From Gramella sp. Hel_I_59 (lineage in GTDB: Bacteria > Bacteroidota > Bacteroidia > Flavobacteriales > Flavobacteriaceae): DNA of 64,000 bases. The translations under genes were made by a program, and so were the position numbers. The stretch covers positions 1,922,001-1,986,000 of the forward strand of contig NZ_VFME01000001.1 of NCBI RefSeq assembly GCF_006714895.1. The letters are read 5' to 3'. The notes under the pieces were generated by a model. The model had not been told where the DNA came from and searched no databases. It saw nothing but the letters and a program-made list of their open reading frames with translations. Shown piece by piece: positions 1 to 64,000 of this stretch; positions within the stretch are counted from its first letter, which is position 1; each line of letters starts with the position of its first letter.

Positions 1-1294
1 GAATGGCGAGATTTGCTATCAATAAAGATTCAGTCAAAGGACCTGCGATATCGAACGGCGAACTCAGTTTTTTATTGCCATACCCTGCAATAGCCGCTTC
101 CACCCATTGAGCGTAATGACCATCCATGCCATTAGGTACACGTTCGTAGGTCTCAGCTACATTTACCTCGTCTGTTTTTGAGGTAGGTAGTAATCGAGGA
201 TTAAGTCCGTAGGTACCACACATCATTTTACCTTTAGTTCCAATGATCAAGGCACCATTGCCTCCATCTCCAAATGTTTCTTCAGGACCTAATTCTTCAG
301 GTCGCATAGGTTTGATACCGCCATCCATCCAATGAAGTTTGATATCATCAGCACCCGGAGTCTTTCCATCAAAGCTCATAATTACATGACTTGAAGGAGG
401 ACAGCTATCCGGGAAATAACCTCTCTGAAATTCATCTACATATACACTTCCAACACTACATTCAACTTCTTTTGGATATTTAAGATCCAGTACGCTAAAA
501 GGCGGTTCGATAAGATGACAACCCATATCCCCAAGAGCACCAGTTCCATAATCCCACCAGCCACGCCAGTTAAAAGGAACCAATCCATCCACATATTCTT
601 TATGTGGTGCAGTACCAAGCCATAATTTCCAGTCCAGTTCAGAAGGAATTGCACTGCTAGTTTTCGGCCATGGGATTCCTTGTGGCCATACTGGTCTATT
701 CGTCCATACATTTACTTCCTGTACTTCTCCAATAAGACCTGCGTCATACCATTCTTTCATTTTGCGCACCCCATCTCCTGAAGCACCCTGGTTACCCATT
801 TGAGTAACTACCTTATATTCTTTAGCTGCTTCTGTTAGCTTTCTGGCTTCATAAATATCATGTGTAAGTGGTTTCTGAACAAATACGTGTTTTCCGCGTT
901 CCATAGCAGCCATAGTTTGTACAGCATGATTATGGTCTGGAGTTGAAACACTTACTGCATCGAAATTTTTAGATTCTTTATCAAACATTTCACGGTAATC
1001 CTTATAATACTTCGCCTTTGGAAAAGCTTTTCGGGAAGCTGCCGCTCGCCTGTCATCTACATCACACAAAAATGCTATTTCAGCTTTGCCGCTTTTGTAG
1101 AAACTCATGATATCTGATTCCCCTTTACCTCCTACTCCAATCCCGGCAATCAACAATTTATCACTTGGTGCAGTAAAACCAGGTCCACCCAGTACATGCC
1201 TGGGAACGATCATGAATCCTGAAGCTGCAACTGCAGATTTTTTAATGAAATCTCTTCTGGTATTTGAATTATTCTGAAAGGAAAATTTGCTCAT
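1..1294 (-). CDS. Gfo/Idh/MocA family oxidoreductase, Tat-secreted (partial, C-terminus outside window)
   Basis: The frame is open from an ATG at 1294 to the window edge, so about 431 residues are seen and the C-terminus is missing. The N-terminus carries a twin-arginine motif (T-R-R-D-F-I-K, Arg13-Arg14) followed by an Ala-rich segment, suggesting Tat export. A nucleotide-binding glycine motif (GIGVGGKG) follows near residue 50. A V-Q-K-P segment sits where the family has its EKP motif, and D-H-N-H lies shortly before it. Family members are NAD(P)-dependent sugar or polyol oxidoreductases; secreted Bacteroidota members often act on carbohydrates, but the substrate cannot be told here. No partner gene is visible on this side. 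Confidence 0.88.
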   Translation of the reverse strand, partial: MSKFSFQNNSNTRRDFIKKSAVAASGFMIVPRHVLGGPGFTAPSDKLLIAGIGVGGKGESDIMSFYKSGKAEIAFLCDVDDRRAAASRKAFPKAKYYKDYREMFDKESKNFDAVSVSTPDHNHAVQTMAAMERGKHVFVQKPLTHDIYEARKLTEAAKEYKVVTQMGNQGASGDGVRKMKEWYDAGLIGEVQEVNVWTNRPVWPQGIPWPKTSSAIPSELDWKLWLGTAPHKEYVDGLVPFNWRGWWDYGTGALGDMGCHLIEPPFSVLDLKYPKEVECSVGSVYVDEFQRGYFPDSCPPSSHVIMSFDGKTPGADDIKLHWMDGGIKPMRPEELGPEETFGDGGNGALIIGTKGKMMCGTYGLNPRLLPTSKTDEVNVAETYERVPNGMDGHYAQWVEAAIAGYGNKKLSSPFDIAGPLTESLLIANLAI

Positions 1295-1493
1295 TTTGTA
1301 AGGTGTTGATTAGGAATTGCTTAAAGTTATCTTTTTTCAGATAATAAAACAATTAAACCTTGACTGACATATTGCCGGTAGAATCAGTTATTGTGTCGGG
1401 TGATTAGACCTTCGGCAAGGTCCTTGCACATTTGTACTTGAAAATGGTGGAGAGAATATCGAAGCCTCAATTTGTAATGGAAAATAATATTTT

Positions 1494-1925
1494 ATGAGTC
1501 AAGTTAAGCAGAATGATGCCGTAAAGGTACACTACACAGGAAAACTAGAAGACGGACAGGTTTTTGACAGTTCAATAGAACGTGGAGAACCTATCGAATT
1601 CACTCTAGGTGAAGGACAATTAATTCCTGGATTTGAAGAAGGCCTTATCGGTATGGAAGTTAACGAGAAGAAGACTATCAACATATCTAAAGATGAAGCT
1701 TACGGAGATCCAAAAGAAGAATTGATCCAGGAAGTTCAAAAAAATCAACTTCCAGAAGAACTTAAGCCAGAAGTTGGAATGCCATTGGTATCTAAAGGAC
1801 CTGATGGTCGTGAGATCAATCTGGTAATTACAGATGTAAAGGATGAGACCATCGTAGTAGATGCAAATCACCCTCTAGCTGGAAAGGATCTTATTTTTGA
1901 TCTGGAAGTAGTTGAGATCAAGTAA
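1494..1925 (+). CDS. FKBP-type peptidyl-prolyl cis-trans isomerase, SlyD-like
   Basis: A 143-residue protein with the FKBP core: V-H-Y-T-G near residue 12, G-Q-V-F-D-S-S, and the G-x-G-Q-L-I-P-G-F-E loop near residue 40. After A-Y-G-D (about residue 70) comes an inserted flap-like segment and then the closing strand, the layout of SlyD-type enzymes. There is no His/Cys-rich metal-binding tail as in E. coli SlyD. Members catalyse prolyl isomerisation and act as cytosolic folding helpers. There is no signal peptide. The gene is monocistronic, closed by a strong terminator. Confidence 0.92.
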   Translation: MSQVKQNDAVKVHYTGKLEDGQVFDSSIERGEPIEFTLGEGQLIPGFEEGLIGMEVNEKKTINISKDEAYGDPKEELIQEVQKNQLPEELKPEVGMPLVSKGPDGREINLVITDVKDETIVVDANHPLAGKDLIFDLEVVEIK

Positions 1926-1944
1926 TTGATCATCGCACATATTT

Positions 1945-1978
1945 GAAAAAAGCCCGGTCTATCCGGGCTTTTTTTTGA
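1945..1978 (+). terminator. Rho-independent terminator after the SlyD-like gene
   Basis: Stem AGCCCGG / CCGGGCT (1951-1957 and 1963-1969) with a 5-base loop, followed by a run of T. It starts about 25 bases after the stop codon. Confidence 0.9.
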
Positions 1979-2067
1979 TTGTATTTGATATTCTGGTTAA
2001 GGTTATGATAATTCTTTTCCATTGATAGTTATGCTCCTTACATTAGATTAAAATCAAAATCTAAGTT

Positions 2068-2478
2068 ATGATAAGAAAAGGATCAGCGGAGTGGAAAGGC
2101 TCTTTAAAAGAAGGAAAAGGAACAGTTAGTCTTGAGAGCGGAGTTCTTAAAGATGAACAATACTCATATAAGACACGTTTTGAAAACGGGAATGGAACAA
2201 ATCCAGAAGAATTGGTTGGTGCAGCACACGCAGGTTGTTTCAGTATGCAACTATCCGCTTTTCTTTCTGAAGATGGATATGAACCAAACCAGGTAGCTAC
2301 GACAAGTGAAATCACATTCGAGGATGGAGAGATCACAAAATCTCATTTGATCTTGACCGCAGATGTACCAGGAATTGATAAAGATACATTTGACAAGATC
2401 GCTAATAAAGCCAAAGAAAGCTGTCCGCTTTCAAAATTGCTTAAAGCAGAAATCACATTGGAATACGATCTAAAATAA
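2068..2478 (+). CDS. osmC: OsmC family peroxiredoxin
   Basis: A 136-residue protein matching the OsmC/Ohr family in length and layout. The two redox cysteines are in place: Cys57 in A-A-H-A-G-C-F-S and Cys119 in E-S-C-P-L-S-K. The N-terminal strand motif (S-A-E-W-K-G-S-L-K-E-G-K-G) is typical of OsmC rather than Ohr. These cytosolic enzymes reduce organic hydroperoxides with thiol reductants. The gene stands alone and ends in its own terminator. Confidence 0.93.
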   Translation: MIRKGSAEWKGSLKEGKGTVSLESGVLKDEQYSYKTRFENGNGTNPEELVGAAHAGCFSMQLSAFLSEDGYEPNQVATTSEITFEDGEITKSHLILTADVPGIDKDTFDKIANKAKESCPLSKLLKAEITLEYDLK

Positions 2479-2489
2479 GAGATTAGATC

Positions 2490-2526
2490 CCCCGAATTAA
2501 AGCTCCTTAATTAAGGGGCTTTTTTT
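2490..2526 (+). terminator. Terminator of osmC, overlapping the 3' end of the convergent gene
   Basis: Stem CCCC-AATTAA paired with TTAATT-GGGG, with a small internal loop, then a T run at 2520-2526. The stop codon of the convergent minus-strand gene (2511) lies inside the stem. Confidence 0.75.
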
Positions 2527-3200
2527 ATGCACAGTTCTATAGATTTATAAATGGTTTCCTTCATACTCTCTTGCATGATATTCCTGGATACGAATTTTTG
2601 ATTGACCTCAATCTCGATTCCGATATAATTTTCTGTAAATCTTTTTCTCAGGTAAGTAGTAAAACCATCAGCTTTTCCATGATATGGATAATTTTTGCGA
2701 ACTCTGTATTTAGATTCTTCTGTGAGAGAACTTTTGAATTGCTCACTCCATTGCTTTTCTAACCAAACCTTAGGATCATATAATATCCCTATATCGCAAT
2801 TTCTTTCAAGATCATTAAAAACGGGAGTAAACGAATGAATCGAAAGATGTAATACCGTGAGATTCAATTTATGAAAATCCAGAATTATATTCTCAACATG
2901 ACGACGGTAAGGTGAATAGTGTTTTTCGATTATTTCACTCTTCTTAGAATGCTCAAGAATTTTTGAGAACCTGGAAAATAGCTTAGGATGGTGTAAAGAT
3001 CTATTAGTTTCAATTAGTAATCTTCCAATATCCTGCGCATAGCTGGCATTTGATAAAGGTTCTAAATAATTGTAAAGATCGTAAGCGCCGGGATCATAAC
3101 CTTCATGAGTATTTAGAACATCCTTCTGCTCTACAAATAAATAAACGTATTCAGGCGGAATTGCATTCGTAGCATGTTCGCAGGTAATTACTATTTTCAT
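2511..3200 (-). CDS. N-formylglutamate amidohydrolase family protein
   Basis: A 229-residue protein of the FGase family. Visible motifs are T-C-E-H-A-T-N (Glu8, His9), T-H-E-G-Y-D-P-G-A (His32, Asp36), I-E-T-N-R-S near residue 65, an S-I-H-S-F-T-P segment, and Y-P-Y-H-G-K-A-D-G-F-T. These are the metal- and substrate-binding positions of this zinc amidohydrolase family. Its start overlaps the end of the GCS2 gene by 4 bases (ATGA), so it is probably translationally coupled. Family members cleave an N-acyl amide from an acidic amino acid or peptide. With two ligase genes upstream, it more likely trims or releases the ligase product than degrades histidine; this is inference. Confidence 0.82.
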   Translation of the reverse strand: MKIVITCEHATNAIPPEYVYLFVEQKDVLNTHEGYDPGAYDLYNYLEPLSNASYAQDIGRLLIETNRSLHHPKLFSRFSKILEHSKKSEIIEKHYSPYRRHVENIILDFHKLNLTVLHLSIHSFTPVFNDLERNCDIGILYDPKVWLEKQWSEQFKSSLTEESKYRVRKNYPYHGKADGFTTYLRKRFTENYIGIEIEVNQKFVSRNIMQESMKETIYKSIELCIKKAP

Positions 3201-4417
3201 GGCCGGAACATACGATCCGACTGCAGACTTTCAGCGATCTTCAAGTAAGTACGTTTTATGTTCGTTTCTGAAAAATCTCCTCTCAAGGATTTTAAAATAC
3301 GTGATGCAAGACTGCCATTCTGTAATAAGAATTCAATATGATTCTGATGATTCACAGACAATTTATTACCTACGCGTTTATAAATGTTTTTCCAGATATT
3401 TCTAACTTCAGCGTCTTTTTCAATATCAAAAATTGCAAGATATCGCTTGTTTGTAATCAGCGTATTTTCAGCATCCCTGATCACATCATTAAAGATGTCA
3501 TATAAATCATCTTCGTGCCAGGTCTTTTGATCTTCCAGAGATACCAGTTCTTCAGAAACCAATAATCTTAAAGCTTCTACTATAAAGGCGGCAATAGCAA
3601 TATCTGCGGAAGGTGTTTCCTGAGTATCGATAACCCTGATCTCAATTGCATTCCTGTCGAACCGGGAAATAGCTCCTCTTGAATTTAAAAAATGATGATC
3701 GAGAATTTGTTCGGTATCATACTTCTTAATCGCTTTATTTATAGGATCAAAGATCTTTTCGTGATATTCTTTCTTACTGAAGACCTGTTCAGGTATGACC
3801 TTCCCTGTCATATGAGGTATTTCCTTCTGGTTGGTTTTATAATAGTGCATTCTGGAATCCTTATATCCAGTGAAATGACCATCTAATACCGGGGAGCTTG
3901 CTGCCAGACCAGGAATAATTGGAAGTAAGATACGCACTGCTGCATGCAACTTCTCAAATTCCTGATCATTTGCAAAGGGCAAATTGATATGCATACTCTG
4001 AACATTGCTCCACCCATGTCCCCTGCAGTCAAATATCCTATTGTAGAGGTTGTAAATTTCGTTATGATCGTGTGGCCATAATTTTGTTTCTACCAAAGTA
4101 TCCATTAAAGGATGGCATGCGCCGGCCAGTAATTTTGAATCTATATTTTCAAGAAGCTTGTTAATCTCCTTTATATTCTGAAGAAAGTCATTTTCCAGAT
4201 CTTCCAGGCTGGATACGGGACCATTGGTTTTTAATTCTACTACATGGGCTACGAGCTCATTGCTCCATTCAATCTTACCGTTTGAAACATCTGAAGTTAG
4301 AGTACCATTCTTGAGGGTAAACAATTCATCAACTGAAGGATTAACCTTCATGGTTTTATTATGCACGAGCATGTATTCCAGCTCTATTCCATAAACTTCA
4401 AATAAGTGATATGCCAT
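3197..4417 (-). CDS. Glutamate-cysteine ligase family 2 (GCS2/YbdK-type) carboxylate-amine ligase
   Basis: A 406-residue protein with the GCS2 opening Y-G-I-E-L-E-Y (residues 9-15), which supplies metal-binding acidic residues, and an R-F-D-R-N-A-I-E-I-R-V-I-D motif near residue 255 typical of the GCS2 core. The family makes gamma-glutamyl-type amide bonds with ATP; E. coli YbdK is the classic member. The gene lies 2 bases after the ATP-grasp gene and overlaps the amidohydrolase gene by 4 bases. Classical glutathione synthesis is not assumed, since no gshB-type gene is beside it. The substrates are unknown. Confidence 0.85.
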   Translation of the reverse strand: MAYHLFEVYGIELEYMLVHNKTMKVNPSVDELFTLKNGTLTSDVSNGKIEWSNELVAHVVELKTNGPVSSLEDLENDFLQNIKEINKLLENIDSKLLAGACHPLMDTLVETKLWPHDHNEIYNLYNRIFDCRGHGWSNVQSMHINLPFANDQEFEKLHAAVRILLPIIPGLAASSPVLDGHFTGYKDSRMHYYKTNQKEIPHMTGKVIPEQVFSKKEYHEKIFDPINKAIKKYDTEQILDHHFLNSRGAISRFDRNAIEIRVIDTQETPSADIAIAAFIVEALRLLVSEELVSLEDQKTWHEDDLYDIFNDVIRDAENTLITNKRYLAIFDIEKDAEVRNIWKNIYKRVGNKLSVNHQNHIEFLLQNGSLASRILKSLRGDFSETNIKRTYLKIAESLQSDRMFRP

Positions 4418-4419
4418 TC

Positions 4420-5871
4420 TTAATTTTTTTCTAGTCGGTTTTTAAGAGCAGTAATGATATCAGTATAGATCTTATCACCATAATACTCATCCTCTACTCC
4501 CGCATCAATATTGGGATTGTCATTTATTTCAATAACCACCGGGCCTTTTTCAGTTTCTTTAATATCGATTCCGTATAAGCCTGCACCCATTAGTTTTGCC
4601 GACTTTACCGCAATTTTAATTATTTCAGCAGGAACTTTTTCTATAGGCAGAGAGTCTGCATTTCCATCCTGATCATATTTGTCTTCAGCATTCCAGTTGT
4701 AGATCTGCCAGTGACCTTTTGCCATATAGTATTTACTGGCGTAAAATGGTTTTCCATCTAGAATTCCAATTCTCCAGTCATATTCAGAATAGGAAAATTC
4801 CTGAGCGATAACCAGTTCAGACTCTTTAAGCATCGCAGATGCGAGCTCATGATATTCAGATTCGGTTTTTGCTTTTTTAACACCAAAAGAGAAAGTAGAA
4901 TCCGGTGATTTTAATACTACTGGCAATCCGATCGTTTCCAGAACCTGACTAACATTTTCTTTGTGTACGATCATGGTTTGCGGCGTTGGTATTCCGGCAT
5001 TTTGCAAAGCTTCAGCCATAAATACCTTGTTGCAACATTTTAATATTGCATCTGGCATATCTACAAGCGCAATGCCTTCCTGCTGTGCTTTGCGAGCAAA
5101 TGCGTAAGCTTCATTATTTACTTCCGTACTCTGGCGGATAAACAGAGCATCGAAAGATGAAAGCCTGGAGAGGTCTTTAGGTGAAACAATTTCAGTATAA
5201 AAACCCATTTTTTCCGCGATCTCCACGAATTTTTTCAAAGCTTTGCTATTACTTGGAGGTGCGGGATCCCCATCTTTCACCAAGATTGCTAAGTCATATT
5301 CATAATTGGAAAGCTTCGGAGTATCATAACGCTTTTTGCTAAAATATTGCTCAGCAAATGCATACATACTCTCTTTATGTTCTTCAGGAATTTCAGCTTC
5401 AGAAATCGCTTTGATATTTTTAATATTCCACTTAGTCGTATAAATGAATCGTACCCGCAATAATGGAATCTGGAAATGCCTGAAAAATGTAGCGCTCAAT
5501 TCCTTGTATTTCGCGGCGACATTCTGCCCAAAATAGATGCTGAGCGTAAACTCTTTGGATTTCAGACTTTTAAAACTACGCTGAATAAGATCGTCAAATT
5601 CATCAGAAACTATCCTGACCAACTTTGGTTCTCCAAGATCCACCAGATTCCTAATGGTTGGGATAGCTGAATGTCCACGGGCTTCTGCCAGTAAAGAGAC
5701 ATAGTATCCCTTGGACTGGTATGAATAGTCTTTACAGAGATTAAATATTCGAACATTCTTGAGCTTTGCGAATTCAGGATTGGTAAGGTAATCCCGCGAA
5801 GAGATAATTTTTGTATTCTCCGGAGAAATGGTCCAGTTTTCAGGCTGGTTTACAACGATGTATTTATTCAT
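4420..5871 (-). CDS. RimK-like ATP-grasp ligase with extra N-terminal domain
   Basis: A 483-residue protein. About residues 1-190 form a domain without ATP-grasp motifs that matches the N-terminal extension of long RimK-like proteins. About residues 260-480 are the ATP-grasp fold, with V-V-L-K-S-P-D-S-T-F-S-F-G-V for the ATP-binding loop and E-I-N-D-N-P-N-I near the end for Mg-ATP. Such enzymes join a carboxylate to an amine through an acyl phosphate, as RimK adds glutamates to ribosomal protein S6. It is the first gene of a three-gene operon with GCS2 and an amidohydrolase. I infer a small peptide or conjugated metabolite product. Confidence 0.85.
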   Translation of the reverse strand: MNKYIVVNQPENWTISPENTKIISSRDYLTNPEFAKLKNVRIFNLCKDYSYQSKGYYVSLLAEARGHSAIPTIRNLVDLGEPKLVRIVSDEFDDLIQRSFKSLKSKEFTLSIYFGQNVAAKYKELSATFFRHFQIPLLRVRFIYTTKWNIKNIKAISEAEIPEEHKESMYAFAEQYFSKKRYDTPKLSNYEYDLAILVKDGDPAPPSNSKALKKFVEIAEKMGFYTEIVSPKDLSRLSSFDALFIRQSTEVNNEAYAFARKAQQEGIALVDMPDAILKCCNKVFMAEALQNAGIPTPQTMIVHKENVSQVLETIGLPVVLKSPDSTFSFGVKKAKTESEYHELASAMLKESELVIAQEFSYSEYDWRIGILDGKPFYASKYYMAKGHWQIYNWNAEDKYDQDGNADSLPIEKVPAEIIKIAVKSAKLMGAGLYGIDIKETEKGPVVIEINDNPNIDAGVEDEYYGDKIYTDIITALKNRLEKN

Positions 5872-5893
5872 TCAATTTATTGGTAACTCAAAT

Positions 5894-5901
5894 CAAATGT
5901 A
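5894..5901 (-). promoter_or_regulatory. Putative -7 box of the ATP-grasp operon
   Basis: On the minus strand this reads TACATTTG, an exact match to the Bacteroidota TAnnTTTG box, about 22 bases before the ATG at 5871. No convincing -33 TTTG is seen. Confidence 0.4.
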
Positions 5902-5979
5902 TATTAAAATTCAATCGTAAATAAGATTTTAAGTTATCCTTAATTATAATTATTAAATTCAGCCTGAAAATCTAAGTTT

Positions 5980-7263
5980 ATGAAATTATCAATATCAGGA
6001 TTACTCCTTTTCTCTCTAGTATTTAATAGCAATGCACAAACTCAGGATTCAGAATTGATCGAGAAAGCGACCAGAATACATGAGCGTGTGATTACTATAG
6101 ATACGCACAACGATATTAATATTAATAATTTCACTACTGATAAAAACTATACACAAGACCTGGACACCCAGGTAAATTTGCCGAAAATGATGGCTGGTGG
6201 GCTTGATGTTAGCTGGTTGATCGTTTATACCGGGCAGGGCGAATTGAATGAGCAAGGTTATGCTGAAGCTTATGAGAATGCAATTAGCAAATTTGATGCA
6301 ATTCACAGGCTTACAGAAACTTATGCTTCTGAAACTATAGGACTGGCTACGACTTCTGCGGAAGTAAGAAAGTTGGTTTCAGAAGGAAAAAAAGTCGCCA
6401 TGATAGGTGTGGAAAATGCGTATCCTGTTGGGACCGATCTAAGCAGAATCAAAGAGTTTCACGATAGAGGAGCCAGATATATGTCACTTTCACATAATGG
6501 TCATAGTCAGTTTTCAGACTCCAATACGGGAGAGGAAAATGATGAATGGCTGCACAATGGATTGAGCGAATTGGGAGAGAAGGCAGTTCTGGAAATGAAT
6601 AAGTTTGGAATTATGATCGATGTTTCACATCCCAGTAAAGAAGCGATCAAAGATATGTTCAGCATATCAAAAGCACCACTTATAGCTTCTCATTCTTCTG
6701 CCAGAGCTCTTTGCGATCATAGTAGAAACCTGGATGACGAACTACTTGAACTGTTTCGTGAGAATGGCGGTGTCGTTCAAACGGTGGCGTTTAGTTCTTA
6801 TTTGAATACTGAGAAACATAATACTTTTTCGAAGGCAGAAACTAAAGTTTACAAAAATACTGCAGATCAATTGGGCTTGAGTTATTTAGAAAGAGACAGC
6901 GTTCGAAAACTTGATGAAACAGCGAAAGAGAACTATTACACAGATCTAAAAAAGATAAGAACCGCCGCTAAGCCTGCCCTGGATAATTTAAATGAAACTT
7001 CAACTCCGGTGGCCGTACTAGATTTCGTGGATCATATCGACTACCTCGTGAAAAAAATTGGTATTGATCATGTTGGAATTAGCTCCGACTTTGATGGAGG
7101 CGGTGGAATTTATGGTTGGGATGATGCCAGTGAAACGCTTAATGTAACTATCGAACTAGTTCGAAGAGGATATTCTGAACAGGAAATAGCGAAACTCTGG
7201 GGTGAAAACCTACTAAGAGTACTCGACGAAGTTCAGGATGTAAGTAGAAATATGCAGGGATAA
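5980..7263 (+). CDS. Membrane dipeptidase, peptidase family M19, secreted
   Basis: A 427-residue protein with a signal peptide (residues 1-19, cut near N-A-Q). The zinc ligands of M19 renal-type dipeptidases are visible: His43-x-Asp45 in D-T-H-N-D, Glu145 in G-V-E-N-A-Y, His217 in D-V-S-H-P-S, His238 in A-S-H-S-S-A-R, and the late Asp in G-I-S-S-D-F-D-G. The family cleaves dipeptides, including ones with D-residues, in the periplasm or at the cell surface. It is divergent from the ATP-grasp/GCS2/amidohydrolase operon, so it might process the same unknown peptide, but a general scavenging role is equally possible. Confidence 0.93.
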   Translation: MKLSISGLLLFSLVFNSNAQTQDSELIEKATRIHERVITIDTHNDININNFTTDKNYTQDLDTQVNLPKMMAGGLDVSWLIVYTGQGELNEQGYAEAYENAISKFDAIHRLTETYASETIGLATTSAEVRKLVSEGKKVAMIGVENAYPVGTDLSRIKEFHDRGARYMSLSHNGHSQFSDSNTGEENDEWLHNGLSELGEKAVLEMNKFGIMIDVSHPSKEAIKDMFSISKAPLIASHSSARALCDHSRNLDDELLELFRENGGVVQTVAFSSYLNTEKHNTFSKAETKVYKNTADQLGLSYLERDSVRKLDETAKENYYTDLKKIRTAAKPALDNLNETSTPVAVLDFVDHIDYLVKKIGIDHVGISSDFDGGGGIYGWDDASETLNVTIELVRRGYSEQEIAKLWGENLLRVLDEVQDVSRNMQG

Positions 7264-7264
7264 A

Positions 7265-8116
7265 TTAATTAAATTTTATTTCCCTGATATTTGCGGGTAC
7301 TCCTACTCTTTCATTAGAAATAAAAATCCTGCCATCTTTAGAAAATGCAATTCCTTCTGGTTGCTCGAATTCTGCCGGGTCGAGCAAGTGTATGGATTTT
7401 ATACCGCCTTGTTGATCGGTAATTATCACCTTCTGAAATTCAGCATCAAGAATATATAGATCGCCGGTTAACGGATGAATCGCAAGATCTGATGGTCTTA
7501 ATAGTTTTCTGGGATTATGAGTTTTTAAACGTTCAAACTTTGGATCTTCGTAGTCAACTCTTAAGATTGGTTCTTTCTGCAGTTTTCTGGTTTCCGGATC
7601 ATATTCATAAACACCTTTATAACCACTACTATTGTCCAGATTACGATCCTTGACTGTGATCCACAACTTTCCGTCTGGAGTTGCAGTCATACCTTCTATG
7701 TTGTTCCTGTATTCAAAATCCAACTGTATGCCCTCCAGTTCCTGATCTGCAACATCAAGATCTGAAACATCTATAATTCGCCCATTACTTTCAGCAACCC
7801 AGTAGACACCATCCAGATAAGTTAAAGCCTCATAATCTCCGGAATATGAAAACTTGTGTGTTTTAATGATCTCTTTCGTTTCCATATCAAAAGTAAACAG
7901 GATACCGTCCTCATCCTGCACACAGATCATAAGTCCGTCTTCATTATATACCATTCCGGAAACTTCATTTAATTCTGAAGGTAATTCCCATGACTCGACT
8001 ATTTCATAAGATTTCTCAACATCATTAAAATCATAATCATTTAATTGGTAGATCGCGTAAATGATTCCGGCCAAAACAATGACCATAGTTACGATTCCAA
8101 TAACCCACTTATTCAT
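7265..8116 (-). CDS. SdiA-regulated domain protein, membrane anchored
   Basis: A 283-residue protein with one N-terminal membrane segment (about residues 4-23) and then a beta-propeller-like region with repeated strand patterns (V-S-G-M-V-Y, E-G-M-T-A-T-P-D-G-K-L-W-I, P-S-D-L-A-I-H-P, E-G-I-A-F-S-K-D-G-R-I-F-I-S-N-E). This is the SdiA-regulated (YjiK-like) family, whose function is not established. The domain probably faces the periplasm. It converges with the M19 gene with one base between the stop codons. Confidence 0.78.
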   Translation of the reverse strand: MNKWVIGIVTMVIVLAGIIYAIYQLNDYDFNDVEKSYEIVESWELPSELNEVSGMVYNEDGLMICVQDEDGILFTFDMETKEIIKTHKFSYSGDYEALTYLDGVYWVAESNGRIIDVSDLDVADQELEGIQLDFEYRNNIEGMTATPDGKLWITVKDRNLDNSSGYKGVYEYDPETRKLQKEPILRVDYEDPKFERLKTHNPRKLLRPSDLAIHPLTGDLYILDAEFQKVIITDQQGGIKSIHLLDPAEFEQPEGIAFSKDGRIFISNERVGVPANIREIKFN

Positions 8117-8334
8117 ATAGACACATTTAAGTTCTAATGTACAATTAAGCCTATCTCATTGAAAAAGTTTAACAATACTTTGAACAGTGCACGCACCTTA
8201 TAATGTTAAAACTTGTTAATTCAGTACCTTTTATTGCATAGTACTGTAACATAACAAGTTTTGCCGCGTCTATTAAATAGAAACCATCATCAACAACATC
8301 AAAAATGGTTTAATAATCATCTAAAACTTTAATT

Positions 8335-8433
8335 ATGAGACATTCAATCAATCACACAAAAAGAAGACAATGCTTTATGAACACCGAGGCGAACCTACAG
8401 AGACAGGTATTTCCGAAGCGCAAAAGAGCTTAA
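8335..8433 (+). CDS. Small basic ORF A, 32 residues, first of a tandem related pair
   Basis: ATG at 8335, TAA at 8431. The peptide begins M-R-H-S-I-N and has F-M-N-T-E-A-N in the middle, then a basic tail (P-K-R-K-R-A). It shares 19 of 32 residues with the ORF starting 35 bases downstream. In the central block the two copies differ by silent changes (TTT/TTC, AAC/AAT, ACC/ACT, GCG/GCC), as expected if the peptide is under selection. There is no membrane segment or signal peptide. I do not recognise the family; a regulatory leader or nucleic-acid-binding micropeptide is possible. Confidence 0.55.
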   Translation: MRHSINHTKRRQCFMNTEANLQRQVFPKRKRA

Positions 8434-8467
8434 TCAAACTTATTCATCAATCATCAATACAATCATT

Positions 8468-8566
8468 ATGAGACATTCAATCAATCAAACCAAATCAAGG
8501 TCCTACTTCATGAATACTGAGGCCAACGCAGAAAGATCATTATTCTCCAATCGTAGAAAGTATTAA
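8468..8566 (+). CDS. Small basic ORF B, 32 residues, second of the tandem pair
   Basis: ATG at 8468, TAA at 8564, exactly the same length as ORF A. It opens with M-R-H-S-I-N, keeps T-K at residues 8-9 and F-M-N-T-E-A-N at residues 14-20, and ends in N-R-R-K-Y. Both copies have ATT or CATT directly before ATG and a stop codon followed by TCAA. The shared length, conserved blocks and silent differences argue for real coding. No function can be assigned. Confidence 0.55.
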   Translation: MRHSINQTKSRSYFMNTEANAERSLFSNRRKY

Positions 8567-8623
8567 TCAATCATCAAAAATTTATCAATCATGACAAGTC
8601 TGGAAAGTAATATACAGGTTTTT

Positions 8624-8667
8624 GGAAATGCCAGAACCGGTGGCATCACACACCGGAGGCCATTTCT
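8624..8667 (+). ncRNA. Long imperfect hairpin in the small-ORF transcript
   Basis: GGAAATG (8624-8630) pairs with CATTTCT (8661-8667), CC (8631-8632) with GG (8658-8659), and CCGGTG (8637-8642) with CACCGG (8651-8656), with an 8-base loop and small internal loops. It is not followed by T residues, so it is not a simple terminator. It sits between ORF B and the terminator at 8767. It could be a stability element, a regulator binding site or part of a small RNA. Confidence 0.4.
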
Positions 8668-8766
8668 AAACATCAAATCATCACACAGGTCTAAATTTAG
8701 CGATCAAAAATACACTGCATGAAAGGACCATTTTATCAATCAAATCATCACAACTACAGTTAAGAA

Positions 8767-8800
8767 AGAGGTTAATAGTTTTATTAGCCTCTTTTTATTT
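8767..8800 (+). terminator. Terminator closing the small-ORF locus
   Basis: An 11-base stem (8767-8777 with 8782-8792, one G-T pair), 4-base loop, then a T-rich run. It closes a transcript covering the twin ORFs and hairpin, and separates it from the PBP gene. Confidence 0.85.
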
Positions 8801-8879
8801 AACAAAATTTATAAATTAAGCTTAAAATATAATTCACTAGTGCAAACATTCGTTTATTTGCAAACCTTACTACTCAAGA

Positions 8880-11192
8880 ATGTTAGCGAAACTAAAGAAC
8901 AATCCCATTATTCGATGGGCACTTATTATTATATCCAGCCTTACAGGGTTTTTCCTGCTTTTTTTTGCCAGTATCTATTTTGGCCTCTTCGGAAAAATAC
9001 CTACAGAATCTGAACTTTCATCATTACAACAAAATAAGGCCACCCAGGTCCTCGCTTCTAACGGCGAGTTAATAGGTAAGTTCTACGTTTATGATCGCCA
9101 ACCCATCGATTTCGATCAGCTTCCCTCCCATCTCATTGAAGCCTTAATTGCTACTGAAGATGCACGTTTCTATGAGCATGATGGTATTGATAATCGTAGT
9201 TTAGGAAGGGTTTTCTTTAAATCGATTTTACTTCAGGATGATTCTGCCGGAGGTGGAAGTACGATTACTCTTCAGCTGGCCAAAAATATTTATGGTAGAA
9301 AAGATTACGGAATCCTAGGCATTGTGATCAACAAAATGCAGGAAGCTGTAATTGCGAAACGTCTGGAAAATGTTTATAGTAAAAATGAACTCGTCCAGCT
9401 ATATTTTAACACGGTACCATTTAGTGATAATACCTACGGAATTGAAAGTGCTTCCATGAAATTTTTCGATAAACATACTGTGGATCTTAAGCTCGAAGAA
9501 GCTGCAGTACTTGTCGGAATGCTAAAGGCAAGTCATTATTACAATCCGCGAATCTTTCCAGAAAGAAGCAGACTTCGTCGTGATGTTGTGCTTATGCAAA
9601 TGGCGAAATATAACTACCTGAGTGTGCCACAAGCTGAAGAAGCCAAGATGTTGCCACTTATTCTGGATTATCGAAGTTATAGTCATGATAAAGGTATTGC
9701 ACCCTATTTTAGAGAACAGGTACGCAAAGATGTTTCAGGAATCCTGGATACTTTAAAGAATAAGGATGGAGAAAAGTACAATATATATAGAGATGGTCTA
9801 ATAGTTCATACCACGCTAAATTACGAAATGCAACAGCTTGCTGAAGAGGCTATGCGAGAGCATATGTCTCAATTGCAAAACGATCACGAGAAATCCTACG
9901 GGAATTATGGTCCATGGGAAAGGAATAAGAAGGTATTGATGGACGCTGTAAAGCGCAGTTCAAGGTACCAGAAGCTTTCAAAAGAAGGTCTTTCAGAAGA
10001 ACAGATCCTGGAAAAAATGGAACAGAAGCATTCTACTGAGTTGTTTACTTACGACGGAATGGAAACTAAAAATGTGAGCAGCATAGATAGTATTGCACAT
10101 TACTTGAAATTTCTGAATTCCGGACTTCTGGCAGTTAGTCCTAAGGATGGTGCTGTCCAGGCCTGGGTTGGAGGAGTTGACTTCCGTTTCTTTAAATATG
10201 ATCATGTGAGCCAGAGCAAGAGACAGGTTGGATCTACCTTCAAACCTTTTGTTTATACCGCTGCCCTTGAAAATGGAATGGATCCATGTACCTATTTTTC
10301 GGTTCGAGAAGTTACGTATGATAAAGGCTGGACTCCTTCCAATTCTTCTTCGGAAGGAGATGATCCAAATATGAATTACAATCTAAAGACGGCACTTAGT
10401 AAGTCCATGAATACCATCGCCGTAAAAGTTTTAATGGAGACAGGAATTCCAAATGTGATCAGGCAGGCCAGAGATCTTGGAATAGAATCTGATCTCCCGG
10501 CTGTTCCTTCCATTGCACTAGGAACCGCTTCGCTTAATTTAGAGGAAATGACAGGTGCTTATTCAGCTTATGCAAATGATGGATATGCTGCCAAGCCATT
10601 CTACATCAGTAGAATCGAAGATGCTGAAGGTAATGTGCTAGCTACTTTTAAACCCAAGGTTTCAGAAAAAAAAGCTTTTTCCGAAGATACCCGCAAAATA
10701 ATGGTCAATATGATGCAGGCTACTGTGGATGAAGGTACCGCAAGCCGACTTAGATACAGCTATGGTTTAAGAAATGACATCGCAGGTAAAACCGGAACGA
10801 CTCAGGATAATAAGGATGGTTGGTTCGTGGGAATAACGCCAGAACTGGTTTGTGTAACCTGGGTAGGATCTGATGATCACCGTATAGGTTTCAGGAATAC
10901 TGGAATTGGCCAAGGAGCAAATTCGGCACTACCGATCTTTGCGAAGCTAATGCAGAAAATGAATGCAAGTTCAAGTTTTAATGCTATTACCAATGCGAGA
11001 TTTCAACCTTTGTCTTCAGAGCTGGCAAACCTGATGGAATGCCCGCCAGAAGAACGTGATAACTTTTTCGAAAGACTGTTTTCCGGTAAAAATAAAGATC
11101 GGAAAGACAGATTAGACGATAAGGATGAAGAAGATGGGAAGAAGAAAAAAGGTTTCTTCAAGAAACTCTTCGGTAAAAAAGACGATAATTAG
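8880..11192 (+). CDS. Class A penicillin-binding protein (transglycosylase/transpeptidase)
   Basis: A 770-residue bifunctional cell-wall enzyme with one N-terminal membrane anchor (about residues 10-33). The GT51 glycosyltransferase domain has catalytic Glu93 in A-T-E-D-A-R-F-Y-E-H-D-G, plus G-G-S-T-I-T-L-Q-L-A-K-N. The transpeptidase domain has Ser452-T-F-K455, S-M-N at 509-511 and K-T-G-T at 637-640. It polymerises and cross-links peptidoglycan in the periplasm and is a beta-lactam target. The last roughly 40 residues are a Lys/Asp-rich charged tail of unknown role. Its stop overlaps the convergent helicase gene by 4 bases. Confidence 0.95.
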   Translation: MLAKLKNNPIIRWALIIISSLTGFFLLFFASIYFGLFGKIPTESELSSLQQNKATQVLASNGELIGKFYVYDRQPIDFDQLPSHLIEALIATEDARFYEHDGIDNRSLGRVFFKSILLQDDSAGGGSTITLQLAKNIYGRKDYGILGIVINKMQEAVIAKRLENVYSKNELVQLYFNTVPFSDNTYGIESASMKFFDKHTVDLKLEEAAVLVGMLKASHYYNPRIFPERSRLRRDVVLMQMAKYNYLSVPQAEEAKMLPLILDYRSYSHDKGIAPYFREQVRKDVSGILDTLKNKDGEKYNIYRDGLIVHTTLNYEMQQLAEEAMREHMSQLQNDHEKSYGNYGPWERNKKVLMDAVKRSSRYQKLSKEGLSEEQILEKMEQKHSTELFTYDGMETKNVSSIDSIAHYLKFLNSGLLAVSPKDGAVQAWVGGVDFRFFKYDHVSQSKRQVGSTFKPFVYTAALENGMDPCTYFSVREVTYDKGWTPSNSSSEGDDPNMNYNLKTALSKSMNTIAVKVLMETGIPNVIRQARDLGIESDLPAVPSIALGTASLNLEEMTGAYSAYANDGYAAKPFYISRIEDAEGNVLATFKPKVSEKKAFSEDTRKIMVNMMQATVDEGTASRLRYSYGLRNDIAGKTGTTQDNKDGWFVGITPELVCVTWVGSDDHRIGFRNTGIGQGANSALPIFAKLMQKMNASSSFNAITNARFQPLSSELANLMECPPEERDNFFERLFSGKNKDRKDRLDDKDEEDGKKKKGFFKKLFGKKDDN

Positions 11193-12724
11193 AATTCTTT
11201 ATTGATCTGCATTCTTAGTTTTCTGGAGTAATCTTCTTCCAGCCAGTCCCGATAATTTTTAGTGCTTTTACTTATACAGTAAGAGTATTGTTTAATTCGT
11301 GAACTAATGTCATCCTTTAGTTCTTTAGCAAGGATTCTGGCATCGAATACATCTTCGCTATTCTCCACGCACATCTTAACATGCTGCTCCATAGACCATT
11401 CAAGAACCGCTTTGGATTTTAGCCCTTTCTTAATAACTGTGTCGTAAGCAGCTTCAATATCAAAGGATACATCTTCAGTTTTAGAAAACTGTTCCCGTAT
11501 TTCCTCTGGCATCTGGTATTGGAAATCTCTTTCGATATCCTCGTCGCTCAATAGATTTTCAAAATAGAAATCTGGTGATCTAAAGATCTGTTTCCAATCA
11601 ACCGGACTGCTCCAGTTTCCAAACCTGGCCATGTTATTACCAAGATCGATCACGGTAAATTCGCTCTTATCTTTAAGAACACGAGATCCACGACCAATCA
11701 TCTGGAAATACAAGGTAAGTGACTTAGTAGCACGATTTAAGACAATAGTCTCTACAGTGGGTTCATCAAACCCAGTCGTAAGAATACTTACTGAAGTAAC
11801 GATCGCATCTGGAGTATGCTTAAACCACTTTAAAATATCTTTTCTATCCTGCTTGCTGGTGGTATTGTCTAAATGACGAATAGGCAAGCCAGCGCTTTTA
11901 AATGTATGGTAAACTTCTACCGAAGTATTAATACCATTATTGAAAATTAAGGTTTTCTTACCGCGAGAACGTTCATAATATGCATTGAGAAGTTTCTCCT
12001 GCATACTATAGTTGGAATACAGTTCTTCTGAAGATTTCACAGTATAGTCACCATTCATCCCCACTTTAAGATTGGTAAGACCAACATTATAACTATAAAT
12101 ATTAGAACTCGCCAGGAAGCCTTTCTCGATCAACGATGTAATAGAATCACCAACGATAAGTTCGCGGTAATTATCTTTCATAGGTAGCTTAATATTGGAA
12201 CTAAGCGGTGTGGCGGTAACTCCCAGAATAAAACACTTTTCAAAAAACTTGAAGAGCTTTCTGAAACTATTATAGTGAGCTTCATCGATAATTACCAGTC
12301 CAATATCCTCGATCTTAAGCTTTTCATCATTAAGCCTGTTGTTCAAAGTTTCCACCATGGCTACAAAACACATGTAGTCATTTTGATCTGGTAACTCCTT
12401 TACTTTACTGTTAATGATCTTGTTACGCACACCAAATCCAGAAAGCATTTTAGAAGTTTGCTTACATAATTCAATACGGTGTGTTAGTATAAGAACCTTT
12501 TTATTGGTTCTTTGAATATATTCCCTGGTCATTTGAGAGAAAATAACTGTCTTCCCTCCTCCTGTAGGTAACTGGTATAGAAGATTATAGTTTTCAGGAT
12601 GTTCTTCAATAACCCCGAAAATTTTATCTATATCCTTCTGCTGGTAATCATATAATTGTTTGTCGACCTTCTTTTTCTCAATTCCAAATGTTTCTGACGC
12701 CATATAGTCCTTTATAGTAAGCAA
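11189..12724 (-). CDS. DEAD/DEAH box helicase (SF2, ResIII/SSL2-like)
   Basis: A 511-residue SF2 helicase. Walker A is P-T-G-G-G-K-T (53-59), the DEAH box is at 147-150 (I-I-D-E-A-H), motif III is V-T-A-T-P, and motif VI is Q-M-I-G-R-G-S-R. The C-terminal 130 residues have no motif I recognise. Such single-gene SF2 helicases are common in Bacteroidota and are often predicted to act in DNA repair. No nuclease, methylase or restriction specificity gene lies nearby, so I do not call it a restriction subunit. Confidence 0.88.
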   Translation of the reverse strand: MLTIKDYMASETFGIEKKKVDKQLYDYQQKDIDKIFGVIEEHPENYNLLYQLPTGGGKTVIFSQMTREYIQRTNKKVLILTHRIELCKQTSKMLSGFGVRNKIINSKVKELPDQNDYMCFVAMVETLNNRLNDEKLKIEDIGLVIIDEAHYNSFRKLFKFFEKCFILGVTATPLSSNIKLPMKDNYRELIVGDSITSLIEKGFLASSNIYSYNVGLTNLKVGMNGDYTVKSSEELYSNYSMQEKLLNAYYERSRGKKTLIFNNGINTSVEVYHTFKSAGLPIRHLDNTTSKQDRKDILKWFKHTPDAIVTSVSILTTGFDEPTVETIVLNRATKSLTLYFQMIGRGSRVLKDKSEFTVIDLGNNMARFGNWSSPVDWKQIFRSPDFYFENLLSDEDIERDFQYQMPEEIREQFSKTEDVSFDIEAAYDTVIKKGLKSKAVLEWSMEQHVKMCVENSEDVFDARILAKELKDDISSRIKQYSYCISKSTKNYRDWLEEDYSRKLRMQINKEF

Positions 12725-12913
12725 TTTTGCAAAAATAAACCATTTTAAGCTTTGGTCAAAAATAAATTGGACATTATAGAATCTATTTTAACCGGTATGC
12801 TACTTATAATTATCGTAAATTAGTAATTCCCTACCAACATGAATTTATTGTCTCCAAAACAATGAATCAGCTAAATTATCCCCCTGGAAATTAATTAACT
12901 AAATTTCGAGGAC

Positions 12914-13630
12914 TTGCAGGATAAAGAATTCAATCAACAGAATAATTATACAGTATTACAGGAATGCGTTTTATTCAATGATGTTTCAGAAGAACATTTA
13001 GAGGAACTTCATGGAAATTTCTATATAGAAAAATGGCCTAGACAAACCTGTCTTGTGCATTGCGAAAAATTTCTTTTTCATTTTTACATCATAAAGAATG
13101 GAAGGGTTAAAATGTATCATACAGACTTTGAAAGCGCTAAGGAACACACCATTTTCCTACTAAAAAATGGCGACGTATTTGATCTTTTCTGCTTACTGGA
13201 CGGGATTAAACATAAAGCGTACTATGAATGTCTTGATCATACAGAAGTACTCGCTATTCCCATGGATAAATTGAGGAACTGGTTACAGTCTTATCCGGAA
13301 TACTATAAGAATTTTCTGAGTTATGCAGGTAGATCCATGCGAATGTTGGAGGAGAATGTTTCCCAACTGGTTTTTAGCGATATCACAACGCGTTTACTGC
13401 ATTTACTTTTGAAGAACATAGATAGAACATCTAATAAATTGACGAATATCAATGATCTTCCAGATAAAGAGCTCGCTTTTTTAATAGGTTCCAGTCGTGC
13501 AGTTGTGAACAGACATCTTCAGAAAATGAAGAAAATGGGACTTATAAAAATATCCAGAAACAAACTACAGGTTAAAAACGTATCTCTATTAGTGCAACAA
13601 CTGGAAAATAATAGAATAAATAAGAATTAA
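12914..13630 (+). CDS. Crp/Fnr family transcriptional regulator
   Basis: About 238 residues: a cyclic-nucleotide-binding-type beta-roll (about 20-130) and a C-terminal winged helix (about 165-225), with S-S-R-A-V-V-N-R-H-L-Q-K-M as the recognition helix region. There are no clustered Fnr cysteines, so an oxygen-sensing Fe-S cluster is unlikely. No ATG lies near the N-terminus; the start is taken as TTG at 12914, and the true start may differ. A secreted protein gene follows with its own likely promoter. Confidence 0.88.
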   Translation: MQDKEFNQQNNYTVLQECVLFNDVSEEHLEELHGNFYIEKWPRQTCLVHCEKFLFHFYIIKNGRVKMYHTDFESAKEHTIFLLKNGDVFDLFCLLDGIKHKAYYECLDHTEVLAIPMDKLRNWLQSYPEYYKNFLSYAGRSMRMLEENVSQLVFSDITTRLLHLLLKNIDRTSNKLTNINDLPDKELAFLIGSSRAVVNRHLQKMKKMGLIKISRNKLQVKNVSLLVQQLENNRINKN

Positions 13631-13676
13631 TCCTGTATATGCTACTTAAGTGATTTTCAGTACGATGTATATGATG

Positions 13677-13684
13677 TAGTTTTG
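13677..13684 (+). promoter_or_regulatory. Putative -7 box before the secreted protein gene
   Basis: TAGTTTTG matches TAnnTTTG exactly, with a TTTT stretch about 18 bases upstream in the -33 region. The ATG at 13726 follows with a leader of roughly 35 bases. Confidence 0.5.
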
Positions 13685-13725
13685 AAATATCAATAATCAA
13701 TTATTCATCATTAAATTTTTACATC

Positions 13726-14283
13726 ATGAAAAAGTTCATCATTATTATTTTCGTTTTTGTTTTAAGCATCGGTGCTCAGGCACAGGATGTAATTCAGCTG
13801 GATGAGACCAGAATTAATTTCAGTCCAACTGCCGACCTTGTATTTGAAGATTATCCCAATGGACTTGTTAAGGTCAAAGAGAAATTTGCAGCTCAATTTC
13901 AGTCAGACGCCATTGGTTTTACTAAAGCCAATTTCGATATTCATCGTTTTCTGGATGAAGCCGATATTAAATCTGGAGACGTGATCGTAACTCTACGGAG
14001 CAAGAAAGGTTATTTAGAAGCTACCTATGACGAAAAAGGAAATCTTCTAAAAACCAGCCAGATGTTCAAAGACATCGCTTTACCAGCCCTGGTTAGAAAC
14101 GAAGTTTTTGGAGAATACATGGGTTGGACCATTACCAGAAATAAATATCAGGCTCGGGGAATTAGCGATCAACTTGACAATGAGAAATATATCGTGGTTC
14201 TTCGGAAAGGTAACGATCGCCAGAGACTAAAAATTACTCCGTCTAAGTATGATTATGGCGTAGCTTCCATTGAGAAGTTCTAA
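13726..14283 (+). CDS. Secreted protein of unknown function
   Basis: A 185-residue protein with a clear signal peptide (M-K-K-F then a hydrophobic run, cut near A-Q-A-Q at residue 20). The mature part has no cysteines, no lipobox and no transmembrane segment. Its charged, strand-rich pattern, with a glycine-turn segment T-Y-D-E-K-G-N-L-L, resembles PepSY-like periplasmic proteins of Bacteroidota, but I cannot confirm that. It lies downstream of the Crp/Fnr gene. Confidence 0.75.
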   Translation: MKKFIIIIFVFVLSIGAQAQDVIQLDETRINFSPTADLVFEDYPNGLVKVKEKFAAQFQSDAIGFTKANFDIHRFLDEADIKSGDVIVTLRSKKGYLEATYDEKGNLLKTSQMFKDIALPALVRNEVFGEYMGWTITRNKYQARGISDQLDNEKYIVVLRKGNDRQRLKITPSKYDYGVASIEKF

Positions 14284-14291
14284 GTATTACA

Positions 14292-14399
14292 AAGTTGTAT
14301 AAGATCAGGTGCCGATCGAACCATCGGAAAAAAGGGAATATTGTTGACTATAGATCTTTATGATCTTCATCACAGGTTAACCTTGATCTTATACAACTT
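14292..14399. repeat. Perfect 16-bp inverted repeat between convergent genes
   Basis: AAGTTGTATAAGATCA at 14292-14307 is exactly inverted at 14384-14399, with 76 bases between. Inside are a CCGAT/ATCGG mini-stem followed by A residues and the palindrome AGGTTAACCT (14374-14383). It fills almost the whole gap between the secreted-protein and cysM genes. It may be a two-way terminator or RNA stabiliser; no target-site duplication or transposase suggests an insertion. Confidence 0.8.
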
Positions 14400-14402
14400 C
14401 AC

Positions 14403-15290
14403 TTATTTTTCAAATAGGTCTGAAGAAAGATAACGGTCACCACGATCGCATATAATGGAAACCACCAATCCACTTTCTAAAGATTCACATAATCTAACTG
14501 CAGCCGCGGTAGCTCCACCACTACTCATTCCGGCAAAAATACCTTCTTCTTCAGCAAGTCTTCGACTCATAATTCTTGCGTCTTCCTCATTTACTTCCAG
14601 TACCTCGTCTACTTTTTTAGCATCAAATATCTTCGGTAAATAAGCTTCCGGCCATTTTCGAATGCCCGGAATTCTGGCATTATCTTCAGGTTGAACTCCT
14701 ACAATCTGTATGTCAGGATTGTTCTCCTTTAGAAATGTACTTGTCCCCATAATTGTACCTGTAGTTCCCATAGAAGATACGAAGTGTGTGACCTTGTGTT
14801 CCGTATCTCTCCAGATTTCAGGCCCTGTAGTTTTATAATGCGCCTGCCAGTTATCATCATTTCCAAACTGGTTCAGCATAAAATAATTGCCGGACTTCAT
14901 CTTATCTTCAGCATAATCTCTCGAACCTTCTATCCCGGTGTCTGAACTGGTTAAGGTTACCTTGGCACCATAAGCGCGCATCGTCTGAACTCTTTCAATA
15001 GTTGAATTTTCGGGCATTACTAATTCGATATCAAGGCCAAATATACCAGCGATCATCGCCAGTGCAATTCCAGTATTCCCGCTGGTTGCTTCGATCAATT
15101 TTGTTTTTTTATCAATAGTCCCACGATCCAATGCGCTTTTAATCATATTATAAGCTGCACGATCCTTGACACTTCCTCCTGGATTCTGGCCTTCAAGTTT
15201 GAAGTATAGTTCTACTCCGGGTTTTGAAAAAACTCTTGAAGCTTTTACCAAGGGTGTATTCCCAACTAAATCTATAACTGAATTGTTCAT
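14403..15290 (-). CDS. cysM: Cysteine synthase (O-acetylserine sulfhydrylase), CysM type
   Basis: A 295-residue PLP enzyme of fold type II. The Schiff-base lysine is Lys42 in G-G-S-V-K-D-R-A, the substrate loop is T-S-G-N-T-G (69-74), and the phosphate-binding loop is G-T-T-G-T near residue 175. It makes cysteine from O-acetylserine and sulfide (CysM types also use thiosulfate). The shorter length and loop style favour CysM over CysK. It directly follows the serine acetyltransferase gene, overlapping by one base, so the two form a cysteine operon. Confidence 0.93.
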   Translation of the reverse strand: MNNSVIDLVGNTPLVKASRVFSKPGVELYFKLEGQNPGGSVKDRAAYNMIKSALDRGTIDKKTKLIEATSGNTGIALAMIAGIFGLDIELVMPENSTIERVQTMRAYGAKVTLTSSDTGIEGSRDYAEDKMKSGNYFMLNQFGNDDNWQAHYKTTGPEIWRDTEHKVTHFVSSMGTTGTIMGTSTFLKENNPDIQIVGVQPEDNARIPGIRKWPEAYLPKIFDAKKVDEVLEVNEEDARIMSRRLAEEEGIFAGMSSGGATAAAVRLCESLESGLVVSIICDRGDRYLSSDLFEK

Positions 15291-16081
15291 TATTTGTCTG
15301 CTGTATTTTTAATATTAATCTGTGGTGTATGAGAAACCATGGAATTAGCTGGAACAGATTTGGTTAGCCAAACATTCCCTCCTATTACTGAATTCTCACC
15401 AATTTCTGTTTTCCCACCTAGAATGGTCGCGTTAGCATAGATGGTCACATTATTTTTGATAGTTGGATGTCGTTTTAAATTCTGCATTGATTTACTAACT
15501 GTAAGTGCACCCAATGTAACACCCTGATAAATTTTAACATTGTCTTCGATAGTTGCAGTTTCTCCAATAACAACACCCGTGGCATGGTCTATAAAGAAAG
15601 ATTTTCCAATCACTGCACCAGGATTAATATCGGTTCCTGTAAGACTATGAGCACATTCGGTCATTAACCTTGGAACCAATGGCAATCCAAATTTGTAAAA
15701 TTCATGACTAAGCCTGTAAATTGCTATTGCGAAAAACCCAGGATAACTTAAATAAACTTCTTCAACTGAATTTGCTGCAGGATCATTCTTGGAAATCGCT
15801 TCAGCATCAAGATTTAGATCCTCAAGGATTCCGGGTAGCTTTGTGAGATAATCGCTCCAGATATCCTGGCAGGGCGCACCGGGTTCCCAGCAAACTAGTT
15901 TTGCCAGCACCTCAAAGTCCTTTCCCAATTCCATCAAATTGTCTGCAACGGGAGTTTGCTTATCAAATAAAGTGTAAAAAAGCTTTTTTGTAAATGCCTC
16001 GGTCTTTTCCTTTATACTGAAATTCAGATTAGGAAGATTTTTCTGAGATTCTATTTGCTTAATTATTTCTTCCAGTTTCAT
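15290..16081 (-). CDS. cysE: Serine O-acetyltransferase
   Basis: From the preferred ATG at 16081, about 263 residues. An alpha-helical N-terminal part precedes a left-handed beta-helix with hexapeptide repeats ([20 protein letters not shown], then [11 protein letters not shown]). The D-H-A-T-G-V-V-I-G segment is the CysE active-site signature. It makes O-acetylserine for the next gene, cysM. A longer frame reaches 16126, but its extra residues do not fit the family. Confidence 0.92.
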
Positions 16082-16189
16082 AGCTTTTATTCTAAATTCA
16101 AAAATAATTAAATGCCCGGAGAGCACTGTTGATTTAAGTCAATTGTAACTTTTTTACTTCAGCAAACGCTATAGAATTCAGATCTACAA

Positions 16190-16702
16190 TTAAAGTACTC
16201 TATCTGCTGCAGTTACAAATTGATAGCTATTAGTCCATTTGTGGTCGTGACTAAACCTGGCGATCTTTTGGATTCGCTTTTCGAACTCCGAGATCACTCC
16301 ATACTCAGCGACAAACTGCACCGCTTGCTCAAAAGATTTAAATATGCTTTTCTCAAAAGCTTCAGTAATATATTCCTGTTCTTCTGAAAAGGTCTGGGCG
16401 ATTTCCACATTATAGAACATAACGTCGGCCAGCGCATGTGGCTCCATTCCTAATTTCAGGTAATGTTTTATGATCTTATGTGCTACGGAACGTCTTTTCT
16501 TTGGTCTCCTGTTATTCGGCGGAAAATACTCCTTACCTATTTTAAATTTCGCATCCTGCACCAGTTTTTCCTCATTAGGATTGAAAACGAAGTTGTAGTA
16601 TGTTTTCACATCCTCAAACCTGTTATATAGATCCATAATCTGCTCTTCTAGATCTTCTTTTGAAAGTTCCTTAATGTATTTTTTAAAGGCTCTTTTGCTC
16701 AT
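16190..16702 (-). CDS. Conserved protein of unknown function (DUF6155-like)
   Basis: A 170-residue charged, helical protein opening M-S-K-R-A-F-K-K-Y-I-K-E-L and containing Y-Y-N-F-V-F-N-P-N-E near residue 37. From memory this matches a Bacteroidota family listed as DUF6155. There is no signal peptide, membrane segment or catalytic motif that I can see. It overlaps the end of the FUSC transporter gene by 20 bases and is probably co-transcribed with it. Confidence 0.72.
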   Translation of the reverse strand: MSKRAFKKYIKELSKEDLEEQIMDLYNRFEDVKTYYNFVFNPNEEKLVQDAKFKIGKEYFPPNNRRPKKRRSVAHKIIKHYLKLGMEPHALADVMFYNVEIAQTFSEEQEYITEAFEKSIFKSFEQAVQFVAEYGVISEFEKRIQKIARFSHDHKWTNSYQFVTAADRVL

Positions 16703-18944
16703 CTAATTTCGCTGTTAATTTTTCGGTATTGATCTCCAGTTTTTCTGAAATATCTAAAAGCCACTCCAGCTGACCCGTGATTAAGTGTGCTTCCTGAAGG
16801 TTCAACCTCGTATCCTCATCTATCTGGGCTTTTCCCTCGCTTATTTCTCTATCCCTTTCCGTAGCCATCTCGTCAAACCTGCGATGAAGTGCCTTGCCAG
16901 CTTTAGAAATTCCTTCATGTTCCTTCTGTTCCCTACTTTTATTATCAAGTAAGCGTACAGAATTTTTCAAATTGAAAACAATTGTCTTGGTATACATTTC
17001 AAAATCTGAAGATGCTTTACTAGTTGGGTGGTTCCTGATATAAGATCCCATCGACGCCAGTGCAGAGAGAAAAGTGTGATTTAAGCCTACAATTTCGTAA
17101 ATGAGACTCAGCTGCTTTTGCTGCGACTTTGGCTCCTGGGTCATTCTTTGAAATGCGCCACTTAACTCTCCCATATCCAGAAATGCTTTTTTTCTGGCAA
17201 GTCTGTAGCTAATGGGTAAATTTTCCTTTTTATGGTAGTAATCATCAATCTCCTCTAAATAACCAATATTGGAATTGATCGAATTGGCAATGACATTATT
17301 CAGCTCCTTAAGTTCCCATTTAGGCCATAAAATAAAATTTCCAAGACCTGCGAGACCTGCGCCAATTACTGTATCAAGGATTCTAAACTGAATTACATTT
17401 AGAACTTCAGGCTGGAGCAGTGCATAAATAAAAATGATACTTAGCGTGATGAACATGGCTGCAGTGGTATAATTACGCTGAATTAAAGAAAATGCCAGCG
17501 TTAGACTCAGAATTCCTAAAATGGCATAGACCGTCGTATTTTGAGTAATAAAAACTATACCAATTGCCATGGCGCCGCCTATTAGCGTTCCTATGATCCG
17601 TTTCCTGGTTCTCTGTTTAGTAAGTCCGTAATTAGGTCGCATGATCACCACAATCGTAAGTAGGATCCAGTAGGCATTCTGAACTGAGAAATAGGAGCCC
17701 AGTAAATATCCTACCAGTATCACTATAGCAAGTCTTAGCGCATGACGAAATATGGAACTATTGAACTGAAAATTGGTGCGAAGGGTTTTAAAGCTGTATT
17801 CCTGCTGAGTTAGAAATTGCTGAACATCTTTGTCCTTAAAAATCCTTTTCTTTCCTTCCAGATTTCTGAGAACCCGGTCAATATTATTGATCTTTTGAGA
17901 TTGCTTAGTCTGGTAATCATAGAAGTTTCTCAGAACCAGCATACTCTCCCTCTTTTCAGAAATGTTGATAGTGTCCCGGTACTTTAGTAAACTGTTCTCA
18001 ACCTTCTTTAATTCTTCGGAAAGCTGATTCACAGGCATGGTGGAATTTTTATGTACAGAAAGCGCAATGCGGTCCAGCTGTTCTGCCATCTTCAAAGAAA
18101 ACTCCTTAAACACCTTCAATTCTATAAAATCGGAATCCAGCACCTTTCTCATCTGTGGATAATCAATAGGATTCGCCATCGCCAGTTCAAGCATATCTAC
18201 GAGATCTATAAATATGAGCAGCCTTTTTCGAGTATAACCAGAACTTCCTGAGGACATTCTGAAGGTTATAAGAAGTTCCCTCAGACTTTCGTGATGCTCA
18301 TTAAGTTCCGTTTGCTTCTGGAAAAGCTCTTTCTGAATGGTTTCCAGATCAGATTCAGGATCAAGCATTCTTATTCTGAGTCGGAGATAATCTGCGGTTA
18401 ATTCCATGGTTTCAGCGATCTGCTGTTCGGAAGCTCTTTCAGGCTTCAATAGATACCAGGCAATACTTATAAGCATGTAGAAAACTCCACCGCCGAAGAT
18501 GAGAATAGATTTTTGCCAGATATCAATTTCCGAAGAAATATTGGCGAAACTAAGTACTACCGCAAGTAATCCGGCAAAAGTAACCAGCGAGGCTCTGAAA
18601 CCATAGACAGAGAGATATGCTATCCCGAACATCATCACTAATAGCATTGGTGCCACTGCCCAACTAAATTGCGAAGCATAACCTGCGATACAGAAGGATA
18701 TTGCCCCTAGAAATGCCGCAGCCATGATACCCATGACCTTGTGCTTAAAACTCCCGGCCACATCACTTGGAGATGAAAGTAAACTTCCCATCGCCATGCT
18801 TACTCCTATTTCAAGTAAACCTAAATTGGAAAAAACTGCAATTGGAATTACGATCGCAATGGTTAGAACAATAGCTTTCGAGAAGTCGGTACTTCTTAGA
18901 AATTTAATGAGTTCATTATAATAATGCTGAAAATTTATCTTCAA
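16683..18944 (-). CDS. FUSC family inner-membrane protein (YccS/YhfK-like)
   Basis: A 753-residue protein with two blocks of membrane helices (about residues 20-165 and 405-540), separated and followed by long helical cytosolic regions. This is the duplicated FUSC layout of YccS/YhfK and aromatic-acid exporters such as AaeB. The second block has the typical W-I-L-L-T-I-V-V-I-M-R-P-N-Y-G motif followed by a basic R-T-R-K-R-I-I-G-T-L-I-G-G segment. It is likely an efflux or envelope transporter of unknown substrate. No membrane-fusion protein gene is adjacent. Confidence 0.88.
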   Translation of the reverse strand: MKINFQHYYNELIKFLRSTDFSKAIVLTIAIVIPIAVFSNLGLLEIGVSMAMGSLLSSPSDVAGSFKHKVMGIMAAAFLGAISFCIAGYASQFSWAVAPMLLVMMFGIAYLSVYGFRASLVTFAGLLAVVLSFANISSEIDIWQKSILIFGGGVFYMLISIAWYLLKPERASEQQIAETMELTADYLRLRIRMLDPESDLETIQKELFQKQTELNEHHESLRELLITFRMSSGSSGYTRKRLLIFIDLVDMLELAMANPIDYPQMRKVLDSDFIELKVFKEFSLKMAEQLDRIALSVHKNSTMPVNQLSEELKKVENSLLKYRDTINISEKRESMLVLRNFYDYQTKQSQKINNIDRVLRNLEGKKRIFKDKDVQQFLTQQEYSFKTLRTNFQFNSSIFRHALRLAIVILVGYLLGSYFSVQNAYWILLTIVVIMRPNYGLTKQRTRKRIIGTLIGGAMAIGIVFITQNTTVYAILGILSLTLAFSLIQRNYTTAAMFITLSIIFIYALLQPEVLNVIQFRILDTVIGAGLAGLGNFILWPKWELKELNNVIANSINSNIGYLEEIDDYYHKKENLPISYRLARKKAFLDMGELSGAFQRMTQEPKSQQKQLSLIYEIVGLNHTFLSALASMGSYIRNHPTSKASSDFEMYTKTIVFNLKNSVRLLDNKSREQKEHEGISKAGKALHRRFDEMATERDREISEGKAQIDEDTRLNLQEAHLITGQLEWLLDISEKLEINTEKLTAKLDEQKSL

Positions 18945-19041
18945 ATTTGCGGGTTTGGAACAATGAAATTACGAAGTTGAGCTTAATAATCATCGCTATC
19001 TACACTCTTTTTAGGTTTTAAGTTTTAATTATGAATGCATG

Positions 19042-19072
19042 TTTGCCAAACGGACAGAAGCATATTAATTTG
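19042..19072 (+). promoter_or_regulatory. Putative promoter of the MDR reductase gene
   Basis: TTTG at 19042-19045 and TTAATTTG at 19065-19072 (one mismatch to TAnnTTTG) with 19 bases between. The ATG is 16 bases beyond the box, supporting the start at 19089. Confidence 0.45.
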
Positions 19073-19088
19073 CTTAAAAATAAAAGTT

Positions 19089-20078
19089 ATGAATAAGCAA
19101 ATATTATTAAAGCAACGTCCAAAAGGCAAACCTGAAACTTCAGATTTTGAGATTAAGGATTTTGAAATTTCAGAGGATAAAGCACTTAAGCTTAAAACAA
19201 AATATATCTCCGTAGATCCTTATTTACGCGGAAGAATGCGCGATGAGGAATCTTATATCGAACCATTTCAGGTTGGAAAACCTTTAGAATCTATGGTAGT
19301 TTCCGAAGTTATTTCTTCAAGTTCTGAAGATTTTAAAGAGGGTGAGCATGTAATAGGAATGTTGGACTGGAAACATGAGCAGTCGCATGATGGAAAGGGT
19401 TTGAGAAAGATTGATAAAGAGATGGCTCCACTATCTGCATACCTTGGAGTTCTTGGGCTTACAGGATTGACCGCGCATCTTGCACTCGACACTATTGGAA
19501 AACTGAAGGAAGGGGAAACATTATTGGTATCTGGTGCTGCCGGAGCTGTTGGAAGTGTTGTGGGTCAAATTGGAAAGATTAAGGGATGTCGTGTAGTCGG
19601 CATCGCAGGATCTGATGAAAAGATCGATCATATTCAAAGTAAATTTGGGTTCGATGGTGGTATCAATTACAAGACTACCTCCAATATGAAAGAAGCGATT
19701 GCTGAACATTGTCCAGATGGAGTTGATGTTTATTTTGATAATGTTGGTGGTGAAATTCTGGATGCCACTCTTCAGAATATAAACAAAGCCGCGCGCGTTA
19801 TTAATTGCGGCGCTATTTCTATTTATAATGAGACGGGTACTCCAACAGGACCTAGACCTGAAGGTATTCTTATCAAGAAATCTGCATTGATGCAAGGATT
19901 TCTGGTAAGAGATCATCAGGAAGAGTTCCAGAGAGCTATAAAGGAACTTGCTGGTTGGTTGAAATCTGGAAAACTAAAGTATGATGAAACTGTCGTAGAA
20001 GGATTTGAAAATACTCCTCAGGCATTTATCGATCTATTTGATGGTAAGAATACCGGTAAAATGGTCGTTAAGATCTAA
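19089..20078 (+). CDS. NADP-dependent medium-chain oxidoreductase (zinc-free; CurA/LTB4DH-like)
   Basis: From the ATG at 19089, 329 residues. The opening K-Q-R-P-K-G-K-P and P-Y-L-R-G-R-M near residue 45 are signatures of the leukotriene B4 dehydrogenase/curcumin reductase group. The NADPH fold shows G-A-A-G-A-V-G-S-V-V-G-Q. No zinc-binding residues are seen. Members reduce the double bond of alpha,beta-unsaturated carbonyls, often as detoxification. A frame extends upstream to 19035, but the promoter-like boxes and homolog style favour this start. Confidence 0.9.
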   Translation: MNKQILLKQRPKGKPETSDFEIKDFEISEDKALKLKTKYISVDPYLRGRMRDEESYIEPFQVGKPLESMVVSEVISSSSEDFKEGEHVIGMLDWKHEQSHDGKGLRKIDKEMAPLSAYLGVLGLTGLTAHLALDTIGKLKEGETLLVSGAAGAVGSVVGQIGKIKGCRVVGIAGSDEKIDHIQSKFGFDGGINYKTTSNMKEAIAEHCPDGVDVYFDNVGGEILDATLQNINKAARVINCGAISIYNETGTPTGPRPEGILIKKSALMQGFLVRDHQEEFQRAIKELAGWLKSGKLKYDETVVEGFENTPQAFIDLFDGKNTGKMVVKI

Positions 20079-20095
20079 TGATCATTTCAATGCAT

Positions 20096-20127
20096 AAAAA
20101 AAGCCCGGATCAAATCCGGGCTTTTTA
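20096..20127. terminator. Bidirectional terminator between convergent genes
   Basis: AAGCCCGGAT, loop CAA, then ATCCGGGCTT, flanked by A residues on the left and T residues on the right, so it can stop transcripts from both directions. Confidence 0.88.
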
Positions 20128-20144
20128 ATTTATGTTTTGAGATC

Positions 20145-20894
20145 CTATTGTTCCTGATCTGTTGGCATGATGAATACATCATTAACATTTGCGCGTTTTG
20201 GTTGCGTTAGCGAATAATAGATCGCATCTGCAATATCCTGAGCCTCCAGCGGAGTCATTTCTTTAAAATTAGAGAGAAGTCCTTCTTTAATCTCATCATC
20301 GGTAATAGAATCTGTAAGCTCTGTATCTACAAAACCAGGTTCTATAGATGTCACATTAATTCCGAATTTAGGTGCTAGCTCCATTCTTAATCCTTCAGAA
20401 AACATTTTTACTGCAGATTTTGTAGCACAATAAATGGCTCCACCAGGATAGATCTTATTAGCAGCACTTGATGAAATATTAATGATATTACCCGACTTCT
20501 GTTCCATCATCGTTGGTAATACGGCTGCTACTCCATTCATAACACCTTTAATATTAACATCAATCATCTTATCCCATTCATCGGTATGTAGATTTTTTAC
20601 ATAAGATAATGGCATTAGACCAGCATTATTAATTAAACCATCTATGCTATCAAATTCTTTTTTCGTTTTCTCGACCAATGTCTTGAAATTATCTTTGTTG
20701 GTAACATCACCAGTTACTACCAGCGCTTTTCCAGCATTTAATCCATCTACCTTCTTTTTCAATTCATTCAGACGTTCTTCTCTTCTGGCAGTCAAAACTA
20801 CATTAGCGCCTTCCTTTGCTAGTTTCATTGCTGTTGCTTCACCAATTCCGCTAGATGCTCCAGTAATAATAATCGTCTTTCCTTTAATACTCAT
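20145..20894 (-). CDS. Short-chain dehydrogenase/reductase (SDR), classical
   Basis: A 249-residue classical SDR. The cofactor loop is T-G-A-S-S-G-I-G, N-N-A-G follows near residue 91, and the active site has Ser in I-S-S-S-A-A plus Y-C-A-T-K. An Arg-Arg pair after the second strand (T-A-R-R-E-E-R) suggests NADP preference. The substrate is unknown; close relatives are annotated as NADP-dependent 3-hydroxy-acid dehydrogenases. A second SDR gene lies upstream on the same strand behind its own terminator, so the two are separate units. Confidence 0.9.
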   Translation of the reverse strand: MSIKGKTIIITGASSGIGEATAMKLAKEGANVVLTARREERLNELKKKVDGLNAGKALVVTGDVTNKDNFKTLVEKTKKEFDSIDGLINNAGLMPLSYVKNLHTDEWDKMIDVNIKGVMNGVAAVLPTMMEQKSGNIINISSSAANKIYPGGAIYCATKSAVKMFSEGLRMELAPKFGINVTSIEPGFVDTELTDSITDDEIKEGLLSNFKEMTPLEAQDIADAIYYSLTQPKRANVNDVFIMPTDQEQ

Positions 20895-20918
20895 AATCTT
20901 TTTCTTTTTGGTTTTTTA

Positions 20919-20926
20919 CAAATTTA
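20919..20926 (-). promoter_or_regulatory. Putative -7 box of the downstream SDR gene
   Basis: Minus strand TAAATTTG, exact match to TAnnTTTG, about 25 bases before the ATG at 20894. Confidence 0.42.
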
Positions 20927-21002
20927 ATAGATGAATAGCTTGAAACCTTAGAGAATACAGGCTTTGTCTTCAATTTAACCTTAACTCCTAAAGCTTGTTA
21001 AT

Positions 21003-21032
21003 GAAAAAAGCCACTCGATTCGAGTGGCTTTA
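21003..21032 (-). terminator. Terminator of the upstream SDR gene
   Basis: Near-perfect 12-base stem (AAAGCCACTCGA / TCGAGTGGCTTT, one-base centre) followed on the minus strand by a T run. Confidence 0.85.
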
Positions 21033-21051
21033 ATAACAGTTAATTTAAAAA

Positions 21052-21762
21052 TTATTTTTTCGGTGGACGAGCTGGTCTAACTTCAATTTTACTTGGAAGC
21101 GTCCTTGGATTCATTTTAAGAAGATCACCAACCAATTCTCCAATATCTTCAATTTGAATTTTCCAGGCATCTTCTTCTGAAGGTTCGTTGCCGTTGAAAT
21201 GTGTAGCAACAGATCCAGGCATTATAGTACTTACCTTAACTCCCTTATCACGAAGATCCAGCATGATCGCCTGAGAAAAACCTGTTACAGCGAACTTACT
21301 GGCATTGTATGCTGCTCCTCCGGCAAAATAGTTCGTTCCGGCAAGACTCGAGATCGTTATAATATAACCTTCAGTCTGCTTCAATGCTTCAACACTAGCT
21401 TTTACTGAATAAAACAGTCCGTTTAAATTTGTATCAATGGTATCTTTCCAGTCATCTACGCTCAACTCATCTACTGATCCAAAATTACCAACCCCGGCAT
21501 TAGCTACAAGAACATCAAGCTGTCCCCATTTGTCCAGTAATTGCTTTACAGCTTTCTGCTGACTTTCATAACTACGTACATCTGCTTCTAAGCCAAGAGC
21601 TTCTCCATTAGCAGATAATTTCTTCGCAGCTTCTTCCGCAGAAGATAATGACCTACTAGTAATAGCAACTTTATATCCCATTTTAAGAAGCGTTTCGGCA
21701 ACTCCGTATCCTATACCTTTACTACCACCAGTGATTAGTGCAGTTTTATTATTTGTACTCAT
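21052..21762 (-). CDS. Short-chain dehydrogenase/reductase (SDR), FabG-like
   Basis: A 236-residue classical SDR with T-G-G-S-K-G-I-G-Y-G at the cofactor loop, N-A-G-V-G near residue 89, an active-site I-S-S-L-A-G serine, and Y-N-A-S-K. The sequence T-S-R-S after the second strand suggests NADP. It ends in a basic, proline-rich tail (R-P-A-R-P-P-K-K), shared with many FabG-like SDRs of Flavobacteriia that are not part of fatty-acid clusters. No fatty-acid genes are nearby, so the role is probably a general carbonyl reductase. Confidence 0.88.
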   Translation of the reverse strand: MSTNNKTALITGGSKGIGYGVAETLLKMGYKVAITSRSLSSAEEAAKKLSANGEALGLEADVRSYESQQKAVKQLLDKWGQLDVLVANAGVGNFGSVDELSVDDWKDTIDTNLNGLFYSVKASVEALKQTEGYIITISSLAGTNYFAGGAAYNASKFAVTGFSQAIMLDLRDKGVKVSTIMPGSVATHFNGNEPSEEDAWKIQIEDIGELVGDLLKMNPRTLPSKIEVRPARPPKK

Positions 21763-21877
21763 AATGTATTTTTTTTGAAGTTTAAAGCTAAGAAAGGCTT
21801 GAAGTACATAGAAATTTCTAGCGGTAAGATATTGTTAATTTTAAAGGTTAAATACTTAATAAAACCTATCAAAACAC

Positions 21878-21907
21878 TTTTATAGAAATGTAAAAAAACT
21901 AACTTTG
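21878..21907 (+). promoter_or_regulatory. Putative promoter of the acidic-protein gene
   Basis: TAACTTTG (21900-21907) is an exact TAnnTTTG match with TTT at 21878-21880, 19 bases upstream, in the -33 position. The leader to the TTG start at 21980 is about 65 bases. Confidence 0.52.
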
Positions 21908-21979
21908 TCTGCTCAGATAAAGAGTAGGATTACACCTATATTTACCTAATTAGTACTGACCAATTTAATAGAGATAACC

Positions 21980-22399
21980 TTGGAAAACATTAAAGCACAA
22001 AAGTTACTTAATAAGATTCAGCGTGACCTTATGCGCAATGGAATCATTATCAACACAATCGTAGAAGACCTTAAAGAGTTGAGAAAACTGGTAGTTGAGG
22101 AGAATATTCCACTTTTGGCAAAAGTTACAAGATTGGCTCATGAACATATTAGTGAAAATCAGGACTTCCTGATTGCTATCCCAGATGATGTACCAGTTGA
22201 ACTGGACGAAAATGGAGATCCTATTGAAGTTGAAACTGAAGAAGAAGAAACTGAAGTTGAGAATTCAGAAGAAATCACAGGACAGGAAAGTCTTGAATAT
22301 ATGTTATCCTTAATGGCTGAACATTCTAATAAGTTGAATGAAGAAGAACTTAGAGAATATGTGAAGGCTTTGAAAGCTGATGCTGGAGAAGATTACTAA
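21980..22399 (+). CDS. Acidic conserved protein of unknown function
   Basis: A 139-residue, strongly acidic cytosolic protein. Residues 1-60 are helical (L-L-N-K-I-Q-R-D-L-M), the middle (about 75-100) is a Glu-rich linker, and the C-terminus (about 100-139) is a second helical unit. The start is TTG at 21980 (codons TTG GAA AAC); no suitable ATG is close. I do not recognise a named family. The VTT membrane protein gene follows about 70 bases later. Confidence 0.7.
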   Translation: MENIKAQKLLNKIQRDLMRNGIIINTIVEDLKELRKLVVEENIPLLAKVTRLAHEHISENQDFLIAIPDDVPVELDENGDPIEVETEEEETEVENSEEITGQESLEYMLSLMAEHSNKLNEEELREYVKALKADAGEDY

Positions 22400-22471
22400 G
22401 GGTTTTGCACCTATAAACGGATCACAACTTTAGAATTAGAAATTGCTACTATAAAGAAAGAAGGAGAATTG

Positions 22472-23089
22472 ATGAAAGAAAAAGCGAAATCTAAAAAGAA
22501 GTCGCGAATCCGCTTATTGCACCAATATTACAGTTATACCGGTTTTTATTCTTTCGTTCTTGGGAGTTTAAGAAAAGCCGTTTTACCAATTGTTCTATTT
22601 GTTGCTTCGTTATGGGCGATCGATCACTTTCTTCTGGATATAGAAGACATGCTAGTGACGGTGACCGAAACCTACAGTCCGTGGCAGGTATTATCTATCT
22701 TTTTTCTATCTGAATCATTATTAGGTCTGGTTCCTCCAGAGCTATTTATCGCTTGGGCTGGAAAGTCCGCAATTCCATTCCTGTACTTATCTTTACTCGC
22801 TTTAGGCTCATATCTTGGTGGAATTGTTTCTTACTGGATCGGTGTTTCTATCACTAAGATTCCAGCTGTACACAATGCATTGGAACTTAAACTTGCCAAA
22901 CATATTAAGAACACCCGTAAATGGGGAGGTTTTCTAATTATCGTTGGAGCTTTACTTCCTATTCCTTTTGCGATGACCAGTATCGCCGCAGGTATTATTA
23001 GATTCCCTTTTCCAAGTTACCTTATCTTCGGCTTACTTAGATTTGCTAGGTTCTATTTATACGCCCTTGTTATATTTGAAATGGTTTAA
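22472..23089 (+). CDS. VTT/DedA-like small membrane protein
   Basis: About 205 residues: a very basic N-terminus (K-E-K-A-K-S-K-K-K-S-R-I-R), then about five hydrophobic segments. G-L-V-P-P-E-L-F-I-A-W-A-G and the later G-A-L-L-P-I-P-F-A-M-T-S-I-A-A-G-I are the re-entrant-loop pattern of the DedA/VTT superfamily, which includes lipid scramblases. The start is set at ATG 22472, preceded by AAGGAGA, an unusually good Shine-Dalgarno match for this window; a TTG one codon earlier is less likely. Confidence 0.8.
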   Translation: MKEKAKSKKKSRIRLLHQYYSYTGFYSFVLGSLRKAVLPIVLFVASLWAIDHFLLDIEDMLVTVTETYSPWQVLSIFFLSESLLGLVPPELFIAWAGKSAIPFLYLSLLALGSYLGGIVSYWIGVSITKIPAVHNALELKLAKHIKNTRKWGGFLIIVGALLPIPFAMTSIAAGIIRFPFPSYLIFGLLRFARFYLYALVIFEMV

Positions 23090-23213
23090 CGCTTTGTTAG
23101 AGGTTGCTTATAAACTTTTCCCAAGGTTTATGGCGCTGAGTGAGTATCCCTCTACCTTGCGAGCTTGTTGAGCGAATGTTCAGCAGAACTATTAACCAAA
23201 TAAATCAAAAGCT

Positions 23214-23372
23214 ATGTCAATTCTTACAATTGTTTTAAACATTTTACTACCACCATTAGCCGTATTCATGAAACATGGACTTGGCGTAACATTCTTAATT
23301 AGTTTATTGCTAACGGCCTTAGGTTGGATTCCAGGTGTAATTCACGCGTTTCTTGTAAACGGAACGAAATAG
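23214..23372 (+). CDS. YqaE/Pmp3 family small membrane protein
   Basis: A 52-residue ORF from ATG 23214 to TAG 23372. It has two membrane helices joined by a short K-H-G-L-G turn. The pattern L-L-P-P-L-A-V-F-M-K-H-G, then L-T-A-L-G-W-I-P-G-V-I-H-A, is the Pmp3/UPF0057 signature. Family members influence membrane potential and salt or stress tolerance. It is followed directly by a strong terminator. Confidence 0.88.
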   Translation: MSILTIVLNILLPPLAVFMKHGLGVTFLISLLLTALGWIPGVIHAFLVNGTK

Positions 23373-23406
23373 AAAAAAAAAGACCGGCAATTGCCGGTCT
23401 TTTTTC
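23373..23406. terminator. Bidirectional terminator after the Pmp3 gene
   Basis: Perfect palindrome of GACCGGCAA and TTGCCGGTC, extended by A residues on the left and T residues on the right. It serves both the Pmp3 gene and the convergent galE. Confidence 0.88.
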
Positions 23407-23425
23407 TTTGATTAGTTTCCAATAA

Positions 23426-24469
23426 TTAATCCTGATCTTCTTCCTTTTTCTCTACTAGCTTTTGCCATTTCCAGGCACTATCCAAAGCTTCATCCAGAGA
23501 TCTTTTCGCTTTCCAGTTTAAATGATCATTTGCCTTATTAGTATCTGTATAGGCTGCGGTGATATCTCCTTCTCTTCTACCCACTATTTTATAGGCTAGA
23601 TCCTTTTCAGATACCTTTTCAAAAGACTTGATTACTTCCAGAACAGTATTTCCATTTCCTGTTCCCAGGTTAAAAACTTCGTAATTCTCATTCTCATTCT
23701 GCGATAGTAAACGTTTCAATGCTGAAACATGAGCTTCTGCAAGATCCATTACATGAATATAATCACGTATAGCGGTTCCGTCTCTGGTAGGATAATCATC
23801 ACCATATACTGAAAGTTCAGATCTTTTACCAATGGCAGTTTGAGTAATGTATGGTACCAGGTTTTGCGGAGTACCTATTGGAAGCTCCCCAATTTCTCCA
23901 GAATGATGTGCTCCAATTGGATTAAAATAACGCAATGAAATTGCCTTCAATTCCTGGTTGACCTTACAAGTATCCCTGATGATCTCCTCACCTATTTGTT
24001 TGGTATTACCATAAGGTGACTCAGCTTGCTTTACCGGTGCATTTTCAGTTATAGGTAATTCATCAGCCTGTCCATAAACCGTACATGAAGAACTAAAAAT
24101 AAAGTTCGCCTTCTCCTTATTATTAAGTTCATGTAATAAATACACTAAGGTTGATAGATTATTTTCGTAGTATAATAAAGGATTAATGACACTTTCTCCC
24201 ACTGCTTTAGAAGCAGCAAAGTGAATCACGTTTTCGATATCCGGGTATTTCTCAAAGAAATCCTTCACTGCAGATTTCTCCCTTAGATCTATATTTTCAA
24301 ATTCTGGTGTTTTACCGCTAATTTGAGTTATTCCTCCAAGAACCTCTATAGATGAGTTTGAAAGATTATCTATGACTACAACTTCAAATCCTTCCTGTTG
24401 TAAGGCTACTACGGTGTGTGATCCAATAAAACCAAGACCGCCGGTAACCAGTACTTTCTTATTATTCAT
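23426..24469 (-). CDS. galE: UDP-glucose 4-epimerase
   Basis: A 347-residue extended SDR. The NAD loop is G-G-L-G-F-I-G-S-H-T, the catalytic region is S-S-S-C-T-V-Y-G with Y-G-N-T-K, and the C-terminal sugar-nucleotide motif N-L-G-T-G-N-G near residue 268 matches GalE. The E-Y-P-like segment R-D-G-T-A-I-R-D-Y-I-H-V-M-D-L-A is diagnostic. It interconverts UDP-glucose and UDP-galactose for surface polysaccharide or galactose use. No other gal genes are adjacent. Confidence 0.94.
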   Translation of the reverse strand: MNNKKVLVTGGLGFIGSHTVVALQQEGFEVVVIDNLSNSSIEVLGGITQISGKTPEFENIDLREKSAVKDFFEKYPDIENVIHFAASKAVGESVINPLLYYENNLSTLVYLLHELNNKEKANFIFSSSCTVYGQADELPITENAPVKQAESPYGNTKQIGEEIIRDTCKVNQELKAISLRYFNPIGAHHSGEIGELPIGTPQNLVPYITQTAIGKRSELSVYGDDYPTRDGTAIRDYIHVMDLAEAHVSALKRLLSQNENENYEVFNLGTGNGNTVLEVIKSFEKVSEKDLAYKIVGRREGDITAAYTDTNKANDHLNWKAKRSLDEALDSAWKWQKLVEKKEEDQD

Positions 24470-24608
24470 AATTTCATTTTACGATCGCAAAATACTAAAA
24501 TTGCCACATAACACTTATTACTACTTTATTAAATTGCTCACAAAGCCTATACTTAATTTGAGGTCATCTATATAATATCAATTATCTTTGTTGCTCAAAT
24601 TTGGCTTT

Positions 24609-24893
24609 ATGGCTTTGAAACATAAGATTACTCTATTTAAGTGGGTTAGCATTCTGGAAGGTATTTCATTTCTGGTATTATTACTCATTGCAATGCCTTT
24701 AAAATACATTCTGGATATGCCGGCAATGGTTAAACATGTAGGTATGGCACACGGAGTACTTTTCGTAGCTTATGTTGTAGGAGCTTTATTACTTATAAAG
24801 CCAATGAACTGGGGGCTTAAGCAGATCGCAATCATTTTTGGTTGCTCTTTTATTCCATTCGGACCATTTTACGTAGAGAAAAAATATCTCTAA
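24609..24893 (+). CDS. DUF3817-like small membrane protein
   Basis: 94 residues from ATG 24609 with three hydrophobic segments (about 13-32, 45-65, 70-85). The motif sequence L-E-G-I-S-F-L-V-L-L, M-P-L-K-Y, H-G-V-L-F-V-A-Y-V and C-S-F-I-P-F-G-P-F-Y matches the DUF3817 family. Function is unknown. A longer frame begins at 24588, but M-A-L-K-H fits the family start. The MscS gene begins 9 bases later, so they are likely co-transcribed. Confidence 0.85.
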   Translation: MALKHKITLFKWVSILEGISFLVLLLIAMPLKYILDMPAMVKHVGMAHGVLFVAYVVGALLLIKPMNWGLKQIAIIFGCSFIPFGPFYVEKKYL

Positions 24894-24902
24894 TTTCAGG
24901 AA

Positions 24903-26177
24903 ATGGATAACATGATCGATATTATTTGTTTTTTCGAAGATCTATTTCTGGATTATGGAATGAATGCTGTTCTGGCACAGTATCTCAATTTGCTAATCAA
25001 CATTGTTGCACTTACGTTTATCGTGTTTGCAGCTAATTATGTGGTTAAGCATTTTGTGATAGAAGCCATTAGTGCCTTTACCAATCGCACAAAAACCACT
25101 ATAGACGACTTTCTTATTAAAAGTAACTTCCCGAGATACATAGGGAGGTTTCTGCCTATATATATAGTTTACGAGTTATTCCCATTAATTTTTATAGACT
25201 TTCCGAGGATTCTAGAATTCTTCTTTTATACGATGAAGATCTATATCATCATCCTGGTGGTCTGGATCTGTCGAAGTGTGCTTCGCTCTACAAGAAATTA
25301 TCTAAAAACCAGATCGGAGTTTAATGACAAGCCACTGGAAAGCTTCAGCCAGATCATCATGATCTTTCTCTGGATCATTGGCCTAATGTTTATGTTTTCT
25401 GTCATTACAGGTAAATCTGTAATTGGATTCGCAATATCTTTAGGTGCCGCTTCCGCAGTAATTTTACTAATTTTTAAAGATACAATCTTAGGTTTAGTTG
25501 CCTCCATACAAGTATCTGTAAATGATATAGTTAGAATTGGAGACTGGATCACATTTCAGAAATTTGGAGCAGATGGAACGGTTACCGAAATTAATCTTGC
25601 AACGGTTCGTGTGCAAAACTGGGATAATACTTATACCACGATTCCAACCTATAGTCTTATTTCAGATTCTTTTCAGAATTGGAGAGGTATGCAGGAGTCA
25701 CCAGGAAGAAGAATCAAACGTTCGGTTTTTATCAAGCAGAATTCTGTAAAGTTTCTTGGACCCGAAGACATAGCAAAGCTGAAAAAGATTCAACTAATAG
25801 CTCCTTATTTGGAAAACAGGCAGTCTGAAATTGATAAGTATAACGAGACAAATAACATAGACAAAAGTGTCCTTATAAACGGAAGGAATCAAACGAACCT
25901 AGGTATTTTCAGGAAGTATGCAGACTCTTATTTGCAGGATCATTCAGCCATCCATAAAGAGATGTATTTGATTGTAAGACATCTCGCTCCTACACCTAAT
26001 GGAATTCCTCTGGAAATACTGTGTTTCAGTAGAGATAAACGCTGGGAAAATTTTGAGTATATTTCCGCAGATATTTTTGACCATCTTATTGCTGCCATCC
26101 CTTACTTTGATCTTCAGTTATTTGAAGCTCCATCTGGCGATGACATCCGTAATTTTCTATCAGAGAGATCAAACTAA
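24903..26177 (+). CDS. MscS family mechanosensitive channel, long YbdG-like form
   Basis: A 424-residue protein with about five membrane helices in residues 15-200. The pore-lining helix has G-F-A-I-S-L-G-A-A-S-A-V-I-L-L-I-F-K-D-T-I-L-G, followed by the beta domain V-N-D-I-V-R-I-G-D-W-I-T with W-R-G-M after it. An inserted helical segment near residues 285-345 is as in YbdG-type channels. It opens under membrane tension to release solutes on hypo-osmotic shock. It starts a group with an EEP hydrolase and a second MscS gene. Confidence 0.9.
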   Translation: MDNMIDIICFFEDLFLDYGMNAVLAQYLNLLINIVALTFIVFAANYVVKHFVIEAISAFTNRTKTTIDDFLIKSNFPRYIGRFLPIYIVYELFPLIFIDFPRILEFFFYTMKIYIIILVVWICRSVLRSTRNYLKTRSEFNDKPLESFSQIIMIFLWIIGLMFMFSVITGKSVIGFAISLGAASAVILLIFKDTILGLVASIQVSVNDIVRIGDWITFQKFGADGTVTEINLATVRVQNWDNTYTTIPTYSLISDSFQNWRGMQESPGRRIKRSVFIKQNSVKFLGPEDIAKLKKIQLIAPYLENRQSEIDKYNETNNIDKSVLINGRNQTNLGIFRKYADSYLQDHSAIHKEMYLIVRHLAPTPNGIPLEILCFSRDKRWENFEYISADIFDHLIAAIPYFDLQLFEAPSGDDIRNFLSERSN

Positions 26178-26191
26178 CTAACAAACCAAAA

Positions 26192-27295
26192 ATGAAATTA
26201 AAACCTTTTCTACAGGGCTTCGGAATACTTGCTGTACTAATCACCTTAATTCCGATCGTCGCTGTAGACTTCTGGTGGGTGAGAATGTTCGATTATCCAC
26301 ATATTCAGCTAACGTTGCTAACGCTTATGGCAATATTCGCTTACTTTTTAAGGTTTAAGATCTCAAATTGGAGAGATTATGCTTTTATGATCATACTAGT
26401 AGGTTGCTTTATCTACCAGTTTGTAAAGATTTTACCTTATACTCCATTTGTTCCTTACGATGTTGGAAAACCAACAGAAACGGTTGACAATCAAACGGGT
26501 ATGATGTTGCTAACCTCTAATGTACTTCAGAAAAATAAAGAGAAAGCGATCCTGATCGAAGAGATGAAAAAACTGAATCCCGATGTTGCTGTTTTTACTG
26601 AAACTGATATTAAATGGTCAGATGCCATCAAAGCAGGTATCGGGAGCAATTATCCGTATAAAGTTGAAGTACCTCTTGACAATACGTATGGGATGCTTTT
26701 GTATTCAAAATTTAAGTTGAACAATTCTCAGGTGAAATATATCGTGGATGATAGTATTCCTTCTATTCACACTGAAATTGAACTACGTTCCGGGGATAGG
26801 ATTCAACTACACGCAATTCATCCTACTCCTCCTATGCCACAACATAACCCATCATCTTCAGATCGTGATGCTGAAATGATGAAAATTGCTCTTGAATCTA
26901 TGGATTCTGATATTCCAGTTGTAGTGATAGGAGATTTTAATGATGTTGCCTGGTCTCAGACTACAAGTATGTTTCAAACTGTTGGTGAATTGCTGGATGT
27001 TAGAAAAGGACGAAGTTTCTATAATACATTCAATGCCAAAAGTTTTATCATGCGCTGGTCATTGGATCATATATTTGTTTCTGAAGAATTTAGAGTAGAA
27101 AAGATTGCTTTGGGAGATGATGTAAAATCTGATCACTTTCCTTTTTACGCCCAACTATTCTTACAACCAGAATTAGCTGAAGAGCAAAAACCTGATGACG
27201 CTCCTGAAGATGAGATCAAGAAGGCGAAAGAACAAATTGCTGAAGAAGAGAAAGAAAATACAGAGAAAGGTCCTAACGGATCTAGTAATCAATAA
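26192..27295 (+). CDS. Endonuclease/exonuclease/phosphatase (EEP) family protein, membrane anchored
   Basis: A 367-residue protein. Three hydrophobic helices (about 8-80) precede an EEP domain (about 105-330) with T-S-N-V-L-Q, V-F-T-E-T-D (catalytic Glu), G-D-F-N-D-V-A-W-S, S-L-D-H-I-F and the final K-S-D-H-F-P catalytic His. The tail (about 330-367) is Glu/Lys-rich. Such membrane-bound EEP proteins probably act outside the inner membrane as nucleases or phosphodiesterases; the substrate is unknown. It sits between two MscS genes, 14 bases after the first. Confidence 0.87.
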   Translation: MKLKPFLQGFGILAVLITLIPIVAVDFWWVRMFDYPHIQLTLLTLMAIFAYFLRFKISNWRDYAFMIILVGCFIYQFVKILPYTPFVPYDVGKPTETVDNQTGMMLLTSNVLQKNKEKAILIEEMKKLNPDVAVFTETDIKWSDAIKAGIGSNYPYKVEVPLDNTYGMLLYSKFKLNNSQVKYIVDDSIPSIHTEIELRSGDRIQLHAIHPTPPMPQHNPSSSDRDAEMMKIALESMDSDIPVVVIGDFNDVAWSQTTSMFQTVGELLDVRKGRSFYNTFNAKSFIMRWSLDHIFVSEEFRVEKIALGDDVKSDHFPFYAQLFLQPELAEEQKPDDAPEDEIKKAKEQIAEEEKENTEKGPNGSSNQ

Positions 27296-27337
27296 TACTA
27301 AAGGTATATATTAAACTACACGATTTAATTATTTTTA

Positions 27338-28264
27338 GTGAAACAAAAATTCATGCAAAGTCGGGCTGAACAGGAATTGGAAACTATTGAAGGATCATTT
27401 AATCAATTTTATCAAAATTTAATTGATCAATTACCTGGTATTGGACTCGGTTTAGTGATCATTGTTCTAGGTGTACTTATTGGAATCTGGCTGGGAAGAT
27501 TTTTCACCAAACGAATATCTGCCAGGACTTCAGATCCTTTAATGAGTAAGTTTCTTGGTAAGGCTATCAGATTCCTGATCATTATCACATCCATTATGCT
27601 TGCCTTGAAAGCTGCGGGTCTTGGAGGTGTCGCTACCGGTATCCTTACCGCAGCCGGAGCAAGTGCGGTTGTTTTAGGTTTTGCGTTTAAAGATATTGGT
27701 GAGAATTTTATCGCAGGAATAATTCTGGCATTTAACCGTCCATTTGATGTAAACGATACTGTAGAAATTGGTAATAACTTTGGAAAAGTGAAAGCCCTTG
27801 AATTCAGATATACTAAGCTCAAAACTTTTGATGGGAAGGATGTGTATATCCCAAATAGTGATGTATTAACGAAGCCGGCTACCAATTATACTGAAGACGG
27901 ATTTTTTCGATGGAGCTTTATTATTGGAATTGCCTATGAAGATAATATTGACGGTGCTAAAAAGACTGTGATGGAAGCCTTACGAAAGGAGCCTACTGTC
28001 ATCGAAGATGCAGAACATCAAAATTTCGTTATCGAAGATGAACTTGCCACCAGTACGGTAAATCTAAAAGTGTTTTTCTGGGTGGATACCACCGATTTCA
28101 GGATGCAGGCGATGATCACCAAAGGGAATGTGGTAAGAGCTGTAAAAGAGGCACTGGAAGACAATGGCTATTATCTACCAGCAGATATTCAGGAAATAAA
28201 ATTATATGGTGGAGAGACAGATTTTCCTGTTGGGGTTTCTAATAAAAAGGAAAAAACCGACTAG
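27338..28264 (+). CDS. MscS family mechanosensitive channel, short form
   Basis: Up to 308 residues with three membrane helices (about 33-130). The TM3 pore motif G-I-L-T-A-A-G-A-S-A-V-V-L-G-F-A-F-K-D-I-G-E-N-F and the beta-domain start R-P-F-D-V-N-D-T-V-E-I are textbook MscS. The frame starts with GTG at 27338; an ATG at 27353 is an alternative that loses five residues. It acts as a tension-gated safety valve in the inner membrane. Its stop abuts the convergent thioesterase gene without a gap. Confidence 0.92.
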   Translation: MKQKFMQSRAEQELETIEGSFNQFYQNLIDQLPGIGLGLVIIVLGVLIGIWLGRFFTKRISARTSDPLMSKFLGKAIRFLIIITSIMLALKAAGLGGVATGILTAAGASAVVLGFAFKDIGENFIAGIILAFNRPFDVNDTVEIGNNFGKVKALEFRYTKLKTFDGKDVYIPNSDVLTKPATNYTEDGFFRWSFIIGIAYEDNIDGAKKTVMEALRKEPTVIEDAEHQNFVIEDELATSTVNLKVFFWVDTTDFRMQAMITKGNVVRAVKEALEDNGYYLPADIQEIKLYGGETDFPVGVSNKKEKTD

Positions 28265-28651
28265 TTATTTAAGTCGGTCTTTTACAAATTCTATTTTATT
28301 CTTTCCATGTGGTTTAGGTTTGCCATCGTCTCCTAAAGCTACCATAACTATGCGATCTACGGTAATAATGGTTTCTCTGGTCATTTTATTTCTAACTTCA
28401 CATTGAAGCGTAAGGGAAGCAGTTCCAAATTTTATTACCTCAATCCCAATCTCCACGATATCACCCTGATGAGCAGAACTTCTAAAGTCTATCTCACTCA
28501 TATATTTAGTGACGGTTTTGGGGTTTTCTAATTGAACTATACTATATAAAGCACATTCTTCGTCTATCCACTCTAACAAACGGCCACCAAATAAAGTTCC
28601 GTTAGGATTTAAGTCTTCAGGTTTAATCCATTTTCTGGTATGAAATCTCAT
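28265..28651 (-). CDS. Acyl-CoA thioesterase, hotdog fold (YciA/BACH-like)
   Basis: A 128-residue hotdog protein. N-P-N-G-T-L-F-G-G-R-L-L-E-W-I-D-E (residues 16-32) holds the catalytic Asp and hotdog helix of the acyl-CoA hydrolase group. Members hydrolyse acyl-CoA to free acid and CoA in the cytosol. The Nudix gene ends 122 bases away on the same strand, separated by a terminator, so this is a separate unit. Confidence 0.9.
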   Translation of the reverse strand: MRFHTRKWIKPEDLNPNGTLFGGRLLEWIDEECALYSIVQLENPKTVTKYMSEIDFRSSAHQGDIVEIGIEVIKFGTASLTLQCEVRNKMTRETIITVDRIVMVALGDDGKPKPHGKNKIEFVKDRLK

Positions 28652-28665
28652 GTTTTTATTTTGAA

Positions 28666-28698
28666 GATAATTTAAAAGACCCGCTAAATCACGGGTCT
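28666..28698 (-). terminator. Terminator of the Nudix gene
   Basis: AGACCCG (28677-28683) pairs with CGGGTCT (28692-28698). On the minus strand a TTTTAAATT tract follows the stem. Confidence 0.78.
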
Positions 28699-28773
28699 AA
28701 GATAGAATTAGCATATTCTGAAAAAAATAAAATCAATTTAAAAATTCTTCAGAAAATGATTTATAAAATTAGA

Positions 28774-29193
28774 TTATAAGAATTGCTGTGCTACATTAAT
28801 GATCTCGTCATGATCAAATGCCAGTTCCATTTTAGGCAAATCTTCCACAGCAACCCATCTTGCATCCCGGGCATCATCTGAGGGAGAAAGATCTTCTTCG
28901 CAAAAAATTCTACTTAAGAATGCAATTGAGATGGTATGCCCTCGAGGATCCCGCCCTGGATTTCCGAAGGCTTGTACCTGTTCCATACTTTTAACAACCA
29001 CACCGGTCTCCTCTTTCAGTTCTCTTTTTGCTGCAGTTTCAAGGTCCTCCCCTTCATCTACAAATCCGCCAGGCAGAGCCCATTGATCTTTAAATGGCTC
29101 ATTCTTACGCTGAATCAGTAAAACCTTAAATAAATTATTTGTTTTACAGAATACGACGCTGTCAACTGTTACCGCTATCTTATTATCTGCCAT
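28774..29193 (-). CDS. Nudix hydrolase
   Basis: A 139-residue Nudix protein with a complete Nudix box at residues 43-65 (Gly43, Glu49, Arg57-Glu58, Glu61-Glu62, Gly64). The N-terminal K-V-L-L-I-Q-R-K and D-Q-W-A-L-P-G-G resemble the ADP-ribose pyrophosphatase/NrtR-domain group. It hydrolyses a nucleoside diphosphate linked to another group; the exact substrate cannot be read from sequence. The aldehyde dehydrogenase gene lies 5 bases upstream on the same strand, so they form an operon. Confidence 0.9.
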   Translation of the reverse strand: MADNKIAVTVDSVVFCKTNNLFKVLLIQRKNEPFKDQWALPGGFVDEGEDLETAAKRELKEETGVVVKSMEQVQAFGNPGRDPRGHTISIAFLSRIFCEEDLSPSDDARDARWVAVEDLPKMELAFDHDEIINVAQQFL

Positions 29194-29198
29194 AGAGT

Positions 29199-30551
29199 TT
29201 ATTTTATATAGACTGTTTTCTTATTTACAAATTCCTGAATACCATCTAATGAAAGTTCTCGACCATAACCTGAGATTTTGGTGCCTCCAAATGGAAGACG
29301 AGGATCACTTTTTACAAGCTCATTTACGAATACTGCACCATCTTCAAATTCCGGAATTATATCTTTCGCAAAATCCATATCTTCAGTAAATATTGAAACC
29401 CCCAAGCCAAAATCTGAGCTATTTACAAGTTCGATAGCTTCTTCCGCAGTTTTAAATCTAGTGATACCAATTGCAGGCCCAAAAGTTTCCTCTTTGAACA
29501 TGGACATCTCTTTAGTTACACCACCCAGCACCGTTGGTTGCATATATGCACCATCTCTTTCACCGCCAATGAGAATCTTTGCTCCAGCGTCTACAGAAGA
29601 TTTTATTTGCTTCTCCAGATCTTCAGCGAGATCTACTCTGGCCATAGTACCAATAAAAGTATCCTCGTTCATAGGATCTCCACTTTTGAGTTCCTTTACT
29701 TTTTCAACATAATTCTTTGTGAACTCTTCAGCGATATTTTCATGGATAATAAGTCTTTTTCCTGCAATGCAGCTTTGTCCTGTATTCTGAAACCTTGCTT
29801 GAATGCAGGTGTCAATCGCAGCATCCATATTTGCGTTGTCGAAAACTACCAATGCATTACTACCTCCTAATTCCAGTACAGATTTTTTTATCTCACTACC
29901 AGCGGTGGAAGCCACTGCAGCTCCTGCAGGCTTAGAACCTGTAAGAGTAACAGCCTTTATTCTTTTATCTTTTATGACATCATCGATCTTGTCGCTTCCT
30001 ACCGTCATATTCTGAAAACAATATTTTGGAAAACCAGCTCTCTCAAATACTTTCTGAATATTATTTGCAGAACGCATTACGTTGCTAGCATGTTTGAGAA
30101 CACCTATATTACCGGCCATCAATGCGGGAGCAGCAAATCTAAACACCTGCCAGAATGGATAGTTCCAGGGCATAACAGCCAGAACTACTCCAATAGGCTC
30201 ATAACTTACATAACTCTTTTGAGCATCTGTATCAACTAGCCTGTCAGCAAGGTGTTCTTCAGCATGCTTGGCATAGTATTCACAAACCCACGCACATTTT
30301 TCAATTTCAGAAATGCTTTGAGAAATTGGCTTCCCCATTTCCAGTGTTATATCCCGGGCGTATTCCTCCTTATTGGCTTTGAGCTCTTCCGCAGCATTTT
30401 TCATGAATTCTGCACGTTCACCCATGCTGGTTTTTCTCCAGAGTTTATATCGCTGCTGGGCATTCTCTAAAACTTCATCGATCTGTTCTTTAGAGAGCTC
30501 TTCAAATTTCTCAATGGTCTCACCGGTATATGGATTCTTAGATGCAATCAT
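29199..30551 (-). CDS. NAD(P)-dependent aldehyde dehydrogenase, succinate-semialdehyde type
   Basis: A 450-residue ALDH. Catalytic Cys261 lies in T-G-Q-S-C-I-A-G, general base Glu227 in L-E-L-G-G-S-N, and N-Y-P-F-W near residue 130 is the cofactor-site Asn. The short N-terminus and E-M-G-K-P style match the group annotated as NAD-dependent succinate-semialdehyde dehydrogenase (Sad/GabD-like). It oxidises an aldehyde to the acid. No GABA transaminase gene is nearby, so the physiological aldehyde is uncertain. It is followed by a Nudix gene in the same operon. Confidence 0.9.
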   Translation of the reverse strand: MIASKNPYTGETIEKFEELSKEQIDEVLENAQQRYKLWRKTSMGERAEFMKNAAEELKANKEEYARDITLEMGKPISQSISEIEKCAWVCEYYAKHAEEHLADRLVDTDAQKSYVSYEPIGVVLAVMPWNYPFWQVFRFAAPALMAGNIGVLKHASNVMRSANNIQKVFERAGFPKYCFQNMTVGSDKIDDVIKDKRIKAVTLTGSKPAGAAVASTAGSEIKKSVLELGGSNALVVFDNANMDAAIDTCIQARFQNTGQSCIAGKRLIIHENIAEEFTKNYVEKVKELKSGDPMNEDTFIGTMARVDLAEDLEKQIKSSVDAGAKILIGGERDGAYMQPTVLGGVTKEMSMFKEETFGPAIGITRFKTAEEAIELVNSSDFGLGVSIFTEDMDFAKDIIPEFEDGAVFVNELVKSDPRLPFGGTKISGYGRELSLDGIQEFVNKKTVYIK

Positions 30552-30714
30552 GATTTTCCTTAGCTTTTATTTTAAATATAAGAACTTGAAAGTGTCTCCC
30601 AAGTTCGATTAAGAAGGATTTAACTCGCAGTTGTTTATAAACGGTTTACAACTAAGGTGATGGCATAGAGGTTGAGACATCTCTATTGCATATATTTAAT
30701 AAAACTTACTTGCC

Positions 30715-31125
30715 ATGAATCCTAGAGACATCAAATTACTGGAACTCAGGCCTGAGATTCCTTCTGCTAGAATTACAGATAATATGAGCGATGAAGAACG
30801 TTTTCAAAATAAAACGCTCCGTCCTATTGCTAAACTTCAGAATGATCTAATTCTGGCTATGTTTAGAAATTACATCAAAAAGCACAAAAACAAATTTTAC
30901 GAATTGAAACTGGATCGTAGATTGATCTACGTTGAAACTGCAATTCAGAAGGATATAAAATTCCGAAACAGTTTAAAGGGTGCGATCATCGGGCAGTTTA
31001 CTATTGAAGAGTATGATACATATATCCTCAATAGTTCTGCATTGAACAAGCGAATGATGAATATTGTTCGTGAAAGATTACAAAGTAATATTCAATTACT
31101 AGAAAAACATGATGTAGCGTACTAG
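30715..31125 (+). CDS. Conserved small cytosolic protein of unknown function
   Basis: A 136-residue helical, basic protein (L-L-E-L-R-P-E-I-P, then E-E-R-F-Q-N-K-T-L-R-P-I-A-K-L-Q-N-D-L). From memory, similar flavobacterial proteins are sometimes labelled glyoxalase, but I see none of the metal-binding His/Glu pattern of glyoxalases, so I do not use that name. It has no signal peptide or membrane segment. Its last 27 bases overlap the 3' end of the convergent DUF3307 gene. Confidence 0.72.
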   Translation: MNPRDIKLLELRPEIPSARITDNMSDEERFQNKTLRPIAKLQNDLILAMFRNYIKKHKNKFYELKLDRRLIYVETAIQKDIKFRNSLKGAIIGQFTIEEYDTYILNSSALNKRMMNIVRERLQSNIQLLEKHDVAY

Positions 31126-31833
31126 GAAGCCTACAATTACCGTGATGGTAAAACTCATAAGAGTTCCTACCAGAACGTATTCAGTCTGCTTTCTGGCTCC
31201 GGTTTCAGCTTTATCACTGAACCTGAGAATCGATTTTGCGGCTATCAGAAATCCTATTGCTGAAAAATTATCGGTAAGAATAAAAGTGAGCACAAGAATT
31301 CTTTCAAAAATCCCAATATAGCGGCCAGCAGCATCAAGACTATTTTTCTGCAAATCATCTTTGACTTCTGTTTGCCAGCGACTTGTTGCCTTTCCAATTA
31401 AAAATCCTGAAGGGAAGATCACTAGCATATACCCCATAATGACCGCAAGAATTGAAGTGGAATTGATCATTTCCTGTAAGAACAAGATCACATTTTTAAA
31501 ATTATCTGTGAGATAAAGCCACGCAAAGATTATGGCAATTAAGTGAAGTAGCTGATCCAGCACAAACATTTTTAAAGTATCCTTTCCAGACTGTAGTTTC
31601 CAAAGGTCTACAATAAAGTGAGTAACACCTATAAAAATGGCAATATACCAGAGTTCAGGATCTGCCAGGAATATAAATGTTAGAATTCCCGCTACGATCG
31701 AATGCAGGTAAAGGAATCGTGATCTGCCTTTTTTCCTTCTTTTATGCTCCACCCATTTAGTAGGCTGCAGTACAAAATCGGTTACTACATGTGCCAGTAA
31801 CAATTGTAAAAGAATCAAAATACTATTCTCCAT
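31099..31833 (-). CDS. DUF3307 family membrane protein
   Basis: A 244-residue protein with about six membrane helices. The N-terminal L-L-L-A-H-V-V-T-D-F-V-L-Q-P and the Y-L-H-S-I-V-A and T-H-F-I-V-D-L-W-K-L motifs define DUF3307; the conserved His and Asp look like metal ligands within the membrane. Function is unknown. It follows the SatD-family gene with an 11-base overlap, and this pairing recurs in other bacteria as far as I recall. Confidence 0.85.
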   Translation of the reverse strand: MENSILILLQLLLAHVVTDFVLQPTKWVEHKRRKKGRSRFLYLHSIVAGILTFIFLADPELWYIAIFIGVTHFIVDLWKLQSGKDTLKMFVLDQLLHLIAIIFAWLYLTDNFKNVILFLQEMINSTSILAVIMGYMLVIFPSGFLIGKATSRWQTEVKDDLQKNSLDAAGRYIGIFERILVLTFILTDNFSAIGFLIAAKSILRFSDKAETGARKQTEYVLVGTLMSFTITVIVGFLVRYIMFF

Positions 31834-32488
31834 CTATAAAATGTTGTTTCATTACTTGTTCGTATCGCTCCATCAAACTTAAGATAGCATCCCATCCGGC
31901 AGCTTTTTTACGTTGATTAACAGCTGACTGACTAATGCCCAATGTTTCTGCAATTTCAGTCTCTTTCATTTCCTTTAGCAGATAATAGATAACTTCTGCT
32001 GAAGCACTACTCCATTTATCGGTGATTGTATCAAATAGCAAAAATGCATTATCGAATTCATGGTTAACCTCCTCAATTCCGGTTTTTAGTGTCATTTTCC
32101 TACCGGTCTTCTTCATTTCGTCAAGAGTACGTCCAGAGTATTGAAAAGCTTCCCCATTTGATTCCATGATCGATTCTCTTTCAAATTCGATCGTTCCTAT
32201 ACCTATTGAAATTCTAAGATCGGCTTCAATACGATAGGAATTAGAATCAATAGCTTTCTGGGATCGTAATTTATTAACAGCTGACTTAATTCTTAAAGCA
32301 CTTCGGAATGAAAATACAGGTTCTATTATACCTTGTAGGCTGTCACCTCTATACAATTCGAATTTAGAATTTTTATACTTCCTTTCAATTCCCTCGATCT
32401 CTGCATTAAGAATGTCCAGGACCTCAGTTAGTAATTCACCTGAATATCTGGTGGAATTAAGCAAGTCGGCGGTGATTACTGCAATCAT
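31823..32488 (-). CDS. SatD family protein with C-terminal helix-turn-helix
   Basis: A 221-residue protein. Residues 1-150 match the SatD family: I-T-A-D-L-L-N-S-T-R (Asp8), E-L-Y-R-G-D-S-L-Q-G (Asp49) and D-L-R-I-S-I-G-I-G (90-98). That spacing resembles the beta-D-x-x / G-D / R-x-G-I-G order of class III nucleotide cyclase cores. Residues about 165-200 are a helix-turn-helix (T-E-I-A-E-T-L-G-I-S-Q-S-A-V-N-Q-R). It may therefore be a transcription regulator with a nucleotide-sensing or vestigial cyclase domain (inference). It is co-transcribed with the DUF3307 membrane protein. Confidence 0.8.
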   Translation of the reverse strand: MIAVITADLLNSTRYSGELLTEVLDILNAEIEGIERKYKNSKFELYRGDSLQGIIEPVFSFRSALRIKSAVNKLRSQKAIDSNSYRIEADLRISIGIGTIEFERESIMESNGEAFQYSGRTLDEMKKTGRKMTLKTGIEEVNHEFDNAFLLFDTITDKWSSASAEVIYYLLKEMKETEIAETLGISQSAVNQRKKAAGWDAILSLMERYEQVMKQHFIDGE

Positions 32489-32642
32489 ATACTAAAATAT
32501 AAAAATAAGCTTAAAGGCTAATATAGTAATTTTATAAGCAAATAGACTTATTTAACTCAGAGCGCGTATTAAATATTTGCTAATTGCTCGGCTATGACTT
32601 TTAGCTTAATTAATTTTAATTCCAATCTAGAAATTAAATACA

Positions 32643-33095
32643 ATGGTAGCTAATAAAGCAGAATTATTCAACAAATGTCTCGATACTGTAAATAGACAGA
32701 TCGATAAATATCAAAATGAAATGGACCAGATCAAACAGTCCATGGAGAACAATGATGCTCATACAGACTATGATGAGGACGATAGCAAAGGGCAATTACT
32801 TGGGGACTTTGAAAAGTATGCGGAATACCTTGACAACTCAAGGAAAATGAAAGAAAAACTAAGCAAAATAGATAGAAATCATTATACGGAAGCTGTTGAT
32901 TTTGGGAGTGTTATAGAGACCAATGAGAATTATTACTTTATATCTGCCGCTTTAGGAAAAATTGATATGGAGGATGGAACTTCTGTTTATGCAATTAGTA
33001 CAGATGCTCCAATATTTAGTGAAATGAAAGGTAAAAAAGCCGGTGATAAATTTTCATTCAACAATAAAGAACAGGAAATAAAAGAAGTTCACTAG
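32643..33095 (+). CDS. Short GreA/GreB-like (secondary-channel) protein
   Basis: A 150-residue protein: an N-terminal coiled-coil hairpin (about 5-75) whose tip is rich in acid residues (D-Y-D-E-D-D, 42-47), then an FKBP-like C-terminal domain (about 83-150, ending D-A-P-I-F-S-E-M-K-G-K-K-A-G-D-K-F-S-F). This is the layout of Gre factors, which enter the RNA polymerase secondary channel. From memory, relatives in Flavobacteriia are often mislabelled 3-oxoacyl-ACP synthase. Whether it stimulates transcript cleavage or inhibits polymerase is unknown. It converges with the HD gene 7 bases away. Confidence 0.72.
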   Translation: MVANKAELFNKCLDTVNRQIDKYQNEMDQIKQSMENNDAHTDYDEDDSKGQLLGDFEKYAEYLDNSRKMKEKLSKIDRNHYTEAVDFGSVIETNENYYFISAALGKIDMEDGTSVYAISTDAPIFSEMKGKKAGDKFSFNNKEQEIKEVH

Positions 33096-33102
33096 AATTG
33101 TT

Positions 33103-35148
33103 TTATTCCGGGTATTCGATCCTGAGATGGTAGATGTTTTTCAACTTCCGTTTCAGGATCTTTTTTATGGTCTGGATTTCCTTGAATGTAATATTGGAAT
33201 TTAAGAACTGACCTTCATCCATTTGCTTATCGATGATCTTCTCTACAAAACTATCGATAAGAACAGCGGTTGGTTCCTTTAAACTTTTACTGGCAGCTTC
33301 TACACTATCGCACATCATCAGGATGGCAGTTTCCTTACTAAAAGGAATAGGACCAGGATATTTAAAATCATCTGGAGCGGCATTATCATTACTTTCCATC
33401 TCTTTTTTGTAGAAATAGTAAACGGTACTGGTTCCATGATGAGTTCGAATAAAATCGATCACTCTATCTGGTAAATTGTTCTTTTTCGCGATTTCAATTC
33501 CTTTAATCACATGCTCAATGATAATTTGTGCACTTTCTCTAGGTGAAAGCTCGTCGTGGGAATTGACCGATGTAGTTTGATTCTCTGTGAAGTACGTTGG
33601 ATTATGCATTTTACCAATATCATGGTATAGTGCTCCTACCCTTACCAGCATTGCATTTGCCTGAATTTCATTGGCGGCAGCTTCGGCAAGGTTCGCAACA
33701 TTTAGACTATGATGAAATGTTCCTGGTGCTTTTTCAGCCAGTTGCTTCAGTAATTTGGAATTAGTATCTGAAAGTTCCAGAAGTGACATATCTGAAACCA
33801 TTCCGAAGATCTTTTCATACACATAGATAAGGGGCTGAACGAACAAGGTTGCTAGTCCACCAAGTAGAAAAGTAAGAAAGACTTCAGCACTAATATCATC
33901 GACTGTTCCTTCCTGTATGATTGTAAATGCGAAGTAGGCAATAATATATACCAGCGTAATCTGTCCTACCGAAATAAATAGGTTCGCTCTTTTATAAAGT
34001 TCACTAATAGTTAAGATCGTTACAATACCCGCTATGATTTGTAAAAACATATATTCATAGCTGTTTGGAACTATAAATCCTATGAGCAGCACTGTTATTA
34101 CGTGCGTGAACAATCCAAGTCTTGCATCAAAGAAGGCTTTTAAGGTAAGCGGAAGGATACATAATGGCACTACATAGACGTAGTTAATATCAAAATTTAT
34201 AACCAGAGTGGTAAGCATCACCATAAAAATGATGTTGAAAAATATGAATGTTACCTTCACATTATTTTCAAAAATACTGGTACGATACTTTCGCATGAAC
34301 AATAGCAACATGAGCAAAGCGAGGGCTACCAGCGTACTATAACCAACGATGATCCAGTTGTAATTCGTTTGACTCCATACCTGTGATTCATACTCAGCTT
34401 TCAGGGATCTAAGGATGTGGTATTTATTTCCTTCAACCACTTCTCCTTTTGCAATAATTCTGCTTCCCTGCTCAATGATTCCGCGAGTATAACTTATATT
34501 GTTCAGCTTACTCTGAAGCTCTTTCTGGGTTAACTCATTATTAAAAGTTACGTTGGGCTCTACGGAATTAAAGAAGACCTCAAGCAATTCGGTTTTAAAA
34601 GAACTAAATCCTGCACTGCTAATCTCCTCGCTCAGAAAACTACGAATCTGGCCCTGCTTCAGAATTCGGCTATATTCTACTTCTGAAGCTTCATTACCTT
34701 TTAATAAATATACCAGCTGATCAGGCTCTAATCTTTCACTTTCCTGAAGAAGTCCGAACTGGTAGATCTTCCCAACCGTTTTCTGAACAAAATTATCGAC
34801 AATGGTTTCGTAGACCCTTAAAGTAGTATCTGCAAAGACATTATTAACCTCCTGAAGAGCGTCATTTTTTATTCGCTCCTCTTTCTCGGCATCAAAATTA
34901 TAGTAAGGGATATGGGCCTTCTGTATATCCTGCTGTTCTGCGGAAATCTCCTCATCAGTCTTTAAAATCGCAAAATCGAACGGCGCGTATAAATTCTCAT
35001 ACTGCCACGGTTTACCCTTCGGAATATCATATTTGAATTTACCTCCTTTTGGCAGTAGGTAAACGATCAAAACTGAAGTAAGTATGAATAGGAAAACTTT
35101 GTAAAAAAGTGCCTGATTCTTGTAAAGCCTGTTTACGAAATCGCTCAT
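33103..35148 (-). CDS. 7TM-HD phosphohydrolase (PgpH/YqfF-like)
   Basis: About 681 residues from the preferred ATG at 35148. An N-terminal helix leads to a large extracytoplasmic domain (about 35-260), then seven membrane helices (about 265-450), then a cytosolic HD domain with H-H-S-L-N-V-A-N-L-A and Y-H-D-I-G-K-M. This is the 7TMR-HD architecture of PgpH, which degrades cyclic di-AMP in Firmicutes and is widespread in Bacteroidota. Cyclic di-AMP turnover is therefore the likely role, tied to osmotic and cell-wall control; no diadenylate cyclase gene is in the window. Confidence 0.9.
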   Translation of the reverse strand: MSDFVNRLYKNQALFYKVFLFILTSVLIVYLLPKGGKFKYDIPKGKPWQYENLYAPFDFAILKTDEEISAEQQDIQKAHIPYYNFDAEKEERIKNDALQEVNNVFADTTLRVYETIVDNFVQKTVGKIYQFGLLQESERLEPDQLVYLLKGNEASEVEYSRILKQGQIRSFLSEEISSAGFSSFKTELLEVFFNSVEPNVTFNNELTQKELQSKLNNISYTRGIIEQGSRIIAKGEVVEGNKYHILRSLKAEYESQVWSQTNYNWIIVGYSTLVALALLMLLLFMRKYRTSIFENNVKVTFIFFNIIFMVMLTTLVINFDINYVYVVPLCILPLTLKAFFDARLGLFTHVITVLLIGFIVPNSYEYMFLQIIAGIVTILTISELYKRANLFISVGQITLVYIIAYFAFTIIQEGTVDDISAEVFLTFLLGGLATLFVQPLIYVYEKIFGMVSDMSLLELSDTNSKLLKQLAEKAPGTFHHSLNVANLAEAAANEIQANAMLVRVGALYHDIGKMHNPTYFTENQTTSVNSHDELSPRESAQIIIEHVIKGIEIAKKNNLPDRVIDFIRTHHGTSTVYYFYKKEMESNDNAAPDDFKYPGPIPFSKETAILMMCDSVEAASKSLKEPTAVLIDSFVEKIIDKQMDEGQFLNSNITFKEIQTIKKILKRKLKNIYHLRIEYPE

Positions 35149-35166
35149 ATATATTGAGGTAATGCT

Positions 35167-35174
35167 CAAATGTA
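35167..35174 (-). promoter_or_regulatory. Putative -7 box of the HD phosphohydrolase gene
   Basis: Minus strand TACATTTG, exact match to TAnnTTTG, about 18 bases before the ATG at 35148. It supports this start over the in-frame ATG at 35169. Confidence 0.42.
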
Positions 35175-35262
35175 GTAAAAATAGGGCTCATTGAGCTTAG
35201 GTTATTAAATTCCTTATAAAATCACTAACTTCGCAACACTCGAAATAATAAGATTTATACAT

Positions 35263-36444
35263 ATGAATAAAGAAGTAGTTATAGTAAGCGCTGCGAGGAC
35301 TCCAATAGGTAGTTTTCTTGGTAGCTTATCCAGCATTCCCGCAACTAAATTAGGCTCTATAGCCATTAAAGGTGCTCTTGAAAAGATCAATCTTAAACCA
35401 GAAATGGTTCAGGAAGTATTAATGGGGAACGTTGTACAGGCGGGGAATGGTCAGGCTCCTGCAAGACAGGCATCACTTGGTGCTGGAATTCCTGATTCTG
35501 TTCCATGTACCACAGTGAATAAAGTATGTGCAAGCGGTATGAAAACTGTAATGCAGGCAGCTCAGTCTATTATGCTTGGTGATAACGATATTGTTGTAGC
35601 CGGTGGAATGGAAAACATGAGCTTGATCCCTCATTACGTTCACATGAGAAATGGGAAGAAATTTGGACCCGCTACTCTTGAAGACGGAATGCAAAAAGAT
35701 GGTTTAGTAGATGCTTACGAGCATAATGCTATGGGTGTTTGTGCCGACCTATGTGCTTCTGAACATAATTTTTCGCGTGAAGATCAGGATGATTTTGCTA
35801 GAAAATCTTACGAAAGATCTGCACAAGCCTGGAAAGATGGGAAATTTGATAATGAAGTAGTACCTGTAGAAGTTCCTCAAAGAAAAGGTGATCCTGTGAT
35901 CGTAAATGAAGATGAAGAATTTAAGAATGTTCGAATGGACAAGATTTCTTCTCTAAGACCTGCTTTTTCCAAAGACGGAACAGTAACCGCTGCAAATGCA
36001 TCTACCATTAATGATGGTGCTGGCGCTGTAGTTTTAATGAGCCGCGAAAAAGCTGACGAACTTGGTCTAAAACCTCTAGCAACGATTAAAAGTTTCGCTG
36101 ATGCTGCTACAGAACCAAAATGGTTTACTACTGCTCCATCTAAAGCTTTACCTAAAGCTATAGAGAAAGCTGGAATTAGCCTTGATGATGTTGATTTCTT
36201 TGAATTTAATGAAGCATTTGCCGTTGTTGGACTTGCTAATATGAAAATCCTTGGTTTATCAGACAAGAATACTAACGTTAACGGTGGTGCAGTATCTCTT
36301 GGACATCCACTTGGATGTAGTGGTGTTCGAATTTTGATCACGTTACTAAACGTACTGGAACAAAATAATGGAAAAATTGGTGCTGCAGCGATCTGTAATG
36401 GTGGCGGTGGAGCATCAGCAATAGTTATAGAACGTCATTCATAA
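35263..36444 (+). CDS. Acetyl-CoA C-acetyltransferase (thiolase)
   Basis: A 393-residue thiolase. The acyl-enzyme cysteine is Cys89 in N-K-V-C-A-S-G-M-K, the late motif G-H-P-L-G-C-S-G gives the catalytic His, and the second Cys lies in A-I-C-N-G-G-G-G. The N-x-A-S-x-I-N-D-G-A-G-A segment is also classic. It condenses or cleaves acetyl-CoA/acetoacetyl-CoA, the biosynthetic or ketone-body type by length. No partner beta-oxidation gene is adjacent. The NlpC/P60-like gene starts 15 bases later and may be co-transcribed. Confidence 0.94.
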   Translation: MNKEVVIVSAARTPIGSFLGSLSSIPATKLGSIAIKGALEKINLKPEMVQEVLMGNVVQAGNGQAPARQASLGAGIPDSVPCTTVNKVCASGMKTVMQAAQSIMLGDNDIVVAGGMENMSLIPHYVHMRNGKKFGPATLEDGMQKDGLVDAYEHNAMGVCADLCASEHNFSREDQDDFARKSYERSAQAWKDGKFDNEVVPVEVPQRKGDPVIVNEDEEFKNVRMDKISSLRPAFSKDGTVTAANASTINDGAGAVVLMSREKADELGLKPLATIKSFADAATEPKWFTTAPSKALPKAIEKAGISLDDVDFFEFNEAFAVVGLANMKILGLSDKNTNVNGGAVSLGHPLGCSGVRILITLLNVLEQNNGKIGAAAICNGGGGASAIVIERHS

Positions 36445-36459
36445 GTCAAGTTTTAGTAA

Positions 36460-37212
36460 ATGCAATATGGTATTTGCCATTTAAGTATTGTTCCGCTTAG
36501 AAATTCATCATCGGCAGAGGGTGGAATGGTTTCTCAAGTTTTGTATGGAGAGCACTTCAAGGTATTGGAAAGAAGGGCTTACTTCAGCAAGATTAGAAAT
36601 TCTCATGACAGCTTCGAAGCCTGGATTGATAATAAGCAATATAGAATGATCGAAGAATCTGACTATCAAAATTTAGATGCTCAGACTCTTCAATTATCTT
36701 CAGACCTTATCGAATTTGTTACAGATGAAAAAGGTTTGCTTATGCCTGTAGTTTTGGGTAGTTCGGTTAGATTTTCAGAGCAGCTGAATCATAAATTTGA
36801 AGGTGAGTACGACAATGCTTCCGGACGCACAAAGTCCGACCTTATAATAACAGCCAGCTTATATATTAACACTCCCCAAACTTCTGGTGGTAGAACTCCA
36901 TTCGGTATAGATGCAGCAGGTTTTACGCAGGCTGTTTATAGAATTAATGGATATAAACTGGACAGGGAAGCTGCTTCACAGGCTAAACAAGGTGAAGCTC
37001 TTAGTTTTATTGAAGAAAGTGAACCCGGAGACCTGGCATTTTTTGATGATCAGGATGGTGTTATTAACCATGTGGGAATGATGATGCAGGACAACTATAT
37101 CATTCATGTAGATGGAAAAGTTCGTATAGATAGGATAGATCATTCAGGAATTTTTAATACTGAACTTCAAAAGCATACTCACAAACTACGTGTGATCAAA
37201 AAGATCATTTAG
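36460..37212 (+). CDS. NlpC/P60-like protein with the catalytic cysteine replaced
   Basis: A 250-residue protein with SH3-like N-terminal segments (about 1-125) and a C40 NlpC/P60 domain (about 130-250). The active-site motif, normally D-C-S-G-F, reads D-A-A-G-F (151-155), so Ala152 replaces the nucleophilic cysteine. The usual W-G-G before it is S-G-G. The two His positions (I-N-H-V-G, His204, and I-I-H-V-D-G, His216) remain. The protein should bind cell-wall peptide but not cut it. There is no signal peptide, as in many flavobacterial cytosolic homologs. A base-calling error is unlikely, since Cys to Ala needs two changes. Confidence 0.82.
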   Translation: MQYGICHLSIVPLRNSSSAEGGMVSQVLYGEHFKVLERRAYFSKIRNSHDSFEAWIDNKQYRMIEESDYQNLDAQTLQLSSDLIEFVTDEKGLLMPVVLGSSVRFSEQLNHKFEGEYDNASGRTKSDLIITASLYINTPQTSGGRTPFGIDAAGFTQAVYRINGYKLDREAASQAKQGEALSFIEESEPGDLAFFDDQDGVINHVGMMMQDNYIIHVDGKVRIDRIDHSGIFNTELQKHTHKLRVIKKII

Positions 37213-37239
37213 TTACATATACTTTTAAATTTTAGGAAA

Positions 37240-37274
37240 TAAAAAAACCCGCTGAATTTCAGCGGGTTTTTTTA
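37240..37274. terminator. Bidirectional terminator between convergent genes
   Basis: CCCGCTGAA pairs with TTCAGCGGG, flanked by seven A and seven T residues. It serves the NlpC-like gene and the convergent TPR gene. Confidence 0.88.
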
Positions 37275-37290
37275 TAATTAGTTATACTGA

Positions 37291-38523
37291 TTATAACCTA
37301 TCCTTTAGAGCATCTGCTTTCTCTTGTTGATCTAGATTGGTGTAAAGATTCATCGCTGTTTTTACGATTTCCTTATTCTCTGGATCTACTTCCATCGCTT
37401 TCTCAAGGTATGGTAAAACCTTTTTGTAAAGGTCTTTTCTTTGAGCGTCAAGTTCATCATAACGAGCATTGTCTTTTTTGCTCATTCCAAGATTGTTCAT
37501 CTCATCGATAAGAGCTCTCTCTTTACCTAACATAGCAGCAACCATATTGATTCTTGCTTCATTATATTCTGAATCGATCTCTAATGCCGTCTTATAACTT
37601 TCTACAGCTTTTTCAGTATTCTCAATCTCAGCGTACATCAACCCAATATTGTTGTATACACCAGGGTTAGATTTATCCATGTTTCCAGCTTCTTCCAGGA
37701 TAGAAATTGCTTTCTCTTTTTCACCCATCTGGTAGTACATATTCGCTTCAGAAAGCAAAAGATCTACATCATTCGGGTTTGCAGCTTTTGCAGCGTCAAT
37801 GGATTCGATAGCTTTATCGTATTGCTCCTGGTTGATATAAATTCTAGCAACTAAAGAAGCTATCTCTCCCTTTTTAGAAGGAATTGGTTCAACTTTAGGA
37901 TCCTTATATTGTCCAGTCTTAACCATAAGATCCATTTGTTCTTTAGAACCCATGTTCTCTTTTTCTCCGGTTTCGATATTTACAGCTGTAAAAGATTTAC
38001 CAGAACCATCATATCCAAGATCACTTAACTCCTCTAAGTATTCAACAGCCTTACCGTATTCCTGAGCATTTACTAAATTGTTAGCCGCATAATACAGATA
38101 TACAGTATCCTGCTTACTCATTTGGTAGCTTGTGTATAATTTATCTGCTGCAGACTGATAATCTTCTTTCCCCTGGTCTTCAATTGCAGAGTTAATAAGA
38201 TCATTCTTCATTTTAGTCAGTGCTGCGGAAGCATCCTCGTTTCCAAGTTCTACTGCCTTTGCATAAGCCATAGCTGCTGTCTGCACATCTTCATTGGAAG
38301 GATTCCCGGAAGAATAAGCTTTACCTTTATATAGATAAAACTTCTCTTGCCATTTATCATTTAATTCGGAAAGATTTGCTTCAGCAACTTTTAACTGAGC
38401 CTTAGCTTCAGTAAAGTTTTTGTCTTCAATAGCGTCTTCCGCATTTTTAACCTGGTCCTTCTGTGCGAACGTCGTCATGGTTAGAAATGACACAGCCGCA
38501 GCCGTTAAGATATTCGTTTTCAT
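37291..38523 (-). CDS. Secreted tetratricopeptide-repeat protein
   Basis: A 410-residue protein with a signal peptide (about 1-20, ending T-F-A-Q). At least five TPR-like helix pairs follow, clearest in P-N-D-V-D-L-L-L-S-E-A-N-M-Y-Y-Q-M-G-E, P-G-V-Y-N-N-I-G-L-M-Y-A-E and Y-N-E-A-R-I-N-M-V-A-A. It is probably periplasmic and acts in protein-protein contacts; no partner is known. It starts 21 bases after gyrA on the same strand and is likely co-transcribed. Confidence 0.88.
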   Translation of the reverse strand: MKTNILTAAAVSFLTMTTFAQKDQVKNAEDAIEDKNFTEAKAQLKVAEANLSELNDKWQEKFYLYKGKAYSSGNPSNEDVQTAAMAYAKAVELGNEDASAALTKMKNDLINSAIEDQGKEDYQSAADKLYTSYQMSKQDTVYLYYAANNLVNAQEYGKAVEYLEELSDLGYDGSGKSFTAVNIETGEKENMGSKEQMDLMVKTGQYKDPKVEPIPSKKGEIASLVARIYINQEQYDKAIESIDAAKAANPNDVDLLLSEANMYYQMGEKEKAISILEEAGNMDKSNPGVYNNIGLMYAEIENTEKAVESYKTALEIDSEYNEARINMVAAMLGKERALIDEMNNLGMSKKDNARYDELDAQRKDLYKKVLPYLEKAMEVDPENKEIVKTAMNLYTNLDQQEKADALKDRL

Positions 38524-38544
38524 TGTTGTTTTGGTTTTTTATTT

Positions 38545-41076
38545 TTATTCTTCACTATCATCTGCAATAGTCGTGCCATCAGTCTGACTCTCCCCGCCTA
38601 CAGGCTTTTCCGCGTCTTCCATTAGCTCAACATCATCTTCATCATGCAAGACTTTTGCCACTGCGGCAATAGAATCATTACCTTTTAGGTTTATAAGTCT
38701 TACACCCTGTGTAGCACGACCCATAACTCTTAGATTCTCAACAGCCATTCTAATAACGATCCCCGATTTATTAATGATCATAAGATCATCATCGTCTGAT
38801 ACGTTCTTGATTGCGACAAGTTGTCCTGTTTTATCAGTAACCGAAATTGTTTTAACTCCCTTACCACCTCTATTGGTGATTCGGTAATCCTCCAGGCTTG
38901 ATCTTTTACCATAACCATTCTCAGAAACTACTAGAATATCTGAATCAAATTCATTTACCGAAACCATTCCAACAACTTCATCGTTATCATCGGCTAAGGT
39001 AATTCCACGAACACCTGAGGCATTTCTACCCATAGGTCGGGTTTTGCTTTCCTCAAATCTAATAGCTTTACCACTTTTAAGTCCTAACATGACCTGGCTA
39101 TTCCCAGTAGTTAGTTTTGCTTCAAGTAATTCATCACCATCCTTAATAGTAATGGCATTAATACCATTTGTTCTTGGACGGCTATATTTCTCAAGACTTG
39201 TTTTCTTGACCTGTCCTTTTTTGGTGGCCATGATCACGAAATGACTATTTACGTATTCTTCATCCTTCAGATCCTGAGTACAGATAAAGGCATTCACCTT
39301 ATCCTCAGGTTCGATATTGATAAGATTCTGAATCGCTCTACCTTTTGAAGCCTTACTTCCTTCCGGAATTTCATAAACTCTCATCCAGTAACATTTACCA
39401 TTTTGAGTAAAGAATAGCATATACTGATGGTTGGTGCCTACGAAAAGGTATTCAAGGAAATCTTCATTTCTGGTATTCGATCCTTTTTGTCCAACTCCTC
39501 CTCTATTCTGAGTCTTGTATTCGTTCAGTGAAGTTCTTTTGATATACCCAGCATGAGAAATAGTAATCACTACCTTCTCATCTGGGATCATATCTTCGAT
39601 ACTAAGATCACCGCCAGCATATTCGATTTGAGATCTTCTTTCATCCCCGTACTTTTCCTGTACTTCCAGAAGTTCATTCTTGATCACTTCCATTCTACGC
39701 TCTTTTCGAGCCAGGATATCTTCCAGATCTTCGATTGTCTTGATGATGTCATCATATTCAGCTCTTAGCTTATCCTGTTCAAGACCGGTAAGCTGTCTCA
39801 ATCGCATTTCTACGATCGCTTTAGCCTGAATTTCTGAAAGTTCAAAACGATCAATTAATTTATTACGAGCTTCTTCAGCATTAGAAGAAGAACGTATTAA
39901 GGCAATAACTTCATCAATATTATCTGAAGCAATAATTAATCCTTCCAGGATATGTGCTCGCTCTTTTGCCTTCCGAAGTTCGAATTCAGTCCTTCTCACA
40001 ACCACATCATGTCTGTGTTCTACGAAATGGTGAATAAGATCTTTTAAATTCAGCATTTGAGGTCTTCCATTCACCAGTGCAATATTATTTACACTGAAAG
40101 AAGATTGTAATGCTGTATGTTTAAATAAGGTATTAAGAACGATGTTAGGAATAGCATCCCTTTTCATTTGGTATACGATACGCATACCATTTCTATCAGA
40201 TTCATCTCTAATTAGACTAATCCCCTCGATCTTCTTGTCATTTACTAGGTCAGCTGTTTTCTTGATCATATCAGCTTTGTTCACCTGATATGGTATTTCT
40301 GTAACAACCAGGTATTCACGACCAGCAATCTCTTCCATGTGCGATTTAGCACGCATTACAACTCTACCTCTTCCGGTTTTGAAAGCCTCCTTTACGCCGT
40401 CATAACCATAAATAATTCCTCCCGTCGGGAAATCTGGAGCTTTTATGTATTGTATAAGTTCATCGATCTCAATATCATGGTTTTCGATATAAGCGATGGT
40501 ACCATCTATAACCTCATTTAAATTATGAGGTGGCATGTTAGTCGCCATACCAACAGCAATACCGCTAGCTCCGTTTACCAATAAGTTTGGTACCCGTGTT
40601 GGCATTACTACAGGCTCACTTAATGAGTCATCAAAATTCAGCTGAGTATCTACCGTTTCCTTGTCAATATCTGCAAGCATATCCTCACTGATCTTACGCA
40701 TACGCGCTTCAGTATAACGCATCGCTGCAGGACTATCCCCATCTACAGATCCAAAGTTACCCTGGCCGTCTACAAGCATATAGCGCATGCTCCATTCCTG
40801 AGCCATACGTACCATAGTATCGTATACAGAAGAATCGCCGTGTGGGTGATACTTACCTAATACTTCTCCTACGATTCTCGCAGATTTCTTATAGGCTCTA
40901 TTTGAAAGTACTCCAAGCTCATACATACCGTAAAGCACACGTCTATGTACAGGTTTCAATCCATCACGAACATCTGGTAGTGCACGTGACACAATGACCG
41001 ACATCGAATAATCGATGTAGGCAGATTTCATTTCATCTTCAATATTGATAGGAATTAGCTTTTCTCCTTCAGCCAT
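38545..41076 (-). CDS. gyrA: DNA gyrase subunit A
   Basis: An 843-residue type IIA topoisomerase A subunit. The catalytic tyrosine is Tyr121 in M-R-Y-T-E-A-R. The quinolone region reads [10 protein letters not shown], with Ser82 and Asp86 at the usual sensitive positions. The C-terminal beta-pinwheel (about 500-810) has a GyrA-box-like Q-N-R-G-G-V-G and a second N-R-G-G-K-G, so gyrase identity is favoured over topoisomerase IV. With GyrB it adds negative supercoils. The last about 35 residues are acidic. gyrB is not in this window. Confidence 0.95.
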
Positions 41077-41322
41077 ATTAAAAAATTTAATTATCTTAAA
41101 ATTGTAAGGGGCAATTTACATATTTTATACCTCTTTAACGTCCCGTAATCTCTGAGCTTAAGTATTTTTTATTAACAAATTTTTATTGTGTTTTGGTTAA
41201 TAAGTTCATTATTTTCCCTTTTGAAAAGTGATGGTTATTTTGTCACTTAGCTATGGTCACCTTATTAGGTACAGTTTTTGTCCTATTTGGAGTGAAAATA
41301 AAATTGAGAAAGGAAGATAAAA

Positions 41323-43875
41323 ATGGATGATAATTTTTCACCAAGAGTAAAAGACGTTATTGCTTACAGTAAAGAGGAAGCACTAAGGCTTGGTCATGAT
41401 TTCATTGGAACAGAGCATCTAATGCTGGGGTTGTTGAGAGATGGAGACGGGAAAGCTATAGATATTCTTACCGCATTGGAAATTGACCTTAGCCATTTGA
41501 GACGTAAAGTCGAAATACTAAGTCCTGCAAATCCCAATACTGTTACTATTAGTAATGAAAAGAAAAACCTGCATCTTACCAGGCAGGCAGAGCGAGCATT
41601 GAAAACCACATTTCTGGAAGCCAAATTATTCCAGAGTGCTTCGATTAATACCGCACATTTATTATTGTGTATTCTTAGAAATGAGAATGACCCAACTACC
41701 AAACTGCTGAACAAATTGAGAATAGACTACGATGGCGTTAAAGATCAGTTTAAATACATGATTGCTAGCGATGAAACTGACTTTTCAGATAGTCCAACGG
41801 CGGAGTCGTTTTCAGATGATGAAGGAGATGAAGCTACCAGGGAAAATCCGTTTAGCGGAGGTGGCGGAGCCAGTACAGGTAAAACCAACAAGAAATCAAA
41901 AACTCCTGTTCTTGATAACTTCGGAAGAGACCTTACTGCAATGGCTGAAGCTGATAAGCTGGATCCTGTAGTTGGTAGAGAAAAGGAGATCGAAAGAGTT
42001 TCTCAGATTCTTAGTCGTAGAAAGAAAAATAATCCATTATTGATAGGAGAACCGGGAGTTGGTAAATCTGCTATTGCTGAAGGTTTAGCACTAAGAATTG
42101 TAAAAAGAAAGGTGTCCAGGATCTTGTTCGATAAAAGGGTTGTTACTCTTGACCTCGCTAGCCTGGTGGCTGGTACAAAGTATCGTGGCCAGTTCGAGGA
42201 ACGAATGAAAGCTGTGATGAACGAGCTTGAAAAGAATGATGACATCATCCTTTTTATAGATGAGATACATACGATCGTTGGCGCAGGTGGAGCAACAGGT
42301 AGCCTGGATGCTAGCAACATGTTCAAACCTGCACTTGCAAGAGGCGAAATCCAATGTATTGGTGCTACTACCCTTGATGAGTACAGACAATATATTGAAA
42401 AAGACGGTGCTTTAGAAAGAAGATTTCAGAAGGTAATAGTAGAACCTACTACTGTAGATGAAACGATAGAAATCCTTAATAATATCAAGGATAAATATGA
42501 GGACCACCATAATGTACAGTATACAAATGAAGCGATTGAAGCTTGTGTAAAGTTGACGAATCGTTATATGACCGATAGGTTTTTACCGGATAAGGCTATT
42601 GACGCATTAGATGAAGCAGGATCAAGAGTTCATATTACTAATATCGATGTGCCAAAACAGGTGCTGGATCTTGAGCGAAGACTTGAAGAGGTTCGTGAAA
42701 ATAAGAATTCTGTTGTGAAAAAGCAGAAATATGAAGAAGCTGCGAAACTTAGAGATGATGAAAAAAATCTTGAAAAAGAACTTGCTGTAGCTCAGGAAAA
42801 ATGGGAAGAAGAGTCTAAGAAACATAAGGAAATCGTTTCTGAAGATAGCGTAGCTGATGTAGTTTCGATGATGACTGGAATTCCGGTGAATCGTATCGCT
42901 CAAACCGAAAGTAATAAGCTTGTGGAACTTCCGCAGTTGATCAAAGGGAAAGTTATTGGTCAGGACGAAGCTGTAGGCAAAGTTGTAAAAGCCATACAGA
43001 GGAATCGCGCCGGACTTAAAGATCCAAATAAACCAATTGGTTCATTTATATTCTTAGGACAAACTGGTGTTGGTAAAACTCAGTTAGCTAAAGTATTAGC
43101 AAGAGAATTATTTGACAATGATGATGCTCTTATCAGAATTGATATGAGTGAGTACATGGAGAAATTCGCTGTTTCCAGACTAATTGGAGCACCTCCAGGA
43201 TATGTTGGTTACGAGGAAGGTGGACAACTTACTGAGAAAGTTCGTAGAAAGCCATACGCTGTGATCCTCCTGGATGAGGTTGAAAAGGCACATCCAGATG
43301 TATTCAATATGCTTCTACAGGTATTGGACGATGGGTATCTCACCGATAGTCTTGGAAGAAAGATCGATTTCAGAAATACGATCATCATCATGACTTCTAA
43401 TATTGGAGCTAGAAAATTAAAAGATTTTGGTCAGGGTGTTGGTTTTGGAACTACCGCTCAGAAATCTCAGGTGGATGATAATGCCAGAAGTGTGATCGAA
43501 AATGCATTGAAGAAAGCATTCGCTCCCGAGTTTTTAAATAGGATTGATGATGTAGTAATCTTTAACGGTCTTGAAAGAGAAGATATTCATAAGATCATCG
43601 ATATCGAACTTGCGAAACTGTTTGGTAGAATTCAGGGACTTGGATATGATCTTACTCTTACAGATAAGGCTAAAGATTTTATTGCGGATAAAGGTTTTGA
43701 CAGGCAATATGGTGCCAGACCATTAAATCGAGCTATTCAGAAATATATTGAGGATGCTTTAGCTGAAGAGATCATCACATCTAATTTGAAAGAAGGTGAC
43801 AAGATCACCATGGATCTGGATGAAGAAAAAAGTGAACTGACTATAGATATCCAGAAATCTGTTGAAACTGAATAA
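41323..43875 (+). CDS. clpC: ATP-dependent Clp protease ATP-binding subunit ClpC
   Basis: An 850-residue AAA+ protein: double Clp-N repeats (about 1-150), first AAA module with G-E-P-G-V-G-K-S, a UVR-type middle segment (K-Q-K-Y-E-E-A-A-K-L-R-D-D, about 468) and second AAA module with G-Q-T-G-V-G-K-T. The UVR motif and short middle domain mark ClpC rather than ClpA or ClpB. It unfolds proteins for ClpP. No mcsA/mcsB or ctsR genes are adjacent, so control differs from Firmicutes. It is divergent from gyrA across a 246-base gap in which I see no clear consensus promoter. Confidence 0.94.
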   Translation: MDDNFSPRVKDVIAYSKEEALRLGHDFIGTEHLMLGLLRDGDGKAIDILTALEIDLSHLRRKVEILSPANPNTVTISNEKKNLHLTRQAERALKTTFLEAKLFQSASINTAHLLLCILRNENDPTTKLLNKLRIDYDGVKDQFKYMIASDETDFSDSPTAESFSDDEGDEATRENPFSGGGGASTGKTNKKSKTPVLDNFGRDLTAMAEADKLDPVVGREKEIERVSQILSRRKKNNPLLIGEPGVGKSAIAEGLALRIVKRKVSRILFDKRVVTLDLASLVAGTKYRGQFEERMKAVMNELEKNDDIILFIDEIHTIVGAGGATGSLDASNMFKPALARGEIQCIGATTLDEYRQYIEKDGALERRFQKVIVEPTTVDETIEILNNIKDKYEDHHNVQYTNEAIEACVKLTNRYMTDRFLPDKAIDALDEAGSRVHITNIDVPKQVLDLERRLEEVRENKNSVVKKQKYEEAAKLRDDEKNLEKELAVAQEKWEEESKKHKEIVSEDSVADVVSMMTGIPVNRIAQTESNKLVELPQLIKGKVIGQDEAVGKVVKAIQRNRAGLKDPNKPIGSFIFLGQTGVGKTQLAKVLARELFDNDDALIRIDMSEYMEKFAVSRLIGAPPGYVGYEEGGQLTEKVRRKPYAVILLDEVEKAHPDVFNMLLQVLDDGYLTDSLGRKIDFRNTIIIMTSNIGARKLKDFGQGVGFGTTAQKSQVDDNARSVIENALKKAFAPEFLNRIDDVVIFNGLEREDIHKIIDIELAKLFGRIQGLGYDLTLTDKAKDFIADKGFDRQYGARPLNRAIQKYIEDALAEEIITSNLKEGDKITMDLDEEKSELTIDIQKSVETE

Positions 43876-43892
43876 TATTTAAGTTCATAGAA

Positions 43893-43930
43893 TAAAAAAA
43901 CCTGTCATGAAAATGACAGGTTTTTTTATT
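43893..43930 (+). terminator. Terminator of clpC
   Basis: AAACCTGTCAT, loop GAAA, ATGACAGGTTT, then a T run, starting about 18 bases after the stop codon. Confidence 0.88.
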
Positions 43931-43984
43931 CTTGTGTATCACTTAAACTTCATTAATTTAGCCGAAAATTGCCCTAATTATCAT

Positions 43985-44377
43985 ATGAACTACCCTACTA
44001 TTGAACTTGAATTTGGCAGTGTTACAATTCTTGAGAATTTTATGATCGCTAAAATGAACGAAGGTATTCTGTTTGATATTAGCAAAAATGAAACACTCCT
44101 CGAAATCGGAACTGAAGTCTTTCAGGGTAAACCCTATGCTTATATATCACACAGAGTTAATAGCTACGCGGTAGATCCAATGGTTTACAAACAATCTGCA
44201 AAATTTCCAAATTTGAAAGTTATCGCGGTTGTTAGTGATAACGAAATGACACGAAGCCTGGCCTCTACAGTTGAAAGAGAATTTTATACTGATTCTAACT
44301 GCTTTCAGGTTTTCACCGAACTTAAGAATGCTACAAATTGGGTACAGGGAAAATTATCGCTCCAAATCACCAAATAG
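43985..44377 (+). CDS. STAS/SpoIIAA-like small protein of unknown function
   Basis: 130 residues from ATG 43985. Alternating strand-helix pattern with V-I-A-V-V-S-D-N-E and a final helix (T-E-L-K-N-A-T-N-W-V) resembles the SpoIIAA-like fold common in Bacteroidota. No phosphorylatable Ser motif of true anti-anti-sigma factors is evident. A longer frame begins at 43907 inside the clpC terminator and is rejected. Function is unknown. Confidence 0.68.
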   Translation: MNYPTIELEFGSVTILENFMIAKMNEGILFDISKNETLLEIGTEVFQGKPYAYISHRVNSYAVDPMVYKQSAKFPNLKVIAVVSDNEMTRSLASTVEREFYTDSNCFQVFTELKNATNWVQGKLSLQITK

Positions 44378-44388
44378 AATTCATCAAA

Positions 44389-45921
44389 TTAATTCTTTTG
44401 AGCTGGTTCCGGATTTCTATTGAATAATTCCTGAACTGCACGACCAATATTATCTGCAATATCGCCAGCAAGCAAACTTTCATATCCTAATTGATCACTT
44501 GCTATCGTACCGCTTGAACCGTGTAAGTAGACTGCCAGAATTGTCGCCGCAAGGCTGCTATATTTCTGACCTATAAAACTTGTGATAACTCCCGAGAGCA
44601 CATCACCGCTACCAGCAGTCGCCATTCCGGGATTTCCTGAGGAATTTATGTAGATCTCCTCATTATTTATTATAAATGTATGAGCGCCCTTTACTACTAT
44701 GATGATTTTAAACTTTTTGCTTAAAGCTTTAACCTTTTCAAGTTTATCAAAGTCATCCTTCCAATCTCCTATTAGTCTTCGCAATTCCCCAGGATGCGGA
44801 GTGATTACAGAGTTTTCAGGTAATTCATTCAGAAGGGACATGTTCTTTGATAAAATATTGATTCCATCAGCATCAACCACAATTGGTTTTTTCTGTATTT
44901 TTAAAAATTCTTCAAAAGCTTTAGCCGTAGCATCATTATTTCCTGCTCCCATTCCGAAGCAAAATACATCAGCATCAAAATCTGAAGGGAATTTGGTGAT
45001 CATTTTAGAGTTTTCATCTGTGAGCACCATTACTTCCGGAATAGATATTTGGAGGGCATCATATCCACATTCAGGGATATAAACCGTACATAGCCCCGTA
45101 CCCGATCGCATTGCTGCCCTGGATGCCAGAATTACGCTACCTATCTTACCGTAGCTTCCTCCAATGATCAGAACCTTTCCATAGTCACCTTTATGAGAAT
45201 TAATTTTTCTTGACCTATATAGACTTTGAGCCTCCTCTTTTCCTATCAAGAATATGTTTGAATCCACTTTCCCAAGATATTCTCGATCTAGTGCTAGATC
45301 GATGACCTGTAGATCACCAACATAATCCATGGTATCTGGTAGGTAAAAACTGAGTTTGGGAGACTGGAAGCTCAGGGTATATCCTGCCTGAACTACTGCT
45401 CCATCCTTAAAGATCTTATCTGGCGCTAAACCGCTTGGCATATCGATAGAAAGAACGAAGGCTTGTGAAGTATTTATCAAATTAATTAAACTAGCAGGCC
45501 ATCCTTCTACTGGTCGGTTCAAGCCAATTCCAAACAACGCGTCTATAACAAAATCACCGGTATGAATTTCAGGGAAACCCTTTTGACTCTTAATAAGTTC
45601 TGGCCAGTCATTCGTAATTTCCTTCAACTTCTCATAATTGCTCAAGAAATCATCAGCTCTTCTATCACTATAATTAACTACAAATGTGCGAACCTCATAT
45701 CCATGTTGAATGAGATGCCTCGCGACTACTAACCCATCTCCTCCATTATTACCAATTCCGCAGAAAATCTTTATGGGAATTGGGGCTCCCTGCAATCTCT
45801 TATGAATTTCATTAAAAACAAGCGTTCCTGCCCGCTCCATAAGTTCTTCTGAAGTGATTTCCTGCTTTTCCAGAGTAACCTTGTCTGCTTCTGCCAATTG
45901 TTCTGCCGTAAGTATTTTCAT
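44389..45921 (-). CDS. nnr: Bifunctional NAD(P)HX epimerase / ADP-dependent NAD(P)HX dehydratase
   Basis: A 510-residue two-domain protein. The N-terminal YjeF_N epimerase (about 1-215) has C-G-I-G-N-N-G-G-D-G-L-V-V-A-R-H. The C-terminal carbohydrate-kinase-like dehydratase (about 225-500) has G-D-Y-G-K-V-L-I-I-G-G-S-Y-G-K-I-G, T-P-H-P-G-E-L and N-P-G-M-A-T-A-G-S-G-D-V-L-S-G. Together they repair damaged hydrated NADH and NADPH. The length matches the fused form (Nnr/YjeF) found in E. coli and most Bacteroidota. It stands alone. Confidence 0.94.
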   Translation of the reverse strand: MKILTAEQLAEADKVTLEKQEITSEELMERAGTLVFNEIHKRLQGAPIPIKIFCGIGNNGGDGLVVARHLIQHGYEVRTFVVNYSDRRADDFLSNYEKLKEITNDWPELIKSQKGFPEIHTGDFVIDALFGIGLNRPVEGWPASLINLINTSQAFVLSIDMPSGLAPDKIFKDGAVVQAGYTLSFQSPKLSFYLPDTMDYVGDLQVIDLALDREYLGKVDSNIFLIGKEEAQSLYRSRKINSHKGDYGKVLIIGGSYGKIGSVILASRAAMRSGTGLCTVYIPECGYDALQISIPEVMVLTDENSKMITKFPSDFDADVFCFGMGAGNNDATAKAFEEFLKIQKKPIVVDADGINILSKNMSLLNELPENSVITPHPGELRRLIGDWKDDFDKLEKVKALSKKFKIIIVVKGAHTFIINNEEIYINSSGNPGMATAGSGDVLSGVITSFIGQKYSSLAATILAVYLHGSSGTIASDQLGYESLLAGDIADNIGRAVQELFNRNPEPAQKN

Positions 45922-45991
45922 TGGGTAAATCTTTCTTAATCTTTCGTTTTTTGAAGCTTAAAGATACTCATATAAAAACGCTTAATTAATA

Positions 45992-46020
45992 TTGTATTCT
46001 AACTGAATTCAATAAATTTG
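45992..46020 (+). promoter_or_regulatory. Putative promoter of gcvT
   Basis: TTG at 45992-45994 and TAAATTTG at 46013-46020 (exact TAnnTTTG) with 18 bases between. The ATG at 46039 lies just beyond the expected start of transcription, which excludes the in-frame TTG at 46018 as a start. Confidence 0.6.
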
Positions 46021-46038
46021 GGCAAATTTTTGACAATA

Positions 46039-47121
46039 ATGAAAGAAGTAGCCCTGTCTGCAATTCACAATGAATTAAATGCCAAAATGGTACCTTTTGC
46101 TGGATACAATATGCCAGTTTCTTATGAAGGTGTTAACATTGAACATCAAACTGTACGAGAAAAACTCGGTGTTTTTGATGTTAGTCACATGGGAGAATTC
46201 CTGATTTCCGGAGAAAATGCATTGAACCTTATTCAGAAGATCAGTTCTAACGATGCTTCAAAGCTTACAGATGGGAAAGCTCAGTATTCTACGATGCCTA
46301 ACGAGGATGGTGGTATTGTGGATGATCTTATTATTTACAGGCTGGAAGCAGAGAAATATTTGTTAGTTGTAAACGCTTCAAATATCGATAAGGACTGGAA
46401 CTGGATCTCTCAGCATAATGACGTAGATGCCACTATGCGTGATATGAGCGATGAATTGTCTTTATTGGCGATACAGGGACCTAAAGCAGCTGAAGCTATG
46501 CAATCCCTTACTTCGATCGACCTTCAGAATATGAAATTCTACACTTTCGAGGTGGGAACTTTTGCCGGTGTGGAAAAAGTGATCGTTTCAGCTACAGGTT
46601 ATACTGGTAGTGGCGGTTTCGAAATTTACTTCAGAAACGAAGATGCTCCTCAAATCTGGGCGGCAGTAATGGAAGCGGGAGAAGAATTTGGTATAAAACC
46701 AATTGGACTGGCAGCAAGAGATACTTTAAGATTGGAAATGGGATATTCCTTATACGGGAATGATATCGACGATACTACTTCCCCTATTGAAGCTGGTCTT
46801 GGCTGGATCACAAAATTCAGTAAAGATTTTATCAATAGTGAAGCGCTTAAAAAACAAAAAGAAGAAGGTCCAAAGCGAAAGCTAGTCGCTTTTGAAATGG
46901 ACGAAAGAGCTATTCCTAGACAGGGATATGATATTGTAGATGAAAACGGCAAGAAAATTGGAGAAGTCACTTCGGGCACCATGTCACCATCCCTTGAAAA
47001 AGGAATTGGTTTAGGATATGTACCGGTAGAAGTTGCAGGTGTTGGAAATAAAATTTCCATTCAGATAAGAAAAAAAGCTGTACAAGCAACTCAGGTGAAA
47101 TTGCCCTTTTATAAAGGATAA
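46039..47121 (+). CDS. gcvT: Aminomethyltransferase, glycine cleavage T-protein
   Basis: 360 residues from ATG 46039. M-V-P-F-A-G-Y-N-M-P-V and F-D-V-S-H-M-G-E are N-terminal GcvT signatures; Q-G-P-K-A and A-T-G-Y-T-G-S-G-G-F-E and then A-A-R-D-T-L-R-L-E-M-G-Y complete the folate-binding domain. It moves the aminomethyl carbon from the H-protein to tetrahydrofolate. No gcvH or gcvP gene is adjacent, as is usual in Flavobacteriia where they are scattered. A reductase gene follows after 5 bases. Confidence 0.95.
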   Translation: MKEVALSAIHNELNAKMVPFAGYNMPVSYEGVNIEHQTVREKLGVFDVSHMGEFLISGENALNLIQKISSNDASKLTDGKAQYSTMPNEDGGIVDDLIIYRLEAEKYLLVVNASNIDKDWNWISQHNDVDATMRDMSDELSLLAIQGPKAAEAMQSLTSIDLQNMKFYTFEVGTFAGVEKVIVSATGYTGSGGFEIYFRNEDAPQIWAAVMEAGEEFGIKPIGLAARDTLRLEMGYSLYGNDIDDTTSPIEAGLGWITKFSKDFINSEALKKQKEEGPKRKLVAFEMDERAIPRQGYDIVDENGKKIGEVTSGTMSPSLEKGIGLGYVPVEVAGVGNKISIQIRKKAVQATQVKLPFYKG

Positions 47122-47126
47122 TTTAT

Positions 47127-47942
47127 TTGAAACGAATTTTGATATTAGGAGCGAGCGGCTTTATTGGGAATTCCCTGTATAAAGAGCTCTGCTCCTATTT
47201 TGATACACACGGTACCTATTATACTGAAAATGATTTTTTTGAAAAAAATCATCAATTCCACCATTTCGATATAGAAACGGAAAACATCAGTATTCTTCTT
47301 GAAAATTTAAAGCCAGATGTCATCGTATCCTGCCTGCGTGGAGGATTTGAAGCTCAGATTCATACTCATTTCGAGATCATCAATTACCTTCTCAATTATC
47401 GTAAAAAGCTGATATTTCTGTCATCGGCCAATGTTTTTGATGCTTTTACCAATTATCCCTCCTACGAATATGACAAAACACTTAGTCAGAGTGTGTACGG
47501 CAGATTCAAGATCAAGATAGAAAATGCATTGCTTAGACTTCCGAATAAACAATATAATATCCTGAGACTTCCTATGGTCTTCGGAAAAGGTTCCCCGCGG
47601 GTTAAGCAAATAAGAGCAATTCTGGATCTAAACGAACCGCTAGAAGTTTTTCCAAATGTGGTCGTTAATGCTACTGAAATTGGAAAGGTAACTCAGCAAA
47701 TTCACTATATTATAAATAGGAACAGACAGGGAGTGTTTCACTTAGGCAGTGATGATCTGGTGCATCAAAGAGATCTCGTAGAGGACCTTACCAGGGAACT
47801 TGGTTATGAAAATCCACTTTTCAAAAATGTTTATGACTCCAACTTCGACAGATTCCTGGCGGTACTTCCTAAGGATAATAAGCTTCCAAAGAACCTACAG
47901 ATAAGTATTCAGGAAGTAGTCAAGGCATCGGCTAAATTATAG
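47127..47942 (+). CDS. NAD-dependent epimerase/dehydratase family (RmlD-like) protein
   Basis: A 271-residue extended SDR with the cofactor loop L-G-A-S-G-F-I-G-N-S-L and P-D-V-I-V-S-C-L-R near residue 65, the region of RmlD-type sugar-nucleotide reductases. The catalytic pair is probably S-S-A-N-V-F with Y-G-R-F-K-I-K, a Tyr-x-x-x-Lys spacing. The start is TTG 47127; no early ATG exists in frame. It may share the gcvT transcript (5-base gap) but has no obvious functional link to it. Confidence 0.8.
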   Translation: MKRILILGASGFIGNSLYKELCSYFDTHGTYYTENDFFEKNHQFHHFDIETENISILLENLKPDVIVSCLRGGFEAQIHTHFEIINYLLNYRKKLIFLSSANVFDAFTNYPSYEYDKTLSQSVYGRFKIKIENALLRLPNKQYNILRLPMVFGKGSPRVKQIRAILDLNEPLEVFPNVVVNATEIGKVTQQIHYIINRNRQGVFHLGSDDLVHQRDLVEDLTRELGYENPLFKNVYDSNFDRFLAVLPKDNKLPKNLQISIQEVVKASAKL

Positions 47943-48026
47943 CTGTTAATTTGATATTAAACTGAATTACCATAACAATGGTATGCTTCATTCTTAGTAA
48001 CTTGAAGAAAACCAAATAATTAAGTC

Positions 48027-48317
48027 ATGAAAAAATTAAGTGATACTGAGATAGATGATCAATTGAAAAACCTTGATGGATGGACATATGCTAAAGGTGC
48101 CATTCATACTTCTTTTGAATTTGAGAATTTTAAAGAGGCCTTTACCGTAATGACAAGAATAGCATTTGAGGCCGAAGCACAAGAACATCATCCAAATTGG
48201 GGAAATGTATATAATCAATTAGAAATTTCTCTTTCTACTCATGATGCAAATGGTGTTACTGAAAAAGATTTCAAGCTTGCCAGAACAATTGAAGAGATCA
48301 TAGAGTCAACGAATTGA
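48027..48317 (+). CDS. 4a-hydroxytetrahydrobiopterin dehydratase
   Basis: A 96-residue protein of the PCD/DCoH family. The signature (E)-H-H-P-N-W with downstream N-Q-L-E-I-S-L-S-T-H-D-A-N-G-V-T carries the catalytic histidines. Members recycle the carbinolamine made by phenylalanine hydroxylase. No hydroxylase gene is in the window. Confidence 0.93.
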   Translation: MKKLSDTEIDDQLKNLDGWTYAKGAIHTSFEFENFKEAFTVMTRIAFEAEAQEHHPNWGNVYNQLEISLSTHDANGVTEKDFKLARTIEEIIESTN

Positions 48318-48340
48318 ATATCTCGTGAATACTAGAAAAC

Positions 48341-48377
48341 CAGCTCCTTATACATACCGTATTTAGGAGCTTTTTTA
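48341..48377 (+). terminator. Terminator after the pterin dehydratase gene
   Basis: AGCTCCT (48342-48348) pairs with AGGAGCT (48365-48371), with further TAC/GTA pairing inside, then a run of T. Confidence 0.75.
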
Positions 48378-48385
48378 TATTTTTG
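48378..48385 (+). promoter_or_regulatory. Putative -7 box of the YebC gene
   Basis: TATTTTTG, exact TAnnTTTG match, 23 bases before the ATG and directly after the preceding terminator. Confidence 0.4.
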
Positions 48386-48408
48386 CGCGAACCTAATTAT
48401 AATTTGAA

Positions 48409-49131
48409 ATGGGAAGAGCTTTTGAATTTCGCAAAGCACGGAAAATGAAACGTTGGTCTGCAATGGCTAAAGCATTTACCAGGATTGGTAAAGATATTGT
48501 CATGGCGGTGAAAGAAGGTGGTCCAGATCCTGACACGAATGCCAAACTTCGTGCAGTGATCCAGAATGCGAAAAGTGTCAATATGCCTAAGGATAATATC
48601 GAGCGCGCGATCAAACGTGCATCAGATAAAAACCAGGGTGATTACAAAGTAGTTCTTTTTGAAGGCTATGCTCCTCATGGTATTGCTGTTCTGGTAGAAA
48701 CTGCAACCGATAATAACAATAGAACAGTTGCAAACATTCGCTCTCATTTCAACAAATCTGATGGAAATCTTGGAACTTCAGGTTCTGTAGAATTTATGTT
48801 TGACCATACCTGTAACTTCAGAATCAATGCTGAAAATCTGGATCCGGAAGAACTTGAATTAGAATTGATAGATTTTGGAGCTGAAGAAGTTTTTGAAGAT
48901 GAAGACGGAATTCATATATATGCGCCTTTTGAATTCTTTGGTGCAATTCAAAAGGAATTAGAGAACAGGGAAATGGAAATTCTTTCTTCAGGATTTGAAA
49001 GAATTCCTCAGGTTACAAAATCTTTAGAAGGTGAACAGGCAGCAGATGTAGAGAAATTACTTGAAAAACTGGAAGAAGATGATGATGTTCAAAACGTCTA
49101 TCACACAATGGAAACAAGAGATGAGGATTAA
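48409..49131 (+). CDS. YebC/PmpR family protein
   Basis: A 240-residue protein with the YebC opening M-G-R-A-F-E-F-R-K and R-W-S-A-M-A-K-A-F-T, then N-M-P-K-D-N-I-E-R-A-I-K-R-A and G-Y-A-P-H-G-I-A-V-L-V-E-T-A-T-D-N. Length and domains match the usual family size. The family was named as DNA-binding regulators; more recent work links members to relief of ribosome stalling at proline runs. Cytosolic. It abuts the convergent acyltransferase gene with no gap. Confidence 0.94.
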   Translation: MGRAFEFRKARKMKRWSAMAKAFTRIGKDIVMAVKEGGPDPDTNAKLRAVIQNAKSVNMPKDNIERAIKRASDKNQGDYKVVLFEGYAPHGIAVLVETATDNNNRTVANIRSHFNKSDGNLGTSGSVEFMFDHTCNFRINAENLDPEELELELIDFGAEEVFEDEDGIHIYAPFEFFGAIQKELENREMEILSSGFERIPQVTKSLEGEQAADVEKLLEKLEEDDDVQNVYHTMETRDED

Positions 49132-49671
49132 TTAGAAATTTTCTTTGATCCTTCCCTCTACACCCTCATAGAACTGGGTGATAACTTTAAAATCTAACTC
49201 AAAATCTCCGGTTGGCTGGAAAGCCTCGGAGATTTTTACTTTTTTAGGCTTATAGTCGAAGGAAACCATTACGATAGGAACTTCTGCTTTTAAAGCTATA
49301 TAGTAAAAACCTGTTCTCCATTTCTCGGTTTTCTCTCTGGTACCTTCTGGAGATAAGGCTAATCGAAAAATAGTCTTGTCTTCAAAGACCTTCGCGATCG
49401 CATCCACTTTATTCTTTTGTCCTGATCTATCAAGAGGTGCTCCGCCTACCCACTTGAAATACCAGCCAAATGGAGGTTTGAATAGTTCCTGCTTCCCTAC
49501 AAAGTTAAATTCCACATTCATAATTTTACGAACCAGAATTCCTAAGAGAAAATCAAAAGAACTTGTATGTGGAGCAACAATAACTACACACTTCTCAGTT
49601 CTGGAAGTAAAATTATCCTCCAGACGCCAGCCTAAAATTTTGTAAAAAATAAATTTTGCCAGCCAGCGCAT
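49132..49671 (-). CDS. 1-acylglycerol-3-phosphate acyltransferase family protein
   Basis: A 179-residue PlsC-type acyltransferase. The catalytic H-x4-D is His35 to Asp40 (P-H-T-S-S-F-D), and the substrate motif is S-P-E-G-T-R-E near residue 108. It is shorter than typical PlsC and lacks a strong N-terminal membrane helix, so it belongs to the small Bacteroidota subgroup. It transfers an acyl chain to a glycerophosphate or similar acceptor at the inner membrane. It lies 3 bases after the proline dehydrogenase gene. Confidence 0.87.
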   Translation of the reverse strand: MRWLAKFIFYKILGWRLEDNFTSRTEKCVVIVAPHTSSFDFLLGILVRKIMNVEFNFVGKQELFKPPFGWYFKWVGGAPLDRSGQKNKVDAIAKVFEDKTIFRLALSPEGTREKTEKWRTGFYYIALKAEVPIVMVSFDYKPKKVKISEAFQPTGDFELDFKVITQFYEGVEGRIKENF

Positions 49672-49674
49672 ATG

Positions 49675-50874
49675 TTATTCCCGGTGATGTTTCGTGGACT
49701 CATCTCCACGACGACGTTTCTTTTCTTCGCTAAGTAAAGCTAATTCTCTACCCGTCTGTCCTTTAACTGAAGTGTTTTCCTGAGCACGTCTCAATAAATA
49801 AGGGACAACGTCTCTAACCGGTCCAAATGGAACCAATTTTACAGCATTATATCCCTTCTTCGCCATATTAAAACTAATATGATCACTCATTCCATAAAGC
49901 TGACTGAACCATATTCTTTTATCGTCGATAGAAATACCCTTGTCCTCCATTATCTGCAGAGCCAGGTAACTACTTACCTCGTTATGAGTACCTATAAATA
50001 CTGAAATATCTTCCAGATGATTTAGACAGTAAGACATTACAGAGTTAAAGTTAACATCTGTTGCCTCCTTGCTTTCGCATATAGGCGATGCATAACCTAA
50101 TTTCTTAGCTCTGGAATTTTCTTTTTCCATATAAGCACCCCTCACGATCTTTGCCCCTATTTTAAAACCTTCCTTCTGGCCTTGCTCGTGTAGATCCTTC
50201 AGGTAGTCTAACCTGTCCCATCGGTAACATTGTAGAGTGTTGAAAATAAGCACTTCATCCTGGTTATACTTTTTCATCATTTCAACCATGAGATCATCGG
50301 CAGCAGTTTGCATCCAAGTTTCTTCACCATCAGCATACAAACGAACCTTCAATTCAAATGCGCGCTTGCATAAAGTTTCAACTCTGTTTTTTACACGATC
50401 CCACTCTTCCTTTTCATCATCTGTAAGACTAAGCTTTTCACTTACCTTTTCCCAAATCGCAAATCTTCCAATACCAGTAGGTTTAAACATTGCAAAAGTG
50501 ACTTCATCACTTTTATCAGCATACTCAATAAGACTTAACTTCTTGCGCATTGCAGAATCAAATTCCTCTTCGCTTTCCTTTCCTTCAACCGAGTAATCAA
50601 GAATACTATGTAAGTTCTCTCCATACATCTCCTTGGTCACCGGTTTACAATCCTCTTCAGTAACACCTCCACAAAATTGCTCGAAAATTGTTTTCTTTAT
50701 CAGGGTTTCTACGGGCAAGTGTAACTTTAACGCCATTTTAGTCAATGCGCTACCTGCTTTTACCAAAGCAGAATAATTCATCATGCTAAACAAAAAAATC
50801 GCCCTGTCAAGGTCTGAATTTGATTTGAGTTTGAATGCAGATTTAGTATTGTTGAATATCTTCTTTCTAATCAT
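49675..50874 (-). CDS. Proline dehydrogenase
   Basis: A 399-residue FAD enzyme of the proline dehydrogenase/PutA domain family. G-A-K-I-V-R-G-A-Y-M-E-K-E and I-G-T-H-N-E are the FAD- and substrate-site motifs, and Y-L-L-R-R-A-Q-E-N near the C-terminus supplies the substrate-binding arginines. It oxidises proline to pyrroline-5-carboxylate. It is stand-alone, not fused to the P5C dehydrogenase as in PutA. The C-terminal 20 residues are basic. Confidence 0.93.
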   Translation of the reverse strand: MIRKKIFNNTKSAFKLKSNSDLDRAIFLFSMMNYSALVKAGSALTKMALKLHLPVETLIKKTIFEQFCGGVTEEDCKPVTKEMYGENLHSILDYSVEGKESEEEFDSAMRKKLSLIEYADKSDEVTFAMFKPTGIGRFAIWEKVSEKLSLTDDEKEEWDRVKNRVETLCKRAFELKVRLYADGEETWMQTAADDLMVEMMKKYNQDEVLIFNTLQCYRWDRLDYLKDLHEQGQKEGFKIGAKIVRGAYMEKENSRAKKLGYASPICESKEATDVNFNSVMSYCLNHLEDISVFIGTHNEVSSYLALQIMEDKGISIDDKRIWFSQLYGMSDHISFNMAKKGYNAVKLVPFGPVRDVVPYLLRRAQENTSVKGQTGRELALLSEEKKRRRGDESTKHHRE

Positions 50875-50892
50875 TTCGTGCTGTTAATCGGG

Positions 50893-50900
50893 CAAATATA
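50893..50900 (-). promoter_or_regulatory. Putative -7 box of the proline dehydrogenase operon
   Basis: Minus strand TATATTTG, exact TAnnTTTG match, 18 bases before the ATG at 50874. Confidence 0.45.
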
Positions 50901-50962
50901 ATTATTGAAGATGACTATTTTCATAAATTCTCTTTAATTTCGGAAGTCCAAATGCCAATACC

Positions 50963-52048
50963 ATGAATGAAGTTAAACACCTGGTCAATCCTGTATTTTA
51001 CGGTAGCGAATCTTACTCGAAAATCAACCAGTATATAGAAGATAAAAAGCCATCTTCAGTATTTATTCTCGTTGATACAAACACTCAGAAGAACTGCTTA
51101 GGCTTATTCCTGAAGGATATAACTACGGAGCTTCATATTGAAGTTATTGAAATTGAACCGGGAGAAGAAAATAAGCATATTGAAACCTGTACGGGTGTTT
51201 GGAGTGCACTTTCAGAGCTTGGTGCAGATCGAAAGAGTTTAATGATTAATCTTGGTGGTGGTGTTGTCACTGATCTTGGTGGTTTTGTAGCTTCAACGTT
51301 TAAGCGTGGTATCCCCTTCATTAATGTTCCAACCAGCTTACTTGCTATGGTAGATGCATCGGTTGGAGGTAAAACTGGCGTTGATCTTGGAAATCTAAAA
51401 AACCAGGTGGGAGTCATAGTGCAGGCAGAGATGGTTGTGGTAGATAGCAATTACCTGCAAACATTATCCTCTCGTGAAATGCGCAGTGGTCTCGCTGAAA
51501 TCCTGAAACATGGACTTATAGCGGACGAATCTTACTGGAATCGTATGAGCAACTTGAGCTCTCTTGATCTCTCAGAGCTTGATGCCATCATAGAACATTC
51601 AATAAATATAAAATCAGAGATTGTTTCGCAGGATCCATATGAACGGTCCATCCGGAAAAATCTAAATTTCGGGCATACGCTCGGCCATGCTATTGAATCC
51701 TTCTATTTAACTAACCCTGAAAAAGATAAATTACTTCACGGAGAAGCAATTGCGATCGGGATGATCTTAGAGTCTTATTTATCTTCTGAAATTCTAAATT
51801 TTCCGCAGAAAAAATTACAGGATATTGCAAATATTATAATTGATCTATTCGGTTTCGTAAACATCCCTACGGAAGATATTAATCAGATTATTTCGTTACT
51901 CAAACATGATAAAAAGAACTCGAACGGACAGGTAAATTTTGTTTTACTGAAAGATATTGCTGTTCCGAAATTGGATGTTGTAGTTTCTGAAGAGCTGATT
52001 ATCAAATCTTTCGAATTTTATAGCTCTCTGAATTTAACTAATCATTAA
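50963..52048 (+). CDS. aroB: 3-dehydroquinate synthase
   Basis: A 361-residue AroB. G-G-G-V-V-T-D-L-G-G-F-V-A-S and P-T-S-L-L-A-M-V-D-A-S-V-G-G-K-T-G-V bind NAD and substrate phosphate; the metal ligands include E in A-E-I-L-K-H-G, His in N-F-G-H-T-L-G-H and H-G-E-A. It makes the second intermediate of the shikimate pathway. It is alone, divergent from the proline dehydrogenase gene. Confidence 0.96.
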   Translation: MNEVKHLVNPVFYGSESYSKINQYIEDKKPSSVFILVDTNTQKNCLGLFLKDITTELHIEVIEIEPGEENKHIETCTGVWSALSELGADRKSLMINLGGGVVTDLGGFVASTFKRGIPFINVPTSLLAMVDASVGGKTGVDLGNLKNQVGVIVQAEMVVVDSNYLQTLSSREMRSGLAEILKHGLIADESYWNRMSNLSSLDLSELDAIIEHSINIKSEIVSQDPYERSIRKNLNFGHTLGHAIESFYLTNPEKDKLLHGEAIAIGMILESYLSSEILNFPQKKLQDIANIIIDLFGFVNIPTEDINQIISLLKHDKKNSNGQVNFVLLKDIAVPKLDVVVSEELIIKSFEFYSSLNLTNH

Positions 52049-52122
52049 TTTAATCGAATATCTGGCAACTCCCTTGTGTGGCGTTTGATATTTTATTTAT
52101 ACTTGCATAAACCAATCACACT

Positions 52123-52422
52123 ATGAAAAGGATAATTGTAGACTATAAAAAGCTTACTCCTGAAATTCTTGGACTTCTTGTAGAGAAATATCCTGATGGA
52201 TATGATGATGACCAGGTTATCGCCTTTAAGAATGCTAAAAATGAGACTGTTGAAGCTGTGGAAGTAAAGACTGAAGATACCATTTACCTGGTTAAGGTAA
52301 GTACCAGGCTTGAAAGTACTATGGCGAATTTTGACGAAGATGATTATGAAGATTCAGAATATACAGATCCTATTGTAGATATTCCTGAAAAGGATGATAC
52401 TGAAGAAGACGAGGACAAATAA
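52123..52422 (+). CDS. Small acidic protein of unknown function
   Basis: A 99-residue protein: residues 1-65 look like a compact strand-helix domain (K-R-I-I-V-D-Y-K-K-L-T-P-E-I-L), and residues 70-99 are a highly acidic, disordered tail. I do not recognise a named family. It has no signal peptide or membrane segment and is monocistronic, closed by a terminator. Confidence 0.72.
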   Translation: MKRIIVDYKKLTPEILGLLVEKYPDGYDDDQVIAFKNAKNETVEAVEVKTEDTIYLVKVSTRLESTMANFDEDDYEDSEYTDPIVDIPEKDDTEEDEDK

Positions 52423-52452
52423 AAAAAGGGACGCGATTGCGTCCCTTTTCAT
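52421..52452. terminator. Bidirectional terminator between convergent genes
   Basis: AAAGGGACGC, loop GATT, GCGTCCCTTT, with A and T tracts on the two sides. The left A tract begins at the stop codon of the acidic-protein gene. Confidence 0.87.
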
Positions 52453-52469
52453 TTTATAATTATTGGTAA

Positions 52470-53018
52470 TTATGCATGTTGTAAATCATGCTTACCTTCT
52501 TTAATTTCTTCAATCACCTTTGCATTAAAAGCTGGAAGGTCATCAGGATTTCTACTTGTAACTAAAGCTTCATCAACTACAACTTCCTGGTCTACCCATA
52601 GAGCACCTGCATTTTCAAGGTCTTTACGAATACTACTAAAAGATGTCATCGTTCTACCTTCCACAACATCTGCACTAATTAAAGTCCATGGTGCATGGCA
52701 AATAGCACATACTGGTTTACTTTGTTTGAAAAAGTCTCGAACAAAGATTAATGCACTCTCTTCTATTCTTAAGTTATCTGGATTGATCACTCCTCCCGGA
52801 AGCACCAATGCGTGGTAATCCTTTGCTGAAACCTCGTCAAGAGTTTTATCTACTTTAAAGTCTTTTCCCCAATTATCGCCGTCCCATGATTTAATATTAC
52901 CTGACTTAAGGCTAACGATCTCTACTTTAAAACCTTCTTTCTCCATTGCCTCTTTTGGGGAGGTTAGTTCTACTTCTTCAAATCCATCTGTTGCTAAAAT
53001 TGCAATTCTCTTATTCAT
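52470..53018 (-). CDS. DJ-1/PfpI family protein
   Basis: A 182-residue protein of the PfpI branch. The nucleophile elbow is A-I-C-H-A-P-W (Cys107, His108), with the conserved Glu15 (D-G-F-E-E-V-E-L) nearby. R-N-P-D-D-L-P-A-F near the C-terminus is typical of YhbO/PfpI. Family members have been reported as glyoxalase III-type or protein/DNA deglycases, or general stress proteins; activity cannot be told here. Confidence 0.92.
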   Translation of the reverse strand: MNKRIAILATDGFEEVELTSPKEAMEKEGFKVEIVSLKSGNIKSWDGDNWGKDFKVDKTLDEVSAKDYHALVLPGGVINPDNLRIEESALIFVRDFFKQSKPVCAICHAPWTLISADVVEGRTMTSFSSIRKDLENAGALWVDQEVVVDEALVTSRNPDDLPAFNAKVIEEIKEGKHDLQHA

Positions 53019-53040
53019 AATTCTTCTTTTTTTAGTTACT

Positions 53041-53048
53041 CAAAGATA
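53041..53048 (-). promoter_or_regulatory. Putative -7 box of the DJ-1/PfpI gene
   Basis: Minus strand TATCTTTG, exact TAnnTTTG match, 22 bases before the ATG at 53018. No clear -33 box. Confidence 0.48.
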
Positions 53049-53126
53049 AGATTAGGAAGAGCGAATCTGTATTAAGAGCCTATTAAAACTGGACGTTTAA
53101 GAGTTAAAGGTTTTTTAAAACTATTT

Positions 53127-54113
53127 TTACTTCGAAGTTTCATCTTCATCCAGGTAAGACTTCAAGCGGTCTACGATATACTTTTCTTCTTCAAGCTGAA
53201 CTTTCCTTTGCTCGAGTTTCTTCATCTCCTGGTAGATTGCTGGTTCACCAAAACGATTAGGCTCCACTTTCTCTTTCTTCAGAAGAGCATATTGAACTGT
53301 GAACTCTGCTCCAAAGAATAAAATTAAGCAGGTATAGTAAACCCAAAGGAGAATTAATACTACTGAAGAAGCACCACCATAAACTGAAGCAGGGTCGCTT
53401 TGTCCAAAATATATACTGATAAGCGTCTCGCCTATTATGAAAAGTGCTGTTGTTAATGCTGCACCTGTATAGGTGGTCTTCAATCTTATCTTAATATCTG
53501 GTAGAAGCTTAAAGATCATCGCAAATAAGGTCGTTATAAAGAAAAACGTAAGTGCGTAATTCAGAATATACATTGCAACCTGTGTGATATCAGGAATAAG
53601 CTGCTGCATTGTTTCTGTAATTAACTTTAGAATAGTAGAAACAACCAAAGCTATTAATAACAGTAAACCAATGACAACCACCATTCCCAGGGAAATCACA
53701 CGATCAAGAACCATACGAAGAAAATTAGTTTTTCTGGCCGCAACGTTCCATATGTTATTCATGGCAATTTTTAGCTGAAAAAAGACTCCGGTTGCACCAA
53801 AGATTAGCATTGCTAAACCAAAGATAATTGCTAGTGTAGAATCTTGCGACAATGCAGCATTTTCGATCATACCTTCAATTGCCTTGGAAGCTTCAGTTCC
53901 AATAAACTCTCCTATTTCACCTGTAAGCCTGCCTTGTACGGCCTCCCTTCCGAAGAAATAACCAGCAATACTTACCACAATGATCAATAATGATGGTAGG
54001 GAAAATAATGCATAATAAGCGATGGTAGCACTTCTGGCATAGGGTTCATTCTTGTCCCAGCTCACGTAAGTCTTTTTAAGAAGCTTACCGAAAACCTTGA
54101 TCTTGCTAAACAT
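53127..54113 (-). CDS. YihY/BrkB family inner-membrane protein
   Basis: A 328-residue protein with about six membrane helices. The early A-T-I-A-Y-Y-A-L-F-S-L-P-S-L-L and the F-F-Q-L-K-I-A-M-N-N-I-W-N segment match YihY/BrkB; Y-G-G-A-S-S-V-V-L-I-L-L-W-V-Y-Y is the late signature. The cytosolic tail (about 275-328) is coiled-coil-like and Glu/Lys-rich. Function is not established; BrkB was once wrongly taken for ribonuclease BN. It is the last gene of the ppc-dinB-yihY operon. Confidence 0.9.
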   Translation of the reverse strand: MFSKIKVFGKLLKKTYVSWDKNEPYARSATIAYYALFSLPSLLIIVVSIAGYFFGREAVQGRLTGEIGEFIGTEASKAIEGMIENAALSQDSTLAIIFGLAMLIFGATGVFFQLKIAMNNIWNVAARKTNFLRMVLDRVISLGMVVVIGLLLLIALVVSTILKLITETMQQLIPDITQVAMYILNYALTFFFITTLFAMIFKLLPDIKIRLKTTYTGAALTTALFIIGETLISIYFGQSDPASVYGGASSVVLILLWVYYTCLILFFGAEFTVQYALLKKEKVEPNRFGEPAIYQEMKKLEQRKVQLEEEKYIVDRLKSYLDEDETSK

Positions 54114-54631
54114 TAATGATATTTCTCTTTGATCACCTCAATATGATGCATAGCGTGACCAACCATCATAAAGCCAAGCGCTCTGGGTGAAGCATTAATA
54201 TCATTCATAACACCACCTAGTTTTAGCATATCTACAGTCATACTTTCGAAAAGAATGATTCCCGCTTCTCGCACAATTTTATATTCTTTAATAAGATCAG
54301 GTATCGCTCTGTGTTCTGACCGACTATTCAAAACATATATATCATGATCGAAACCGGGCAATGGCTGTGGTTCATTTCTGGCAATTGCCAATGCTCTGAA
54401 TTGAAATATCCTTTCAGTATCAATTATATGCTGAATCATCTCTTTCAGAGTCCATTTACCTTCTTCGTAACGGTAATCCCATTTTTCTTCCGGGATATTC
54501 TCCAAAAACTGAATGAAATCAGTTGTATTTGATTTAAGACTGGGAACTAATTCAGCTTCGGGTTCTAATCTATCGATATAACCTCTGTAAAATTCGCCTA
54601 TTTCTCCTTTAGTAAGTTCAGATTTCCTCAT
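54113..54631 (-). CDS. DinB family protein
   Basis: A 172-residue four-helix-bundle protein. The metal ligands typical of DinB/YfiT are visible as His in E-M-I-Q-H-I-I-D-T-E and the two His of V-G-H-A-M-H-H-I-E. Such proteins are candidate metal-dependent hydrolases or thiol transferases; this one could be linked to bacillithiol- or mycothiol-like chemistry, but that is unproven. One-base overlaps join it to ppc upstream and yihY downstream. Confidence 0.88.
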   Translation of the reverse strand: MRKSELTKGEIGEFYRGYIDRLEPEAELVPSLKSNTTDFIQFLENIPEEKWDYRYEEGKWTLKEMIQHIIDTERIFQFRALAIARNEPQPLPGFDHDIYVLNSRSEHRAIPDLIKEYKIVREAGIILFESMTVDMLKLGGVMNDINASPRALGFMMVGHAMHHIEVIKEKYH

Positions 54632-57213
54632 TAAGCAGAATTTCTACTGGCATTAATATTACCATACAATGACCTTGTAACCATTTTTTCATATACTTCA
54701 AGGGCTTGCTGGTTGGCTTCAGGATTTTTACTCAGCTCCTGCACCATTCTAAGCGCATGTTGCTGAATGGTCAATAATGGTAGCACAATTCTTTCACGCG
54801 CCTGTATTGAGGCCTTTCCTGCCGGCTGGTTCTGCATCAGACTATTATAGCCGGTAACTTTCAATAGCATTTTTTTAGAACGTTCGAACTCATCATGAAT
54901 CACCGTCCAGAATTCTCCAAACTCCTCATCATTTTTCATATATGCCGTCAACGGGAAAAATGATTTAGTCAAACTCATCATACTGTTTTCGAGCAAGGTT
55001 TTAAAGAATTCAGAATTGTTGTAAAGATCCTGTACTTCATCAAACCTACCTTGTTTATCCATTTCTTCCATAGCAGTTCCCACGCCAAAAAATCCAGGAA
55101 CATTTTGTTTAAGCTGACTCCAGCTTCCAACAAATGGTATTGCTCTTAGATCTGATAAATTGAGTTCTGCAGATTTATTTCGTTTACTTGGTCTACTTCC
55201 AATATTAGTTTTAGCGTAGTATTTCAGAGTACTCATTTTTTCCAGGTAAGGAATAAAACGAGGATGTTTTTTAAAGTCTGTGTATGTCTTGTAACTAATT
55301 TCAGCAAGCTCGCTCATGGTATTACGATCCTGATCGTTCAGTTCATTTTTACCTTCGCTGAAGATTTCATTAGAAACACCCGAACTTAATAATTGCTCCA
55401 AATTGTATGTACAACTGTCCTTCGTGCCAAAATTAGAGCTGATCGTTTGTCCCTGGACTGTTAATTGAATTTCCTCATTCTCGATAGTTGGCCCTAGTGA
55501 TGCATAGAATTGGTGCGTTTTTCCACCACCTCTAGCCGGCGGTCCACCACGACCATCAAAAAAGACAACCTTAATTCCATACTCACGGGAAATTCGAGTA
55601 AGTTCTTCCTTCGCCTTGTAAATACTCCAGTTTGCCATTAAGTAACCACCATCTTTAGTTCCATCACTAAAACCAAGCATGATCGTTTGCTTATTACCGC
55701 GTTTTTCGAGGTGTTCTTTATATACAGGATTTTTGTACAACTTCTCCATCACATGATGTGCCTCTCTTAGATCCGGCACTGTTTCAAACAATGGAATAAC
55801 ATCTACAGTTGGATTTTTCCAACCACATAATTTCATGTATAAATAAGGCTGTAAAATACCTTCCACACTTCCGCAGTTACTAATAATATAGCGGTTAGCT
55901 CCCTGCTCCCCATTCTTTTCCTGAATTTCTTTCATCGCGTAAATTGATGAAAGCGTAGATCGGGTCATACCCTCTTCAAATTCTTCAGGATCCAACTGTG
56001 CATCTGTAGTTGTCATTACGGCAATTTTCTCCTCTTCTGAAAGAGTTTCGAAATTTTCCGGAATCAACTTTGATTTGTATTTTTTGAGATCTGCAAATAC
56101 TTCTTCGTGTTTCGAGCTATCCTGCCTGATATCTAATGTTGCAAAATGGAAACCGAAGAGTTTGATCTTATTTATCATGTCATCAAGTTCCTCAAGGAAT
56201 AATGACTGATGTTTATCTACAAGAATCTCTCGCGCTGTTTGCAATTTTGAAACCAACTTCTCTAAGGATATTTTTGGAGTGTCTGAATTTGTAACGGCTG
56301 AATCATACAAAGCTTTCTCTATCTCTGCCATGATTTCATTGATCTCTCTAAATGTCAGTCTTCTCTTTAGTTTACGAATGTCCCGGTAATAATTAAGGAG
56401 AATTGTACGGCGAAGTCGGCGTGCAACTCTCAAAGTAATTTCTGTCGTTACAAATGGGTTTCCATCTCTATCACCTCCTGGCCAGAATCCGAGGTTGATC
56501 ACCTGGTTACCCACATTCTCTCCATCAAATATATTTTGCTGAATATAGTTGTGGATCTTACTTGCGCTCTGATAGAAAACATTTTCAAAATACCATATGA
56601 GACTAACAGCCTCGTCATATGGAGTTGGTTTCTCTTTGTTAAAAAATGGAGTTTTACCAAGCTGTGCTAATAACTGCTTTATACGAACAAGATCATTTTT
56701 CTGAATAGCTTTATCCAGATCTGTTATAATTCCCAACACGGCTCCAGGATAAAATTGGGTGGGATGAGCTGTCAAAGTGGGTCTTACGTTGAATCGCTTC
56801 AAGTACTCCTTTAACTGCTCTGTTTTTTGTTTTGCTTCCGCTTCTTCCTTCACACTTCGCAGTGTACCACGACCATCCATATTATTAACGATAGGGAATG
56901 AGGCATCTTCAATGGCATCAAACAACACTACCTGGCGTTCTATATATTGTATGAAACGAAAAAGCAAAGCGTTGCGCTCATCCTCTGTAGGGGTTTCTCC
57001 ATAACGTTCAAAAAAATGTTCAACGATCTCCGACGGATTCTTATTATCAGAAAAACCACGTTCGCAAAGTTCCTGAAAAAGTGGTAACAGCGCTCCGGTT
57101 TTTTGTATCTCATCATAGGGTAAGGTTAAGAAGATACTATTATAAACCTGGTATTTTGCCAGCACATTATCATTAAATCTATCTAAACGAGGTTCTCTAT
57201 TCATAATTTCCAT
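54631..57213 (-). CDS. ppc: Phosphoenolpyruvate carboxylase
   Basis: An 860-residue bacterial-type PEP carboxylase. Key motifs are T-A-H-P-T-Q near residue 155 (catalytic His), W-P-G-G-D-R-D-G-N-P-F-V-T, and F-F-D-G-R-G-G-P-P-A-R-G-G-G near residue 555 for bicarbonate and PEP. It refills oxaloacetate from PEP. The last residues (R-N-S-A) differ slightly from the usual R-N-T-G C-terminus. Start could be the ATG at 57213 or at 57204. An Lrp/AsnC gene lies just upstream behind a terminator. Confidence 0.95.
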   Translation of the reverse strand: MEIMNREPRLDRFNDNVLAKYQVYNSIFLTLPYDEIQKTGALLPLFQELCERGFSDNKNPSEIVEHFFERYGETPTEDERNALLFRFIQYIERQVVLFDAIEDASFPIVNNMDGRGTLRSVKEEAEAKQKTEQLKEYLKRFNVRPTLTAHPTQFYPGAVLGIITDLDKAIQKNDLVRIKQLLAQLGKTPFFNKEKPTPYDEAVSLIWYFENVFYQSASKIHNYIQQNIFDGENVGNQVINLGFWPGGDRDGNPFVTTEITLRVARRLRRTILLNYYRDIRKLKRRLTFREINEIMAEIEKALYDSAVTNSDTPKISLEKLVSKLQTAREILVDKHQSLFLEELDDMINKIKLFGFHFATLDIRQDSSKHEEVFADLKKYKSKLIPENFETLSEEEKIAVMTTTDAQLDPEEFEEGMTRSTLSSIYAMKEIQEKNGEQGANRYIISNCGSVEGILQPYLYMKLCGWKNPTVDVIPLFETVPDLREAHHVMEKLYKNPVYKEHLEKRGNKQTIMLGFSDGTKDGGYLMANWSIYKAKEELTRISREYGIKVVFFDGRGGPPARGGGKTHQFYASLGPTIENEEIQLTVQGQTISSNFGTKDSCTYNLEQLLSSGVSNEIFSEGKNELNDQDRNTMSELAEISYKTYTDFKKHPRFIPYLEKMSTLKYYAKTNIGSRPSKRNKSAELNLSDLRAIPFVGSWSQLKQNVPGFFGVGTAMEEMDKQGRFDEVQDLYNNSEFFKTLLENSMMSLTKSFFPLTAYMKNDEEFGEFWTVIHDEFERSKKMLLKVTGYNSLMQNQPAGKASIQARERIVLPLLTIQQHALRMVQELSKNPEANQQALEVYEKMVTRSLYGNINASRNSA

Positions 57214-57237
57214 ATTTTCAACTGACTTAAAAGTATA

Positions 57238-57276
57238 AAAAAACCCTCTAAACAGCTAGGTTTAGAGGGTCTTTAT
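57238..57276 (-). terminator. Terminator of the Lrp/AsnC gene
   Basis: ACCCTCTAAAC (57243-57253) pairs with GTTTAGAGGGT (57260-57270), followed on the minus strand by a T run. It separates the regulator from ppc. Confidence 0.85.
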
Positions 57277-57293
57277 TAAAAGTTTAGTATAAA

Positions 57294-57773
57294 TTACATC
57301 TCTTTAAATATGGAATGCATCAAACGTTTTTTATCATTAATACTTTCCTCAAGAGAAATCATAGTTTCTGTTCTATAAACACCCTCAATATCATCAAGTT
57401 GGAAAATAATTTCCTTAGCATGTTGAGTGTTTTTAGCTCGTATTTTACAGAACACGTTAAACTTGCCTGTAGTTACATGAGCAACCGTAACGAATGGAAT
57501 TTCGTTAATTCTTTCAAGTACAAATTTGGTTTGTGAAGTATTCTTCAGAAAAACCCCTACATAAGCGATAAACGCATATCCAAGCTTCTTGTAATCCAGA
57601 GTCAACGATGATCCTATAATAATTCCAGCTTCTTCCATTTTCTTTACACGAACGTGGACAGTTCCAGCTGATATTAGTAGTTTCTTCGCTATATCGGTGA
57701 ATGGAGTTCTTGTATTCTCGATAAGCATGTCAAGAATCTGGTGGTCGGTGTCGTCTAATTTAAACTTAGCCAT
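57294..57773 (-). CDS. Lrp/AsnC family transcriptional regulator
   Basis: A 159-residue protein with an N-terminal winged helix (D-H-Q-I-L-D-M-L-I-E-N-T-R-T-P-F-T-D-I-A) and a RAM ligand-binding domain (about 70-150). The family senses amino acids such as leucine, asparagine or others; the ligand is unknown. It lies just upstream of ppc and could act on it, but the intervening terminator makes it a separate transcript. Confidence 0.93.
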   Translation of the reverse strand: MAKFKLDDTDHQILDMLIENTRTPFTDIAKKLLISAGTVHVRVKKMEEAGIIIGSSLTLDYKKLGYAFIAYVGVFLKNTSQTKFVLERINEIPFVTVAHVTTGKFNVFCKIRAKNTQHAKEIIFQLDDIEGVYRTETMISLEESINDKKRLMHSIFKEM

Positions 57774-57799
57774 CTTGAAGTTCTATTTTTAATGAAATT

Positions 57800-57807
57800 C
57801 AAAATTA
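57800..57807 (-). promoter_or_regulatory. Putative -7 box of the Lrp/AsnC gene
   Basis: Minus strand TAATTTTG, exact TAnnTTTG match, 26 bases before the ATG at 57773. Confidence 0.42.
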
Positions 57808-57845
57808 ATACAAAATCATTGAATTATTGCTAAATAAAAACACCT

Positions 57846-59003
57846 TTATTGGGGATTTAGCTCGAAAATCTCATCATTTAAGAATATTTTATTAACTACA
57901 ACGTTTTCGGAAATTGACCCCTCCTCCATCAATCTTATCTTTTTGCCAGCTGCATCAATTTCGCGATGGCCAAATAAAATTGTTTCATTATGAATATCTT
58001 CGATAACCGGGACGAATCGTATTCGATCGTGATCTAATGTTTCTTTGAACTGTATCAAAACATCCTTTTTTCCTCCTTCGATGTTTACATTTCTTAATAT
58101 CACGTCCCGAAAATATTTAGCATTCTCAGGAATTTTAAAATATTGATTGTAATCGACACTTTGATCATTCATTATTCGATCAAGGCAACTTCTCAAAGCT
58201 TTAAAAACATATTTTCTTGATACTTCCCTGTGATAGTCTCCAGGATAATGACCAGCCTCAAATAGAATAGTTGGAGTACCATGATGCTGAAAGGTATCCC
58301 CAGCACAATTAAGATTGAAACCATCATCATACCTTCCTATGCGCTCCCCTATTTCATTTTGCAAATCTTTTACCATTCCAGCGATTAAAGACATGCTTTC
58401 CATACGTTCCTCGGTGATACTGCGATTTATATCGCTCGAAGGCGTAAGAAAAGAAAGAATTGCCGGTAGTTTTGTTTCTCCTGCACTAAAAATGCTGCGT
58501 TGATCATGTAGGTTTAAGCAAAAATCAGGTTGGAATTCCCGGTAAACCTTCATGAGCAACCTGCTTTCTGGCTGACTAAGATCCTGCATGTCCCGATTAA
58601 GGTCTATAGCATTGGCATTGACTCGCGTATAATACGCTGCGCCATCTGGATTAAGGACTGGAATAATGTATAAGGTAGTACGTTCAAGCAAAGACTTATT
58701 ATAAGGGTTATCTGCATCTACCACTATAGAATTTAAAAAATCCAGTACAGCTTTTGTTGTTGTAGATTCATTCCCATGCATTTGCGACCACATCAAAACC
58801 TTCTTTGAACCAGATCCAATTTGCAGCCCGTAGATATTTTTATTCTCTACGGAAGTTCCTATTGTTTCAAATTCCAGTTTATCTGAATGGGTAGATATGA
58901 AATCTTCCAGATGATTATTATGAAGATAGCGGCCGGCCACTTTCTTGAATTTGGCTTTATCATAATCGCGATTACTAAGCTGTAATTTTGCTTCTTCTTT
59001 CAT
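57846..59003 (-). CDS. M14 family zinc carboxypeptidase-like metallopeptidase
   Basis: About 385 residues from the preferred ATG at 59003. The M14 zinc motif H-G-N-E (Q-M-H-G-N-E-S-T-T) lies near residue 75, the third ligand His is in N-L-H-D-Q-R, and the catalytic Glu is in I-L-F-E-A-G-H-Y-P-G-D. N-P-D-G-A and D-L-N-R-D fit as substrate-site motifs. There is no signal peptide, so it is probably cytosolic. The promoter region shared with the XRE gene holds several operator-like palindromes, the nearest within about 40 bases of this start. Confidence 0.88.
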   Translation of the reverse strand: MKEEAKLQLSNRDYDKAKFKKVAGRYLHNNHLEDFISTHSDKLEFETIGTSVENKNIYGLQIGSGSKKVLMWSQMHGNESTTTKAVLDFLNSIVVDADNPYNKSLLERTTLYIIPVLNPDGAAYYTRVNANAIDLNRDMQDLSQPESRLLMKVYREFQPDFCLNLHDQRSIFSAGETKLPAILSFLTPSSDINRSITEERMESMSLIAGMVKDLQNEIGERIGRYDDGFNLNCAGDTFQHHGTPTILFEAGHYPGDYHREVSRKYVFKALRSCLDRIMNDQSVDYNQYFKIPENAKYFRDVILRNVNIEGGKKDVLIQFKETLDHDRIRFVPVIEDIHNETILFGHREIDAAGKKIRLMEEGSISENVVVNKIFLNDEIFELNPQ

Positions 59004-59028
59004 GTTTACAAAACTAAACAATCAAATA

Positions 59029-59291
59029 TTTACAATTGTATACAAGTAAAAATCACTCCATAGTTTACAGTTGTAAATAAGTTGATTTTTGCAATAGTAG
59101 TATGGTTAGGAATTTATCCAAACCGTAGATAAACTAGGTTTATATTATTATTAGTCAATATAATAGGTTGTTTCTTATAAAGTATTTATTTAATATAAAT
59201 CTTGTCGTTTACAGATGTGTATTTACACTGAAATATGCTATATTTACATTTGTAATCAAAGGGAGAATCAGAAGTAATTTACAATGGTAAA
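59029..59291. promoter_or_regulatory. Array of operator-like palindromes, consensus TTTACAnnTGTAAA
   Basis: Five copies: 59029-59042 (two mismatches), 59064-59077 (perfect), 59208-59221 (two mismatches), 59243-59256 (one mismatch) and 59278-59291 (one mismatch). The last copy contains the ATG of the XRE gene (59284). A weaker half-site lies at 59005-59018 beside the M14 start. Palindromes on both sides of the gap suggest that a dimeric regulator, probably the XRE protein itself, controls both divergent genes. Confidence 0.7.
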
Positions 59292-59703
59292 CACAGAGCA
59301 ATTTGGAACCAGGCTGCAACGCATCCTTGAATATTACGATCTATCGGCTGCTTCTTTTGCAGATAAAATAGAGGTTGGTAGGTCTTCCATTTCACATATT
59401 CTATCAGGTAGAAACAAACCAAGTCTGGATTTTGTAATGAAAGTCGTGAAGAATTTTCCTGAGGTAGAACTATATTGGTTGTTAAATGGAAAAGGTTCCT
59501 TCCCTCCCAGAACCGATTCAGGTAATGAAAAAAGTGTACAGCAAGCAAAAGTTGATCAATCAGCGCAAGAACCGCTAAAAAGAAATTCTGAAGAAAATAC
59601 TACGAAGGATGTTCAGATCAACCAGGAATCGTCGATTAACAAGAAAGTGAAACGAATAGTATTTTTCTATGAGGACGGAACTTTTGAAGCCTTTGAAAAT
59701 TGA
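59284..59703 (+). CDS. XRE-type helix-turn-helix regulator
   Basis: A 139-residue protein with a Cro/CI-type helix-turn-helix at about 8-62 (S-A-A-S-F-A-D-K-I-E-V-G-R-S-S-I-S-H-I-L-S-G-R-N-K-P-S), a polar linker (about 75-118), and a short C-terminal strand pair R-I-V-F-F-Y-E-D-G-T-F-E-A-F. That tail recurs in flavobacterial HTH proteins as far as I recall and may be a dimer or ligand site. Its start codon lies in one of the palindromes upstream, so it very likely represses itself. Confidence 0.88.
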   Translation: MVNTEQFGTRLQRILEYYDLSAASFADKIEVGRSSISHILSGRNKPSLDFVMKVVKNFPEVELYWLLNGKGSFPPRTDSGNEKSVQQAKVDQSAQEPLKRNSEENTTKDVQINQESSINKKVKRIVFFYEDGTFEAFEN

Positions 59704-59733
59704 CTCTCATTTGATTAAAACTTACCTTGCAGT

Positions 59734-60114
59734 ATGAACAAAATGATATTACTCTGTTTGATCCTGTTACTCACGTTGAGCTCTTGTTTTGAAGCAAACA
59801 GGAACTGTGCTGATTTTAGGACTGGTACTTTCGAGTTCGAAACATATATCAATGGAGAATTACAAAAATCTACATTCGTTAGAAATGATTCGATAGAAAT
59901 TGAATTTTTTCAGGGAAATACAGATACGAGTTCAGTACGATGGATCAATCCCTGTGAATACATTATCAAGAATACCAATCCTAAGAATATGGTTGAACAG
60001 AAACCAATCCACATGAAGATCCTAACTACTTCTAAGAATAGCTATACTTTTGAATACGGTCAGGTTGGCGAAACCCAAAAGGCCCGCGGGGAAGTAAAAA
60101 AAGTTTCAGAATAG
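59734..60114 (+). CDS. Lipoprotein of unknown function
   Basis: A 126-residue protein with a lipobox (L-S-S-C, Cys18) after a hydrophobic signal. The mature part is strand-rich (G-T-F-E-F-E-T-Y-I-N-G, S-V-R-W-I-N-P-C-E-Y-I-I) with two more cysteines that could form a disulfide. I do not know the family. It starts 30 bases after the XRE gene on the same strand and may be co-transcribed; it converges with mscL with a 2-base gap. Confidence 0.8.
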   Translation: MNKMILLCLILLLTLSSCFEANRNCADFRTGTFEFETYINGELQKSTFVRNDSIEIEFFQGNTDTSSVRWINPCEYIIKNTNPKNMVEQKPIHMKILTTSKNSYTFEYGQVGETQKARGEVKKVSE

Positions 60115-60116
60115 AA

Positions 60117-60563
60117 TTAAGCCCGCTTTTCTCGCAATAATTTATTCTGCTCTTCCATTAGATCATTTAAACTGGAGAGTAATTCGATATCCTTAGGAGT
60201 AACAACCTCTGGATTTTTTGGGTCCTGAGCTTTGTTCCTGAAGCGATTCATGAATTTCACAACTATAAATACAACGAAACCAATCACGATAAAATCTACC
60301 ATGGTTTCAATAAGCAGTCCGTAACCAATTGAAACTTCATTTACGTAATCTGCTGCACCTTCAGTTCCAACACCATCTCGTAAAACGATCTTCCTGTCAG
60401 CATAATTTACGCCATCGGTAATCATGCTTAATGGTGGCATTATAATCTGCTTTACCAGAACATCTACCACTTTATTAAAAGCCGTACCTATAATGATACC
60501 TACGGCCATATCGATCATATTGCCTTTTACGGCAAATTCTTTGAATTCTTTAAATAATCCCAT
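60117..60563 (-). CDS. mscL: Large-conductance mechanosensitive channel
   Basis: A 148-residue protein with the MscL N-terminus (K-E-F-K-E-F-A-V-K-G-N-M-I-D-M-A-V-G-I-I-I-G-T-A-F), the pore helix with its Gly/Ala pattern, a periplasmic loop (about 48-75), TM2 (about 77-100) and a charged C-terminal helix. It opens at near-lytic tension. It is the last gene of an overlapped operon after parC (1-base overlap), an unexpected partner for a topoisomerase. Confidence 0.94.
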   Translation of the reverse strand: MGLFKEFKEFAVKGNMIDMAVGIIIGTAFNKVVDVLVKQIIMPPLSMITDGVNYADRKIVLRDGVGTEGAADYVNEVSIGYGLLIETMVDFIVIGFVVFIVVKFMNRFRNKAQDPKNPEVVTPKDIELLSSLNDLMEEQNKLLREKRA

Positions 60564-63211
60564 TATTCGTCAAATAGTGAAGGTTGACCATCGCCGCCAG
60601 ATTTTTTATCTGGTGCCTTGATCTTCCCATTTTTAATATCCTCTGCTGTTATATTTTCTTCGGAATCTCTCGAACTTTTATCCTCGTCAGTTTCATTCTC
60701 ATTTTGTCCTTCATAAGGTATTGGATCCAAAAGGTTGATCTGATTTACTTTTTCAGAAGTGAGTTGATTCCCTAAAGCCTTTATTCCTTTTACCGAAATG
60801 AATTCCTCGATATTGATCTCTTCATTTTCGCGACGCTCCTTTCCTTTAGGTTTGGTATAAACAATCTCTGCCATTGGGAAATAATCTGTTGAAACCATTT
60901 CCAGGAAGGATTCTTCGTGTTCACTGATAAATTTCTCTTCTTTATCAGGATGTTCGATTATAAATCGCTTGACATAGAAACGTTCCTTTTCAGGTTCCCA
61001 GTAAATTGCAGAAACTGGCTTGTCCTTCACCCATTTCTCCAGAATGACCATTTCTTCATCAAATCTGGTTGTTAACTCCGGTCTTATTGTTTTTACAACA
61101 CCATCTTGTGTGATGATCAGCAATCTATCTTCTCCTCTAAATTCTCCTAACAATTCTCCTCTTTCGTCAACGTTTAGGCGTTTAACGGTTTCGTCGAACC
61201 AGATTCTTCTAGGTTTTAAAGTGGAAACCCCTTCTTCTTTAAGTTCAATACGCTTTACAGAGTATTTAGTAACGATATTACCTTTGACATTTCGGCCTTT
61301 GATAGAAATATCTGCAAAATCCACATCGAATTTCACTTTCCTGATGCTTCCCACCTGTCTAAGTAAAACTGTAATTACTTCAGCTTCTCCATTTGGGTTT
61401 GGTGTGAAATACAGGACTTTACTATCTTTTTTACCCTGAGTAAGATCATATTCCCGATCCCTGGTAACTGAAGTAACGGCAAATCTTTTTACATGAGTAT
61501 TGCCGGCCTTCCCGTCCCGGTAAATCATATTATAGATCGTTCGCTTGTCTTTTTTCTTAAAGATCGCCACGTGTATAATATCCTTACCAATAAAGGTTTT
61601 AGTATCAACCTTGGTGACCATCATTTTACCATCGGCAGTAAAACAAATGACATCATCAATATCTGAACATTCGGTTACATACTCATCTTTTTTGAGACTC
61701 GTTCCCACAAAACCTTCTGCTCTATTCACATATAGCTTGGTATTACGAATAACAACTTTTGTTGCTTCAATATCTTCAAATAGCCTGAGTTCAGTTTTTC
61801 GTTCTTTGCCGGTTCCGTAATCCTTCTTTAATTTCTGGAAATAATCTACCGCAAAGTCTATAAGGTTATCAAGATGATGTTTTATCTGGGCGATCTCATC
61901 TTCAAGCGCATCTATTTTTTGCTGAGCCTTATCAATGTCGAATTTTGAGATTCTTTTAATTCTAATCTCCGTAAGCCTTATAATATCTTCTTCAGTAACC
62001 TCACGTTTTAAATGCGTGGTAAAAGGTTTTAATCCTCGATCTATAGCCTGAATAACCCCGTCCCAGGTTTCTTCTTCTTCAATATCCCGATATACCCTGT
62101 TTTCAATGAATATTCGTTCCAGTGAAGCAAAATGCCATTGCTCTTGAAGCTCATTCAGTTTTATCTCCAATTCTCGTTTAAGAAGATGGAGCGTATGATC
62201 TGTTGATCTTCTTAATACTTCTGAAACTCCCAGGAATATTGGTTTGTGATCAATAATTACACAACCTAATGGCGATAATGAGTTTTCACACTGAGTAAAT
62301 GCATATAATGCATCTATAGTTCTGTCCGGTGATATGTTATTAGGTAAATGTATGAGGATCTCTACCTGAGCGGCAGTATTATCTTCGATCTTTTTGATCT
62401 TGATCTTACCTTTGTCATTTGCCTTCAGAATAGAATCGATCAAACTTCCGGTATTGGTTCCGTAGGGAACCTCATTAATCACCAGTGTATTTTTATCTAA
62501 CTGATTGATACGTGCACGAATTCTTACGCGTCCACCACGTTTTCCATCATTGTAATTTGAAATATCTGCGATACCTCCGGTTGGGAAATCAGGAAATATT
62601 TTAAAGGTTTTACCACGAAGATGTTTGATCGAGGCATCAATAAGTTCATTAAAATTATGTGGTAGAAATCTTGTACTTAAACCAACGGCAATACCTTCAG
62701 CACCCTGTGCAAGCAACATGGGGAATTTAACTGGAAGATTTACCGGCTCCTGCTTTCTACCATCGTAAGACAATTGCCATTCAGTTAATTTCGGACTGAA
62801 AAGTACTTCCAGAGCGAATTTTGAAAGTCGCGCCTCAATATATCTTGGGGCGGCAGCTCGGTCTCCAGTTAATATGTTACCCCAGTTTCCCTGAGTGTCA
62901 ATTAGAATATCCTTTTGCCCAATTTGTACCATGGCATCTCCAATACTGGCATCACCGTGGGGATGATATTGCATGGTGTGACCAACAATGTTCGCCACTT
63001 TATTGTAACGGCCATCGTCCAGGTCTTTCATAGAATGCATAATACGACGTTGAACTGGCTTAAAGCCATCTTCAATTGCTGGTACAGCTCGTTCCAGGAT
63101 TACATATGATGCATAATCCAGAAACCAGTCTTTGTACATTCCGGTAACCTTTATTAATTCTTCCTTATTTTCAAATTGCTCTTCCTGAGCTCCATCAAGG
63201 TTTTCTTCCAT
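60563..63211 (-). CDS. parC: DNA topoisomerase IV subunit A
   Basis: An 882-residue type IIA A subunit. The catalytic Tyr is Tyr124 in A-P-R-Y-I-E-A-R-L. The quinolone-region motif is H-P-H-G-D-A-S-I-G-D, with Ala88 where E. coli ParC has Ser80. No GyrA box is found in the C-terminal domain, and it forms an operon with parE, which supports topoisomerase IV (decatenation). The acidic tail (about 815-882) is long and disordered. Confidence 0.93.
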   Translation of the reverse strand: MEENLDGAQEEQFENKEELIKVTGMYKDWFLDYASYVILERAVPAIEDGFKPVQRRIMHSMKDLDDGRYNKVANIVGHTMQYHPHGDASIGDAMVQIGQKDILIDTQGNWGNILTGDRAAAPRYIEARLSKFALEVLFSPKLTEWQLSYDGRKQEPVNLPVKFPMLLAQGAEGIAVGLSTRFLPHNFNELIDASIKHLRGKTFKIFPDFPTGGIADISNYNDGKRGGRVRIRARINQLDKNTLVINEVPYGTNTGSLIDSILKANDKGKIKIKKIEDNTAAQVEILIHLPNNISPDRTIDALYAFTQCENSLSPLGCVIIDHKPIFLGVSEVLRRSTDHTLHLLKRELEIKLNELQEQWHFASLERIFIENRVYRDIEEEETWDGVIQAIDRGLKPFTTHLKREVTEEDIIRLTEIRIKRISKFDIDKAQQKIDALEDEIAQIKHHLDNLIDFAVDYFQKLKKDYGTGKERKTELRLFEDIEATKVVIRNTKLYVNRAEGFVGTSLKKDEYVTECSDIDDVICFTADGKMMVTKVDTKTFIGKDIIHVAIFKKKDKRTIYNMIYRDGKAGNTHVKRFAVTSVTRDREYDLTQGKKDSKVLYFTPNPNGEAEVITVLLRQVGSIRKVKFDVDFADISIKGRNVKGNIVTKYSVKRIELKEEGVSTLKPRRIWFDETVKRLNVDERGELLGEFRGEDRLLIITQDGVVKTIRPELTTRFDEEMVILEKWVKDKPVSAIYWEPEKERFYVKRFIIEHPDKEEKFISEHEESFLEMVSTDYFPMAEIVYTKPKGKERRENEEINIEEFISVKGIKALGNQLTSEKVNQINLLDPIPYEGQNENETDEDKSSRDSEENITAEDIKNGKIKAPDKKSGGDGQPSLFDE

Positions 63212-63702
63212 TAGGCAGTCACTTTGGGGGTGTTTTCAAGAACTTTATTCAGTGAATCCACTAAACCCCTTTTCTTTTTTCGGTTTAAAAATGTGGTATT
63301 GAAAGTATATTTCCGGTATCCTTTTTTTCTTCTTGAGTTAATATAGATTGTAAGGGCAGAATAAATTCCGACGTCGTAAAACTTGAACTTCCCTAATTTT
63401 CTCTTCGGAAATTCAGCCTTCTTCACACGATATTCCATGAATTTTGAAAGAAAGACTCCGTTGTTTTTAAAGTTCAAAGTTTCTCCGTCGCTGTCGAAAT
63501 CGAACGCCTGTCCAATCCGGTGAATGTATAGACCTAAAAGCAAGGTGACGATATTGGGCAGAAAATGACTGAAGGTTATTTCCTGTTCAGAATCTGAAGC
63601 CATGATCTCTATATTTACGAATAGATTCGTAACGAATACCGCAACAAGCACGATATAGATCGATGGGATTATCTTAACCTCACTTTTATTGGTAAATCTC
63701 AT
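63211..63702 (-). CDS. Membrane protein of unknown function between parE and parC
   Basis: A 163-residue protein with two hydrophobic helices (about 13-33 and 47-63), then a basic, strand-rich domain (about 70-163, many [15 protein letters not shown]). That layout resembles membrane-anchored PH-like proteins. It overlaps parE by 4 bases and parC by 1 base, so translation is likely coupled. I do not recognise the family; its presence here is unusual but may be conserved in relatives. Confidence 0.78.
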
Positions 63703-64000
63703 ACGCCAAGTTCATTGACCAGGTCAAGTTCAAATTTGAGATTATCAATAATAAATTCCTGTCTGTCTGGTGTGTTCTTGCCCATATAGAAACTAAGCAT
63801 TTCCTCTATAGATTTGTCTTTATCCAGCATTACCGGGTCTAAACGAATATCTTCTCCTATAAAATGCACAAATTCATCTGGCGAGATCTCCCCCAACCCT
63901 TTAAATCGCGTAATTTCAGGCTTACCTTTCAATTTCTCCATTGCCTGCTTTCGCTCCATCTCACTATAACAATAAATAGTCTCCTTTTTATTTCTTACTC
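63699..64000 (-). CDS. parE: DNA topoisomerase IV subunit B, C-terminal part (partial)
   Basis: The frame is open through the window edge; reading upstream of the in-frame ATG at 63959 gives [12 protein letters not shown], so the gene continues beyond 64000. Visible motifs are [13 protein letters not shown] and L-D-P-V-M-L, the Toprim/C-terminal region of ParE/GyrB. It is first in the visible operon with the membrane protein, parC and mscL. Assignment to ParE rather than GyrB rests on the neighbouring parC. Confidence 0.88.

Follow-up and report, generated by a model that had tools for sequence, protein, structure and literature searches.

Two short open reading frames of equal length lie side by side in an intergenic gap of Gramella sp. 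Hel_I_59, raising the question of whether they encode real products and, if so, how their expression would be controlled. The window (the whole stretch of DNA that was analyzed, 64,000 nucleotides) comes from a 3.44-Mb genome in a single contig. Coordinates and alignment agree with the first-pass annotation that the two frames, A1 (8335-8433, plus strand) and A2 (8468-8566, plus strand), each comprise 32 codons plus TAA, are separated by 34 bases and encode 32-aa peptides identical at 19 of 32 residues. The codons of the 19 common residues are the same in 11 cases and synonymously different in 8, in line with its remark on silent differences. The gap, described as about 760 bases, measured 763 bases (8117-8879). 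The description of a pair held for these two frames but not for the array, because a third related gene, B (8591-8722, plus strand; 43 aa), had been overlooked. A1, A2 and B carry net charges of +8, +5 and +5, respectively, and all three are small and basic, with no long hydrophobic stretch as judged by eye.

The genes are embedded in what looks like a self-contained unit. Each A copy is followed by an ATCA-rich spacer, as reported at first pass (8434-8467 between A1 and A2 and 8567-8590 between A2 and B, both plus strand), and the spacers are alike in the other arrays read. The strong terminator placed near 8767 corresponds to an intrinsic hairpin 3′ of B (8763-8796, plus strand; 15 pairs with a T-rich 3′ arm and tail; fold energy of −16.7 kcal/mol, z of −5.26), which was detected by folding and overlooked by a generic terminator scan. 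Scans of the window for tRNAs, Rfam families and generic sigma-70 promoters gave nothing useful. The flanking genes are a divergent SdiA-regulated/NHL-type gene (7265-8116, minus strand; PF06977, E of 7e-10) and a PBP1A-family penicillin-binding protein gene (8880-11192, plus strand; Pfam and NCBIfam scans). Absent from the first-pass annotation was a conserved promoter/operator element upstream of A1 (8204-8272, plus strand). It consists of a TGTTAA direct repeat in two copies at a distance of 10 bp (8204 and 8214; 8204-8219), which may be a second regulator site or an upstream element, the palindrome TACCTTTTATTGCATAGTAC (8225-8244), a proposed PadR site, and the core promoter TGTAAC-N16-CGTCTA (8245-8272), with ECF-sigma-like −35 (TGTAAC, 8245-8250) and −10 (CGTCTA, 8267-8272) boxes. 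A1, A2 and B would share one mRNA of about 0.5 kb, made from one promoter.

To judge whether the frames are coding, homologs were collected from the genus Christiangramia (Gramella). A search with the A2 peptide found matches in 19/24 genus genomes, the source genome included, with no internal stop among the matches listed, the type of lesion that had been named at first pass as evidence against coding. An alignment search added the array of G003, giving tandem homologous arrays in 20/24 genomes; none was found in the four others searched (G002, G006, G008 and G019). In the loci read, one to four A peptides (28 to 36 aa, consensus MxTLxSNTKxRKSFMNTEAN...RRRFA) are followed by one or two B peptides (30 to 46 aa, mostly 42 to 46, MxxLDSIIQDFGxxKEGGLTHRRPFLNLK...). 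The A core [KR]-x-R-x-x-F-[ML]-N and the B core R-R-x-F-L-N have an R-R/K-x-F-[LM]-N-like motif in common, and the window peptides fit the family by profile similarity over most of their length (B against the B profile, which contains it, E of 1.1e-19). The promoter/operator element lies upstream of all genus arrays read. An NHL-type gene homologue adjoins 20/20 genus arrays checked and a PBP1A homologue 19/20, the 20th locus ending too early. At a second, unlinked locus of G003 (L345, G003:C86:68700-70400; 445-582), a B-like peptide is encoded together with another small ORF; the ATCA-rich spacers are the same as in the arrays, and the GTACTGTAAC promoter is absent.

A Ka/Ks-type comparison, suggested as a check at first pass, indicated purifying selection. 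Between the source genome and G014, A1 differs by 13 silent and 0 replacement changes. Pooled over A1, A2 and B in 18 pairwise gene comparisons among four genomes (the source genome and its nearest relatives G022, G012 and G014), pS was 0.31 and pN 0.036, for a pN/pS of about 0.11; family-wide, pN/pS was 0.18 to 0.28 in five of the peptide classes described below. Products under purifying selection, rather than chance ORFs, are well supported by these comparisons. Together with homology, open frames and the conserved promoter, they bear out the earlier proposal of a selected micropeptide family; the recurrence of homologous arrays under such selection puts the pair far beyond chance.

The promoter was then used to look beyond the genus. 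The ECF consensus pairs a −35 containing AAC with a −10 CGTC, and the array promoter has both at a fixed spacing, which suggests that the core promoter is of the ECF-sigma type. The full pattern TGTAACN{16,18}CGTCTA occurs once on the forward strand of the source genome, as does its backwards control. The pattern GTACTGTAACN{15,19}CGTC was present in 169/397 Flavobacteriaceae genomes sampled (backwards control about 31, counted by eye); the spacer was exactly N16 at 158/160 unique aligned sites, and TTAA-type repeats were kept across 158 aligned sites. In a phylum sample, 6/296 genomes had the pattern, all six of them Flavobacteriaceae (backwards control about 8, by eye). A scan of named genomes gave at least 119 stretches with the pattern; among the 80 matches listed, labels were Flavobacteriaceae genera, Flavobacteriales or Bacteroidetes, and the genera included Maribacter, Algibacter, Winogradskyella, Gelidibacter, Psychroflexus, Arenibacter and Eudoraea. 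One locus, L280 (G299:C88, around 1279), has a second array on the same contig in which the palindrome is kept and a sigma-A-like TATCTTTG replaces the ECF-like −10, as if sigma dependence had switched. Operator and core promoter are therefore separable.

Downstream of these promoters, micropeptide genes are nearly always present. Profile HMMs found at least one member within 750 bases at 218 of 228 unique Flavobacteriaceae promoter sites, superseding a crude regular-expression count of 198/228. The sites, drawn from mixed genome sets including GTDB records, were kept if at least 400 bases of sequence followed them, and only those with identical local sequence were merged, so that 228 sites do not amount to 228 independent species. 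The best E value was below 1e-5 at 215 of the 218 sites with members. Because these ORFs had also served to train the HMMs, the reverse-strand count, which was zero, is the meaningful control. Each site has one to five members of about 28 to 44 aa, and the CGTC lies a median of 40 bases from the ATG of the first. The loci fetched contain 572 classified members, not all from different species. Median net charge is +6 in four of the six classes and +4 in two. Besides A and B, the classes (named in this analysis) are R28 (MRTLNNNQLTGTL..TKS..WN.KRRYR), which has a conserved basic aromatic end, K37 (..TATES....FS...SKR.QW...RNYNR), C44 (..KISR......IWKGTKRYAH) and W42. Of the 10 sites without a member, five also lack the palindrome (L068, L254, L265, L316 and L342) and look like chance matches. 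The other five (two in L090; L140, L174 and L206) have the palindrome and lie in front of a gene for an acidic protein of 151 to 188 aa with internal repeats (DLDWSTIELIEIEEEVELGFDTSKYLPKNFNALKG) that is apparently exported; one of these proteins was scanned and had no match in Pfam or NCBIfam. This protein may represent a second type of target of the same circuit.

Relations between the classes were weak at the level of sequence profiles. Alignment of A with R28 by hhalign gave a probability of 8.6% (E of 0.001) and of A with B 30.9%, and the best between-class probability was 35%. Given these weak scores, what would link the A peptides of the window to R28 is a common promoter, a common place and a set of bridging peptides. 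In G280, which belongs to another genus, MKTSETISRALFNQERNSTKKNWNSKRRYLR and two similar ORFs lie between NHL-type and PBP1A homologues (L100), and in G331 (g112) this NHL-PBP1A place is occupied by MIDLEIASRKMLFNTASSTRSCWNGRRRFNH. The A profile matched 157/397 family genomes at E up to 1; outside the genus, the only convincing match was in G054 (E of 0.0018), beside a dipeptidase gene, a kind of gene also found near the window array. Other A-profile matches outside the genus were short and at chance level and were rejected. The B profile matched 44/397 family genomes at E up to 0.1; its matches beyond the genus were convincing in G134 and G331 and, through their context, in G054 and G280 (g32). 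A search with R28 covered 51 genomes, of which 17 belong to genus g128 (possibly Flavobacterium), 6 to the rest of the order and 28 to the rest of the class, and gave five matches at E of 0.005 to 0.044, none convincing.

While the core promoter marks arrays across the family, the palindrome connects them to one other locus. In the source genome, the exact palindrome pattern occurs only at the array and at an operon encoding a PadR-type regulator, where TACTTTGCTTTGCATAATAC lies about 0.76 kb upstream of padR. This operon encodes a DUF4870 protein, PadR (8e-19), a 590-aa protein with PspC (1.7e-19), LiaI-LiaF-TM_PspC (6e-41) and Toast-rack (7e-41) domains and then a DUF2807 protein. The 590-aa protein, a putative membrane sensor, probably also has a HAAS domain, which scored 19.4 bits against a Pfam cutoff of 27. 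Between the operator and the DUF4870 gene, the leader contains a 41-aa ORF (L410, around 2066-2191; MKRSIKKQSVTSVLPGTLADRIKIYITIFAIYVYVFSTIIF) with a hydrophobic C-terminal half and no Pfam match, possibly a further small protein of the circuit. PadR was found in 23/24 genus genomes, at 85 to 89% identity to a query from other genera, and the strict operator lies 0.7 to 0.8 kb upstream of padR at 19 of these 23 loci. The loci without it are those of G004, G006, G008 and G016, of which G004 and G016 carry arrays; in G002 the operator is present at padR and no array was found.

Exact TACYWTKYNNNRCATARTAC was found in 10/10 Christiangramia genomes at exactly two places, array and padR, although these are not ten independent tests, since the pattern was derived from the two sites of the source genome and the genomes are related to one another; matches elsewhere in the 10 genomes were mismatched and about as frequent as in the control. 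In a search of 13 genomes that allowed up to two mismatches, the palindrome recurred at a second place, although chance-level control matches were common (0 to 3 per strand and genome). In the six loci read, this second place is between a DUF4442 gene (in most cases with AIM24) and a DUF4870-PadR-PspC-type operon. Across the family, the exact operator was present in 304/378 genomes (backwards control about 15, by eye) and absent from 74. Of 30 loci found by the operator only and inspected, one per genome (three were already among the two-mismatch loci, and a few other listed places look like chance), 21 were padR loci and 9 were arrays. Eight of the nine have the array promoter and micropeptide members, and the ninth (L437) is an array with a slightly different −35. 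The search pattern that yielded most array loci included the right end of the operator, so that operator counts there are partly circular. A related, more symmetrical palindrome, TACTTTGTAATTCAAAGTAC, and variants of it occur in several genomes, sometimes twice (e.g., G177:C1:2663989 and G040:C4:387482), and are perhaps sites of a paralogous regulator. In the array, the palindrome is directly adjacent to the −35 box; in the padR promoter, it is located upstream of a sigma-A-like TATATTTG box. Both positions suit a repressor.

The sequences show the array, the selection acting on it, conservation of its promoter and operator and, in the places inspected, an operator that is shared almost exclusively with the padR locus. 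In the model that we favor, the array is probably a dedicated micropeptide output, a short stress operon, of a PadR/PspC envelope-stress circuit. A PadR-type repressor, encoded elsewhere with a PspC/LiaI-LiaF-TM/Toastrack (probably HAAS) sensor, would bind the palindrome and silence the array. Membrane stress, once detected by the sensor, would lift PadR from both promoters, and an ECF-type holoenzyme would then transcribe the array up to its own terminator. The tandem copies would serve to increase the dosage of several small basic peptides, whose level of translation and target are likewise postulated: they would act in trans on an anionic partner (nucleic acid or ribosome, or phospholipid or membrane protein) and so protect the cell. 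We infer relief of PadR by stress, ECF-dependent transcription and peptide build-up from the palindrome positions and from precedents in other PadR systems.

One set of precedents comes from Listeria, in which sigC encodes an ECF sigma factor. DUF1700 and DUF4097 genes accompany those of the Listeria PadR repressors LltR and LstR, the second of which represses the promoter of the sigC operon (PMC6624303), a precedent for pairing a PadR with an ECF sigma factor. The effectors described in the available portions of that paper are membrane proteins or exoproteins, in contrast with the basic micropeptide arrays found here. Dyads of HAAS and PadR, together with PspC and Toastrack, have been put forward as membrane-stress switches and alternatives to two-component systems, and the available text mentions no micropeptide target (PMC11237479). 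The window locus encodes no protein of this kind; its sole tie to such systems is the operator. In Flavobacterium psychrophilum, targets of SM6/ECF-type promoters include T9SS genes, and the accessible parts of that account describe neither a micropeptide array nor a palindrome (PMC9723704).

The same regulation could serve a different function. The peptides might be ribosome or RNA binders, as accessory ribosomal or hibernation-like factors that slow or protect translation in stress, rather than envelope effectors. E. coli SRA and RMF are small basic ribosome-associated proteins, and the window peptides resemble them in being small and basic, with no Pfam matches to such families. The class-median charges, the conserved basic aromatic end of R28 and the tandem dosage, which fits a stoichiometric binder, are consistent with this idea. 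We nevertheless consider it unlikely: similarity to curated families was not found, structural matches were uninformative (PDB profile matches were discounted as short, compositional or helical, and an AlphaFold model was helical with low confidence, pLDDT of 63 and pTM of 0.16), and the only locus besides the arrays at which the operator was found in the places inspected encodes a membrane sensor.

Control of the array by PadR is suggested by the habits of the family, and another regulator could govern both padR and the array, such as a response regulator of the OmpR type acting on the TGTTAA repeats, with PadR as a co-target. TGTTAA does precede the palindrome in the padR operon as well as in the array. 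The exact genome-wide specificity, however, belongs to the palindrome, and PadR operons of Listeria are under negative feedback (PMC6624303, as far as the available portions go), so that we regard control by another regulator as improbable. A third possibility is that the peptides act as feedback ligands, tuning the switch itself by binding to PadR or to the HAAS/PspC sensor. This would account for the near restriction of the operator, in the places inspected, to padR and arrays, a distribution under which the circuit appears to have a single dedicated output. A very conserved PadR (85 to 89% identity) would then need to accommodate several divergent peptide classes, which makes this option quite doubtful.

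A pure RNA role, with incidental ORFs in a regulatory transcript, might be read from the short interval, the strong terminator and the fold of 8280-8800 (z of −2.3; 3 of 100 shuffles fold as well), but it was rejected as very improbable given coding selection (pN/pS of 0.11 in the close clade and 0.18 to 0.28 in five classes) and zero Rfam matches in the window at the gathering score. The regulatory leader considered at first pass, in the form of leader or arrest peptides for the same-strand PBP1A gene at 8880 (PBP1A is next in 19/20 genus loci checked), is equally remote and was likewise rejected, since a strong terminator intervenes, other genera have different downstream genes (a recurrent neighbor there is presumably ExbD-like, by its look) and several tandem copies are unusual for a leader. 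Of the other functions offered at first pass, a toxin-like and a nucleic-acid-binding peptide are both candidates. An envelope-stress output of the PadR/PspC circuit is the reading that we prefer.

The peptides themselves do not belong to catalogued families. A1, A2 and B matched no family in Pfam, NCBIfam, PHROGs or PADLOC, and one peptide each of R28, K37, C44 and W42 had no match in Pfam and NCBIfam; no description of such a micropeptide family was found in searches of the open-license PMC literature. The stress circuit belongs to a known kind, and the micropeptide arrays appear to be new as its output. Annotation tends to skip such short genes, which would explain how they were overlooked. 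The strict cis element reveals micro-ORFs too short and divergent for ordinary homology searches, and the uncatalogued gene family already has several hundred members.

Flavobacteriaceae are abundant aquatic bacteria, and to our knowledge little is known of their envelope-stress responses. On the present evidence, there is about an even chance that, throughout the family, a PadR-PspC envelope-stress switch has tandem, multiparalogue basic micropeptides (28 to 44 residues, cytosolic, in polycistronic arrays) as its only dedicated output. The conserved operator, which in each genome labels one sensor operon and one effector array or a few, defines a testable circuit. Similar arrays behind an operator otherwise found at putative membrane-stress sensor genes would make these micropeptides an overlooked stress-controlled family of the Flavobacteriaceae.
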